From Dehalococcoides mccartyi (GTDB lineage: Bacteria; Chloroflexota; Dehalococcoidia; GIF9; DYGU01), in assembly GCA_020724525.1 (NCBI GenBank), contig DYGU01000012.1:1-46773 (forward strand): a stretch of DNA of 46,773 nucleotides, in the 5' to 3' direction. Shown here in pieces: positions 1-46,773 of the stretch. The position numbers and the translations under genes are program-made. Under the pieces are notes generated by a model. The model saw only the letters and a list, made by a program, of their open reading frames with translations. It did no database searches and had not been told where the DNA came from. Positions within the stretch are counted from its first letter, which is position 1. The number at the start of each line of letters is the position of its first letter.

Positions 1-18
1 CTGGGTCTGGGCGAGCCC

Positions 19-280
19 AGCGGAAACAACCTAATCCTCGCCAGGGGACTCCTACCCCACGAAATCCCTGATTTCGTGGGGACCCCGGATTGAAACTGGG
101 CAGTGCCCAGTGCCATATTTTTGGAGATAGTCTTAGGAAAAAGCTAATTAACTTTAGAGATTGAAGCCTAGTAAAGAAAAAGACTTATCCAGTTCTGGGT
201 CTGGGCGAGCCCAGCGGAAACAACCTAATCCTCGCCAGGGGACTCCTACTCTATGAAAACTTTGTTTTCATAGGAATTAA
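19..280 (+). repeat. CRISPR trailer-like repeat unit, left copy
   Basis: Two stand-alone copies of the CRISPR repeat (19-55 and 213-249) are separated by a 157-base unit, and each is preceded by CTGGGTCTGGGCGAGCCC. Both begin AGCGGAAAC instead of the array consensus GTCGGAAAC. The unit holds several hairpins: CCCACGAAATC/GATTTCGTGGG, ACTGGGC/GCCCAGT, and CTATGAAAAC/GTTTTCATAG after the second repeat. The same unit follows the array at 4294-4519 with only a few differences. The likely meaning is that the window opens at the end of another array of the same family; this is an inference, since the upstream sequence is not visible. Confidence 0.85.
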
Positions 281-313
281 AATGGAGTGAGAAGGAAGTA
301 AACAGCTTTGTGG

Positions 314-319
314 TATAAT
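314..319 (+). promoter_or_regulatory. Extended -10 element of the RelBE-type pair
   Basis: TATAAT preceded by TGG forms an extended -10 box 33 bases before the antitoxin start. No good -35 box is seen. A GGAGG ribosome site lies at 341-345, seven bases before the ATG. Confidence 0.55.
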
Positions 320-352
320 TTGTTATAGATTCCTTGCCGGGAGGTTCTTAGA

Positions 353-571
353 ATGAATGTGAAACAAGAAAACCTAGCGTTAATTATCTCAGAGTTGATT
401 AAACGAATGTCTCCAGAAGAGAAAATAGAATTGATGCGCCATATCAGCTGGGAAGAACTTGAGGAGTGGAAAGCTACCCAGGAAACATTGTCTAATTCTG
501 AGCTAATGGCAAACCTCAAACAAGGACTTAAGGATGAGCAGGCAGGCAAATTAGAAAAGGTAAAACTGTGA
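353..571 (+). CDS. Putative antitoxin of a RelBE/ParDE-type module
   Basis: This 72-residue protein is short, charged and probably all-helical, the usual form of an antitoxin encoded just ahead of a RelE-type toxin. It has no motif I can name with certainty. The case rests on its size, its good ribosome site (GGAGG at 341-345) and its 4-base overlap with the toxin gene at 568. The expected role is to bind and neutralise the toxin and repress the operon; this is inferred from the arrangement. The pair sits between a CRISPR trailer copy and a second toxin-antitoxin pair. Confidence 0.7.
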   Translation: MNVKQENLALIISELIKRMSPEEKIELMRHISWEELEEWKATQETLSNSELMANLKQGLKDEQAGKLEKVKL

Positions 572-834
572 GTGGGTGGAAAGTTACTTGGACAAAATCA
601 GCCCACAATTATTATCAAAAGATGGCAAAAGATTACCAGCAAAAGGTCAAGAAAGCAGTTGCCGAACTTGAGCTGGATCCCTTTGCCTCAAAAAACGTCA
701 AGCGCTTGCACGGAGAATTGGAGGGGCTATGCCGTTATCGGATTGGTAAATTTAGGATGATCTTCAGAGTCATTGAACAAGCTGGAGAGGTAAGAATCCT
801 GGCTATAGCTGCTCGAGGTGCTGTTTACAAATAA
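568..834 (+). CDS. RelE/ParE-family toxin
   Basis: The 88-residue product matches the RelE/StbE fold: an early basic segment (WTKSAHNYYQKM), the central KRLHGELEGLCRYRIGKFRM stretch and a closing strand RILAIAARGAVYK. The 'RYRIGKFRMIF' motif is typical of ribosome-dependent mRNA interferases of this superfamily. Translation starts at GTG 568, overlapping the antitoxin stop (GTGA), so the two are probably translationally coupled. The catalytic set is not conserved enough across the family to separate RelE-type RNase from ParE-type gyrase poison by eye. Confidence 0.85.
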   Translation: MSGWKVTWTKSAHNYYQKMAKDYQQKVKKAVAELELDPFASKNVKRLHGELEGLCRYRIGKFRMIFRVIEQAGEVRILAIAARGAVYK

Positions 835-985
835 GTCGCAGAAACCTGACAAGGAAGGAGAGATGTTCAAATTTGGAAGTTAGAAGTAAGGCACAGACAG
901 AGAAGGGATAAAGGACACTCACTTTATCGGATAATTGAAAGGCTACTGTCAAAGAGGGTAAACTATTGTAGGGAGGAAAACTGAA

Positions 986-1192
986 ATGAAGTTCCGTGTG
1001 ATTATAGAACATGATCCCGAGACTAACAGCTATGCTGCCCACTGTCCTGAGTTACCTGGATGTTGTAGCGCCGGTGATACTGAAGAAGAAGCTTTAGAGA
1101 ACATAAAAGAGGCAATTTCCCTTTATCTCGAACCAGTACCAGTCGAATTAAAACCAGAAAAGAAAATTTATGAAGTAGAAATCCCAGCCTGA
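986..1192 (+). CDS. hicB: HicB-family antitoxin
   Basis: The 68-residue product has the HicB partial RNase H-like fold signature: FRVIIEHDPETNSYAAHCPELPGC, then a GDTEEEALENIKEAI helix. It lacks a C-terminal DNA-binding domain, so it belongs to the short HicB form. A GGAGG site lies at 973-977. Its TGA overlaps the ATG of hicA by one base (TGATG). HicB neutralises HicA in this widespread module. The antitoxin-first gene order is common in the short form. Confidence 0.9.
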   Translation: MKFRVIIEHDPETNSYAAHCPELPGCCSAGDTEEEALENIKEAISLYLEPVPVELKPEKKIYEVEIPA

Positions 1193-1416
1193 TGGGGAAG
1201 AAACTAGCTCGCCTCAAAGCCGGTGAGATAATCAAAATCCTTCACCAACACGGCTTTATTTTGGTCTCACAACGAGGCAGCCACCAAAAATGGCGCCATC
1301 CCGAAACTGGTAATCAGGTAATTGTCCCTTACCACAAGGGCAAACAATTGCCCTTGGGCACCCTCAAAAGCATTATCGACGGCAGTGGAATTCCCGAGGA
1401 GGAATTTCAGCTTTAA
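1192..1416 (+). CDS. hicA: HicA-family mRNA interferase toxin
   Basis: The 74-residue product has the compact double-stranded RNA-binding-like HicA fold: a helix (KAGEIIKILHQHGF), the strand with the conserved His in GSHQKWRHP, and a C-terminal VPYHKGKQLPLGTLKSIIDGSG segment. The catalytic His is in RGSHQKW. HicA cleaves mRNA. The gene overlaps hicB by one base and stops only six bases before a cas2 remnant in the same frame, so this module borders a lost cas operon. Confidence 0.92.
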   Translation: MGKKLARLKAGEIIKILHQHGFILVSQRGSHQKWRHPETGNQVIVPYHKGKQLPLGTLKSIIDGSGIPEEEFQL

Positions 1417-1614
1417 AACAAAGTGGGCAAAATTCTGGAAGGATTCGGTGCTCGAGTCCAAAAAAGTGTCTTTGAATGCGACCTCCAGTTAAGGCATCCC
1501 CAGAAACTAAAGCAAAAACTGGACAAAGTCTTGAAAGAAGAGGATAACTTACGCTATTATTCTCTCTGTGCCCAATGTGTTCCCAAAGTCGAGGTGGTCA
1601 ACGTTCCCCGGTAA
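1417..1614 (+). pseudogene. cas2: N-terminally truncated cas2
   Basis: The frame right after the hicA stop reads NKVGKILEGFGARVQKSVFE, then LRYYSLCAQCVPKVEVV. These are the second half of beta1-alpha1, the hallmark GxRVQxSVFEC strand and the C-terminal LCxxC region of Cas2. The first strand with the conserved Asp (usually YDI.DDRRR) is missing, because the frame begins at the residues after RR. A GTG at 1423 could start a 63-residue product against a usual 85-95, but it would lack the metal-binding Asp. The position, cas2 then leader then array, is the normal one. This is almost surely a relic and not a working adaptation protein. Confidence 0.85.
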
Positions 1615-1746
1615 CCCAGACCCAACTATACTTTGCCGTTTAACCCCCTCGCTATCTGGAACCTTAACAAAAGCATAGTTTTAGGGCAGAAGGGTGAAGT
1701 AAAATCACACCCGCTCGCAAAACATATCTCAAAAATAAAGCTGATT
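1615..1746 (+). promoter_or_regulatory. CRISPR leader region
   Basis: A non-coding stretch of 132 bases separates the cas2 remnant from the first repeat and becomes A-rich next to it (AAAACATATCTCAAAAATAAAG). The cas2-leader-array order, and the better RNA hairpin of the repeat on this strand (UCCUC/GGGGA with one G-U pair), suggest that the array is transcribed from here on the + strand. I see no clear promoter boxes. Confidence 0.6.
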
Positions 1747-4293
1747 GTCGGAAACAACCTAATCCTCGCCAGGGGACTCCTACATTTATACCTGCTGGGC
1801 AGCCCTGGCTTAAGGTTGATAGAGGGTCGGAAACAACCTAATCCTCGCCAGGGGACTCCTACTTATTAAGGAGAGAATCCAAAATCAAATAAAAGGGCTA
1901 TGTCGGAAACAACCTAATCCTCGCCAGGGGACTCCTACCTTGCGAAGATACTTCTATCCTGATGGCAGCAATTCTCACTGCGTCGGAAACAACCTAATCC
2001 TCGCCAGGGGACTCCTACATACTCCGGGCACTCCAGTTCACTCAAGAATAGTAATTGTCGGAAACAACCTAATCCTCGCCAGGGGACTCCTACCACATGT
2101 GTCTACTACCGGTTCATCAATAGCGACAGGAACAGTCGGAAACAACCTAATCCTCGCCAGGGGACTCCTACTTTATAAAGGATATGGCGAGTTATATACT
2201 AAAGGTATACATGTCGGAAACAACCTAATCCTCGCCAGGGGACTCCTACTATTTATACCTGCTGGGCAGCCCTGGCTTAAGGTTGATAGAGTGTCGGAAA
2301 CAACCTAATCCTCGCCAGGGGACTCCTACATATTACCAACAGCATCTCTGGCACTGACGGTGTGTGAACCGTCGGAAACAACCTAATCCTCGCCAGGGGA
2401 CTCCTACATTTTCAAAGAGCGAAAGATTTTCATCGGAGCTTGTTGGAGCGTCGGAAACAACCTAATCCTCGCCAGGGGACTCCTACACATTAATTGACGA
2501 TAGGATCCCATATGTTGGCTATATAGAGTCGGAAACAACCTAATCCTCGCCAGGGGACTCCTACTGTGGTAACTGTGGCTTCGTTGGAGCCGCAGACCAT
2601 ATCGCTGCGTCGGAAACAACCTAATCCTCGCCAGGGGACTCCTACAAAGGAAGAACTAAAGCAATGGCGAAGGAGATAAAGATAAAATGTCGGAAACAAC
2701 CTAATCCTCGCCAGGGGACTCCTACGAGGTATAAGGGAGGCTCTGTACAAAGGAGATAACAAAGTGTCGGAAACAACCTAATCCTCGCCAGGGGACTCCT
2801 ACTAACGAAAGGCAGCCCGGGCATCAGTGAAGGCTTTAGTCCGTCGGAAACAACCTAATCCTCGCCAGGGGACTCCTACTGAGCTGAGTTGGATAGGAAC
2901 AACACTCCCGGATATAAGTCGGAAACAACCTAATCCTCGCCAGGGGACTCCTACTTATCACCTATGTTGCCCCTGACATGCCAGCACGGACAGGTCGGAA
3001 ACAACCTAATCCTCGCCAGGGGACTCCTACTACTAAAGAAGCCTTATCAGCATTAGTTCTTGATAGTGAGGTGTCGGAAACAACCTAATCCTCGCCAGGG
3101 GACTCCTACAGGTTTAAGGGTACTTACTGGTGAAAATAAGCTACCCGTCGGAAACAACCTAATCCTCGCCAGGGGACTCCTACCGGCGTAACTCCAGCTT
3201 AACGGCAACAGCTCTATCCATACGTCGGAAACAACCTAATCCTCGCCAGGGGACTCCTACTATCCGGAAAGCACACTGATGCTCAGCAGCAACAGCATGT
3301 CGGAAACAACCTAATCCTCGCCAGGGGACTCCTACTTGACCTCTATCTTTGCCCGTTCCTTGCCAATATCAGCTAAGTCGGAAACAACCTAATCCTCGCC
3401 AGGGGACTCCTACTGATTAGACCGTCATCTCCATACTCAGGGAATACTTCAGGTCGGAAACAACCTAATCCTCGCCAGGGGACTCCTACGTAATAACACC
3501 TCTTTGTGGATAAGTCTCTCCGAGAAAACGTCGGAAACAACCTAATCCTCGCCAGGGGACTCCTACGAGAGGAATCCATAGCTAACCAGTTACTTAATAC
3601 TGCGTCGGAAACAACCTAATCCTCGCCAGGGGACTCCTACGGCAGAATTAGATGAAGGAAGAGGACAAGCATACTCAGGTCGGAAACAACCTAATCCTCG
3701 CCAGGGGACTCCTACGAGCCCAGCGGAAACAACCTAATCCTCGCCAGGGGACTCCTACGGGTCGAGCTCTATTTTCCTCCTGGTTGCCGAGGAATGGTGT
3801 CGGAAACAACCTAATCCTCGCCAGGGGACTCCTACAGGGATTTGGTGGTTGGGGTAGCCAGGGAGGCTGGGCTCACCAAGTCGGAAACAACCTAATCCTC
3901 GCCAGGGGACTCCTACGCTCCATTTGAGGCGGAAACCACTCCACTACCCGGATTTCCGTCGGAAACAACCTAATCCTCGCCAGGGGACTCCTACTGATCC
4001 TCTGGCTCTTGAAACACCAGCCCCACTTTAGTCGGAAACAACCTAATCCTCGCCAGGGGACTCCTACTATAATCTGAAAGCTGCATATCCAATTGAGCCT
4101 AAAACGTCGGAAACAACCTAATCCTCGCCAGGGGACTCCTACTTGCTCGAGAGCACCCTGATGGACTGCTGCCAACCCTGGGTCGGAAACAACCTAATCC
4201 TCGCCAGGGGACTCCTACAAGAATGTTCTGGGGTCGTTGGAGACAAAGCTCTCCATGTCGGAAACAACCTAATCCTCGCCAGGGGACTCCTAC
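1747..4293 (+). CRISPR. CRISPR array, 34 repeats of 37 bp
   Basis: Thirty-four copies of a 37-base repeat (GTCGGAAACAAC...GGGGACTCCTAC) are separated by spacers of 36-44 bases. The repeats look nearly invariant. The exception is repeat 27 (3722-3758), which begins AGCGG and follows only 6 bases after repeat 26. Spacer 1 (1784-1825) and spacer 7 (2250-2292) share a 41-base core. The last repeat is perfect and runs into a hairpin-rich trailer. No cas genes other than a cas2 fragment are in the window, so the type (I or III most likely) cannot be told. Any activity would need Cas proteins encoded elsewhere. Confidence 0.98.
3716..3758 (+). repeat. Array fusion scar with trailer-type repeat
   Basis: After repeat 26 comes only GAGCCC, then a repeat beginning AGCGGAAAC. 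The sequence GAGCCCAGCGGAAAC is exactly the junction found at the trailer-type repeats (positions 13-27, 207-221 and 4445-4459). The simplest reading is that repeats 28-34 once followed a trailer unit of another array, and that a deletion removed all but six bases of the intervening unit. Confidence 0.75.
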
Positions 4294-4519
4294 CCCACGA
4301 AATCAGGGATTTCGTGGGGATCTCGGATTGAAACTGGGCAGTGCCCAGTGCCATATTTTTGGGATAGTCTTAGGAAAAAGCTAATTAACTTTAGAGATTG
4401 AAGCCTAGTAAAGAAAAAGACTTAATCCAGTTCTGGGTCTGGGCGAGCCCAGCGGAAACAACCTAATCCTCGTTAGGGGATTCTTACCCTATGAAAACTT
4501 TGTTTTTATGGGAATTAAT
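4294..4519 (+). repeat. CRISPR trailer unit, right copy, with degenerate repeat
   Basis: This is a 157-base unit almost identical to 56-212, then a decayed CRISPR repeat at 4451-4487 (CGTTAGGGGATTCTTAC), then a CTATGAAAAC hairpin as at the left edge. Differences from the left copy are a 3-base loop change, a short substitution and two compensating single-base indels. A decayed repeat at this end fits the leader-distal end of the array. Confidence 0.85.
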
Positions 4520-4592
4520 AGATGCCGGGTGTTATCTGAAGCGCCATGGTAAAAAGCACGACATTTATGTAAATCAAGAAATGGGAGAAAGG
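4509..4592 (+). pseudogene. HicA toxin fragment
   Basis: The frame encodes ELIDAGCYLKRHGKKHDIYV followed by NQEMGER, the N-terminal half of a YcfA/HicA-type toxin including the catalytic-His segment (RHGKKHDIY). The usual C-terminal VPRH.EI part is replaced by unrelated sequence resembling intergenic repeat. The open frame runs 4491-4673, but its first codons lie in the trailer hairpin and its last third looks non-coding. It is a broken relic next to the array, mirroring the intact HicBA pair on the other side. Confidence 0.65.
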
Positions 4593-4700
4593 CACCTATT
4601 CCACGTCATTCCGAAATTAGGAAGAGCCTCTGTGGCTCGTACGAAGGCAACTTGGACTGGAGTGAAAGAATGAAGTATTGAGAAGGTATAAGGAGGTAAC

Positions 4701-4901
4701 ATGATCGGAGAAGAATTGGGTCTTTTCTCTCTGTTAGCCTTAATGGCGGTACTGTGGCAATTGCCCTGGAAAGGGGTGGCTCTGTGGCGAGCAGCCCGCA
4801 ATACCCATAAAGGCTGGTTTATAGCCTTGTTCCTACTCAATACTATGGCTATTCTGGAGATAATCTATATTTTCGGTTTCAGTAAAAAGCACCATAGCTA
4901 A
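4701..4901 (+). CDS. DUF5652-like small membrane protein
   Basis: The 66-residue product has two hydrophobic segments (about 7-22 and 38-58) around WKGVALWRAARNTHKGWFIA. It ends in ILEIIYIFGFSKK, a pattern I recognise from DUF5652 proteins and related phospholipase D-nuclease N-terminal-like membrane proteins. The function is unknown. It starts after a strong AGGAGG site at 4691-4696 and is followed 10 bases later by the menA-like gene, so both may be on one transcript. Confidence 0.75.
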   Translation: MIGEELGLFSLLALMAVLWQLPWKGVALWRAARNTHKGWFIALFLLNTMAILEIIYIFGFSKKHHS

Positions 4902-4911
4902 GGAGGTACCA

Positions 4912-5802
4912 ATGAACTTGAAAATCTGGTTCCTTGAAACCAGACCTCAATTTTTGCTCCTTTCTCCTGTCCTTATCTTCCTTGGGGTAGCCATTGCCTG
5001 GTACGAGGGCTTTTTTAACCTTTATTATTCACTCCTGGCTTTTATCGGTCTCCTGCTCCTCCACATTAGCACCAATGTCCTTAATGATTATTATGACTAT
5101 AAAAGCGGCATTGACCGGGCTACCAGAAGAACGCCTTTCAGTGGTGGCAGTGGCATTCTGCCCGCTGAGCTCCTTAAGCCAAATTCTGTTTTCCGCCTCG
5201 GCATTGTTTGTTTCCTGTTAGCCGTGCCCATAGGTATCTACTTTGTCCTGATAACCGGCTGGCAACTTCTGCCCCTCCTCCTTCTCGGAGCTATTTTTGT
5301 CCTCCTCTATACCCCCTACCTGACCCGATTAGCTTGGCCCGAGTTAGTGGCTGGTTCAGGACTGGGAACACTGCCTGTCTTAGGCGCCTATTTTGTCCAG
5401 ACTGGAACTTATACCTTACCAGCAGTAATCGCGGCTATACCTTCGGGCATTCTGGTGCACAACTTGCTCTTTTTGAACGAATTCCCTGATACCGAAGCTG
5501 ATAAAAAGGCTGGCAGAAAGACCCTGCCCATTACTTTAGGCAAGAGCAAAGCCAGCAAACTCTATGTCCTGACCACGGTAATTGTCTATCTGTGGATAAT
5601 TGGTGGTGTCATCACCGGCTTTCTCCCATTAGCCACCTTCACAGCTCTTTTGACCATTCCTTTCGCTATCAAAGCCATTAAGGGGGCTATCAACTATAAC
5701 GATAACAGCAAATTTATGCCTGCCCTCGGAGCTAATGTCCTTGTTGTCCTGTTAACTCAGTTCCTCCTCGGGATAGGTTATATATTAGCTAAGGTTATAT
5801 GA
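4912..5802 (+). CDS. menA: UbiA-family prenyltransferase, MenA-like
   Basis: This 296-residue integral membrane protein has about eight hydrophobic helices and both aspartate-rich motifs of the UbiA family: NDYYDYKSGID near 60 and NEFPDTEADKKAGRKTLP near 188. The motif wording is nearest to 1,4-dihydroxy-2-naphthoate prenyltransferase, which attaches the isoprenoid tail in menaquinone synthesis. No other menaquinone gene is in the window, so the substrate is inferred. It has a strong AAGGAGG site and overlaps tlyA by 4 bases (ATGA). A second, more divergent UbiA protein lies at 32614. Confidence 0.85.
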   Translation: MNLKIWFLETRPQFLLLSPVLIFLGVAIAWYEGFFNLYYSLLAFIGLLLLHISTNVLNDYYDYKSGIDRATRRTPFSGGSGILPAELLKPNSVFRLGIVCFLLAVPIGIYFVLITGWQLLPLLLLGAIFVLLYTPYLTRLAWPELVAGSGLGTLPVLGAYFVQTGTYTLPAVIAAIPSGILVHNLLFLNEFPDTEADKKAGRKTLPITLGKSKASKLYVLTTVIVYLWIIGGVITGFLPLATFTALLTIPFAIKAIKGAINYNDNSKFMPALGANVLVVLLTQFLLGIGYILAKVI

Positions 5803-6536
5803 CCAAGCGCCGCCTTGATAGCTTGCTGATAGCCCGGGGACTGGTGGAGACTAAGTCCAAAGCCCAGGCTTTGATTATGGCGGGTGAAGTCCTGGTAGAT
5901 GAAAAGACCATAACCAAAGTCGGGAAATTGGTTCCTGAAGACGCCTTAATCCACATAACCCAAAAAATGCCTTATGTCAGTCGGGGTGGCTTAAAACTGG
6001 CTTTTGCCCTGGACGAGTTCAAACTGGATGTTAATTTTTTAGTAGTTATGGATGTCGGGGCTGGTAGTGGTGGCTTTACCGATTGCCTTCTCCAGCGTGG
6101 GGCAAAGCGAGTCTATGCTATAGATGTTGGCTATGGTCAACTGGACTACAAACTCAGAAACAACCCTCGAGTAGTGGTCATGGAAAGGGTAAATGCCCGC
6201 TATCCGTTCTCACTACCGGAAAAAGTCCACATGGCAACTATAGACCTATCCTTTATCTCGGTGACTAAAGTAATTCCTAATCTGATAGAGCATCTTATGC
6301 CATCGGGCTATTTCCTTGTCCTGTTCAAGCCCCAGTTTGAAGCCAGAAGACAGGAGGTGGGCAAAGGAGGTATAATCAAAGACCCGCTGGTTCAGGCGTG
6401 CACCCTGGGACGCTTTATCTGGTGGGCAACAAATAATGATCTATTACTGAAAGGGCTGGTGACTTCACCTATTTTAGGAGCTGAAGGTAATAAGGAATTT
6501 CTAATACTCCTGACCCCGGAGTCCGGGAATAAATAA
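5799..6536 (+). CDS. tlyA: TlyA-family rRNA 2'-O-methyltransferase
   Basis: The 245-residue product begins with an S4 RNA-binding domain (KRRLDSLLIARGLVETKSKA, about 1-60). An FtsJ-like Rossmann methyltransferase follows, with the SAM-binding motif VMDVGAGSGGFTDCLLQRGA near 85 and the family motif DVGYGQLDYKLRN. TlyA proteins methylate ribose 2'-OH groups of 16S and 23S rRNA; some members are also annotated as haemolysins. The start overlaps the menA-like gene by 4 bases. Length is normal for the short family form. Confidence 0.93.
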   Translation: MTKRRLDSLLIARGLVETKSKAQALIMAGEVLVDEKTITKVGKLVPEDALIHITQKMPYVSRGGLKLAFALDEFKLDVNFLVVMDVGAGSGGFTDCLLQRGAKRVYAIDVGYGQLDYKLRNNPRVVVMERVNARYPFSLPEKVHMATIDLSFISVTKVIPNLIEHLMPSGYFLVLFKPQFEARRQEVGKGGIIKDPLVQACTLGRFIWWATNNDLLLKGLVTSPILGAEGNKEFLILLTPESGNK

Positions 6537-6587
6537 AAAGCAATACCAAACAAGAGAGAGTGTTTATCAACCCTTTCCCTGTCATTA

Positions 6588-6632
6588 CCCTCACCTTATT
6601 CCTCTCCCTTCAAGGGAGAGGGTAGGTGAGGG
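6588..6632. repeat. Palindromic intergenic repeat, family A, copy 1
   Basis: CCCTCACCTTATTCCTCTCC and its near mirror GGGAGAGGGTAGGTGAGGG form a long hairpin. Other copies are at 15268-15310, 36664-36756 and 46644-46688. All lie between genes, so they may serve as transcript ends or be non-autonomous repeats. Confidence 0.85.
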
Positions 6633-6673
6633 GGTGTAGGGCGACTTTTCAAAAATCAGGAGGAAATAAGTTA

Positions 6674-7258
6674 ATGAGAATAAGCCGGACTGAAATAGAG
6701 CATCTTGGCATTGCCTGGCTTGTCCTTGGACTGTGCTTCTCTATCCGTTACCTGCTACTCCAGCCCCATCTTTTCCCGAGGTTTTTCCTTTTAGCTCTTA
6801 TCGGTCTCGGTGCCGCCTTTATCGGTCATGAACTGGCTCATAAACTGGTAGCTCAAAAATTTGGCTACCAGGCTGAATTCCGATTATGGTGGCTGGGACT
6901 GGTCCTGGCGGCTCTTTTCGCCTTCCTGACTATGGGAAGAGTGCTTTTTGCTGCCCCTGGCGCTGTATATATCCTTGCCTATACCCGACCGAGAGAGGAA
7001 GGGGTAATTGCTGTCTCAGGACCCTTAGCCAATTTAGTTTTAGCCACTCTCTTTTATCTCCTCAGCCAGGGGGTTGGTTTTATTGCCACCATTGGGCAGT
7101 GGGGATTTATGATTAATTTGTGGCTGGCGGCTTTTAACCTCCTGCCCATCCCACCCCTTGACGGCAGAAAGGTTATGTCCTGGAGTCTGAGAGCCTGGAT
7201 AGCGGTGACCATTATTGCCTGGGGGTTATTTGGTCTTATCATGGCAGGTATACTGTAA
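6674..7258 (+). CDS. M50-family (site-2-protease-like) membrane metalloprotease
   Basis: The product is 194 residues with about five hydrophobic segments. The zinc-binding motif HELAH (FIGHELAHKL) is near residue 53, and the second conserved motif NLLPIPPLDGRK is near 162, where the Asp completes the zinc site. This is the core of small M50B proteases that cleave within membranes. I chose ATG 6674 because AGGAGG lies at 6659-6664; an upstream in-frame GTG at 6626 would add 16 residues that lie in repeat-derived sequence. The substrate is unknown. Confidence 0.88.
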   Translation: MRISRTEIEHLGIAWLVLGLCFSIRYLLLQPHLFPRFFLLALIGLGAAFIGHELAHKLVAQKFGYQAEFRLWWLGLVLAALFAFLTMGRVLFAAPGAVYILAYTRPREEGVIAVSGPLANLVLATLFYLLSQGVGFIATIGQWGFMINLWLAAFNLLPIPPLDGRKVMSWSLRAWIAVTIIAWGLFGLIMAGIL

Positions 7259-7268
7259 TTGAGTTCAA

Positions 7269-8054
7269 ATGAAAATAGAACCAATTTCCTTCACTGTTGA
7301 CCAACTCAAACTTATCGGTGAAGTCTATTTCCCAGAAACTACCCGGTCTCCTTATCCAGCTTTATGCCTGTGCCACGGCATTCCAGCAGAGCCTTACAAT
7401 CCTGATAGTCCTGATGCCCAAGGCTATCGCCTCTTAGCCCAAAGGTTTTGTATTGCTGGCTTTGTTAGTTTAATCTTTAATTTCCGGGGAACCGGTAGAA
7501 GCGAAGGCAATCTGGACATTCTTGGCTGGACTCGGGATTTAACCACAGCCCTGGATGTCCTTTTGGGCTTTAGAGAAGTCAACAAAGAAGACATCTCCGT
7601 TATTGGCTTCAGCGGTGGAGCGGCAGTGGCTATTTATGTTGCTGCCCGAGATAAACGGATAGTCAGGGTTGTCACTGGAGCCTGCCCTGCTGATTTCACC
7701 TTTTTGCTCAAGTCCCAACCAGCTTCTGAGCTCATCCAGCGCTTCCGCAGTATTGGAGTTATTAGAGACAAAGACTTCCCCCCATCGCTACCCCAATGGC
7801 TCATGGGATTTGAACAGATTTCGCCCTGGCGCTGGGTTAGCTATATTTCCCCTCGCCCCATACTTATTCTTCACGGGGAAAACGATGGCGTTGTTCCCGT
7901 AGCCCATGCCCGAAGGCTTTACGAGCAAGCTGGTGAACCAAAAGAAATGAACATAATCCCCGGAGCCAGGCACCGCCTCCGCCTTGAAACTAAAGCCATA
8001 GACATAGCTTTAGCCTGGCTAAAAGCCAAGTTTCCTTCCTTTGTTACCAATTGA
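7269..8054 (+). CDS. Alpha/beta hydrolase (dienelactone hydrolase/acylaminopeptidase-like)
   Basis: This 261-residue alpha/beta hydrolase has an oxyanion-region CHGIPAEPYN, the FRGTGRSEG loop and the nucleophile elbow GFSGGA near 118. The late acid and His are in ILHGENDGVVPVAHA and PGARHRLR. It has no signal peptide, so it is cytosolic. The substrate cannot be told; esterase or peptidase activity is typical. It begins 10 bases after the M50 protease gene with no clear ribosome site, which suggests co-transcription. Confidence 0.88.
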   Translation: MKIEPISFTVDQLKLIGEVYFPETTRSPYPALCLCHGIPAEPYNPDSPDAQGYRLLAQRFCIAGFVSLIFNFRGTGRSEGNLDILGWTRDLTTALDVLLGFREVNKEDISVIGFSGGAAVAIYVAARDKRIVRVVTGACPADFTFLLKSQPASELIQRFRSIGVIRDKDFPPSLPQWLMGFEQISPWRWVSYISPRPILILHGENDGVVPVAHARRLYEQAGEPKEMNIIPGARHRLRLETKAIDIALAWLKAKFPSFVTN

Positions 8055-8170
8055 GATTGCTTCGTCACTTTGTTCCTGGCAATGACAGAGGAAAGATGTC
8101 ATTGCGAGCGCAGCGAAGCAATCTCATACGCTCCCGGGATTGCTTTGGTGCCATTGCACCTCGCAATGAC
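8053..8170. repeat. Palindromic intergenic repeat, family B
   Basis: GAGATTGCTTCG (8053-8064) pairs with CGAAGCAATCTC (8114-8125), and GCAATGACA pairs with TGTCATTGC inside it. A second partial unit (GGGATTGCTTTGG ... CTCGCAATGACCG) follows to 8170. Sequences of this wording are common interspersed repeats in environmental bacterial genomes. It separates the hydrolase gene from the purF promoter. Confidence 0.8.
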
Positions 8171-8186
8171 CGACGGAGTTAGCAGA

Positions 8187-8215
8187 TTGACCGTAAAGAG
8201 GAAAAAGACTATAAT
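8187..8215 (+). promoter_or_regulatory. purF promoter, placing the start almost at the ATG
   Basis: TTGACC (8187-8192), a 17-base spacer and TATAAT (8210-8215) make a near-consensus sigma-70 promoter. The -10 box ends only 10 bases before the purF ATG at 8226, so transcription should start about 3-5 bases before it. No Shine-Dalgarno site fits, so the message is probably leaderless. Confidence 0.75.
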
Positions 8216-8225
8216 CCAATAAGCT

Positions 8226-9647
8226 ATGCATGAAAGCTGTGGCATCTTTGGAGTTTATGCCCCAGGAACAGATGTAGCTCGCCTCACTTTCTTTGCCCTC
8301 TATGCCCTTCAACACCGAGGACAGGAAAGTGCCGGGATTGCCACTACCGACGGTAATAAAATACGTGTTTACACCGGGATAGGGTTAGTCTCCCAAGTTT
8401 TTGCCGAAGATGAACTGAGCCGTCTCAGCGGTCATATTGCTATCGGGCACAATCGCTACTCCACTACCGGTTCCAGCCGTGCCATCAATGCCCAACCTAT
8501 CCTGTTAGAGACAGATTCTGGAAACATGGCAATCGGTCATAATGGCAATATTGTTAATGCTAAATTTTTGCGGGATGAATTATACCGGCTGGGCTACGAT
8601 TTTCAGACTACTACCGATTCTGAAGTCATTTCTAACCTCATTCTATCCTCCTCGGAAGAGGACTGGGTAGACAAGATAAAATATGCCATGCATCGTCTCC
8701 AGGGAGCTTACTCTCTGGTAATCATTACCGAGAACAAGTTATTTGGAGTCCGTGACCCTATGGGTGTCCGGCCTCTCTGCCTTGGTGCTATTGACAGCGG
8801 CTGGGTAATCGTCTCAGAAAGTTGTGCCCTTGACCATATTGGCGCTACTTTCATCAGAGAAATTGAGCCCGGGGAGATTGTGGTCATTGATAATAGCGGA
8901 ATTAAAAGCTTTAAAGAAGAAGGGGAGCGTGAAGCCCTGTGCATTTTTGAGTATATCTACTTTGCTCGCCCTGATAGTCTAATCCAGGGTAGATTAATTT
9001 ATCCGGCGCGGCAAGCTATGGGAAAAAGGTTAGCCCAAGAATACCCGGTCCTTGCCGATATGGTCATGGGCGTCCCTGACTCGGCTACTGCTGCTGGACT
9101 TGGCTATTCCGAAGCCTCCGCTATTCCCTACTGCGAAGGTTTGCTCAAGAACCGCTATGTGGGTCGCACCTTTATTGAGCCTGACCAGAGACTCCGGGAA
9201 TTGGGAGTCAAACTGAAATTTAATCCCCTTGCCGAAGTTATCAAAGGTAAGCGCCTAATAGTAGTTGACGATAGTATTGTTCGCGGGACGACTACCCCCC
9301 GGGTAGTCAGTCTCCTTAAAAATGCTGGTGCCCGAGAGGTCCACCTCCGCATCTGTGCTCCACCCATCCACTACCCCTGTTTCTTTGGTGTTGATATGGC
9401 AACTCGCTGGGAACTAATTGCCGCCCATAAAAGTGTCGCTGAAATCAGGGACTATCTCGGCGCTGATTCCCTGGGCTACCTCAGTCTCGAGGGTTTAATA
9501 CAATCTGTGGCACTACCTAAAGAAATCTTCTGCCTCGCTTGCTTCACCGGTGACTATCCTATCCCGGTCCAGTTAGAAATGGACAAATTAGCCCTGGAAG
9601 CTATGCCAGCTTTCAGTTTTGACGATTTGGAAAGAAGGGGCAAATAG
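8226..9647 (+). CDS. purF: Amidophosphoribosyltransferase
   Basis: PurF transfers glutamine nitrogen to PRPP, the first committed step of purine synthesis. At 473 residues it has the usual length. The short propeptide MHES precedes the catalytic Cys5 of the class II glutaminase (CGIFGVY), which also fixes the start. The PRPP-binding motif RLIVVDDSIVRGTTTP is near 340-355. Cysteines in ALCIFEY, HYPCFFGVDMATR and FCLACF match the iron-sulfur cluster ligands of the Bacillus-type enzyme. It heads a run with purM and purH. The promoter suggests a leaderless message. Confidence 0.97.
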   Translation: MHESCGIFGVYAPGTDVARLTFFALYALQHRGQESAGIATTDGNKIRVYTGIGLVSQVFAEDELSRLSGHIAIGHNRYSTTGSSRAINAQPILLETDSGNMAIGHNGNIVNAKFLRDELYRLGYDFQTTTDSEVISNLILSSSEEDWVDKIKYAMHRLQGAYSLVIITENKLFGVRDPMGVRPLCLGAIDSGWVIVSESCALDHIGATFIREIEPGEIVVIDNSGIKSFKEEGEREALCIFEYIYFARPDSLIQGRLIYPARQAMGKRLAQEYPVLADMVMGVPDSATAAGLGYSEASAIPYCEGLLKNRYVGRTFIEPDQRLRELGVKLKFNPLAEVIKGKRLIVVDDSIVRGTTTPRVVSLLKNAGAREVHLRICAPPIHYPCFFGVDMATRWELIAAHKSVAEIRDYLGADSLGYLSLEGLIQSVALPKEIFCLACFTGDYPIPVQLEMDKLALEAMPAFSFDDLERRGK

Positions 9648-9653
9648 CCACCA

Positions 9654-10676
9654 ATGCTACAAACCAAAGGGGCTTACGCCCGGGCTGGTGTTGATATTGA
9701 GGCTGCCCTTAAGGCTAAAGAATTAATCAAACACAGGGCAATCTCTACCTTCCGCCCTGAAGTCTTAGCCGACATCGGCTTTTTTGCCAGTCTATTTGAA
9801 CTAAAAGGTTATAAAGAACCAGTCCTCGTCGCCAGCGTTGATGGTGTTGGTACCAAGCTTAAAATTGCCTCCCTCTTAGGTAAGTATGATACGGTGGGTA
9901 TTGACCTGGTTCATCACTGCGTCAATGATATCCTTACTTGCGGGGCTGAGCCCCTCTTTTTCCTCGATTACATTGCTATGGACAAGTTAGTGCCAGAACA
10001 GGTAGAAAATATAGCCGCTGGAATTGTTATAGCCTGCAAGGATGCAGGCTGTGCCCTGGTCGGCGGTGAAACTGCGGAAATGCCCAGAATCTATGCCCGA
10101 GGAGAATACGACCTTGTTGGTTTCATTGTTGGTATAGTCGAAAAGAAGAATATCATCAATGGTAGCACTATCTCAAAAGGCGATGTTATTCTGGCTTTAC
10201 CTTCCAGCGGGCTCCATACCAATGGCTACTCCTTAGTCCGCAAGATTTTCCACATAGACAAACGACCATCTTCCCTGAAGACTTTCTACCCTGAACTGGG
10301 GAGAACTTTAGGGGAGGAACTACTTGAGCCTCATCGCTGCTATTCCCGTCTTCTCAAGCCAGTCTTACCCCTGGTCAAAGGCTTAGCCCATATTACTGGG
10401 GGTGGCTTGAAAGATAACTTGCCACGTATTTTGCCTCCGGGATTAGCAGCTCAGGTTCATAAGGGCTCATGGCACATCTCACCCATCTTCCACCTCATTG
10501 AAGAAAAGGGCAATGTGGCTGAAGACGAAATGTACCGAGTATTCAATATGGGGGTAGGTATGGCTATTGTCTGCTCACCCCAAAATGTAGCTGACTTCCC
10601 CACAATTCTGACCGAAGCTAAAGTCATCGGTGAAGTGGTTGAAACCAAAGGGAAAGAAAGAGTCATGATAAATTGA
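9654..10676 (+). CDS. purM: Phosphoribosylformylglycinamidine cyclo-ligase (AIR synthetase)
   Basis: This 340-residue PurM closes the imidazole ring to give AIR, using ATP. Signature stretches are SVDGVGTKLKIA near 63, HHCVNDILTCGAEPLFFLDY near 85, the GGETAEMP motif near 138 and HITGGGLKDNLPR near 243. Its length is typical. It starts 6 bases after purF with only a weak ribosome site, so it probably depends on coupling. purH follows with a 12-base gap. Confidence 0.97.
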   Translation: MLQTKGAYARAGVDIEAALKAKELIKHRAISTFRPEVLADIGFFASLFELKGYKEPVLVASVDGVGTKLKIASLLGKYDTVGIDLVHHCVNDILTCGAEPLFFLDYIAMDKLVPEQVENIAAGIVIACKDAGCALVGGETAEMPRIYARGEYDLVGFIVGIVEKKNIINGSTISKGDVILALPSSGLHTNGYSLVRKIFHIDKRPSSLKTFYPELGRTLGEELLEPHRCYSRLLKPVLPLVKGLAHITGGGLKDNLPRILPPGLAAQVHKGSWHISPIFHLIEEKGNVAEDEMYRVFNMGVGMAIVCSPQNVADFPTILTEAKVIGEVVETKGKERVMIN

Positions 10677-10688
10677 GTGGAGGTTATT

Positions 10689-12212
10689 ATGCGAGCTATT
10701 ATCAGCGTTTCTAACAAGTCTGGCATTATCGATTTAGCTAAAGGTCTGCAAGGGTTGAATTTCGAGTTATTTAGCACCGGCGGCACCAAAAAGAGCCTAG
10801 AGGAAGCTGGAATTGAAGTCCACAGTATTTCTGAGCTTACCGGCTTTCCTGAAATTCTGGACGGACGGGTAAAGACCCTCCACCCAAAAGTCCATGGTGG
10901 TATTTTAGCCCGGCGTGACCTCCCCCATCACCTTGAGGAACTGGCTCAAAACCAGATTAAGACCATTGACCTGGTAGCAGTAAACCTTTACCCTTTCATG
11001 AAAACAGTAAGCCGGAAAGGCGTTCCCCTGGAGGAAGCCTTAGAAAACATAGACATTGGTGGACCAGCTTTGATTCGAGCTGCGGCTAAAAACTTTCCTT
11101 CAGTCCTGGTGATGGTTGACCCTGAAGACTACAGTCCTCTTCTGGAAAAGTTGCGTCAGGGTAAAATAGACCTCAAGGAGAGAAAAAGGTTAGCTCAGAA
11201 AGCTTTCCAGCATATAGCGCTATATGATACCGCTATTGCCCATTACCTAAGGGATGAAGAGGGCTTCCCCGGGGAGATGACTATTGCCTTAAAGAAAAGT
11301 TCTGACCTTCGCTACGGCGAGAACCCCCATCAGCAGGCTGCTTTCTATATTGAACAGTTCCCGGGAAAATTGTTATCTGGCATTGCTTTAGCTACTCAAC
11401 TCAGTGGGCGAGAGCTTTCCTTCAACAACCTCCTTGACCTTGATGCTGCTATCAATGTGGTTGGTGACTTTTCTGCCCCAACGGTTGCCATAATCAAGCA
11501 CAATAACCCCTGCGGCTTAGCCAGCCACCACGACCTGGCTGAAGCTTACCGCCGGGCTTTAGCTGGCGACCCGGTAGCTGCTTTTGGCGGTATTGTGGCT
11601 ACTAACCAGACTATTGACCTAACTACAGCTACCGAAATAGATAAGACCCACTATGATGCTATAATCGCCCCTGCCTTTCAGCCAGAAGCCCTGACCTTGC
11701 TTAAGCGAAAGAAAGACCTCCGCCTGCTAACTTTAGCCTCAACCCCAGCCCAAACTGCCTTAGATTTCCGCCGCATCAGCAGTGGTTTCCTTGTCCAGAC
11801 ACCTGACTTTATTACCGACCAGGAATTTAACCCGCGCCCGGTGACCCAGCGTCACCCCACGGCTTCAGAACAAAGAGACCTTTTCTTTGCCTGGAAAGCT
11901 GTCAGGCATATAAAATCTAATGCTATAGTTATTGCCAAGGATGAAGCTATGCTCGGTATGGGTGCCGGGCAGCCCAGTCGTGTTGTTAGTGTTGATATAG
12001 CTTTAAGGAGAGCCGGTGACCGGGCTAAAGGGATTATCCTGGCTTCCGATGCTTTCTTCCCCTTCCCGGACGGTGTCGAACTGGCAGCTAAAGGTGGCGT
12101 TACCGCTATTATCCAGCCTGGTGGTTCAGTAAGGGATGAAGAGGTAATTGCCGCCGCTAATCGTTATAATATAGCTATGGTCTTTACCGGAGTCCGCCAT
12201 TTCAAACACTAA
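10689..12212 (+). CDS. purH: Bifunctional AICAR formyltransferase/IMP cyclohydrolase
   Basis: PurH carries out the last two steps to IMP. The N-terminal MGS-like cyclohydrolase domain (about 1-190) has SVSNKSGI, FSTGGT and GRVKTLHPKVHGG. The formyltransferase domain follows, with the catalytic KHNNPCG near 273 and DGDPVAAFGGI-like ALAGDPVAAFGGIVA after it. The chosen ATG at 10689 has GGAGG five bases upstream; a GTG at 10677 would add four residues but contains that ribosome site. The 507-residue length is normal. Confidence 0.96.
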   Translation: MRAIISVSNKSGIIDLAKGLQGLNFELFSTGGTKKSLEEAGIEVHSISELTGFPEILDGRVKTLHPKVHGGILARRDLPHHLEELAQNQIKTIDLVAVNLYPFMKTVSRKGVPLEEALENIDIGGPALIRAAAKNFPSVLVMVDPEDYSPLLEKLRQGKIDLKERKRLAQKAFQHIALYDTAIAHYLRDEEGFPGEMTIALKKSSDLRYGENPHQQAAFYIEQFPGKLLSGIALATQLSGRELSFNNLLDLDAAINVVGDFSAPTVAIIKHNNPCGLASHHDLAEAYRRALAGDPVAAFGGIVATNQTIDLTTATEIDKTHYDAIIAPAFQPEALTLLKRKKDLRLLTLASTPAQTALDFRRISSGFLVQTPDFITDQEFNPRPVTQRHPTASEQRDLFFAWKAVRHIKSNAIVIAKDEAMLGMGAGQPSRVVSVDIALRRAGDRAKGIILASDAFFPFPDGVELAAKGGVTAIIQPGGSVRDEEVIAAANRYNIAMVFTGVRHFKH

Positions 12213-12214
12213 TA

Positions 12215-12538
12215 ATGCTCATAATTAATACCGACGCGCTAAACCAGGTCAAACAAAAAATCCTTAGCCCGGAAAGCCGACAGGAATCTATTCAAACGGT
12301 AAAACGAATGCTGGAGATAAAACAAACTTTACTCTGGAGAGCTGAGGCTGGTAATTGCTGTAGTCAGGGTGGTTTTAATTTAGCCGTAATGCTCTCCCGG
12401 GAAGTCGACCTGTTAGAGGATATCCTTAAGGCTCTGGAAAATAACGATGAAGCTCAAGCCCTTTCCCGGCTTGACGATTATATTCTTCGCCTGGAAAAAG
12501 ATTATGGCAGTTGTTACACCAACTATTGTCAATCTTGA
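12215..12538 (+). CDS. Hypothetical protein, 107 residues
   Basis: I do not recognise a family. The product looks helical (VKQKILSPESRQESIQTVKR, ILKALENNDEAQALSRLDDY) with paired cysteines (NCCSQGG near 49) and a C-terminal CYTNYC. It starts 3 bases after the purH stop and its 3' end overlaps the next gene by 35 bases in another frame. This tight packing supports it as a real gene of the purine/NAD run. The four Cys could bind metal, which is only a suggestion. Confidence 0.6.
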   Translation: MLIINTDALNQVKQKILSPESRQESIQTVKRMLEIKQTLLWRAEAGNCCSQGGFNLAVMLSREVDLLEDILKALENNDEAQALSRLDDYILRLEKDYGSCYTNYCQS

Positions 12539-13619
12539 CCAACTAGTTAAGTCCTTGCCTGAGGAGTCGAAAAAGCTCTTTCAGCGCCTCTTTTCTGTTA
12601 GTATTACTACTGGTTCCCTGGTACCGCCTGAGACTATGACTGACTGGATTGAAAAACAATTCGGCTCGGTGCGGAGAGTAAAAGAACAAAAGATTGTCAA
12701 AGTTACCAACTTAATCACCTATGAAGGAGCCATTTTTAACTCCCTGCGGGCTCTCCGCCCCAGGCAACGGGAAGATAGACTCAGAGTCGAAGCCCGAATT
12801 ATTGACCGGGCTAAAGATGACCCCCTGGCTGACCCTTTGAAAGATACCCCGGAGGACTTGTTTGGTAGGGTAAAGGGCAAATACTCGATTACTGCTAGTA
12901 ATATTGCCAAATACGATGGCCTCCATAGTATGATCATTTTTAAAGACCACAATCCTCTGGAATTTTCCAGAGGAGAAATTATTGACTATCTGGAAACTGG
13001 CTGGAAATGGGCACAGAAAGCCCATCAGTTAGACCCTGAAGCTAAGTATTATTTTTTCCTCTGGAACTGCCTCAAAAGAGCTGGAGCTACTTTAGCCCAC
13101 GGACATGCTCAGGTAACCCTCAGCCGGGAGAGCCATTATGCCAAAATTGAAGCCCTGCGTCTGGCATCTCTCCGCTATCAAGCCGAATATGGCTCTAACT
13201 ATTTTGACGACTTATATCAAGTCTATCATACCTTGGGGCTGGCTCTGGAGAAAAATGATGTCAGGATTTTAGTCTATTTGACACCAATTAAAGAAAAAGA
13301 AGTTATGATCCTGGCTAAAGAGTTCAGCCAGTCGTTTAAAGAAAGAATCTACGAAGTATTAGCCTGTTTCCGAGATGCCATGCATGTCACTGCTTTTAAC
13401 CTGGGGATAGCTACCCCACCCCTTAACTCAGTCCCCCCAGACTGGCAACATTTCCCAATCATAGCCCGTCTTGTCGACCGGGGCTATCCCTGGGACGGTT
13501 CTTCCGATTTTGGCACCATGGAACTTTATGCCGCCAGCATCATCAGTTATGATCCCTTCTCTCTCAGTAAAACACTACAAGATTGTCTCACAGGAGGCAA
13601 ACTGTGGGCAGGGGAGTGA
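12504..13619 (+). CDS. HIT-superfamily GalT-like nucleotidyltransferase/hydrolase
   Basis: The roughly 371-residue product resembles galactose-1-phosphate uridylyltransferase relatives. The histidine-triad-like motif is in AGATLAHGHAQVTLS near 196. An N-terminal half includes FGRVKGKYSITASNIAKYDG, and a C-terminal DWQHFPIIARLVDRGYPWDG lies in the last fifth. HGHAQ departs from the canonical HPHGQ of GalT, so the substrate may differ. ATG 12504 is chosen because conserved-looking sequence begins there; an upstream ATG at 12447 lies inside the previous gene. It may act in nucleotide metabolism given its purine/NAD neighbours. Confidence 0.75.
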   Translation: MAVVTPTIVNLDQLVKSLPEESKKLFQRLFSVSITTGSLVPPETMTDWIEKQFGSVRRVKEQKIVKVTNLITYEGAIFNSLRALRPRQREDRLRVEARIIDRAKDDPLADPLKDTPEDLFGRVKGKYSITASNIAKYDGLHSMIIFKDHNPLEFSRGEIIDYLETGWKWAQKAHQLDPEAKYYFFLWNCLKRAGATLAHGHAQVTLSRESHYAKIEALRLASLRYQAEYGSNYFDDLYQVYHTLGLALEKNDVRILVYLTPIKEKEVMILAKEFSQSFKERIYEVLACFRDAMHVTAFNLGIATPPLNSVPPDWQHFPIIARLVDRGYPWDGSSDFGTMELYAASIISYDPFSLSKTLQDCLTGGKLWAGE

Positions 13620-15130
13620 TCGTAGTTGATATGCTCCGCGGCTTTCTGGAGGAGGGCTATCCCCTCTATTGTGGAGCCAAAGCCCGTCGCATTATCCCCA
13701 ATATCCAGAAGCTATTAGAGCAAGAGCTAAGCCGAGGGGCAAAAATATTCTATGTTTGCGACCGCCACCTGCCTGATGACCCTGAATTTCAGATGTTTCC
13801 TCCCCATTGTGTTGAGGGGACTGTTGAAGCCGAGGTTATCCCAGAATTTAGTAACTATCCCGGTGAGATTATTCCTAAAAGGCGTTTCAGTGGCTTTCAC
13901 GAAACCCTTTTAGACAGGAAACTAAAAGAACTGGTGCCTGAGACTATAATTGTGTGTGGTGTCTGCACTGATATCTGCGTCTATCATACTGTAGCTGATG
14001 CCCGAAACCGGGACTATTATGTTGAAGTGCCGATGGACTGTGTTGCTTCCTTTAACGAACAGGCTCACTCCTTTGCCCTTACCCATATGGAGAAGGTCCT
14101 CGGCGCTAAACTAACCCGAGTCTCTCCCCCCATTCCCCAACCCCGATTTTCTATCCCCGATTTTGTTATTGCCGGGGAAACCGTCGATATTTATTTTCAG
14201 CGCACTGTAGACATCCTCAAGAAAGAAGGCCTTAACCCCATAGCCACTATGGAGGTTTTCCCCAGCCACTCGGGAGTCCTTTGTGGTATGGAAGAAGTAA
14301 TAACACTGCTCTCCAGGGTCATCCCCGAAAATGACCGAGAAGTTTGGGCGCTGTCTGAAGGAGAGCCGTTCACCAGAAAAGAAGTCGTCCTGCGCATAAA
14401 AGCCCCTTACCAGAGCTACGGGCTTTATGAGACAGTCTATTTAGGCATCCTGGCTCATTGCAGCGGTTGGGCAACAGCAGCTCGAGAGTGTGTTGAGGCT
14501 GCTCGGGGTATTCCTATCATCAGCTTTGGGGCTCGCCATGTCCATCCCTTAGTCGCCGGCATTATGGACTATTCAGCTATCATTGGTGGCTGTATTGGTT
14601 GCTCCAGCATTGCCGGGGCCAAATTGGCTGGTATTCAACCGTCTGGCACCATACCCCATACTTTAATCATCATTATGGGAGATACTGTTACTGCTACTTC
14701 GACCTTCGATAAATATATGCCTCCAGAAGTGCCACGCATCTCCCTGGTAGATACCTTTAAGGATGAACCAGAAGAGGCTGTTCGAGTTGCCCAGGCCATG
14801 AAAGACAGACTCCAGGGTGTTCGCCTGGATACCCCCTCAGAACGGGGCGGGGTTACCCCCGACTTGGTTAAGGAGACCAGAGCCAGGCTTGACCTTGCTG
14901 GCTTTAAAGATGTCAAAATATTTGTCAGTGGTGGCATTAACCCAGAACGCATCCGAGAGTTTCTGGAGGAGGGAGCTCCTGTCGATTTCTTCGGCGTTGG
15001 TAGTTATATCAGCGACGCCAAACCTATAGACTTTACCGCTGACCTCCACGAAGTTGGAGGTAAACCAATCGCCAAAAGGGGCAGAATCCCCGGCATTACC
15101 CCCAACCCCAGACTGAAGAGAATATTATGA
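13604..15130 (+). CDS. Fused nicotinamidase-nicotinate phosphoribosyltransferase
   Basis: Two enzymes of NAD salvage are joined in one 508-residue chain. Residues 1-170 are an isochorismatase-type nicotinamidase: catalytic Asp in VIVVDML (about 9), Lys in IIPKRRFSGF (about 92) and Cys in GVCTDICV (about 125), with metal-site residues in CDRHLPDDPEFQMFPPHC. From about 180 on it is a nicotinate phosphoribosyltransferase: MEVFPSHSGVLCG, AARGIPIISFGARHVHP and FVSGGINPERI. The product would turn nicotinamide into nicotinate mononucleotide. GTG 13604 is favoured by AGGAGG at 13592-13597; an upstream TTG at 13583 would include that site. Confidence 0.9.
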   Translation: MGRGVIVVDMLRGFLEEGYPLYCGAKARRIIPNIQKLLEQELSRGAKIFYVCDRHLPDDPEFQMFPPHCVEGTVEAEVIPEFSNYPGEIIPKRRFSGFHETLLDRKLKELVPETIIVCGVCTDICVYHTVADARNRDYYVEVPMDCVASFNEQAHSFALTHMEKVLGAKLTRVSPPIPQPRFSIPDFVIAGETVDIYFQRTVDILKKEGLNPIATMEVFPSHSGVLCGMEEVITLLSRVIPENDREVWALSEGEPFTRKEVVLRIKAPYQSYGLYETVYLGILAHCSGWATAARECVEAARGIPIISFGARHVHPLVAGIMDYSAIIGGCIGCSSIAGAKLAGIQPSGTIPHTLIIIMGDTVTATSTFDKYMPPEVPRISLVDTFKDEPEEAVRVAQAMKDRLQGVRLDTPSERGGVTPDLVKETRARLDLAGFKDVKIFVSGGINPERIREFLEEGAPVDFFGVGSYISDAKPIDFTADLHEVGGKPIAKRGRIPGITPNPRLKRIL

Positions 15131-15171
15131 CCTTCCACAATTGTCACCACGGTGGTAATCGGTTTTCGGTA

Positions 15172-15224
15172 TGTAGCGAAAGGCTTCAGCCTTGCCCAAA
15201 GCGACTCTAAAGGGTCGCACTACA
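15172..15224. repeat. Palindromic intergenic repeat, TGTAGCG family
   Basis: TGTAGCGAAAGGCTTCAGCC is followed by GCGACTCTAAAGGGTCGC and CACTACA. AAGGCTTCAGCCTT and GCGAC/GTCGC are hairpins. It resembles the left part of the element at 32377-32510 (TGTAGGGCGACCCTTCAGGG). Just upstream, ACCACGGTGGT is a further short dyad after the fused NAD salvage gene. Confidence 0.7.
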
Positions 15225-15267
15225 AGAATTTAAGAGGTAAAAAACATTAAATGAGGGTATTTATTTT

Positions 15268-15310
15268 GTCACCTTATTCCTCTCCCTTGAAGGGAGAGGG
15301 TAGGTGAGGG
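15268..15310. repeat. Palindromic intergenic repeat, family A, copy 2
   Basis: GTCACCTTATTCCTCTCCCTT is followed by GAAGGGAGAGGGTAGGTGAGGG. It is nearly identical to 6588-6632. It ends 33 bases before the SDR gene. Confidence 0.85.
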
Positions 15311-15343
15311 CTTCTCCGCTTTATTCAGAGTGGTAAATAAGCA

Positions 15344-16258
15344 TTGGTAAACAATCTCATCAAATTGATCCTCATCACTGGCAGCACCGGTTTTATCGGC
15401 AGGAATTTGGTCAAAAAACTGGTATCACAAAAGAAGCCTGTCCGCTGTCTGGTACGCCCAACTTCTCATTTCCAACCATTGACAAACTTAAATGTGGAAA
15501 TTAGCTACGGAGACATCACCAAACCAGCCACTTTAGCCAAACCTACGAAAAATGTCGATACTGTCATCCACTTAGCCGCTATAATCCGGCAAGAGGGTAA
15601 AGCTACCTTTGAGTTGGTAAACCGGCTCGGGACGAAAAATCTAATCACTGCCGCTAAACAAGCCGGAGTAAAAAGGTTCATTTATATGAGCAACCTCGGT
15701 GCTGAACCAAACCCCGATTACCCTTTCCTTCACTCCAAATGGCTGGCTGAAGAAGAGGTTAAAGGCAGTGGTTTGGACTACACTATTTTTCGCTCGTCTA
15801 TTATTTATGGCGAAGACGACAACTTTACCAACTTGCTGGCTAAGATAGTTAAACAAACACCAATAGTGCCTATAATCGGCTCCGGCAAAACCAGGTTCCA
15901 GTTAATTTCCATCGACGATGTCACCCAATGCCTCAGCCTTTCCCTAACAGAGGATAAGACTGTTAACCGGACCATCTTTTTAGGCGGTCCCGAACACCTC
16001 AGCTATGACCAGATTGTGGACATTATTATCCAGAAGTTAAAGCTGAAGCGTCTAAAAATACATATACCAGTAATAGCTTTAACACCAATTGTCTGGATGA
16101 TGGAGAGGTTAATGTCTAACCCCTTACTGACTTCCCCGGAACTGGCTATGCTCAACGTGGGCAATATTACTCGTCTTGACGCTGTCGAATCGGTATTCTC
16201 CTTTACCCCAAAACGCTTTTCCGAAGGACTCCCATGGCTCCCATGGCTGACTCATTAA
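15344..16258 (+). CDS. NAD(P)-binding SDR-family protein (atypical, NDUFA9-like)
   Basis: This is an extended Rossmann protein of 304 residues. It has the dinucleotide motif ITGSTGFIGRNLV near 10-22, DTVIHLAAI near 74, an active-site region IYMSNLGAEPNPDYPFLHSK with Ser and Lys but no clear YxxxK, and RSSIIYGEDDNF near 150. The missing YxxxK fits the atypical SDR group related to the complex I subunit NDUFA9, whose members often bind cofactor without classical dehydrogenase chemistry. Start TTG 15344 is uncertain; TTG 15365 giving MILITGSTG is equally possible. Neither has a good ribosome site. Confidence 0.75.
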   Translation: MVNNLIKLILITGSTGFIGRNLVKKLVSQKKPVRCLVRPTSHFQPLTNLNVEISYGDITKPATLAKPTKNVDTVIHLAAIIRQEGKATFELVNRLGTKNLITAAKQAGVKRFIYMSNLGAEPNPDYPFLHSKWLAEEEVKGSGLDYTIFRSSIIYGEDDNFTNLLAKIVKQTPIVPIIGSGKTRFQLISIDDVTQCLSLSLTEDKTVNRTIFLGGPEHLSYDQIVDIIIQKLKLKRLKIHIPVIALTPIVWMMERLMSNPLLTSPELAMLNVGNITRLDAVESVFSFTPKRFSEGLPWLPWLTH

Positions 16259-16890
16259 AAAGAACAGGCATAGCTAATTTACCTCTCCACTATGGCAAAG
16301 TGCCACCATGGCTTTTTGAGCGAATGGCAAAGCTTGCCCGAGAGATTACTATTATCATCAGTGCTGAATTTGGTCCACAGGAAATGCTGCGCCGCCTTTC
16401 TGACGCCTTCTGGTTCCAGGCTTTTGGCTGCGTTTTAGGCTATGATTGGCATTCCAGCGGCGTCACCACTACTGTATGTGGAGCTTTAAAAGAAGGACTA
16501 AAAGGGCTGGAAGCCGATTTGGGCTTTTTTGTCGCCGGCGGCAAAGGCAGGACTTCCCGGAAGACATCCAAAGAAATAGAAACCCGGGGGCATCTCCTTA
16601 AGGTAAGCCCTTCACCCTTAGTCTATGCCAGCCGGATGGCAGCCAAAGTGGACAATTCGGCTCTCCAGGATGGCTATCAGCTTTACCACCATACTTTCTT
16701 TTTTACTAAAGATGGCTCCTGGGCAGTCATCCAGCAAGGTATGAATGAGACTAATCGCTATGCTCGTCGCTATCACTGACTCGGGGAAAAGGTCTCTGAC
16801 TTCGTCTGTGAGCCCCATACCGCTATTTGCTCTCAGGGCACTGGCACGACTTTGAACTTGGTCGCTTCAGAAAGCCAGCAAGCCAGTGCG
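16234..16890 (+). pseudogene. DUF763 gene, interrupted
   Basis: The frame begins RTGIANLPLHYGKVPPWLFE and continues with LRRLSDAFWFQAFGCVLGYD, HSSGVTTTVCGALKEGLKG and FFVAGGKGRTSRKTSKEI, all hallmarks of DUF763. These proteins are of unknown function and usually well over 350 residues long. Here a TGA at 16777-16779 stands where I expect Trp after RRYH; the frame then continues GEKVSDFVCEPHTAICSQGT to about 16890 before joining unrelated sequence. Other genes here use TGA as a normal stop, so a nonsense change plus loss of the 3' half is the plain reading. No remaining half is seen in the window. Confidence 0.8.
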
Positions 16891-18878
16891 GTGATTACAT
16901 ATGAGATCTCCACAGGAAAAAGCTATAAGAAATTGAGTAGACTAAGCTATTTTCTTTACTCCTTGAAAGACTGGGTACCGACATCTTGGAGAAAAGGATT
17001 AGTAACAGTAGGCTTAGCAGGTGCTATTGGACTAAGTGGGATAGCTCCTACATCCTGCTTGAGACCGAATGAGATTGACAAATATACCAGGCAACTGAAC
17101 CTGCCCAAGGAAGACAGAGCGATAGTAAGGCAGTTAGGCTATGACGGTATGGACGAAAGAGAGAAAGCTCTAATAAACGAATATAACTCTCTTCTCACGA
17201 GCAAGCAATTAACCGGGCAGTCGTTGATTTACTTCAGAACCCAACTAAAATCTATTGCTGAGGACAAGAAGGCCAGCGATGATGAACTCGATAACTTTAA
17301 AGACCCTGATGCGGATGGACTTACTAATCAAGATGAACTCAAATATGAAACGGATTTAATAAAACCAAATCCTAATGTTAAATACTCATTAGATAAAAAC
17401 TTGGCTATATTGATGAAGTAAAAATAATGGACGAAGACGGCAAGCAGGATGCAAATGAGAAAGCATTGGTAGATGGCTTGCTTTCTCTAGACAACATTTA
17501 TTTGTTAGGTTCTCCTCCCCATGTTAAAAACTGATAAGCGATTTAGCAAAGGGTGGAGTAACTGATGAAGAGATAGCTGCGTTTAGCTATCTGTCAAAGC
17601 AATCAGTAGATACGAAAAAGCAATTGATAGATTTTGGCTTATATGATGATGTTCCTACCTGGTTAATCTATAATTCAACGCTGCCAAAAGATTTTGCTGA
17701 ATACGCGATTAAGAACAAATTAGGGATTCAAGACAAGAAACTCACCGACTTAGAAAAGAAATTCTTGGGAGACCTTAATAAATATCTGCAAGAAATGTTC
17801 GATTACAATATCTCTAAAATTAGTAGGATTGACCCAGAACTGGCAACTCAGCTAAAGAGATTGCCATACTTCAAAGAGATCGAGTTAGAGGATGTTCTCT
17901 ATTTAGCGAATAATCCTAAGTGCAAATCGATTTTAGAAAAATTATACGGCAAAGGCATCGAAAAGAAGATGCATCCTGTTGCCTTGGAAGCATTGTTATG
18001 GAGAGGCATGAGGGATTTTAAAAACGAGTTCGATTTAAACAATCCTTTGGAAAGATCCGACTTAAAAGTATTGGTAAGGCTTACTGAATTCCACGAAAAA
18101 TATAACAAGGAGATGGATGTGGAGGGTGTGCCTGGACCAAAGCCGATTATCATGTAAAGTCGGCTCACGATGAAGGCTTGGAAGTATGGCAGCAGTTTTC
18201 GCCCCTTTGGAGCTATAAAGACATGGATTTAAATACGTACAGGAAATGGTTAGGAGATTTTGCTAAGGAAGCTCAAAAGCATAATGTCAAAGTTCTATCT
18301 GTAGGTAACGAAATAGACCTCCATAGTAAACATTTCTCTCGTGAGGGCAATCTTCAGCACAAGGCTTTGGATGAACTAATTAAGGTAGTACGTGAAAATT
18401 ATTCCGGTTTAGTGACCTATTGTGATTGGGATGGGCACTGGAATGTAACGAATATTAACTGGGAACCAATGGATATAGTTTTTCCACAGATATACAAAGG
18501 AAAAGTTGGGGAACCAGCTAGCGATGAAGAATATCTGAACACTCTCCTCAAATGGAAAAGAAGATACCTGTCCAAACCTCTTGCCAATGCCGAATTTGGA
18601 AGTTTATCTATTACCGATGGGGAACGGTGGGGCGGCGCTTGGGATACTCCTATAAAACAACCTGTTCAGTATGACCCAAAATCACAGGCTGAATCAATTG
18701 ATAGACAACTGAGACTTAATTTTATGGGAGAAATTTATGGCGTCTTTTTACATGTATGGAATGAACCCGCCACTGGGCAGGAACATGATAAAAATAGGTT
18801 AGGGTATGGTATCTGGGATCATGTGAAGATGGAGCCAAAACAAGTTTTTGGGTAGTTTATAAATACTTTAAAGAGTAA
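16891..18878 (+). pseudogene. TIM-barrel glycosidase-like lipoprotein, copy A, multiply frameshifted
   Basis: Pieces in order: a hydrophobic N-terminal segment ending GIAPTSC; a calcium-loop-like DPDADGLTNQDELKYETD near 17310; a helical region; and a TIM-barrel half with acid/base-like SVGNEIDLH and nucleophile-like NAEFGSL, ending GIWDHVKMEPK. Frames change near 17421, near 17530, near 18116 (where the frame reads WTKADYHVKSAHDEGLEVW to rejoin 18178) and in the T-run at 18844-18848, after which the frame VVYKYFKE ends at 18878. The precise start is unclear. It probably derives from a secreted cell-surface glycosidase. About 1 kb (17092-18115) is shared with copy B. Confidence 0.7.
17092..18115 (+). 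repeat. 1,024-base duplicated block, first copy
   Basis: Runs at constant offset of 2,969 bases with 20061-21084 and appears identical by eye throughout, including two shared frame breaks. Sequence diverges sharply at both ends. The blocks lie within two paralogous lipoprotein genes, so a recent gene conversion or segmental duplication is likely. Confidence 0.9.
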
Positions 18879-19164
18879 AATTCGGCTTGCGTAACTGCTG
18901 GTTGTACTCCGGGCATCATTTGTTTGCAAGGCAGCCCATAAATTCCATAAAAATAGACGTTATAGGCTACTAAGCCTCAATTCCTGAAGTCGGCTCATTA
19001 AATTGCAGCCTACCTCTCGAAATAACCATCTCACACCTCTTGCATCTTTGGAGCGGTGCACAACAATACTGACAGGATGTTAGTGCGAAGTGCCCCACTG
19101 CCTGACAAGAAACTCAGGTTTGGCTCCAGTCTGAAACTGAATTTGACAAGTTCCACCAGAAATA

Positions 19165-19216
19165 GACTGCCTTCTCTAAGCAGCGGGTCGTGGGTTCGAA
19201 TCCCTCCAGGGATGGC
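19165..19216 (+). pseudogene. tRNA-Arg(TCT)-like 3' fragment
   Basis: ACTGCCTTCTCTAAGCAGCG resembles an anticodon arm of tRNA-Arg(TCT) with two extra bases in the loop (CTTCTCTAA in place of CTTCTAA). It is followed by GGTCGTGGGTTCGAATCCC, a standard variable loop and T arm, and CAGGGATG, an acceptor 3' strand. No matching 5' acceptor or proper D arm is found upstream, and the T stem has a mismatch. It is probably a tRNA remnant, perhaps from an integration event. Confidence 0.6.
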
Positions 19217-19277
19217 ACGCTTTGACTAGACTCATTGTTTTGTTGGTCAAACAGGTACCTAAGATGTTCTTTGATGG

Positions 19278-19475
19278 TTACAATCCATAAAGCCTTTTCT
19301 GAGCATTCAGGATAGTTAAACCAACTATCTTACCTTCCCGAAGACGTACCACAATCCCTTCATCAGTAATATCTGAGTCGTCAGCTGCCCTTGGCTCACC
19401 AAAGTTGATATAGAGTACATCGCCTTCTGAATCGTAATTAAATCTCACCTTATCCAAGACTATTCTTTCCGCCAT
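19278..19475 (-). CDS. DUF2283 protein, likely antitoxin partner
   Basis: The 65-residue product fits DUF2283: VRFNYDSEGDVLYINFGEP, DDSDITDEGIVVRLREGKIV, then GLTILNAQKR. DUF2283 genes often lie next to small nuclease-like or RelE-like genes and are suspected antitoxins. Here it follows the 19460-19789 gene on the same strand with a 16-base overlap, which supports a pair. A ribosome site is inside the upstream gene end (GAGGGAGG at about 19483-19490). Confidence 0.8.
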   Translation of the reverse strand: MAERIVLDKVRFNYDSEGDVLYINFGEPRAADDSDITDEGIVVRLREGKIVGLTILNAQKRLYGL

Positions 19476-19789
19476 ACTACCTCCCTCCTCAAAAGTTTAC
19501 CATATCTCGAGATGAAAAAAGAAGTTATTACAAACCCTTCATTATCGACTTCCCGATAGACGACACAGAGATACTTTGGTGCCCTTGGGGCCATATCACA
19601 CCACTTCAAGGCTAAGAGTTCATCTGTCCAACCTTTGACAATGTAATCTGGTTTCTCAATTGCCTTTTTCACCTCTTGCAAATATTCACCTTTTTCTCCA
19701 AATTCCGGATGCTCCTTACAAATTTTCTCTCGCCATATTCTTTCTGATAGCCTAATACTCTTTCCGGATTTTGAAAGAGCGGTGAACAA
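19460..19789 (-). CDS. PBECR-like nuclease-fold protein, possible toxin
   Basis: The 109-residue product contains RLSERIWREKICKEHPEFGE, then VKKAIEKPDYIVKG, ALKWCDMAPRAPKYLCVVYRE and GFVITSFFISRYGK. This order (His-containing helix, DY.V strand, KYL.VVY strand, VITAYF strand) resembles Phage-Barnase-EndoU-ColicinE5-RelE-like (PBECR) small nucleases. I am not certain of the family. With the overlapping DUF2283 gene it would form a toxin-antitoxin-like module, the fourth such pair in the window counting MNT/HEPN. Confidence 0.55.
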   Translation of the reverse strand: MFTALSKSGKSIRLSERIWREKICKEHPEFGEKGEYLQEVKKAIEKPDYIVKGWTDELLALKWCDMAPRAPKYLCVVYREVDNEGFVITSFFISRYGKLLRREVVWRKE

Positions 19790-19955
19790 TACCTTTGCCC
19801 TTCTATAAATTTATTATGAGTTAAACTTCAAGTAGCTTTTTAGATGAAATTGAAATCAGTATAGCACAGTTAGCCACTCATATTCTGTTAAACTCTGTTA
19901 GAATCTGTGGGTTTAGGATAAAATCAGTTAGTAATAAAAGCTTTCGGGACAAACT

Positions 19956-21645
19956 ATGAAAAAGCAATTCTGGGGAAAGGCACTATCAGCAGGAACAGCC
20001 TTAGCTATGTTAGGCTTTCCTATAGCTTGCAAGTCAAACGAAGTTGATAAATACACTCAGCAACTGAACCTGCCCAAGGAAGACAGAGCGATAGTAAGGC
20101 AGTTAGGCTATGACGGTATGGACGAAAGAGAGAAAGCTCTAATAAACGAATATAACTCTCTTCTCACGAGCAAGCAATTAACCGGGCAGTCGTTGATTTA
20201 CTTCAGAACCCAACTAAAATCTATTGCTGAGGACAAGAAGGCCAGCGATGATGAACTCGATAACTTTAAAGACCCTGATGCGGATGGACTTACTAATCAA
20301 GATGAACTCAAATATGAAACGGATTTAATAAAACCAAATCCTAATGTTAAATACTCATTAGATAAAAACTTGGCTATATTGATGAAGTAAAAATAATGGA
20401 CGAAGACGGCAAGCAGGATGCAAATGAGAAAGCATTGGTAGATGGCTTGCTTTCTCTAGACAACATTTATTTGTTAGGTTCTCCTCCCCATGTTAAAAAC
20501 TGATAAGCGATTTAGCAAAGGGTGGAGTAACTGATGAAGAGATAGCTGCGTTTAGCTATCTGTCAAAGCAATCAGTAGATACGAAAAAGCAATTGATAGA
20601 TTTTGGCTTATATGATGATGTTCCTACCTGGTTAATCTATAATTCAACGCTGCCAAAAGATTTTGCTGAATACGCGATTAAGAACAAATTAGGGATTCAA
20701 GACAAGAAACTCACCGACTTAGAAAAGAAATTCTTGGGAGACCTTAATAAATATCTGCAAGAAATGTTCGATTACAATATCTCTAAAATTAGTAGGATTG
20801 ACCCAGAACTGGCAACTCAGCTAAAGAGATTGCCATACTTCAAAGAGATCGAGTTAGAGGATGTTCTCTATTTAGCGAATAATCCTAAGTGCAAATCGAT
20901 TTTAGAAAAATTATACGGCAAAGGCATCGAAAAGAAGATGCATCCTGTTGCCTTGGAAGCATTGTTATGGAGAGGCATGAGGGATTTTAAAAACGAGTTC
21001 GATTTAAACAATCCTTTGGAAAGATCCGACTTAAAAGTATTGGTAAGGCTTACTGAATTCCACGAAAAATATAACAAGGAGATGAACATATGGGGAGAAA
21101 AATTTAAGAATGAAAATCTGGTGAAAAAAGCTGTAGATGATTTAGTCAAAGTTGCTCGTCAGAATTATTCTGGTCAGGTAACTTACGCTGACTGGTGGTT
21201 TGAAAACTGGTGGAAACCAGGAAGAGATCCTGAGTTTGACTGGTATTCTATGGATTTTATCTCATCAAATTTGTATATCGGAAAGGCTAGAGATGAGGAC
21301 TTTTTGAACTACATGTTATGGAAGAAGATGAAATATGCTAAACCGTTTATCGTTTCTGAGACGGAAAGCCTTACTGTTGATAAAGATGAAGCAGATTGGG
21401 ATTACTCTTATCTATGGCGCTCTCTTGTTAATCATGATCCAAAGCGTCAAGCAGAACGAATAGAGCGGCAACTTGATTTAATTTATCGCGCTGAAGTCGA
21501 TGGCATCTTTGTTTTTTGCTGGGATGAACCCATTGATCACCCGTGGGGTGACATGAATAAACTTGGCTTTGGTATCTGGGATCATGTTAAGATGGAACCA
21601 AAACCAAGCTTTTTCATAGTTTATAAATATTTTAAAGATTATTAA
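19956..21645 (+). pseudogene. TIM-barrel glycosidase-like lipoprotein, copy B, frameshifted
   Basis: It starts with a clear signal segment MKKQFWGKALSAGTALAM ending in GFPIAC, a weak lipobox. The shared 1-kb block follows (calcium-loop-like DPDADGLTNQDE, helical region), with stops at 20390 and near 20502 where the frame shifts twice, as in copy A. The last open stretch (20503-21645) fuses the helical region in frame to the C-terminal half of a TIM barrel (YADWWFENWW, IVSETESL, VFCWDEP). It lacks the part with the GNE motif, so it is not a working glycosidase. As it stands only a 144-residue lipoprotein could be made from the first frame. Confidence 0.7.
20061..21084 (+). repeat. 1,024-base duplicated block, second copy
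   Basis: Matches 17092-18115 with no offset change. The flanks differ: here it is preceded by a distinct signal peptide and followed in frame by a different TIM-barrel segment. Confidence 0.9.
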
Positions 21646-21740
21646 AGAATTAATAAAATATATATTTACGCTCTCTTTGAGAATAACCTTAATTCAGCTC
21701 TACAATCAAAATTCCCCATTGAAGGGGCAAGGCTAAGAAA

Positions 21741-22946
21741 ATGGGTGGTCCTCTTACTGGTATAAGGGTGATTGACCTCACCTGGATTCTCTCCGGTCCT
21801 TACACCACCATGATACTTTGTGACTTAGGCGCCGAAGTAATTAAGATTGAGCGACCTGGAACTGGAGACATCGCCCGTGGTAATAGACCTTTCATCGACG
21901 GTGTTAGTTCCTACTTTCTAAGCCTGAACCGGAGAAAGAAAAGTGTCGCTATTAATCTTGCTTCAGAAGAGGGTAAGGAAATTTTTCTAAAATTGGTGGA
22001 GACGGGTAATATAGTCGTGGAAAACTTTGTCCCCGGAACTATGAAAAAGCTCGGTCTAAACTATGAAGTGCTTAAGGAGCGAAACCCACGAATTATCTAT
22101 GCTGCCATTTCCGGATACGGTCAGAATGAACCTTATGCTCTGAAATCAGCTCTGGATGTCATCATTCAAGCCGCCGGTGGTATTATGAGTATCACTGGCG
22201 AGCCCGGAGGACCACCGGTGAAACCCGGAGCTTCTTTGGGCGATATAATTGCCGGATTATTCACTGCTATCTCCATTCTAACTGCCCTTGAGGAACGCCA
22301 TAGAAGTGGTGAAGGGCAAATGATTGATATAAGCATGCTTGATTGTCAGGTAGCCGTTCAGGAAAACGCCTTTGAGCGTTACTTCGCCACCGGTGAAATC
22401 CCCCGTCCCCTGGGGACAAGGCACCCGGTGTTTGTCCCCTTCCAAGCCTTTGCTACTAAAGATGGTTACATTGTGGTAGCAATAGTAGGTGAGCAGTGGC
22501 CCCTTTTCTGTGCCGCTATCGACCGGGTTGACCTGATAGACGATGAAAGGTTTAAAGACGGCTATACCCGCACCCAAAACTATGCTATTCTGGAGCCAAT
22601 TTTGACCCAGGTAATGAAAACCAGGACTACCCAGGAATGGGCAGAAATATTTGAATCCATGGAAATCTCCTGTGGACCTGTGAATACTATTGATAAGGTA
22701 GTGGCACATCCCCAAATCCAGCACCGGAACATGATTATTAAGGTGCCCCACCCTAAGGTAGGCGAGGTTCATTTGGTCAATACTCCCATCAAGCTATTGC
22801 GAACGCCAAGCAAAATCAGCCGCCCTTCTCCCGAATTAGGAGAACATACTGAAGAGGTTTTGAGGACTCTGCTGGGATTTAGAGAAGAAGAAATACTCAG
22901 GCTGAAAGATGCCGGAATAATACAACTCGTAGAATGTCATCCATAA
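21741..22946 (+). CDS. CaiB/BaiF-type (family III) CoA transferase
   Basis: A 401-residue family III CoA transferase with the N-terminal GIRVIDLTWILSGPYTTMIL, DLGAEVIKIERPGTGD, NFVPGTMKKLGL and the GYGQNEPYALKSALDVIIQA segment carrying the catalytic Asp (near 140). It moves CoA between acyl groups, but the substrate cannot be read from sequence. The full length is typical. Its end overlaps the next gene by 13 bases, suggesting translation coupling. Confidence 0.93.
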   Translation: MGGPLTGIRVIDLTWILSGPYTTMILCDLGAEVIKIERPGTGDIARGNRPFIDGVSSYFLSLNRRKKSVAINLASEEGKEIFLKLVETGNIVVENFVPGTMKKLGLNYEVLKERNPRIIYAAISGYGQNEPYALKSALDVIIQAAGGIMSITGEPGGPPVKPGASLGDIIAGLFTAISILTALEERHRSGEGQMIDISMLDCQVAVQENAFERYFATGEIPRPLGTRHPVFVPFQAFATKDGYIVVAIVGEQWPLFCAAIDRVDLIDDERFKDGYTRTQNYAILEPILTQVMKTRTTQEWAEIFESMEISCGPVNTIDKVVAHPQIQHRNMIIKVPHPKVGEVHLVNTPIKLLRTPSKISRPSPELGEHTEEVLRTLLGFREEEILRLKDAGIIQLVECHP

Positions 22947-24094
22947 AACTGATAGCCAAAAAGGGGTCTACCTTTCACGACTTTCCCTACTCAAGCCCGA
23001 GACGGAAGTGCCTCCACTGCTGGATTATCAATGTTACCCCACCGGGACCAAGTCATTGCCGTCATCAGTGTATCTATTGCTATGCCCGCGAAGCCATCTA
23101 TTCCAACTATTCCGAAGATACCTTAATCTACAACAACCTACCGGAATTAGTCGAAAAAGACTTGAAAAAGCTCAAACTCTGTCCCCCCATCTCCCTATCT
23201 AACATCTCTGACCCGTGTCAGGATATTCCAGAACTGAAAAAAGAGGTCAGGAGGCTTATCCGGCTTCTGATGAACTACAGAGTTGCTTTTGCTATTACTA
23301 CTAAAGGCAACCCCTCCTTCCTTTTAGACATACCCGATTTTGTCAGCTACCAGCCTAAATTTATCGCCGTGACCATTGAAGGCACTCCTGAAATTCTCCA
23401 GCTTTTATCCCCGAAAGCCCCGCCCTTTACTGCTCGATTAAAAGCAGTGCACCAACTTTCCAACCTCGGCATCAGCACCGTTATCCGCCTTGACCCGGTC
23501 TTTATCCATCTCTTTCAAGCTCTTTACGGCGATACCTGGTTTGACCAGATAGATAGGTTAGTGGCTGCTTTTTCAACTACCGGAGCCAAACACATTGTCG
23601 CTGGCACGGGCAGACTATCTAAAAGGACTCCGCAACTTGCTGGTTGTCGGGGTGAAAGCTTGTGGCACCGGGTTTTTAAGGTTATCGAGGCTTACTCACC
23701 TTTAGCCGCCCGGAAATTTGAAGCCGAGTATGTCTATGAGTCAGGCTGGGCAGGGAGGGGCTATCTCCTCCGCAAGGACTTAAGACTTAACTTCCATCAC
23801 AAGTTAAGGGAAGTGGTTGAAGCCAGAAACATGACCTTTGCTACCTGTCAGGAGCTTAGCCCCGAAGAAAGCGATTCACCAGGAATCCCCAGTTGTGAAG
23901 GCATCCTCCTTCCCTTCACCAAAAAACAAGCCACTGGCAAATTCCACCCCATCCCTAACTGCACTGCTAACTGCCATGTCTCCTGCCACGGACTATCCAG
24001 CCCCCCCTGCGGACAGCCCAGGCTCATAACTCACAAACCCCTAAAATTCAGCCGGTTATGCTCAACAAATGCCCAACCACTTCTGCTAAAATGA
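22934..24094 (+). CDS. Spore photoproduct lyase-like radical SAM protein
   Basis: The 386-residue product has the radical SAM cluster motif CRHQCIYCYA near 39 (Cx3CxxC), preceded by PRRKCLHCWIINVTPPGPSH, and the SPL-family stretch SLSNISDPCQDIPELKKEVR. A C-terminal cysteine group (CTANCHVSCHG ... PPC) might bind a further cluster. SPL-family proteins outside spore formers have mostly unknown substrates, perhaps nucleic acids. It overlaps the CoA transferase by 13 bases and the MNT gene by 4. Its 3' end is repeated 0.9 kb downstream, so the natural C-terminus may have been altered. Confidence 0.8.
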   Translation: MSSIKLIAKKGSTFHDFPYSSPRRKCLHCWIINVTPPGPSHCRHQCIYCYAREAIYSNYSEDTLIYNNLPELVEKDLKKLKLCPPISLSNISDPCQDIPELKKEVRRLIRLLMNYRVAFAITTKGNPSFLLDIPDFVSYQPKFIAVTIEGTPEILQLLSPKAPPFTARLKAVHQLSNLGISTVIRLDPVFIHLFQALYGDTWFDQIDRLVAAFSTTGAKHIVAGTGRLSKRTPQLAGCRGESLWHRVFKVIEAYSPLAARKFEAEYVYESGWAGRGYLLRKDLRLNFHHKLREVVEARNMTFATCQELSPEESDSPGIPSCEGILLPFTKKQATGKFHPIPNCTANCHVSCHGLSSPPCGQPRLITHKPLKFSRLCSTNAQPLLLK

Positions 24095-24096
24095 AG
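24013..24096 (+). repeat. Imperfect direct repeat flanking MNT/HEPN, left
   Basis: ACAGCCCAGGCTCATAAC, then CCTAAAATTCAGCC, then GCTAAAATGAAG recur in order at 24886-24968. The repeats bracket the MNT/HEPN gene pair almost exactly. Confidence 0.75.
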
Positions 24097-24465
24097 TCGA
24101 TAAAAAACCCAGGTATTACTTATGAAAAACTTCAAACTCAAAGAGCAATTCGAAGGAAGCAGTTAGAATACGCCCTTGAAGAGATTATCCGAAAACTCAA
24201 GGAAATGGGGGCGCTTGAAATAATTGTGTTTGGTTCCTACGTCTCCGATACCATCCGGAGATGGAGCGACCTTGATGTTCTTGCGGTGATGCCGTCAACG
24301 AAAAGCGGAAAGGAATGGCTCAAGGAGATTTATGATAAAGTAGATGTAGGTGTGGCGGCAGATATTTTGCCTTTTACTGAAGAAGAATTGAAAATAAAAA
24401 CAGAGACCAGTAGTTTTGTTCGATATGCCCTAAAGACCGGCAGAGTCGTTTATGAAAAAGGATAA
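24091..24465 (+). CDS. MNT-type nucleotidyltransferase (antitoxin of MNT/HEPN pair)
   Basis: The product is about 124 residues long, with the minimal nucleotidyltransferase motif IVFGSYVSDTIRRWSDLDVL (GSx and DxD-type residues) near 47-66. Such proteins pair with HEPN-domain partners; in studied cases the MNT protein adds AMP to HEPN and blocks its RNase action. ATG 24091 overlaps the stop of the upstream gene (ATGA), and a further in-frame ATG at 24058 lies inside it. The hepn gene begins before this one ends. Confidence 0.9.
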   Translation: MKSIKNPGITYEKLQTQRAIRRKQLEYALEEIIRKLKEMGALEIIVFGSYVSDTIRRWSDLDVLAVMPSTKSGKEWLKEIYDKVDVGVAADILPFTEEELKIKTETSSFVRYALKTGRVVYEKG

Positions 24466-24868
24466 GAAAACTGAGGCAAGAAACTGGTTTGCCCAGGCGT
24501 ACACCGAATTTGAAGATGCTTTTGACCTTGAGAAACGGGGGCGATTCTATCTTGCCCTTTTCCTTTACCAGCAAGCAGCGGAAAAAGCGCTTAAAGCTTT
24601 TTTGTTTCTTAAAGGAGAGGAAGAGCTATTCACACATTCCGTAAAAGAACTTATAAGCATTGCGGCTGCTTACCATAAAGACTTTGAAAAGGTAAAATTA
24701 GCCAAAGATTTAGATAGGTATTATATTTCGACTCGCTATCCCAATAGCCTAGCCGGGAATGTTCCAGCAGAATTCTTTGATCACCCTGAAGAATGTGAAA
24801 GGGCTCAAAAATTAGCCAAGGGCGTCATTGAATTAGTTGAAGAAAAGATAAAACAGGCAATCCCATGA
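24452..24868 (+). CDS. HEPN-domain protein
   Basis: The 138-residue product is an all-helical HEPN domain: ARNWFAQAYTEFEDAFDLEK, FYLALFLYQQAAEKALKAFL, FTHSVKELI and DRYYISTRYPNSLAG. It overlaps the MNT gene by 14 bases. In characterised pairs the HEPN partner is the toxin, an RNase with an RxxxxxH-type motif; here the RYPN stretch is typical of the short HEPN form without a clear catalytic His, so the activity is unsure. Confidence 0.88.
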   Translation: MKKDKKTEARNWFAQAYTEFEDAFDLEKRGRFYLALFLYQQAAEKALKAFLFLKGEEELFTHSVKELISIAAAYHKDFEKVKLAKDLDRYYISTRYPNSLAGNVPAEFFDHPEECERAQKLAKGVIELVEEKIKQAIP

Positions 24869-24885
24869 CCTCACCAATCTCCTGA

Positions 24886-24968
24886 ACAGCCCAGGCTCAT
24901 AACCCCAAAATCCCTAAAATTCAGCCAGTCATGCCTGACAAGTAAACAGTACCTATGCTAAACTAAAG
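24886..24968 (+). repeat. Imperfect direct repeat flanking MNT/HEPN, right
   Basis: Begins ACAGCCCAGGCTCATAAC as at 24013 and ends GCTAAACTAAAG against GCTAAAATGAAG. Differences are scattered, so the duplication is not recent. Confidence 0.75.
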
Positions 24969-25011
24969 TAGGAGGATTTCGGAGAGGTTATACTTACTAA
25001 TCAACTTACTT

Positions 25012-25017
25012 TATAAT
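25012..25017 (+). promoter_or_regulatory. -10 box upstream of the methyltransferase
   Basis: TATAAT lies 38 bases before the ATG at 25056. No convincing -35 box or ribosome site is seen. CTTACTAAT occurs on both sides (24993 and 25049), one copy covering the start codon, and could be an operator pair. Confidence 0.45.
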
Positions 25018-25055
25018 AGTTGGCTAACACCCACTAAAAATAGCTTAACTTACTA

Positions 25056-26471
25056 ATGAAAAGAGATAATAGCGCTCAGAAAACTACTTTCCAGTTAGGG
25101 CTACTGAAACAGGAGATATTATCTGCCCAAACCAAGTTGAGTAAACACAAAACACCCCGAAGACTCACTTTGCCTCCTCTTACTTCAGTTGCTGATATCA
25201 CTACCTGGGTTACTAATGGTGCATATACACGCAAGACCATGAAACTGTTCAACGACGTGTGTCAAGTTTATGAGCTTCTTCTGGCAAGAATGGAGTTCTC
25301 TACTTTGGGTGATGACTTAGCTGAGTTTGCTCAAAGAACAGCTTATTTTGAGGAAATTAACGGATATAAAACCCTCCACTATTATCTATCCGCAGTAAGA
25401 GGTAAAGGACAAATAGGACACAGTAATCAATATTTAACCCATTGGTTTTATCCCTATAAAGGCAAATACCATGGGCAGATGATAAAAGCGCTTATTAACT
25501 TTATGGGAGTAAAGAAAAATGGACTCGTACTTGACCCCTTCGTTGGTTCAGGAACTACCTTGGTTGAGTGTGCAACCCTTGGCATTCCAAGCATAGGAAT
25601 TGATATTAATCCAGCTTTATGCATCGTTTCCCAGATTAAGGTAGACAGTCTATCCTTGAATTATCCCGAACTTTCTCGCTGGCTAAGCAAAACTAAGCCA
25701 TTAGACATCTTCAATTATTTCTTTGGTCAAGTCCGGGAAAAAAGACCTTGGTTTTTAGGCTTTAGCCACCTTAACCGGGACGCTAAGGATTTATTGACTG
25801 AAGCTTGGGCATGGCATCTACCTGAGGGTTTTATTAAAGAACTGCCGTTTGAATGGCGCAATTTCTTCTTTCTTTGCTGTCTCCATGCTCTATCTGACCA
25901 CACTTATCTCCAAGGCACGAACAAGGAACGTCCTTTTACTGAATTCTTCATCCGAGATCTTAATGAATATTTGGATACTATAAGAGATACCTACACAGTC
26001 TTACAGGACAGAGGGGTTAAGCTCGCTCAACCTGAAGTGTTATTTGGTTCAGCCCTCAAACTACCTCTTCCACCGGAGTCGGTAGATGCCGTAATTACTT
26101 CGCCGCCTTACAGTATAGCTATAGATTATGTAAAAAACGATGAGCATTTATTAAACTACTTAGGTATAGACACTTCTGAACTTAGAGAACAACTTGTTGG
26201 TTTGAAAGGTAAGCGTCAAGAAAAACTTCGCCTATACGAAAAAGATATGAAACAAAGCTTAACTGAGATGCATCGGGTCCTGAAACCAAAAGGTGGCGCT
26301 GCTATAGTGTTGGGTGACGTGGTAGTCGAAGGATTTCGTACTAACTTCTGTAGCAAAATATTATCTTGGGCACCTGAATTAGGGTTCAGTGAAGCAGAGG
26401 TTATTCGCCGAGCTATCCTCGGTGGCTTTGCCAGATTGCGGTACGAGTATATTATATTGTTAAGAAAATAA
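25056..26471 (+). CDS. DNA methyltransferase of a type II system
   Basis: The product is 471 residues, with the SAM-binding motif LDPFVGSGTTLVECATLGI near 160-178 and the catalytic motif ITSPPYSIAIDYV near 348. The order FxGxG then SPPY marks an N4/N6 amino-methyltransferase; SPPY is most usual for N4-cytosine enzymes. The next gene is a TdeIII-like endonuclease, so it should protect the host at that enzyme's site (GGNCC for TdeIII itself; the site here is unproven). Confidence 0.9.
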   Translation: MKRDNSAQKTTFQLGLLKQEILSAQTKLSKHKTPRRLTLPPLTSVADITTWVTNGAYTRKTMKLFNDVCQVYELLLARMEFSTLGDDLAEFAQRTAYFEEINGYKTLHYYLSAVRGKGQIGHSNQYLTHWFYPYKGKYHGQMIKALINFMGVKKNGLVLDPFVGSGTTLVECATLGIPSIGIDINPALCIVSQIKVDSLSLNYPELSRWLSKTKPLDIFNYFFGQVREKRPWFLGFSHLNRDAKDLLTEAWAWHLPEGFIKELPFEWRNFFFLCCLHALSDHTYLQGTNKERPFTEFFIRDLNEYLDTIRDTYTVLQDRGVKLAQPEVLFGSALKLPLPPESVDAVITSPPYSIAIDYVKNDEHLLNYLGIDTSELREQLVGLKGKRQEKLRLYEKDMKQSLTEMHRVLKPKGGAAIVLGDVVVEGFRTNFCSKILSWAPELGFSEAEVIRRAILGGFARLRYEYIILLRK

Positions 26472-26479
26472 GGATCCAG

Positions 26480-27220
26480 TTGAAAGCCGAGACACGGGAC
26501 GCTCTAAAGACCTTTTTGTTTGATTTTGCACGCAAAAGTGCTCCTCAATATACTGTTGAGGAGCTGAGGAGAGCATATCCTTTTCATTCATTATTCTTTC
26601 CGGACGCAGCCTTATTGTACTTTAAGCAACAACGAAGCCTTGTGACCAGCATGGGCATGTCCTTATATCCCAAAGTTGCAGAATTAATAACACGAGATAA
26701 GTATTCGCAAGTGCATTCCAATTATGAGCTAACTGGTAATTTACCTGAGCCGATTGTAGCTACAGTAGAGCGTATTATAACTGAATTAAGAACAGGCGGA
26801 AGAAAAGCAAGAAAACCTGACTTTCAAAAAGAAACGGAGGAAATCCTGTCAGCACCAAAACATGGGCAACGAGAAGTTAGAATTATTGCCGATTTTTATG
26901 TCGGCGATTTTCGCCCCGGTCCGCTATTCCTAGAGATAAAAAGTCCGTTACCCAACTTGGACATTTGTGCCGAATCTAAGAAAAAGATGTTGTTCTTCAG
27001 AGCACTCTTTGAAGGAAGAAAACCACAAGCTTTTTTCGCCTTTCCTTATAACCCCTATGTTCGCAGAGAATTATATGCGTGGGGCTTCACCAAAAGAATT
27101 ATGGACATGGATAAGGAGGTACTTATCGCCGCGGAAATGTGGGATAAGTTAGGAGGGGAAGGAGCCTTTGATGAACTGTTAGATATAATAGAAGAAGTGA
27201 CTACGACACTCAAAATTTAA
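26480..27220 (+). CDS. TdeIII-family type II restriction endonuclease
   Basis: The 246-residue product follows the methyltransferase by 8 bases. It has GQREVRIIADFYVGDF and then FLEIKSPLPN, a D-(x)n-ExK catalytic core, with other TdeIII-like stretches (SMGMSLYPKVAELI, PYNPYVRRELYAWGFTKR). Start TTG 26480 is the best in frame, with a weak AAGGA. The adjacent methyltransferase supports restriction activity. The C-terminal motif EMWDKLGGEGAFDELLDIIE is echoed by a remnant at 27233-27401. Confidence 0.85.
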   Translation: MKAETRDALKTFLFDFARKSAPQYTVEELRRAYPFHSLFFPDAALLYFKQQRSLVTSMGMSLYPKVAELITRDKYSQVHSNYELTGNLPEPIVATVERIITELRTGGRKARKPDFQKETEEILSAPKHGQREVRIIADFYVGDFRPGPLFLEIKSPLPNLDICAESKKKMLFFRALFEGRKPQAFFAFPYNPYVRRELYAWGFTKRIMDMDKEVLIAAEMWDKLGGEGAFDELLDIIEEVTTTLKI

Positions 27221-27232
27221 CTTTCACTAAAG

Positions 27233-27401
27233 CATATTCCGCCTATAGGGAAAACACAATTGTTGGCTTGCTTTGCAAATTTTGGATATAAATAATGAGG
27301 TGCTAATGGGAAAGGAAATGTGGAAATATTTAGGCAGACCAGGAACGTATAGCGAGATTTTAGAAATAGTCGAAGAAATTAAAAAGGAAAGGAAATCATG
27401 A
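27233..27401 (+). pseudogene. C-terminal fragment of a second TdeIII-like endonuclease
   Basis: A frame here reads QILDINNEVLMGKEMWKYLG and continues RPGTYSEILEIVEEI. It aligns with RIMDMDKEVLIAAEMWDKLG GEGAFDELLDIIEEV at the end of the intact enzyme. Upstream the match continues weakly in another frame (KAYSAYREN ~ YNPYVRREL). The remnant shows that a paralogous or replaced endonuclease gene once stood here. A short ATG frame of 31 codons (27306-27401) is all that is open. Next, frames at 27398-27427 and 27418-27513 (VIGGPNWQEVAEYVPEWL) look like a further broken gene that I cannot name. Confidence 0.7.
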
Positions 27402-27495
27402 CTGAAACAATAGTAATCACTGGGTAATCGGAGGACCAAACTGGCAAGAAGTAGCCGAATACGTACCTGAATGGCTGAATCAAGTATTAAAGCTA

Positions 27496-27759
27496 TCAGG
27501 TTCTGCTCAATAGCTCACCTATAGTAACCCCAGCACCACCCTCGCCAAAGTCACCGAGGCGGAAGGACCTGACCAAGAGATGCTTTGACAGCTCCTGATG
27601 CACAGCCTGACGGAGAGTGCCAGTTCCTTTGCCGTGGACAATGCGCACCTGTGGTAAACTCGCCAGGAAAGCGGCATTCAGAAAGCGGTCAAGCTCAAAC
27701 ACAGCTTCGTCCACAGTTAACCGCCTCAGATGCAATTCCTGACTAACTTTCTGGCTCAT
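27496..27759 (-). CDS. Stand-alone Smr domain protein
   Basis: The 87-residue product is an Smr domain: ELHLRRLTVDEAVFELDRFL with the LDLR-type LHLR motif, and VRIVHGKGTGTLRQAV with the conserved HGKGTG. Smr is the C-terminal nuclease domain of MutS2; here it stands alone. It overlaps tilS by 4 bases and is the last gene of a minus-strand run. Single-domain Smr proteins are thought to be DNA or RNA endonucleases. The final residues GAGVTIGELL are typical of MutS2 ends, so it may be a MutS2 offshoot. Confidence 0.88.
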   Translation of the reverse strand: MSQKVSQELHLRRLTVDEAVFELDRFLNAAFLASLPQVRIVHGKGTGTLRQAVHQELSKHLLVRSFRLGDFGEGGAGVTIGELLSRT

Positions 27760-29159
27760 AATCTCTCAAACTCAAGGCGCAGCACTTCCTCGGTAGCTTC
27801 AGCGACCTTCACCCGGTCATCAATCCGCCAGCCAACTACCCACAAAATCTGCTCTGGGGAACAGACCAAAGGAACATAGTCCCGCCACAAGCGCGGAATT
27901 TTGGCATCCACCATAAAGTCCTGAAGCTTTTTTAGCTCGCCCATGCCCAAAGGCTGGAACCTATCTCCAGGTCGGCGCGTTCGCACCAGTAACTGAGTCC
28001 CGGTTTTATTGAAGTCAAAGCAGGCAACAAAATCGTCGTTCCCGATAGCCCCTCTGTTCTGGCTAACCTCAGCTACTACCCGCCAGCCGGGTAAAATGGT
28101 CTCCCCCGGGGTGTTGAGCTGAAATTCCCCAACCAAAGGCGGGAGGGGGCAAGGAATATCCTCCCCCGTCTTTAATATTAGTTGCTCATACTCGGTGGCG
28201 AAGACTAAACCCCGGGGTAAATTTAATCTTTTCCCCGTCTTCGGTATCAGGTTGAGCATAGCTTCAATATGCTCGGCTTCAATATCTTTGACATCCCCCA
28301 AAAGATGAAACACAGCTAACCTGACTAATTGCCTCTGTAAAGCCTGTGGCAGAACACTGATTTTAGTTTTATCCAAATAGACAGCTCCATTTTGTTCTTT
28401 AGACACTTCAGTCCATAGCTGACAAGCTTGCTCCTGCAAGAAAGAGACTTCGTCCCCAGTAATCTGAGACAAACGCCAGATAGCTTCATCAAAATTGGGA
28501 TTATACTTTCTCAGTAAAGGCAATAGCTCAAGACGAATGCGGTTCCGGAAAAAAGCCAGGGATAAGTTAGAAGAATCCATTCGGGGCCTGAGCTGATGTT
28601 TCTGGCAGTAGTCAATAGCTTCCTGTCTGGTAATAGCCAATAATGGTCGAACTACCTCCAGCTTCCTTCCCTCAACCATCATTTCGGAGCGGGGCTCCAG
28701 CCCCCGCAGCCCGGAAGTTCCTGTCCCCCGAATTAGATGCATCAAGACCGTTTCGGTGTGGTCGTCCCGAGTATGTCCGACAGCAATTCGGTTAGCCCCA
28801 AACCCTCCGGCTACCCCAGCCAAAAAACTATAGCGCACTTCCCGGGCAGCTTCTTCTAGACCACACCGCTTTTCCCTCTGATAAGCCCTGACATCAGCCC
28901 ACCCTGTAGTCAAAGTTAGACCCAATTGTAGTGCCAGGTCTGAAACATACTCGGCATCGGTATCAGATTCAGCACCACGAAGTTGATGATTAAGATGAGC
29001 CGCATGGAGTCTAATGTGAAGGCGTTTCTTATACCGATTAAGGATATGGAGCAAACAGACCGAGTCAGCACCCCCAGAAACCCCCACCACCACTTTTCCC
29101 CCAGCAGGAATCAAATTATGCTTTTCAATAAAGGAGATAACCTTTTTCTCTAAAGTCAC
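27756..29159 (-). CDS. tilS: tRNA(Ile)-lysidine synthase
   Basis: TilS turns C34 of the minor tRNA-Ile into lysidine with ATP. The 467-residue product has the N-type PP-loop VVVGVSGGADSVCLLHIL near 24, AHLNHQLRGAESDTDA near 54 and VGHTRDDHTETVLMHLIRGT, which are typical. The C-terminal domain (LLVRTRRPGDRFQPLGM, KKLQDFMVDAKIP) is present, as in the longer TilS form. It ends overlapping smr. Confidence 0.95.
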   Translation of the reverse strand: MTLEKKVISFIEKHNLIPAGGKVVVGVSGGADSVCLLHILNRYKKRLHIRLHAAHLNHQLRGAESDTDAEYVSDLALQLGLTLTTGWADVRAYQREKRCGLEEAAREVRYSFLAGVAGGFGANRIAVGHTRDDHTETVLMHLIRGTGTSGLRGLEPRSEMMVEGRKLEVVRPLLAITRQEAIDYCQKHQLRPRMDSSNLSLAFFRNRIRLELLPLLRKYNPNFDEAIWRLSQITGDEVSFLQEQACQLWTEVSKEQNGAVYLDKTKISVLPQALQRQLVRLAVFHLLGDVKDIEAEHIEAMLNLIPKTGKRLNLPRGLVFATEYEQLILKTGEDIPCPLPPLVGEFQLNTPGETILPGWRVVAEVSQNRGAIGNDDFVACFDFNKTGTQLLVRTRRPGDRFQPLGMGELKKLQDFMVDAKIPRLWRDYVPLVCSPEQILWVVGWRIDDRVKVAEATEEVLRLEFERL

Positions 29160-29186
29160 CTTCCATCCATTCTTTTTGGCTCATCT

Positions 29187-29795
29187 CTAACTCAGATGAC
29201 AGGTATCATTGAACGCTACCAGCCGCGGCTTTTTATCGCTAAAATCAAGGATGCTAACTCCGCCCGCATTAGCCCTCATTCGCCTAATATGGGATAAAGG
29301 CATTTCCAGAGCCTGGCAGATAATAGTCAAGATAACAAAGTAATGACTGACTACCACAACCACCCCATCATTATATTTGCTGGTCAAGCGTTGGATAAAC
29401 GCCCAGGCTCTCTGGGCTAAATCAGCCAGACTTTCACCATTAGGTAATTTTTCCAACTCACCCCCCTGCTGCCATTCCAGCAAAAACTCATCAAGGGTGG
29501 TGCCTAAACTCGCCATAGGTATGCCCTCAAACTCGCCAACTTCAATCTCTCTCAAATCGCGGGCAACAGTCACTTCTACGGGATGGAATTGGGCAATAGC
29601 CTGGGCTGTGTCCAGGGCTCGCTGTAGCGGGCTGGAATAAATAGCCACAATGTTTTCTCCATTTAATAGCCGGGCTAAGTCTCCCGCCTGCTTTTTCCCG
29701 ACTTCACTTAATGGAGTATCACTACTACCCCCTTGAATACGCCGTTCCTGGTTCCAAGGAGTGGCACCATGCCTGACCAAAATGATCCTGAGCAT
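29187..29795 (-). CDS. Histidine phosphatase family protein (PGM/CobC-like)
   Basis: The 202-residue product begins LRIILVRHGATPWNQERR with the catalytic His of the RHG motif. It also has LQRALDTAQAI, an EIEVGEFEGIPM stretch, and VVVVSHYFVILTII with the second His. It belongs to the branch with phosphoglycerate mutase-like and alpha-ribazole phosphatase proteins; the substrate cannot be told. It lies 27 bases before tilS and 8 after the M48 gene. Confidence 0.9.
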   Translation of the reverse strand: MLRIILVRHGATPWNQERRIQGGSSDTPLSEVGKKQAGDLARLLNGENIVAIYSSPLQRALDTAQAIAQFHPVEVTVARDLREIEVGEFEGIPMASLGTTLDEFLLEWQQGGELEKLPNGESLADLAQRAWAFIQRLTSKYNDGVVVVVSHYFVILTIICQALEMPLSHIRRMRANAGGVSILDFSDKKPRLVAFNDTCHLS

Positions 29796-29803
29796 AGGCT
29801 ACC

Positions 29804-30934
29804 TCAAGGAGTTCTTACCAAATACTGTTGAGCCAAACTTACCCTTTTAGTATAGGGGGGATGGTCGTAAAATAAAAGCTCCACCCAGCGACTGGGCTGA
29901 GCCTCATTAAGGTTCTGGTCGGTGAGCTTGGTCATAGCCGAGATAAAGGCTTTGGGGTTATCTGTCAGCCGCAAAGCCATCTCATCTGCAGACAGTTCAA
30001 GGCGACGACTTAAAGCACTAAAAAGGGGACTTATTACTAAGCCCAGAGCAGCTAAAATCAGAAGCAGCCAGGGCAAGGTAGCGGCATCACTCAGCCTGGA
30101 AAAAGCTAAAGGAGTAAGGCTAATCTTCAGCACCACATCTGCTATATAAAACATCCACAAAACACTAATTCCTTGCACCCCAATAAGCTTGGGAATATCC
30201 CGATGGATATGATGAGACAATTCATGAGCCAGAATCACTTCTGCTTCCTCCACTGTGTACTGATCAAGCAAAGTGTCACTGAGGATGATTCGTTTAGTGT
30301 TACCCAGCCCTGCCAGCATAGCATTTGCCATGGGACTCTTACTACTCAAATCCATAGTAAAGACATCATAGACCTGAGCCCGAGCCCGCCCGGCTAAGTT
30401 CAATAACCTTTCCCGGAGCTCGGTATCCTTAAGCGGCTCAAGCTTGAAGAAAAGAGATAAAAGTAGGTTGGGCGTCAGCCAGGTTAAAAGCAGACTGAGC
30501 AGGAGTAACAGAATTGCCCCTAAAAACCACCACACGCCCGGGAAATGCTCCATTAACCAGTAAATAGCCATCACTAACCCGGTGCCCAAAAGCAAGCTCA
30601 ATATTAAAACTTTAGCCACATCCCCGAGCCAGCCTCTTAATTCCTGGGTCAACAGCCCATAACGCCGGGGTAGAATAAAATCGTCATAATAGCTTAAGGG
30701 TGCCATAATTATCCCGTAGCCGAAAACTAAAATTAGAAAGTATAAAGCTGACGCCCAGGGCTGAGGAAAATCTAAGAAACGACTTATTTCAATTGAGACA
30801 CCGCCAAAAACAAGCAGCAGCAACAGGACAGCAGCTATAGCTAACTCAATAAAAAAGAAACGACGCTTAAGGCTGGCATATTTCCGGGCTTTTTCCTGAC
30901 GGGCTGGGTCAAGTTGGTTTATTGCTGGAGTCAA
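29804..30934 (-). CDS. M48-family membrane metalloprotease (Ste24-like)
   Basis: The roughly 376-residue product has several transmembrane segments in its first half. The zinc motif VILAHELSHHIHRD is near 234-247, and a later Glu is in LELSADEMALRL near 315. The layout follows the CAAX prenyl protease 1/HtpX group, and the length suits Ste24-like proteins. The start is unclear: the longest frame uses TTG 30934 without a clear ribosome site. In bacteria these proteases are linked to membrane protein quality control. Confidence 0.87.
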   Translation of the reverse strand: MTPAINQLDPARQEKARKYASLKRRFFFIELAIAAVLLLLLVFGGVSIEISRFLDFPQPWASALYFLILVFGYGIIMAPLSYYDDFILPRRYGLLTQELRGWLGDVAKVLILSLLLGTGLVMAIYWLMEHFPGVWWFLGAILLLLLSLLLTWLTPNLLLSLFFKLEPLKDTELRERLLNLAGRARAQVYDVFTMDLSSKSPMANAMLAGLGNTKRIILSDTLLDQYTVEEAEVILAHELSHHIHRDIPKLIGVQGISVLWMFYIADVVLKISLTPLAFSRLSDAATLPWLLLILAALGLVISPLFSALSRRLELSADEMALRLTDNPKAFISAMTKLTDQNLNEAQPSRWVELLFYDHPPYTKRVSLAQQYLVRTP

Positions 30935-30961
30935 ATCTTTAATTCAATTTGAGGATTCCTA

Positions 30962-31450
30962 CTATTGACGAGGTCTTCTCCTCTCATTCCTCTCTATTTG
31001 GTCCCCTATAGCAGCACCAATAATCGCACCTAAAATCAAACCTGGTACTCCCCCTCCTAAAAATCCTATCCCGGCTCCAATAAGCCCAAAGCCGGCAGCC
31101 CCTTTACCCGTTGTTTCCGGCGGAGGCTGACGAGTAGGCTCAGGTTTCTTAGCTGGCTCTAAGCTCGGGTTGTGATTTTCCTTCAATCCTAATCGCTCTC
31201 CAATCCTTTCTAACCTGTTTCCTATACTTTCAACACCATCCTCTATTTGCTTGCTTATCTGTTCCATTTGCTTGCTTACTTGCTCTATTTGCCTGCTTAT
31301 TTGTCTCCCATTAATAAGGATTATGACGGCAACTAAAATGATAAAGAGTTCTTCTCGGGATAAGGCAACAACCCTGGGAAGAACAATAGCTGCCAAAAAC
31401 AAAGCAAAAAGGGTAAGCCAGTTCCGTTCTCTTTTAAGCAAATCCTTCAA
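30962..31450 (-). CDS. Membrane protein with coiled coil and glycine-zipper
   Basis: The 162-residue product has two N-terminal membrane segments (about 12-45), then a heptad-like SRQIEQVSKQMEQISKQIED coiled coil, a Pro-rich linker (PAKKPEPTRQPPPE), and a glycine-zipper tail GLIGAGIGFLGGGVPGLILG. I know no function. TTG 31450 has AAGGAAAG seven bases upstream; the next codons upstream include a stop. It heads a five-gene minus-strand run with its own promoter. Confidence 0.7.
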   Translation of the reverse strand: MKDLLKRERNWLTLFALFLAAIVLPRVVALSREELFIILVAVIILINGRQISRQIEQVSKQMEQISKQIEDGVESIGNRLERIGERLGLKENHNPSLEPAKKPEPTRQPPPETTGKGAAGFGLIGAGIGFLGGGVPGLILGAIIGAAIGDQIERNERRRPRQ

Positions 31451-31491
31451 ATATTTACTTTCCTTTTCAATGTTAATCTGGCTATAACTAA

Positions 31492-31521
31492 ATTATAATC
31501 TGCCCGTGACTGGCAAATCAA
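31492..31521 (-). promoter_or_regulatory. Promoter of the 31450-27496 minus-strand run
   Basis: On the minus strand TTGATT (31521-31516), 18 bases and TATAAT (31497-31492) lie 42 bases before the first start codon. Confidence 0.55.
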
Positions 31522-31526
31522 GGACT

Positions 31527-32180
31527 TTATACTATCCCCTTACCCACAATCAACTTCGTCCGGTGAATAATCTTAGGTCTCTGGCTGAAGCCCAAAGCTG
31601 CCGTTACCTGCTCCGGTCTGCCCGAACCAGACATATCACAGCGTAGTCTCATCCCAAGGACACACTTAGAGTCCTCGCAACTAACAAGCCACAAATCATT
31701 TATCAGGGAGCGCAAGTCATAGTGCCGCGGTCCGGTATCTCTCATATGGTGCCACGGAAGTTCTGTTGCCGAGAGTAAAGACCGGATAGTTCCCTCTACT
31801 TCCTCCCGCCCCCTTTCCGTTTCTAACTCGACCCGGTACTCAGCCCAGCGGACCTGAGACTGAAGGGACGGAATATTTAGTCCCAACATCCAGACTTCAT
31901 CCAGACTAATACCTTGAGGTAACTGCATTCTGACTAAAGCTAAAAAGGAGTTCGGTGGCAGCCATTTTGTCAACCAGACATCCATCAGTTCCGCTTCACT
32001 AGTTACACCAATGGGTAAAGGTGCTGCCAAAGAGATCCGGGGGTGGGGGGTAAAACCCTGGGAATAGGCTAAAGGAACCCGAGCTCGACGGAAGGCTCTC
32101 TCCCAGAGCCTGACTAAATCCAGGTGGGACAAAAAACTAAGTCCCTCTCCACGGCTGAACCTGAGGCGTAACCGCTGCAT
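31527..32180 (-). CDS. DUF2344 (TIGR03936) protein
   Basis: The 217-residue product matches DUF2344: RLRFSRGEGLSFLSHLDLVR, then RARVPLAYSQGFTPHPRISL and AAPLPIGVTSEAELMDVWL. This domain is usually fused to, or next to, a B12-binding radical SAM protein, but no such gene is in the window. It is thought to act in RNA or cofactor modification, which remains unproven. The start at 32180 is supported by conserved sequence right at the N-terminus. Confidence 0.88.
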   Translation of the reverse strand: MQRLRLRFSRGEGLSFLSHLDLVRLWERAFRRARVPLAYSQGFTPHPRISLAAPLPIGVTSEAELMDVWLTKWLPPNSFLALVRMQLPQGISLDEVWMLGLNIPSLQSQVRWAEYRVELETERGREEVEGTIRSLLSATELPWHHMRDTGPRHYDLRSLINDLWLVSCEDSKCVLGMRLRCDMSGSGRPEQVTAALGFSQRPKIIHRTKLIVGKGIV

Positions 32181-32376
32181 CTCCCTCCCTGGTTATCAAG
32201 ATTTTCTCTATCTTCATTCCCCTCATTTCGGCTAATAGTCCCCCAAGCTTTTGGTCTCGGGCTTCCATAAAATTGCCCGACCATTGCGGTCAGGCTATCT
32301 ACCATATTATATAATAACATCCGCTATTTAGCCAGTCAAAACAAAGGGGGAGAGTGTTTATCAACGATTTATTTTC

Positions 32377-32510
32377 AATGTAGGGCGACCCTTCAGGGTC
32401 GCTTTTCTGTAGCGAGGCTAAAATGCCCCACAAAATCGCAGATTTTGGGACCCCGGGTTCCCATTAAAATCTTCGATTTTAATGGGTGCTCTAAAGCCTC
32501 GCCCTACATT
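32377..32510. repeat. Nested palindromic element with two strong hairpins
   Basis: The outer arms AATGTAGGGCG and CGCCCTACATT enclose GCGAGGCT/AGCCTCGC and two hairpins: CCCACAAAATC/GATTTTGGG and CCCATTAAAATC TTC GATTTTAATGGG. The stretch CCCCACAAAATC...GATTTTGGGACCCCGG resembles the trailer hairpin at 55-89 (CCCCACGAAATC...GATTTCGTGGGGACCCCGG). It is a MITE-like non-coding element in the gene-free gap 32181-32613; I see nothing else there. Confidence 0.8.
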
Positions 32511-32613
32511 TTCTGGGCGAACGCCTTTTTTCAAACAGTCTTACAAATAAGGCGTTGCACAAATATATCTCACTCGTCGGTCTAACCTATTAGCTTTTTG
32601 GAAGAAGGGTGTT

Positions 32614-33483
32614 TTAGCTTTTGCCCAAGAATAGACTGATAACAAGAATGGCATTGACTGCCAGGTAGTTCAGGGCGGTATTATTTACCGCGGGGAGGAG
32701 TTTCGCCGGTTCGTCATAATATCGGCTCACCAGTGAACTCCCTTTTAAGGCCAGAGGCAGGCTTAGCAAGGTCAATAGGGAAAGCCAGGGAAGTACTTGA
32801 ATTGCCACCCCAAGGAGGATAAGACCATAAGAAGAGAAAAGAGTGGTCATATAAAGGGTGCCACTCTTTTCCTTACCGAACCTGACCACAATATTTCTCT
32901 TTCCTGCCAGCATATCCTGATAGTAATCAGGTATCTCATTTAATATCGCCAGGGAGAGGATAAGGGTGCCTGGGATAAGGGAGCTAAAGATGGCAACAGC
33001 ATCTACTTTCAGGCTCTGAATATAGTAGCTGCCCAGAACCATTAGTGGACCATAGGCCAGGAAGATGGCTATTTCTCCCAGCCCCCTGTATATTAGCCTT
33101 AACGGGGAGCCGACATAGAAGAAAGCGATAAGGAACCCCAGGAATGCCAGGATAATAACCAGAACTCCGGTTTGCACCGTCAGATAAATCCCGATAGGCA
33201 AAGCCAGAGCAAAACAGCCTACCCCAAGCCAAAACTTGTAATGAGAAGCCTGGACTACGTTTTCGGAAAATAGTCTATCTGTCGGCTCAAAATACTCATT
33301 AAAGGCTTCTACCCCGGTAAAGGCGAGAACCATCCCCAAGAGACCAAGTAGGAAAAAGGCAGGGTTGAAGGGAACAGAGTAGTAAAAGGCGACGGCGGCA
33401 CCAAGGACATAGGGCAGAGCACCGGCAACGACGAAAAAGCGATATCTAATGAGGCGGAAAAAACGAAGGAAAAATGGCTTCAA
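32614..33483 (-). CDS. Divergent UbiA-family prenyltransferase of the peptide cluster
   Basis: This 289-residue protein has about eight membrane helices. The first UbiA motif is FNEYFEPTDRLF (N-x3-E-x2-D in place of NDxxDxxxD) and the second is NEIPDYYQDMLAGKRNIVVR, with the Asp pair kept. It should transfer a prenyl chain onto an aromatic or other acceptor at the membrane. Its start overlaps the radical SAM gene by 4 bases (ATGA), and it is the last gene of the peptide-PqqD-radical SAM operon, so the acceptor may be a modified peptide product. This link is inferred from gene order. A role in quinone or haem A synthesis is not supported by neighbours. Confidence 0.85.
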   Translation of the reverse strand: MKPFFLRFFRLIRYRFFVVAGALPYVLGAAVAFYYSVPFNPAFFLLGLLGMVLAFTGVEAFNEYFEPTDRLFSENVVQASHYKFWLGVGCFALALPIGIYLTVQTGVLVIILAFLGFLIAFFYVGSPLRLIYRGLGEIAIFLAYGPLMVLGSYYIQSLKVDAVAIFSSLIPGTLILSLAILNEIPDYYQDMLAGKRNIVVRFGKEKSGTLYMTTLFSSYGLILLGVAIQVLPWLSLLTLLSLPLALKGSSLVSRYYDEPAKLLPAVNNTALNYLAVNAILVISLFLGKS

Positions 33484-34445
33484 AAACCTAAGTCAACAAA
33501 GTCGTTGGCTCGGGCAAGGAGAGAAGGTGTTTCCGTCACCGAATTTACATATTTTATGACCTCGGGACGTTCCCAAGCTTTTATGTAACGCTGCCAAATC
33601 TCGGCTAAGCTGTGCCTCCTGACATCTCCGCAGACGAAAGGCATTGAACCGATAAGTTTGACCTTGCCATTAGCCATCAGTAGTAGACTGGCGGCAGGGT
33701 ACTCCAGGCGATACTTCAACTCTTCTACAACGCTATAGGGGTAAAAGAGAATAGCCATCCTATTTCTATATTCCTCAGCCTTTCTCTCCAAGCGGCGGCT
33801 CAGCTCTTCATTCTCCTCCTCACTAAGGCCGATTGTATCCCAATTCCTAACTGCCCTCCCGATATACATGGTTTTCCCGGTATAGAAGGCTTTGACTCCC
33901 AACTCAGCGGCCATATCAATGAGCCTTTCCGCCTCATGGCTGTTGAACTTGGCAGGAACATAGATAATTTCTGTGGTTACGCCATGTTTAACCAGCTCCT
34001 TGATGGCATTAAGGGCTTTCTCTAACTTTGCTCCGGCCCTCATCATAGAATAGGTCTCCTGGCTGGCGCCATCAACACTGATCTGAACCGAGCGAAGCTT
34101 AAGGGAGGCGAGCCTTCTGGCACTTTCACCATCAATGGGATGGCCGTTACTTTCTATCTTGATGTCGACGCCATTTTTGGAAAAAGACTCACAAACCCGC
34201 CAAAACGCCGGATAAAGTAATGGCTCCCCGCCAGATAGAGCAACATAGGGTATCTGAAGCTCCATAACCTGGCGGCAAACTTCCATCGCCTCTTGTTCTG
34301 CTAACTCATCAGGCCAAGCAGCCTGAGGTCCCGACTCCCAGAGGCAATGGATGCAATTCAAGTTGCATTTGTTGGTCATATGCCAAGCAAAGAAGAGAGG
34401 GGATTTTAAATCAGAGAAGCCTATTCCTTGGAGGTCTTTAGCCAT
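33480..34445 (-). CDS. Radical SAM peptide-modifying enzyme (PqqE/MftC-like)
   Basis: The 321-residue product has HMTNKCNLNCIHCLWESG with the CxxxCxxC cluster site near 22-29, YVALSGGEPLLYPAFW (the GGEP motif) and SVQISVDGAS. These mark the PqqE/MftC/SPASM-type branch. The C-terminal region has few Cys (MPFVCGD), so a full SPASM twin-cluster domain is not evident. It lies 10 bases after a PqqD-like gene and a small peptide gene. ATG 34445 is preferred; TTG 34454 is the longer option. The likely role is modifying the encoded peptide. Confidence 0.85.
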   Translation of the reverse strand: MAKDLQGIGFSDLKSPLFFAWHMTNKCNLNCIHCLWESGPQAAWPDELAEQEAMEVCRQVMELQIPYVALSGGEPLLYPAFWRVCESFSKNGVDIKIESNGHPIDGESARRLASLKLRSVQISVDGASQETYSMMRAGAKLEKALNAIKELVKHGVTTEIIYVPAKFNSHEAERLIDMAAELGVKAFYTGKTMYIGRAVRNWDTIGLSEEENEELSRRLERKAEEYRNRMAILFYPYSVVEELKYRLEYPAASLLLMANGKVKLIGSMPFVCGDVRRHSLAEIWQRYIKAWERPEVIKYVNSVTETPSLLARANDFVDLGF

Positions 34446-34455
34446 CCCTAACAAC

Positions 34456-34704
34456 CTATTGCATTAGTCCAGCTTGGCGCAATTGCTCAAGGAATGATGA
34501 GACATCCCGCTGTATAATTTCGCGGGATGTCTCATATTTGTGGCTCAATTGCTCTACAGCCTCGTCTATTGTCTGTGCGTTTTGTATTGCTGCCAAGACA
34601 TCCTTCCCCACTTCATCCGTAACAAAAAACTTTTCCGTCTCTTTGTCGAAAATGATAACCCCAAATTGTTCTTGTCTAATTTTAACGTGGGGGAGAAGTT
34701 CCAT
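34456..34704 (-). CDS. PqqD-like peptide chaperone (RRE protein)
   Basis: The 82-residue product has the PqqD fold: VKIRQEQFGVIIFDKETEKF, TDEVGKDVLAAIQNAQTIDE, then a C-terminal helix VSSFLEQLRQAGLMQ. PqqD-type RREs bind a leader peptide and present it to the partner radical SAM enzyme. Only 7 bases separate its ATG from the stop of the 27-codon peptide gene, and the radical SAM gene follows in the same direction. The set matches the layout of pqqADE and mftABC. Confidence 0.88.
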   Translation of the reverse strand: MELLPHVKIRQEQFGVIIFDKETEKFFVTDEVGKDVLAAIQNAQTIDEAVEQLSHKYETSREIIQRDVSSFLEQLRQAGLMQ

Positions 34705-34711
34705 ACTTTAA

Positions 34712-34795
34712 CTACGTGAACCTAATGAATGGCTGTGCCATTATCTTGCCAGTAACATCAATAAGCTTTGGTTTTTTCCATTCCTTTTTCTGCAT
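34712..34795 (-). CDS. Putative ribosomal precursor peptide, 27 residues
   Basis: A 28-codon frame reads MQKKEWKKPKLID at its start and ends MAQPFIRFT. It has a strong AAGGAGG site (34804-34810) eight bases before the ATG and a consensus promoter just upstream. It lies 7 bases before a PqqD-like gene and a radical SAM gene. The WxKPxxxD pattern recalls leaders of PqqA and of some lasso peptides, but the Glu and Tyr crosslinked in PQQ are absent, and there is no Cys. The position and size are those of PqqA and MftA. The product is unknown. Confidence 0.75.
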   Translation of the reverse strand: MQKKEWKKPKLIDVTGKIMAQPFIRFT

Positions 34796-34828
34796 AAGCT
34801 TGCCCTCCTTGTACTTAAGCCAGGATTT

Positions 34829-34858
34829 ATTATAAAAGCATTAACCATAAGTTGTCAA
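34829..34858 (-). promoter_or_regulatory. Consensus promoter of the peptide cluster
   Basis: On the minus strand TTGACA (34858-34853), 18 bases, TATAAT (34834-34829): both boxes are perfect. It lies 33 bases before the peptide start. A dyad AGCACT/AGTGCT at 34871-34900 lies just upstream (higher coordinates) and may end the preceding transcript. Confidence 0.8.
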
Positions 34859-34911
34859 GGTATTGACCGAGCACTTTTAAGGCAGTTCTTTTTAGTGCTT
34901 TAAATGGATAC

Positions 34912-35754
34912 TTAGCTCTGTAGTCTCTTTTCAAGCATCCGGGCAAAATGTATATCCTTGGCTGCCTTCAGCCGAGCTATGGTTGTATCGTAACTATCTA
35001 ATCGCTCTTCTTCCAGGTTCTTAGCCAAGAGAGGATGAACCTGGCGCAATTTAGCCAACAGGAGTTGCTTTTCTGGCTCTGACATAACTTTCGAGTCAGT
35101 CATAGCAGCCGCCCGAGCACAGATTCCTGCCTCCAAAAGATACTGCAGTGCCTTAAAGGGGAGTTCATAATATTCGCCAATAGCTCCCGTTCTCTGGGTA
35201 AACCCTTCAGGAGTCGCTGCTTTAAAAGAAACCCTTATATAGAGCTTTTCTCTAAATTGGCTTAATTCTCTAGCATACTCTCTATCTGAGCCAAGGAGAA
35301 TACCGTTGGTTTCTAGGATAAAAAGGCGATATTTGGAAGCCATCACATATTTTAGAACCGACAACAAATGTTGTTTTCCAATGGTGGGCTCACACCCTGA
35401 TAAACGAAGCTTTTTAACCTTAAGATGTTTAAAAGCCTCCCAACCTGGAGAAGTTATACCTCTTTCGGCGGCTTCGAAAAGTTTTCCAGCCACTTCTTCC
35501 GGAGAATAAAAACTCCCGAACTTTTCAGGAAAGTCACGAGACCAGTTACTCCAGCAGTAAATACATCGTAAGCAACAGCCAACAGCATAACCAGTGGCAA
35601 TGCCTCCATAGACCAGGGCTGAGTAGATACCAACGTATTTCCTTTCTAATCCCTCCGCACCTTCCCGAGTTACCATCTTCTCCGTTTCTTTGGCTATGTC
35701 TAAAGGGTCAAAGGGTTGACTTGATGGAGTAATAAAGCGAGGATAAGCTTTCAT
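34912..35754 (-). CDS. Radical SAM protein (activase-like)
   Basis: The 280-residue product has GYAVGCCLRCIYCWSNWSRD with the CxxxCxxC motif near 57-64 and LRLSGCEPTIGKQHLL, where GCEP replaces GGEP. The RLFILETNG strand is typical of activase-type radical SAM proteins. I cannot assign a substrate. It ends 54 bases before the promoter of the peptide cluster and is transcribed toward it, 13 bases after an aldo/keto reductase gene. It might act in the same pathway, but it has its own upstream transcription. Confidence 0.78.
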   Translation of the reverse strand: MKAYPRFITPSSQPFDPLDIAKETEKMVTREGAEGLERKYVGIYSALVYGGIATGYAVGCCLRCIYCWSNWSRDFPEKFGSFYSPEEVAGKLFEAAERGITSPGWEAFKHLKVKKLRLSGCEPTIGKQHLLSVLKYVMASKYRLFILETNGILLGSDREYARELSQFREKLYIRVSFKAATPEGFTQRTGAIGEYYELPFKALQYLLEAGICARAAAMTDSKVMSEPEKQLLLAKLRQVHPLLAKNLEEERLDSYDTTIARLKAAKDIHFARMLEKRLQS

Positions 35755-35767
35755 TTGCTTTTAATCC

Positions 35768-36592
35768 TTATTGACTAAAGTAGGCAGATATACGCCTTAC
35801 ATCCCTTCGGGACAATCTCCATCCCGCAGCACCAGCATTTTCTTTCAGGTGGTTTAGGTTAATAGCCTTGGGGATGGCAATAACGTTTTCCTTTGAGATA
35901 AACCAGTTCAGGGCTACCTGGGCTGCTGTTTTATTGTATTTCTTACCGACCTCTTGAAGAAATTCGTTTCTGGCTAATTTACCCATCCCTAAAGGGGTAT
36001 AAGCCATTAGTGTAATACCCTGCTTTAGACAGTAAGGGAGTACATCCTTTTCAATTTTCCTTTCAAGCAAGCTGTATTCAACCTGGTTTGCCACAATATC
36101 ATTATTAGAAAGATAATTTCTGGCTTCTTCCACCAGACTAACACCAAAATTGCTGACACCAATAAACCTGACCAATTTTTCTTCAACCAGTTTTTCCATA
36201 GCTGCCATGGTTTCTTTTAAAGGTATCTCAGGATTCGGGAAATGTATGAGATAAAGGTCAATGTAATCTGTCTGAAGTCTTTTGAGACTGGCTTCAGCAG
36301 CTTTAATGACATTAGCATAATGCAGGTTCTCAGGCAGAACCTTGGAAACTATAAAAACATCTTTTCGAGCAAAAGGCTTAATGGCTTCGCCAACAACTTC
36401 CTCAGTATGTCCTGAAGCATACATTTCAGCAGTATCAATGAGATACATCCCCAATTCAATGCCTTTCTTTAAGGCTTGAATGGCTTCATCGTCACAAGAA
36501 GTGTCTCTTGTAGAATAACCACCAATGCCCCAGGTGCCCATGCCTATGGCAGGAACTTTGACTCCGGTTCTGCCCAGCTCCTTCAAGCTCAT
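35768..36592 (-). CDS. Aldo/keto reductase
   Basis: The 274-residue product has the family signatures GTWGIGGY, LIDTAEMYASGHTEEVVGEA (catalytic Asp and Tyr), FIVSKVLP (Lys) and YLIHFPNPEIP (His), and the NADPH-binding end AIPKAINLNHLKENAGA. It reduces aldehydes or ketones, substrate unknown. There is no clear ribosome site. The next gene on this strand is a radical SAM protein 13 bases away. Confidence 0.93.
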   Translation of the reverse strand: MSLKELGRTGVKVPAIGMGTWGIGGYSTRDTSCDDEAIQALKKGIELGMYLIDTAEMYASGHTEEVVGEAIKPFARKDVFIVSKVLPENLHYANVIKAAEASLKRLQTDYIDLYLIHFPNPEIPLKETMAAMEKLVEEKLVRFIGVSNFGVSLVEEARNYLSNNDIVANQVEYSLLERKIEKDVLPYCLKQGITLMAYTPLGMGKLARNEFLQEVGKKYNKTAAQVALNWFISKENVIAIPKAINLNHLKENAGAAGWRLSRRDVRRISAYFSQ

Positions 36593-36663
36593 AGTTCAGC
36601 CTCTAACTAGCAATCCAAAGGGTCGCTTTTTCACCGATTTTAACACAAATACTCCGTCTCTTT

Positions 36664-36756
36664 GTCACCCTCACCTTATTCCTCTCCCTTGAAGGGAGAG
36701 GGTAGGTAAGAATAATACTCCCTCCCTTGACGGGAGGAAGTCAGAGGGAGGGTGAC
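36664..36756. repeat. Palindromic intergenic repeat, family A, long copy
   Basis: GTCACCCTCACCTTATTCC and CTCTCCCTTGAAGGGAGAGGG are followed by a second pair around TCCCTTGACGGGA, closing with GAGGGAGGGTGAC. It fills the gap between the divergent aldo/keto reductase and cysteine desulfurase genes; otherwise the gap holds the promoter at 36811. Confidence 0.8.
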
Positions 36757-36810
36757 CCCTCCAGAGGATGGATAAGCATTGGTACACATCTATGAAAAGG
36801 CTGCCAATAA

Positions 36811-36839
36811 TTGACAAGCCTGACAACCTTGGCTATAAT
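36811..36839 (+). promoter_or_regulatory. Consensus promoter of the cysteine desulfurase operon
   Basis: TTGACA (36811-36816), 17 bases, TATAAT (36834-36839): a perfect sigma-70 promoter 37 bases before the start codon. The second gene of the operon is an Rrf2 regulator, so repression at this site is likely, though I do not see a clear palindrome. Confidence 0.8.
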
Positions 36840-36876
36840 GTTTAGCAACTTAGTCAACTTTCGCGGGTGATAGAAA

Positions 36877-38085
36877 ATGGACAAGGTAGTTTATCTGGAC
36901 AATACGGCGACTACTCCAGTGCACCCTAAAGTGTTAGAAGCCATGTTGCCCTATTTCTCCGAAAGGTTTGGCAATGCAGCTACTATTTATAGTCTGGGAC
37001 AAGAAGCCCGCCAGGCATTGGACGAATCCAGAAAAGAGGTAGCTGATATTCTTGGCTCTTCGCCTCAGGAGGTTATCTTTACCAGTGGTGGCACTGAGTC
37101 GGTTAATACCGCTTTAAAGGGAATAGCTTTCGCCCTTCAGAAACAGGGAAATCATGTTATTACCTCTTCTATAGAACACCACGCCGGGCTGGAAACCTGT
37201 CATTTCTTAGAAAAATTCGGCTTTGAAGTAACCTATTTGCCCGTGAACAGCTATGGTATGGTCAGAGTTGAAGATTTAGAAAAGGCTGTCACCGATAGGA
37301 CTATCCTTGTCAGTATTATGTTAGCCAACAATGAGGTTGGCACCATCCAGCCCATTCCTGAAATTGCCCGACTTATCAGGCAGCAAGGGGGAAGGAAGAT
37401 TTTCTTCCATACCGATGCTGTCCAGGGGACAAACTGGCTTGACCTCAATGTTAACCAGCTCGGCATTGACGCCCTCAGTCTATCAGCCCACAAGTTTTAC
37501 GGACCAAAAGGCACCGGGATTCTCTACCTGAGAAAAGGTACCCCCTTTATGCCTCAGCAGAAGGGTGGTGCTCAGGAAAGCAACCGTCGTGCCGGGACAA
37601 GCAATGTTCCCGGGATTGTCGGCACAACTGTAGCCCTGAAATTAGCCGCAGAACATCGGGAGACAAATAGCAATTACTGCCGGAAATTGCGCGACCATCT
37701 TATTGACGGAATTAAAGGAAAAATTGACCAGGCAGAACTCGTGGGACACCCAACACTACGTTTGCCCAATCATGCTGCCTTTTGCTTCTACGGCATAGAA
37801 GGAGAGGCTATCCTGCTCCACCTGGATTTCGCCAATATATGTGCTTCCAGCGGTAGTGCCTGTACCTCTATGTCCCTGGAACCCTCCCATGTCCTTATGG
37901 CTATGGGAATACCACCAGAAAAAGCCCATGGTAATGTGCGCTTCACCCTCGGACCTGAAAATACCCAGGAAGAGATAGACTATGTCCTTTCTGTATTGCC
38001 TGGGATTGTAGACAAGCTCAGGGCAATATCGCCTTTTCCCATGGCACAAAGTCCGGATAAATCGTCAAAGGAGTCATGTAAATGA
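36877..38085 (+). CDS. Cysteine desulfurase (NifS/IscS family)
   Basis: This PLP enzyme takes sulfur from cysteine as a persulfide for cluster assembly and sulfur transfer. The 402-residue product starts [20 protein letters not shown], has the PLP lysine in [15 protein letters not shown] near 206 and the catalytic Cys in [12 protein letters not shown] near 325. Position and length fit the NifS-type group. It overlaps the Rrf2 gene by 4 bases. Its neighbours suggest that its persulfide feeds the MoeB/CysO/TusA system downstream. Confidence 0.95.
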
Positions 38086-38525
38086 AGATATCTACTCGTG
38101 GCAGATATGGGCTCAGGGCTCTGGAAGAATTAGCTCTCCATTATGGTGAAGGTCCGGTATTAATTAAGGACATCGCTAAAAAGCAAGGAATTTCCCAGTA
38201 TTACCTGGAGCAAATAGTCATGGTGCTTAAAGCCGCCGGGATGGTCAAAAGTATCCGCGGGGCAAAAGGTGGCATTGCTTTAACCAGACCACCACATGAG
38301 ATAAAGCTTGGTGACGTCCTCCAGGTGCTGGAAGGTTCTACAGCTCCAGTGGAATGCGTTGACAATGCCCAGTCATGCTTCCGGTCTACTTTTTGTGTCA
38401 GTCGAGATGTCTGGGTAGAAATGAAACAGGCTATTGATCAGGTGTTGGTGTCTAAGACCCTTCAAGATTTGGTTGACCAGCACAAGATAAAGGAACAACC
38501 AAAGCCAGGAATGTATTACATCTAA
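38082..38525 (+). CDS. Rrf2-family regulator (IscR-like)
   Basis: The 147-residue product has the Rrf2 winged helix: [45 protein letters not shown], then a segment with three Cys ([15 protein letters not shown], spacing 6 and 5) that could bind an Fe-S cluster as in IscR (spacing 5 and 5). It would sense cluster status and control the desulfurase operon. It overlaps the desulfurase gene by 4 bases. Confidence 0.92.
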
Positions 38526-38567
38526 ACTAACCCCCAGCCACTTCCCAGAACTACAGCTCGGTGACTA

Positions 38568-38597
38568 TTGGGCTGGAAATTCCTTTTCTGATATAAT
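38568..38597 (+). promoter_or_regulatory. Probable promoter of the moeB-cysO set
   Basis: TATAAT at 38592-38597 with TTGGGC 18 bases upstream (38568-38573), 54 bases before the E1 start codon. The -10 box is perfect, the -35 box weak. Confidence 0.5.
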
Positions 38598-38651
38598 AGC
38601 CGCCTAAATTAATCGACATAGTTAATTCTGGCAAATTTTAAGGACAGAGAT

Positions 38652-39470
38652 ATGGAAGTAAGTTTAACCGAGGAACAAATTGAGCGCTATAGCCGTCAAA
38701 TAGTCCTACCACAAATTGGCGGCAAGGGGCAGAAGCAGCTTTTAAAGGCAAAAGTCTTCGTAGTTGGTGCTGGAGGCTTGGGGTCAATAGCCGCAATGTA
38801 CTTAGCCGCTGCCGGGGTGGGCAAACTGGGTATTATTGATTTTGACCGGGTTGACCTGAGTAATTTACATCGTCAGTTGCTTCACCATACCCACGATATA
38901 GGTAGACAGAAGGTAGTCTCAGCAGCAGAAGCCATTGCTGACATCAACACTGATGTTGAGGTAGTGCCATATCCATATCAGTTAACCACCGATAATATAA
39001 TGGATATTATTGCTGATTATGATGTCATAGTTGATGGTACAGATAATTTCCCCACACGCTATTTGATGAATGACGCCTGTGTTTTAGCCAGAAAGCCCAA
39101 TGTCCACGGTAGCGTCCTCTCCTTTGAAGGAACAGTTACCCTTTTCCTTCCCGATAATGGGTGCTACCGCTGCCTTTTCCCAACACCACCGCCACCAGGT
39201 GTAGTACCCACTTGTGCCGAGGCGGGAGTCTTAGGCATACTCCCCGGAATAATCGGGCTTATCCAAGCCACAGAGACCATTAAGTTCATCCTTGGTATTG
39301 GTCATTCCCTCGCTGGACGACTGCTGGTCTTTGATGCCTTGGCTATGGAATTCCATGAGTTGAAGTGGCGCCGGAATCCAGCTTGTCCCGTCTGTGGCGA
39401 CAATCCTACCATCACCCAATTGCTCACGAACTACGAGTATACCTGCGCTGTGCCTATCAGTTCCCATTAA
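38652..39470 (+). CDS. MoeB/ThiF-family E1-like adenylyltransferase
   Basis: This 272-residue E1-like enzyme activates the C-terminus of a ubiquitin-like sulfur carrier as an acyl-adenylate. It has RYSRQIVLPQIGGKGQKQLL, the ATP loop VVGAGGLGSIAAMYLAAAGV, and DFDRVDLSNLHRQLLH. The zinc cysteines are CYRC and CPVC, and the PTCAEAGVLG loop holds the candidate active-site Cys. The carrier gene follows after 24 bases. No rhodanese domain is attached, so sulfur may come from the desulfurase or TusA. Confidence 0.95.
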   Translation: MEVSLTEEQIERYSRQIVLPQIGGKGQKQLLKAKVFVVGAGGLGSIAAMYLAAAGVGKLGIIDFDRVDLSNLHRQLLHHTHDIGRQKVVSAAEAIADINTDVEVVPYPYQLTTDNIMDIIADYDVIVDGTDNFPTRYLMNDACVLARKPNVHGSVLSFEGTVTLFLPDNGCYRCLFPTPPPPGVVPTCAEAGVLGILPGIIGLIQATETIKFILGIGHSLAGRLLVFDALAMEFHELKWRRNPACPVCGDNPTITQLLTNYEYTCAVPISSH

Positions 39471-39494
39471 TTCTTATGGCTTAAGGAGGTTCTT

Positions 39495-39776
39495 ATGTCC
39501 ATTGAGGTACGAGTTGGTAGCATTCTTCGGAAAAAACTAAACAATGCTAAGTCTGTTGAGGCACAGGGAAATAATGTCCGCCAGGTGCTTGAAGATCTGG
39601 AAAGAAGTTATCCTGGCTTTAAGAGTCAAATTGTTACAGAAACCGGCGAGATACATCATTTTATCAACATCTTTTTAAACGATGAAGATATCCGTTTCTT
39701 GGATGGATTGGACACCAAGGTAAAAGACGACAATATCATCACTATACTGCCGGCAGTAGCTGGAGGTAATAAATAA
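39495..39776 (+). CDS. MoaD/CysO-like sulfur carrier with masked C-terminus
   Basis: The 93-residue product is a beta-grasp carrier: RKKLNNAKSVEAQGNNVRQV, LEDLERSYPGFKSQIV and a C-terminal NIITILPAVAGGNK. The Gly-Gly needed for thiocarboxylate formation is followed by Asn-Lys, so the tail must be cut first. A JAMM protease gene lies nearby at 40316. This matches processed carriers such as QbsE of Pseudomonas and HcyS of Wolinella, which are trimmed by JAMM proteins. A strong AAGGAGG site precedes the ATG. With a cysteine synthase downstream, a CysO-like role is likely. Confidence 0.9.
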   Translation: MSIEVRVGSILRKKLNNAKSVEAQGNNVRQVLEDLERSYPGFKSQIVTETGEIHHFINIFLNDEDIRFLDGLDTKVKDDNIITILPAVAGGNK

Positions 39777-39781
39777 AAAAG

Positions 39782-40120
39782 ATGTCCTACGCAAAAGCTC
39801 TACAGTGCCGGGGATATTGCGTTAATCCAACTTATTCCTTTAAAGGCCGCGTCGTCTCTGTGGCAATCACCAAAGCTCGGGAATTTGGCTTCGACACTTT
39901 AGCTCGCGCTTCAGCTAAGAGCAAAATTTATGCCTGCCCTACGCCCATGGCATTTCACAACCTTAATAAGGATAAGATAGTAGAAGAAGCAGAGGGAGCC
40001 TGTAGTCTCGTTGAGTTCCTTCGCGAACACACCAAAGATGCGTCTATGGTTTTTATGTATAAATGGATGGAACTAAAATTGATGCCAAACTTGATTTACA
40101 GGGCATCCTTTGCCCCATAA
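39782..40120 (+). pseudogene. Threonine synthase remnant
   Basis: The start MSYAKALQCRGYC fits the N-terminal zinc-finger-like start of threonine synthases (MSY.KAL.CR.C). It jumps directly to NPTYSFKGRVVSVAITKARE and FGFDTLARAS, the PLP-site stretch of these enzymes with Gly in place of the Asp after the PLP Lys. Some 60-80 residues normally between the two are gone. The rest (ACPTPMAFHNLNKDKIVEEA) I cannot place. The frame overlaps tusA. It starts 5 bases after the carrier gene, so a full threonine synthase-like gene probably once belonged to this set. Confidence 0.6.
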
Positions 40121-40299
40121 ACTTCGTCAAAACAAAGCTCCAGCTCGAAGAAATGGAACCGGGACAAATTCTGGGCCTGATTCTTGATGATGGCGAACCC
40201 ATACAAAGTGCCCCTCGCAGCCTGAAAGAAGAAGGACATCGAGTAATCAAAGTAGAGAATTTTGAAAACGCCTTTAAATTATTAGTTCAAAAGGCTTAA
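40063..40299 (+). CDS. tusA: TusA-family sulfurtransferase
   Basis: The 78-residue product has the TusA signature DLQGILCPINFVKTKLQLEE, with the active Cys in LCP (near 17), and a C-terminal half HRVIKVENFENAFKLLVQKA. TusA proteins relay persulfide sulfur from a cysteine desulfurase. The second Pro of the usual CPxP motif is Asn here (CPIN). It overlaps the threonine synthase remnant by 58 bases and lies close to the JAMM gene. Confidence 0.88.
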   Translation: MDGTKIDAKLDLQGILCPINFVKTKLQLEEMEPGQILGLILDDGEPIQSAPRSLKEEGHRVIKVENFENAFKLLVQKA

Positions 40300-40315
40300 T
40301 CAGGTCAATTTAAAT

Positions 40316-40750
40316 TTGGGTGTTGAAAAACCAAAAAACAGAGCCAAAAGCTCTTTTTGCCTGGCAAAACAGTATGCTAACCAGATGATTACCCATGCCC
40401 GGAGCCAAGCTCCCCTGGAATGTTGCGGTATCCTTGCCGGTGCCAGTGGCAAGGTGGTCAAAGTTTATACCACCACCAATATTGAACAAAGCCCTGTTCG
40501 CTATAATATCGATCCCTCAGAAATCCTTCGCATCCACAAAGATATTAAAGAAAAAAGGTGGGAATTCCTTGGTATCTACCACTCCCATACTCATACCGAA
40601 GCCTACCCCTCCCCGGCTGATATCCAACTCGCCTTCTGGCCCGACTCCCTCTACTTTATCATTTCTCTCCAGAACCCGGACCAGCCAGTTATCCGGGCTT
40701 TTCTTATCGAAGATAAGAAGGTTAAAGAAATATCCCTAAAAATAGCCTGA
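40316..40750 (+). CDS. JAMM/MPN+ metalloprotease of the sulfur carrier
   Basis: The roughly 144-residue product has the JAMM zinc site GIYHSHTHTEAYPSPADIQLA (HxHx7Sx2D) near 96 and an upstream Glu in PLECCGILAG. In Mycobacterium the homologue Mec+ frees cysteine from CysO; QbsD and HcyD trim residues after the Gly-Gly of carriers. Here trimming of the carrier's Asn-Lys, release of a carrier-linked amino acid, or both, are plausible. TTG 40316 gives the longest frame; the start is uncertain, with no clear ribosome site. Confidence 0.9.
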   Translation: MGVEKPKNRAKSSFCLAKQYANQMITHARSQAPLECCGILAGASGKVVKVYTTTNIEQSPVRYNIDPSEILRIHKDIKEKRWEFLGIYHSHTHTEAYPSPADIQLAFWPDSLYFIISLQNPDQPVIRAFLIEDKKVKEISLKIA

Positions 40751-40847
40751 AAACAGGCATCCTTTTACCTAACACTTCCGTTACAAAATTTGAATTTTTA
40801 TTAAGCCAGCTTTAGAATAGTCAATGAACCAAAGGAGGTGAGATAAA

Positions 40848-41642
40848 ATGACTCTTTTTTACCCCGTTACCGAAGCTGAAATAACCAGAGCTATTGTCAG
40901 TAGCTTCCTACAACAGTGTGAACAATATGTCCAAAGTGATGTAATAATAGTTGGTGGTGGTCCCAGTGGGCTCATGGCGGGTAAGCAACTTGCTAAAACG
41001 GGATTGAAAGTGTTGATTGTAGAAAGAAATAACTATTTGGGTGGTGGTTTCTGGATAGGCGGTTACTTAATGAACCAAGTAACCTTGAGAGCACCATCCC
41101 AAAGAATCCTTGATGAGCTGGGCGTACCCTATCAAAAGGCTATAGAAGGGCTTTATGTTGCCGATGGTCCTCATGCTTGCTCTAAACTTATTGCGGCTAC
41201 TTGCGATGCCGGTGTCAAATTTGCCAATATGACCATTTTTGATGATGTGGTCTTGCGTGAAAATAATCAAGTCGCTGGGGTGGTGATTAACTGGACACCT
41301 ATCTCTGCCTTACCACGAGAGATAACCTGTGTCGACCCAGTTGCTATAGAGTCGAAGTTGGTAATCGATGCCAGTGGTCACGATGCCTGTGTAGCCAGGA
41401 AATTGGAAGAAAGAGGCATCCTGAAGGTAGTTGGCTTTGGAGCTATGTGGGTAGGGAAATCGGAGGACCTGGTAGTGGAGCATACCGGTGAAGTACACCC
41501 CGGGCTTATTGTCACGGGCATGGCTGTTACCACAGTCTATGGCTTGCCGAGGATGGGACCTACTTTCGGAGCTATGCTCCTTTCTGGAGAACAAGCTGCC
41601 GAGGTTGCCTTGCAAAGGCTGAAGGCTAAGTCCAGCATATGA
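40848..41642 (+). CDS. thi4: Thi4-family thiazole synthase with sulfur-donor Cys
   Basis: The 264-residue product has the FAD/NAD-type dinucleotide motif [20 protein letters not shown] near 31-50, [17 protein letters not shown], and the closing [16 protein letters not shown]. It makes the thiazole part of thiamine. The stretch ITCVDP (Cys161) lies where yeast Thi4 has the Cys whose sulfur is consumed; sulfide-using archaeal members have His in GLHVDP. So this may be a one-turnover Cys-type enzyme, or the Cys may carry a persulfide. A very strong AAAGGAGGTGA site (40834-40844) suggests high expression, which suits a suicide enzyme. Confidence 0.9.
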
Positions 41643-41682
41643 GTACCAAGACCAAGTCGATTTGTGTAGAGTAACTCGCTGA

Positions 41683-42525
41683 ATGAATTGGGCACAACAT
41701 GTTTATCTCTATGATGAGCCCAGTGCTGCCACTCTGGATGCTTCAATACTCGGCTCCTTTATAAAGACCCTTTTACCCGAAATCAAGATTGCGGTTAGAG
41801 ATAGCTTCATCGGCTTTCATTTCGTGTCTTTATCCCAGGAAGAAAGAAAGAGAAAGATTGACTATCTCGCTGAAGAACTTGCCAAAGCTAAGGTCAGAGA
41901 TCCGTTCAAGCCGTTGAAGAAGGAATCCCCTCTGCCTGGAGAAATAAACTACGAAAAGAGAAGACTCAGTGCACCGATTAGCCAGTCTTTTGGTCTCCTT
42001 TATGATGGTATTGAGATAATAAATATCCTTAGAGAGTTAATTCCCAAACAGGAGCGAAGTTTCAAGCATATTCATATTATCTTCACTAATCAACTTTTTG
42101 GCACCTGGGATGAGGCTAACCACAGATACCATGCTCGGGTGCTCATCTGTAGCTTTCCATCCCTAATATCCACTACTGGCATTGTCGAGGCACCTGCCAA
42201 GCCGAGAGAGTTTTATCTTCTTAAAAAACAATACTTATCTGTGGGAATGCCAGATATCGAGGGGATAAAATTCCAATATAAAGACCAGTTTATAGACTAT
42301 GATGATAATCGGCTCACCCAGGTAATGAAGGGATACGTAATGCAAGCCCTTTTCTACCACCTAACCGGTGAACCCTTTTGCGAGGATAAAAATTGTCGTC
42401 TTTATAATAGTCACTGGCAAAAAGAAGTAATTCAGGCACAACTGGAAAGCCCTTATGAATTTTGCTCCTTCCATCAGAAAGAGCTTCAAAGATTGAGTGA
42501 CAGGTTAAAAAGTATAAGCATATAA
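41683..42525 (+). CDS. DUF6775-like protein, putative metalloprotease
   Basis: The 280-residue product resembles DUF6775, an uncharacterised family I recall from archaea and anaerobic bacteria. Visible features are YDGIEIINILRELIP, an IHIIFTNQLFGTWDEANHRY stretch with His pairs, and a C-terminal cysteine set CEDKNC ... FCSFHQKEL that could bind zinc. No HExxH is present. It lies between Thi4 and cysteine synthase. The assignment is from memory of the pattern and is moderate at best. Confidence 0.55.
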   Translation: MNWAQHVYLYDEPSAATLDASILGSFIKTLLPEIKIAVRDSFIGFHFVSLSQEERKRKIDYLAEELAKAKVRDPFKPLKKESPLPGEINYEKRRLSAPISQSFGLLYDGIEIINILRELIPKQERSFKHIHIIFTNQLFGTWDEANHRYHARVLICSFPSLISTTGIVEAPAKPREFYLLKKQYLSVGMPDIEGIKFQYKDQFIDYDDNRLTQVMKGYVMQALFYHLTGEPFCEDKNCRLYNSHWQKEVIQAQLESPYEFCSFHQKELQRLSDRLKSISI

Positions 42526-42568
42526 TGGGTAAAGATTGGAAGCACTTTTATTGAAGGGAGACATGGAA

Positions 42569-43519
42569 ATGGCAAAGATAGCTAAAGATATCACTGAACT
42601 CATTGGCAATACCCCCCTGGTTAGATTGAACAGGATAACCCAGGGGCTTAAGGCTGAGGTAGTAGCTAAACTGGAGTTTTTCAATCCCTGCAGCAGTGTC
42701 AAGGACCGGATTGGTGTCTCCATGATTAGAGCTGCTGAAGAAGCTGGGCTAATTAACAAAGAAACGACAATTATTGAGCCCACCAGTGGCAACACGGGAA
42801 TTGCCTTAGCTTTCGTCTGCGCTGCCCGAGGCTACCGGCTTATCCTGACTATGCCCGAGGGCATGTCTCTGGAGCGAAGACAACTCTTAGCTGCCTTTGG
42901 GGCAGAATTGGTCCTGACTCCGGCTGCTGAGGGCATGGCTGGAGCCGTAAAGAAAGCTGAAGAATTAGCCTCTACTATACCTAATTCCTTTATCCCCCAG
43001 CAATTCAAAAATCCGGCTAACCCCAAGATTCATCGGGAGACCACGGCTGAAGAAATCTGGCAAGATACCGATGGTAAGGTGGATATTCTGGTAGTCGGCG
43101 TTGGTACCGGCGGCACCATTACCGGAGTAGCTGAAGTCATTAAGAAGAGAAAGCCCGGCTTTAAGACTATTGCTGTTGAACCAGCCGATTCTCCCGTCCT
43201 TTCCGGTGGTAAGCCAAGGGGACATCAAATTCAGGGAATTGGGGCTGGTTTTATCCCCGAAATACTGAGGTTAGACCTAATTGACGAAATTATCCCGGTT
43301 ACTAACGAAGACGCCGCTATGATGACCAGAAGATTAGCCCGGGAAGAGGGTATATTGGCTGGCATTTCCTCTGGAGCAGCTACTTGGGCAGCAGTGAAGG
43401 TAGCCAGGAGACCAGAAAACAAAGGTAAGCTTATTGTCGTCATCATCCCTGATACAGGAGAGCGTTACCTGTCTTCTGAGTTCCTGTGGGGAACGAGAGC
43501 CATTCTTAGAGAGCTCTAA
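42569..43519 (+). CDS. Cysteine synthase (CysK/CysM family)
   Basis: This PLP enzyme joins an activated serine with sulfide or a carrier thiocarboxylate. The 316-residue product has [17 protein letters not shown], the PLP Lys in [12 protein letters not shown] near 44, [12 protein letters not shown] near 71 and [12 protein letters not shown] near 180. It is nearer the CysK wording, but a carrier protein, E1 and JAMM protease nearby suggest that a CysM-like thiocarboxylate route is possible. ATG 42569 is chosen because GAAGGGAG lies 8 bases upstream; ATG 42563 is too close to it. Confidence 0.93.
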
Positions 43520-43559
43520 AGCCGAACTATCCACCAAAATTACTAAAGAAAGGAAGTAA

Positions 43560-44771
43560 ATGCTAAAAACAATTGCTGAAATAAATGACAAAATTAAAAA
43601 GGGAGAGGCAGTTGTAGTCACTGCTGAGGAAATTATTGATATTACCAAAAAGAAAGGATTAGCTAAGGTGGCTGAGGAGGTTGACGTGGTGACTACGGGC
43701 ACTTTCGGTCCTATGTGCTCTTCAGGGGCTTATTTTAATATCGGACATACCAAACCGAAAATAAAGTTAGGGGGAGGTAGGGTCTACCTCAACGATGTTC
43801 CTGCTTACACCGGGTTAGCTGCTGTAGATATTTTCCTCGGAGCCACGGCTCTTCCTGATGATGACCCAAGGAACAAAATTTATCCCGGTGAATTCAGATA
43901 CGGTGGTGGGCACGTTATTGAAGAGTTAGTTGCTGGTAAGGATGTTCGCCTAACAGCAACGGCTTACGGAACTGACTGCTATCCTAAACGGAAACTGGAG
44001 AGCTGGGTCAATCTTAAAGATATCAATGAAGCCGTACTTTTTAATGTTAGAAATGCTTATCAGAATTACAATGTAGCTGTAAACCTATCCAATCGTATTC
44101 TCTATACTTATATGGGGGTGCTCAAGCCAGATTTAGGGAATGCTAACTATTCCTCAGCCGGTCAGCTTTCCCCCCTGCTTAATGACCCCTTTTATAAAAC
44201 AATAGGCATCGGCACCAGGATATTCCTTGGTGGTGGCATTGGTTACGTTGCCTGGCATGGCACCCAGCATAACCCTAATGTTTTACGAGGGGACAACGGA
44301 GTGCCCCGCAGACCTGCCGGCACCTTAGCTGTCATTGGCGACTTAAAGCAAATGAAACCCCAGTGGCTGGTAGGCACCAGCTTTCTCGGTTATGGCTGCA
44401 CTATAACCGTAGGCATCGGCGTTCCCATACCCATTCTCTCCGAAGAGATTCTCCGTTATACTTTAGTTACCGACGCCGATATTTTTGCCCCGGTCGTTGA
44501 CTATTCCGAAGGCTACCCTCAAAGAAAGCCAGATATATTAGCTGAAGTCAGTTATGCTGAACTAAAGAGTGGCAGTATAAAAGTTCAGGGAAAGGAAGTG
44601 CCTACCGCTTCCCTGTCCAGCTACCCTAAGGCTATAGAGATAGCCAATATTTTGAAAGACTGGATAAAAAGAGGCGAATTTTTTCTTACCGAACCAGTGG
44701 CTCCTCTTCCCGGTGTAGAGTCCGGCATTATCTTTAAGGCTTTGGAGGAGCGGCCAATACTGGAGCTATAA
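43560..44771 (+). CDS. DUF39 L-aspartate semialdehyde sulfurtransferase
   Basis: The 403-residue product is a COG1900/DUF39 protein: GTFGPMCSSGAYFNIGHTKP near 50, HVIEELVAGKDVRLTATAYG, then GTDCYPKR near 142, SSAGQLSPLLNDPFYKTIGI and FLGGGIGYVAWHGTQHNP. In methanogens this family makes homocysteine from aspartate semialdehyde and sulfide with a NIL-ferredoxin partner. The Cys residues in MCSSG and GTDCYP are candidates for catalysis. The partner gene lies downstream at 44932 and UPF0280 at 45784, the known companions. An AAAGGAAG site precedes the ATG. Confidence 0.92.
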   Translation: MLKTIAEINDKIKKGEAVVVTAEEIIDITKKKGLAKVAEEVDVVTTGTFGPMCSSGAYFNIGHTKPKIKLGGGRVYLNDVPAYTGLAAVDIFLGATALPDDDPRNKIYPGEFRYGGGHVIEELVAGKDVRLTATAYGTDCYPKRKLESWVNLKDINEAVLFNVRNAYQNYNVAVNLSNRILYTYMGVLKPDLGNANYSSAGQLSPLLNDPFYKTIGIGTRIFLGGGIGYVAWHGTQHNPNVLRGDNGVPRRPAGTLAVIGDLKQMKPQWLVGTSFLGYGCTITVGIGVPIPILSEEILRYTLVTDADIFAPVVDYSEGYPQRKPDILAEVSYAELKSGSIKVQGKEVPTASLSSYPKAIEIANILKDWIKRGEFFLTEPVAPLPGVESGIIFKALEERPILEL

Positions 44772-44931
44772 CCCGAAAGGAGGCATAAAAATCCCCCATG
44801 ACAGATATCGTCTAACCTAAGACTATTGCCTGTAGCAATAAGCTGTCATAGGGTTCCCATTATGGCTTATTGCTGGGGACATATGCAGAAGGTAGACGCT
44901 ATCCATAATGGGGTTAAAAAGGAGGTAGAAG
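44772..44931 (+). promoter_or_regulatory. Structured leader before the NIL-ferredoxin gene
   Basis: The 160-base gap contains three inverted pairs: ATGACAG/CTGTCAT (44798/44843), AGCAATAAGC/GCTTATTGC (44833/44865) and CCCATTATGG/CCATAATGGG (44856/44903). The last two overlap, so they exclude each other. An AAAGGAGG site stands at 44780-44787 after the upstream gene with no matching long frame, and another GGAGG at 44921-44925 serves the gene itself. Alternative folding suggests an attenuator or RNA switch; I match it to no known class. Confidence 0.5.
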
Positions 44932-45342
44932 ATGACTGTTTCTAAAAGGATAGTCCTCCATTTCCCACCACGAATAGTAGACCAGCCCATAGTTTATCGC
45001 CTGGTCAAGGACTTTGACCTTCAATTTAACATCCTTAAAGCCTCGGTCACCCCGGGCAGGGAAGGTATTTTAGTTATGGAACTGACCGGAGGACAAAGGA
45101 ATTACGACCAAGGGATCAAATACCTGACTGATACTGGGGTAAAAATTCAGGCTTTAAGCCAGGATGTAGTCCGCAACGAAGCTCGGTGCACCCATTGTGG
45201 CGCTTGTATTACCCTGTGTCCTACCAATGCTTTCTCCTTAGAACCAGGGACGCGAAGGGTACTCTTTGACCACGCTAAATGCGTTGTCTGCGAATTGTGC
45301 ATCAAAGCCTGTCCTCCCCGAGCTATGGAACTATACTTTTAG
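44932..45342 (+). CDS. NIL-domain ferredoxin, partner of DUF39
   Basis: The 136-residue product has an N-terminal NIL domain (SKRIVLHFPPRIVDQPIVYR, PGREGILVMELTG) and two 4Fe-4S motifs, CTHCGACITLCP and CVVCELCIKACP. This matches the iron-sulfur subunit of aspartate semialdehyde sulfurtransferase, which is needed for homocysteine synthesis with DUF39. NIL domains also occur in methionine transporters as methionine sensors, so feedback control is possible. Confidence 0.93.
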   Translation: MTVSKRIVLHFPPRIVDQPIVYRLVKDFDLQFNILKASVTPGREGILVMELTGGQRNYDQGIKYLTDTGVKIQALSQDVVRNEARCTHCGACITLCPTNAFSLEPGTRRVLFDHAKCVVCELCIKACPPRAMELYF

Positions 45343-45354
45343 GGTGGAACTGAG

Positions 45355-45774
45355 ATGGGAAAGGTGATAGAAAAGGCAAGGCTCACAAATTTGTTTGATT
45401 CGACAAAAACAAGGGAGGTTGAAGCAGTTGTTGATACCGGCGCAACCATGCTCGTCTTACCTCAAGATGTGGTAAATGAGTTAGGTCTGAGGAGGATAGG
45501 AGAGAGGAGAGTGAGGTACGCAAATAATCAAATTCAACTAAAGCCCGTTTACAGAGGTGTAATCCTCAAACTTAAAGGGAGGGATGGGATTTTTGATGTG
45601 TTGTCCGAGGTTCAAGGCTCAGAACCTCTCCTTGGTCAAATAGTCTTGGAAGCTTTAGATCTCATTGTTGACCCTATCACAAAAACGGTCATACCTAACC
45701 CGAGGTCGCCAGATATGCCTATGACAGAAATCCTCAGGCAATACCTTCACTCCGACCAAATACCCAGGTTATAG
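45355..45774 (+). CDS. Retropepsin-like (clan AA) aspartic protease
   Basis: The 139-residue product has EAVVDTGATMLVLPQDVVNE with the DTGA active-site motif near 28, FDVLSEVQGSEPLLGQIVLE and LDLIVDP, typical of single-domain prokaryotic aspartyl proteases that act as dimers. It lies 12 bases after the NIL-ferredoxin gene and 9 before UPF0280. Its role in a homocysteine gene set is unclear. Confidence 0.85.
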   Translation: MGKVIEKARLTNLFDSTKTREVEAVVDTGATMLVLPQDVVNELGLRRIGERRVRYANNQIQLKPVYRGVILKLKGRDGIFDVLSEVQGSEPLLGQIVLEALDLIVDPITKTVIPNPRSPDMPMTEILRQYLHSDQIPRL

Positions 45775-45783
45775 CCAAACAAA

Positions 45784-46536
45784 ATGAAATCTAATGCCTA
45801 CCAGCCAAGAACCTACCGGCACTGGATTAAAGACAAGGACTTAGTCTCTTTCCAGATAGTGGTCAAAGAAACGGACTTATACATCCGAGCCTGCCGCAAC
45901 TTGAGGGCTAAAGCCTTAAAATCAGTCTTGAAACACCGTGCCCCTTTAGAGCAATATATTAAAGAGCACCCCTTTTTCCTGACTACTCTGGAGCCCTACG
46001 ATGTTGACGAAACTGCCCCTCAAATCGTTAAAGAAATAGCACAGGCAACCCGGATGGTGGGGGTCGGTCCTATGGCAGCTGTGGCTGGAGCTATCGCCGA
46101 AGCTGTAGGCAAAGACCTCGTTCCATTCTCACCAGAAATAATCGTTGAAAATGGTGGTGATATATTCTTAAAGCTTTCCAGAACCAGATACGTAGGTATC
46201 TATGCTGGTAATTCTCCCTTCACTGGCAAAATCACCCTCGAAATCAAGCCTGAAGAAACACCTTTAGGCATTTGCACCTCATCTGGCACCGTGGGACATT
46301 CCCTCAGCTTCGGCACCGCTGATGCAGTTATTGTTCTCTCCCCCTCCACCTCTTTAGCTGATGCCGCAGCTACAGCCATAGGTAATCAGGTCAAAGATAC
46401 AAACGACATCCCAAAAGCCATTGACTGGGCACAGAAAATAGATGGGCTATCTGGCGTTGTCATTATCAAAGATGACAAAATAGGGCTATGGGGTAAAATA
46501 AAGCTACTGCCTCTAGAGTCAGCAAATACTTTTTAG
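45784..46536 (+). CDS. UPF0280 (COG2122) protein, ApbE-like fold
   Basis: The 250-residue product has RATRMVGVGPMAAVAGAIAE-like sequence near 100, PEIIVENGGDIFLKLSRTRY and GICTSSGTVGHSLSFGTADA, which are the UPF0280 hallmarks with an ApbE-like fold. In methanogens COG2122 is associated with the DUF39/NIL-ferredoxin homocysteine pathway and aids growth on sulfide. Its position in this operon supports the same link here. The biochemical role is not settled. Confidence 0.92.
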   Translation: MKSNAYQPRTYRHWIKDKDLVSFQIVVKETDLYIRACRNLRAKALKSVLKHRAPLEQYIKEHPFFLTTLEPYDVDETAPQIVKEIAQATRMVGVGPMAAVAGAIAEAVGKDLVPFSPEIIVENGGDIFLKLSRTRYVGIYAGNSPFTGKITLEIKPEETPLGICTSSGTVGHSLSFGTADAVIVLSPSTSLADAAATAIGNQVKDTNDIPKAIDWAQKIDGLSGVVIIKDDKIGLWGKIKLLPLESANTF

Positions 46537-46643
46537 TTCACAGTTGAAACACCTTTTGTCGTCCTTTCCTTTATCAAAATCTGGTCAAAGCCCATAGCCC
46601 GATTGTTTACTAATGCTTTCTTCACCTTGAACAAAGCGGAGAA

Positions 46644-46688
46644 ACCCTCACCCACCCTCTCCCTTCAAGGGAGAGGGTGGGTGAGGGT
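46644..46688. repeat. Palindromic intergenic repeat, family A, perfect copy
   Basis: ACCCTCACCCACCCTCTCCC with TT-C-AA at its centre and the exact mirror after it: 22-base arms around one base. It lies 107 bases after the UPF0280 stop and is well suited to stop transcription in both directions. The remaining window end (46689-46773) shows no gene. Confidence 0.85.
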
Positions 46689-46773
46689 GACAAGATAAAC
46701 GCTCTCTAAACCAGCTTATCTGTAGTCAAGAAGCTAAAATAATACCTTTTATCTTGAAGCAAGAATAATACCT

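Follow-up and report, generated by a model that had tools for sequence, protein, structure and literature searches.

A rare bacterial gene set for a short conserved peptide, a PqqD-type protein, radical SAM enzymes and a UbiA prenyltransferase suggests a peptide-derived, lipid-anchored electron carrier

An operon encoding a 27-residue peptide, a PqqD-type RRE protein, a radical SAM enzyme and a UbiA-superfamily prenyltransferase, in that order behind a promoter, lies on the minus strand (34858-32614) of the window, the 46,773-nucleotide stretch of DNA analysed here. Four other genomes carry the same components, the peptide C-terminus AQP[FY]IRFT included, and the four-part set is thus more than a chance assembly. 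Unrelated bacteria have relatives of the operon within their photosynthesis and extracellular-electron-transfer gene clusters, a placement that suggests a class of electron carrier, derived from a peptide and anchored by a lipid, that has not been described. The best reading of the operon is that it probably encodes a RiPP cofactor-type pathway, whose product gains a prenyl chain and so becomes a membrane redox compound.

Organisation of the operon

The features of the operon are collected in Table 1. They bear out what the earlier note had read from the letters: a perfect promoter, a strong ribosome-binding site (AAGGAGG, eight bases 5' of the peptide ATG) and four minus-strand genes with spacings of 7, 10 and -4 bases, of which the PqqD, radical SAM and UbiA genes have Pfam matches. 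The promoter lies in the interval that separates the peptide gene from the upstream gene, which ends at 34912, and the radical SAM gene has an alternative TTG start at 34454. A perfect 14-base inverted repeat (AUGAGACAUCCCGC/GCGGGAUGUCUCAU) is located within pqqD (34493-34537, minus strand); the predicted hairpin is strong in the window (RNA fold z -6.0) but absent in a related Bacillota locus (L003, below), and it was rejected as a regulatory element.

Table 1. Features of the operon in the window
Feature	Position	Strand	Evidence
Sigma-70-type promoter, TTGACA-N18-TATAAT	34829..34858	-	12/12 consensus match
Ribosome-binding region AAGGAGGGCAAGCTT ahead of the peptide ATG	34796..34815	-	direct reading
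Precursor peptide gene, 27 aa, MQKKEWKKPKLIDVTGKIMAQPFIRFT	34712..34795	-	stop included; kept in five loci
PqqD-family RRE protein, 82 aa	34456..34704	-	PF05402 E=2e-14
Radical SAM enzyme, 321 aa	33480..34445	-	PF04055 E=7e-23; CxxxCxxC present
UbiA-superfamily membrane prenyltransferase, 289 aa, TTG start	32614..33483	-	PF01040 E=9e-19

Elsewhere in the window, positions 1-4520 hold a CRISPR-like array in which a repeat like GTCGGAAACAACCTAATCCTCGCCAGGGGACTCCTAC occurs about 35 times at a spacing of 74-81 bases; a near-identical block lies on either side of it (17-280 and 4255-4518). A run of apparent sulfur-transfer genes is present on the plus strand (36877-42525); by eye these resemble genes for a cysteine desulfurase and Rrf2-like, ThiF/MoeB-like, MoaD/ThiS-like, TusA-like, JAB-like peptidase and Thi4-like proteins.

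The gene set is very rare and crosses phyla

A protein search of 84,980 species genomes with the radical SAM enzyme identified three loci, in a Bacillota MAG (L003, 71% identity to the enzyme of the window), a gammaproteobacterial bog MAG (L004, 44%) and an Azospirillaceae MAG, an alphaproteobacterium (L005, 41%). A profile search added a fourth relative (L018), from the same family as the genome of L004. Peptide, PqqD, radical SAM and UbiA genes occur together at all five loci, a sample of only five that comes nearly entirely from metagenome-assembled genomes. Whether UbiA is missing from most such sets, a question left by the earlier note, is answered by its presence in 5/5.

Gene order in L003 is the same as in the window, with the peptide first. 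The proteobacterial clusters (n=3) are arranged as PqqD, rSAM1, UbiA, rSAM2, peptide, rSAM3, and so encode three paralogous radical SAM enzymes where the window and L003 encode one; UbiA adjoins the rSAM1 gene in every cluster (5/5).

The system is very rare, being found in 1/84 genomes of the window's order and 1/400 sampled genomes of its phylum, in 1/20 genomes of the order of L003, in 1/82 of the order and 1/337 of the class of L005, in 1/321 sampled genomes of the class of L004, and in 2/217 of the family of L018's genome (L004's included); in all of these tallies the matches are only the genomes already named. Viral contigs held no relatives of the radical SAM enzyme, and plasmids held none beyond mycofactocin MftC and other radical SAM enzymes at about 31-34%. 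The patchy spread across phyla suggests that the set has moved between them by gene transfer.

A conserved precursor peptide

All five peptides contain WxxPx[LM]xDV and then AQP[FY]IRFT directly before the stop, and their invariant residues include W, P, DV, AQP and, at the exact C-terminus, IRFT. The peptide of the window has the leader motif WKKPKL and the conserved C-terminal core AQPFIRFT; its core and that of L003 carry Phe, not Tyr, at the variable position. Between the window and L003, the peptide genes show 10 base changes that are synonymous, the residue being kept, and 8 in residue-changing codons, the 8 being mostly N-terminal. The peptide has no NCBIfam match and no Pfam model above cut-off. 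It had been remarked in the earlier note that the Glu/Tyr pair of PqqA and the Val-Tyr end of MftA are missing from the peptide, and this holds for the set: there is no conserved Glu-x3-Tyr across the five loci, and the peptides end in IRFT. Among viral contigs an exact AQP[FY]IRFT-stop occurred in a single sequence, the same frame in two contigs; it lacks the WxxP leader, lies beside none of the PqqD, radical SAM and UbiA genes, and was set aside as chance.

A frame this short behind a promoter and a strong ribosome-binding site would, on those features alone, be compatible with a mere upstream regulatory or chance ORF. However, the amino-acid conservation across phyla, the synonymous changes and the different location of the gene in the proteobacterial clusters leave this explanation with next to no probability, and an upstream regulatory ORF was rejected on the conservation and the differing position. 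The conserved small frame that had been proposed to lie upstream of pqqD is indeed present in 5/5 loci, but it is upstream in two and elsewhere in the cluster in three. Its placement in the proteobacteria excludes an upstream leader ORF; the peptide, which accompanies the enzymes without a fixed place, therefore behaves like a substrate and unlike an attenuator.

The PqqD-type protein and the radical SAM enzymes

The best NCBIfam match of the window's PqqD is lasso_PqqD_Strm (43.9 bits, under the cut-off of 70), and its profile matches in the PDB are the lasso RREs TfuB1 and TbiB1; judged by sequence similarity, it is most like the discrete lasso-peptide RREs. Such RREs recognise the leader motif [Y/W]xxPx[L/V/I/F/A] (PMC13381572), which is fitted by WKKPKL, WKKPQL and WEKPTL among the peptides, while WETPKM and WEAPKM have Met. 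Because of the exact motif match and the RRE relatedness, we propose that PqqD would grip the leader of the 27-residue peptide through WxxPx[LM], as the first step of the pathway.

An AlphaFold model of the radical SAM enzyme (pLDDT 88) has SkfB as its best fold match (Z 28.7, rmsd 2.4 over 274), followed by SuiB (25.6) and PqqE (23.9), so that the enzyme is predicted to have a RiPP-maturase fold; by sequence, SkfB and PqqE are the closest. The CxxxCxxC motif is kept and the SPASM cluster cysteines are missing. In the operon enzymes there is no Cys in the columns that hold the cysteines of MftC after the radical SAM domain, bar one position in one L005 copy, and a family cysteine, C272, is kept in rSAM1 and rSAM2 and lost in rSAM3. 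MftC is the best NCBIfam match (TIGR03962, 113.5 bits versus a cut-off of 265), and the PqqE model TIGR02109 scores 62 bits versus a cut-off of 381. In a tree the enzymes fall into four clades (window with L003, rSAM1, rSAM2 and rSAM3), and the branch that would join window and L003 with proteobacterial rSAM1 has values of 47/82.

PqqE requires both of its auxiliary clusters for peptide cross-linking (PMC10906245). Since the operon enzymes have no ligands for such clusters, their chemistry should, by analogy, differ from that of PqqE. We strongly infer that the peptide is the substrate of the radical SAM enzyme; the C-terminal core is the probable site of modification. In the second step the enzyme would modify the nearly invariant AQP[FY]IRFT, with three paralogous enzymes employed in the proteobacterial versions. 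It is very likely, taking the two steps jointly, that PqqD grips the leader and the radical SAM enzyme modifies the core.

A second, short radical SAM protein is encoded just upstream of the operon (34912-35754, minus strand) and has no NCBIfam match of E below 1e-10. It is not conserved beside L003, and we rejected it as a partner.

The UbiA prenyltransferase

The UbiA protein of the window has the motifs NEYFE..D and DYYQD.LAGKRN, and in an alignment of four sequences both Asp-rich motifs, NEYF[ED]..D and D..QD..GKRN, are present in 4/4. The UbiAs of the five loci group together in a single clade (100/99), whose nearest neighbours among the sequences compared are MenA-type enzymes. Scores against MenA equivalog models are all under cut-off, the best being 107 bits versus 264, with TIGR00751 at 79.5 versus 102, and among solved structures UBIAD1 is the best fold match (Z 23.8). 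The operon UbiA is a MenA-like member of the UbiA superfamily in a clade of its own, with both metal motifs intact.

One possible role of a MenA-like enzyme would be to make a conventional quinone, e.g. menaquinone, needed alongside an unprenylated cofactor produced by the peptide, PqqD and radical SAM genes. The best scores of UbiA, though below cut-off, are indeed to MenA models. Against this, UbiA is constant in the clusters and always beside the rSAM1 gene, the operon enzymes form their own clade, and no DHNA pathway gene lies within the clusters. In the genome of L003, the completeness of which is not given, no UbiA was found besides that of the operon. MqnA/D were not found in the window genome and gave only weak, unconvincing matches in that of L003; menaquinone synthesis via futalosine was accordingly rejected. 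We consider the conventional-quinone explanation quite unlikely.

That UbiA prenylates the product of the operon is, in our assessment, likely: in the fourth step the dedicated MenA-like enzyme would join the modified product, which is probably aromatic, to a polyprenyl chain. Alternatively, UbiA may use a different acceptor. With Phe in the core of the window and L003 peptides, the acceptor ring would need prior oxidation, by a pathway with one radical SAM enzyme and no auxiliary cluster. The window genome encodes two further UbiAs, one MenA-like and one CtaB-like, and may therefore have prenylated compounds of its own; the MenA-like one, encoded within the window (4912-5802, plus strand), scores 158 bits to a MenA model, below cut-off.

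Genomic neighbourhoods suggest a possible role in membrane electron transfer

In L004 the cluster starts 55 bases past pufC, the last gene of a bchZ-pufL-pufM-pufC run, with puhE downstream on the other strand. The proteobacterial copy other than L004 and L018 (labelled L019) lies behind crtC and close to crtD, and genes for a polyprenyl synthase and for a CrtF/BchU-like methyltransferase are present further out. In L018 (6374-16509) the peptide/radical SAM/UbiA cluster comes directly behind an mtrC-mtrA-mtrB run, starting about 46 bases after mtrB, and no BchG-like enzyme was picked out among the UbiAs of that genome. Photosynthesis (two) or mtrCAB (one) genes thus adjoin 3/3 proteobacterial copies, and these neighbourhoods are the best functional clue; around the window operon and L003 no electron-transfer context was found. 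None of the five clusters encodes a peptidase, a transporter, an immunity protein or a regulator. A minus-strand gene 1.7 kb downstream of UbiA (29804-30934, same strand) encodes an M48 protease with a Ste24/CAAX N-terminal membrane region; it is not conserved beside the other loci and was rejected as the processing enzyme.

The gene content bears on the possibility that the product is a bacteriocin-like RiPP, or one for signalling, that has no part in redox reactions. Relatives of the RRE do work in lasso-peptide pathways, and the radical SAM enzyme is nearest to SkfB, the maturase of a killing factor. However, the clusters have no transporter, immunity or regulator gene, and they are placed in photosynthesis and Mtr operons. 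Moreover, the final four residues of the mycofactocin precursor are invariant across phyla, and such cofactor systems have been contrasted with fast-changing bacteriocins (Haft 2011, PMC3023750); by the same argument, the nearly invariant core found here across phyla has the grammar of a cofactor rather than a bacteriocin. A killing or signalling role is therefore highly improbable.

A stronger competitor to the small redox cofactor, albeit still unlikely, is that the modified peptide is itself prenylated and stays a peptide. It would then be a membrane-anchored RiPP acting as a signal, a regulator or a small subunit in assemblies of reaction-centre or cytochrome proteins, with UbiA as the source of its anchor. 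No cluster encodes a peptidase, the last residue of the core is also the last of the peptide, a position beside puf and mtr operons suits a small membrane component too, and peptides prenylated by other enzymes exist (ComQ, cyanobactin enzymes; PMC10373908). On the other side, no exporter or sensor is present, and the operon UbiA is MenA-like. UbiA enzymes act on small aromatic or polar-lipid acceptors in the cases familiar to us.

For the small redox compound that we favour, the leader would be trimmed, as a third step, by a peptidase from outside the operon. In the fifth step the lipid-anchored product would work in membrane electron transfer, serving the reaction-centre chain in phototrophs and the MtrCAB conduit in one organism; judging from gene neighbourhood, we give this role about an even chance. 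More tentatively, it is possible that the complete product is a ribosomally encoded, polyprenylated membrane electron carrier akin to a lipoquinone, built by an RRE, one or more auxiliary-cluster-free radical SAM enzymes and UbiA, which works in alternative electron chains (bacterial reaction centres, Mtr conduits) and has spread between phyla by gene transfer.

Discussion

In summary, the gene logic proposed in the earlier note (peptide, RRE, radical SAM, UbiA) holds, with frame and UbiA at every locus, and its reading as a whole is supported in part. Its view that the set had not been described also stands, as neither Pfam nor NCBIfam has a model for the peptide and no paper in the open-access collection searched joins radical SAM, PqqD and UbiA. 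Likewise, none in that collection joins radical SAM, PqqD and bacteriochlorophyll, and its three papers with both PqqD and UbiA are, by title, genome or transcriptome studies of other subjects.

To our knowledge, all known lipoquinones are made from small molecules, chorismate and tyrosine among them, and the peptide-derived PQQ and mycofactocin are soluble or sugar-tailed. If our proposal is true, a membrane carrier that derives from a peptide, bears a prenyl chain and is linked to photosynthetic reaction centres or outer-membrane electron conduits would join lipoquinones and peptide cofactors, and would add a RiPP class with a UbiA enzyme. The operon also offers maturase-fold, peptide-modifying radical SAM enzymes predicted to be without auxiliary-cluster ligands, together with a very short conserved substrate.

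Identity with the PQQ and mycofactocin pathways was rejected on the precursor features, the missing SPASM cysteines and the model cut-offs, and identity with the lasso pathway on the missing B2 and C genes. Mycofactocin (MftA/MftB/MftC) has a short precursor with an invariant C-terminus, a PqqD-type RRE and a radical SAM enzyme in the same order, and it is a peptide-derived electron carrier, as proposed for the operon product. However, the operon peptides do not end in Cys-Gly-Val-Tyr, the operon radical SAM enzyme has no SPASM cysteines and falls under the MftC cut-off, and the clusters have UbiA in place of MftD/E/F partners. The PQQ pathway (PqqA/PqqD/PqqE) shares the PqqD partner and a radical SAM enzyme of similar predicted fold, and PqqA also has a W..P leader. 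It differs in the Glu-Tyr pair of its peptide, in having PqqB/C/F and no UbiA, and in the auxiliary clusters essential to PqqE (PMC10906245), for which the operon enzyme has no ligands. Lasso peptides with a discrete RRE (B1) resemble the operon in RRE and in leader motif (PMC13381572), whereas the neighbouring genes scanned here include no transglutaminase-like B2 protease or asparagine-synthetase-like C protein and instead encode radical SAM and UbiA enzymes.

We know of no UbiA-family member among the cyanobactin and ComQ prenyltransferases. Prenylated RiPPs (cyanobactins; ComX, modified by ComQ) share with the operon the pairing of a ribosomal peptide and a prenyltransferase (PMC10373908). 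They are not known to have a radical SAM or RRE partner of the kind found here. Finally, the part proposed for the operon UbiA is similar to that of DmkA in Gram-positive extracellular electron transfer, a UbiA dedicated to a separate membrane quinone pool for electron export. The acceptor of DmkA is an ordinary naphthoquinone precursor and not a peptide; dmkA is named in PMC9888254 and PMC12421875.
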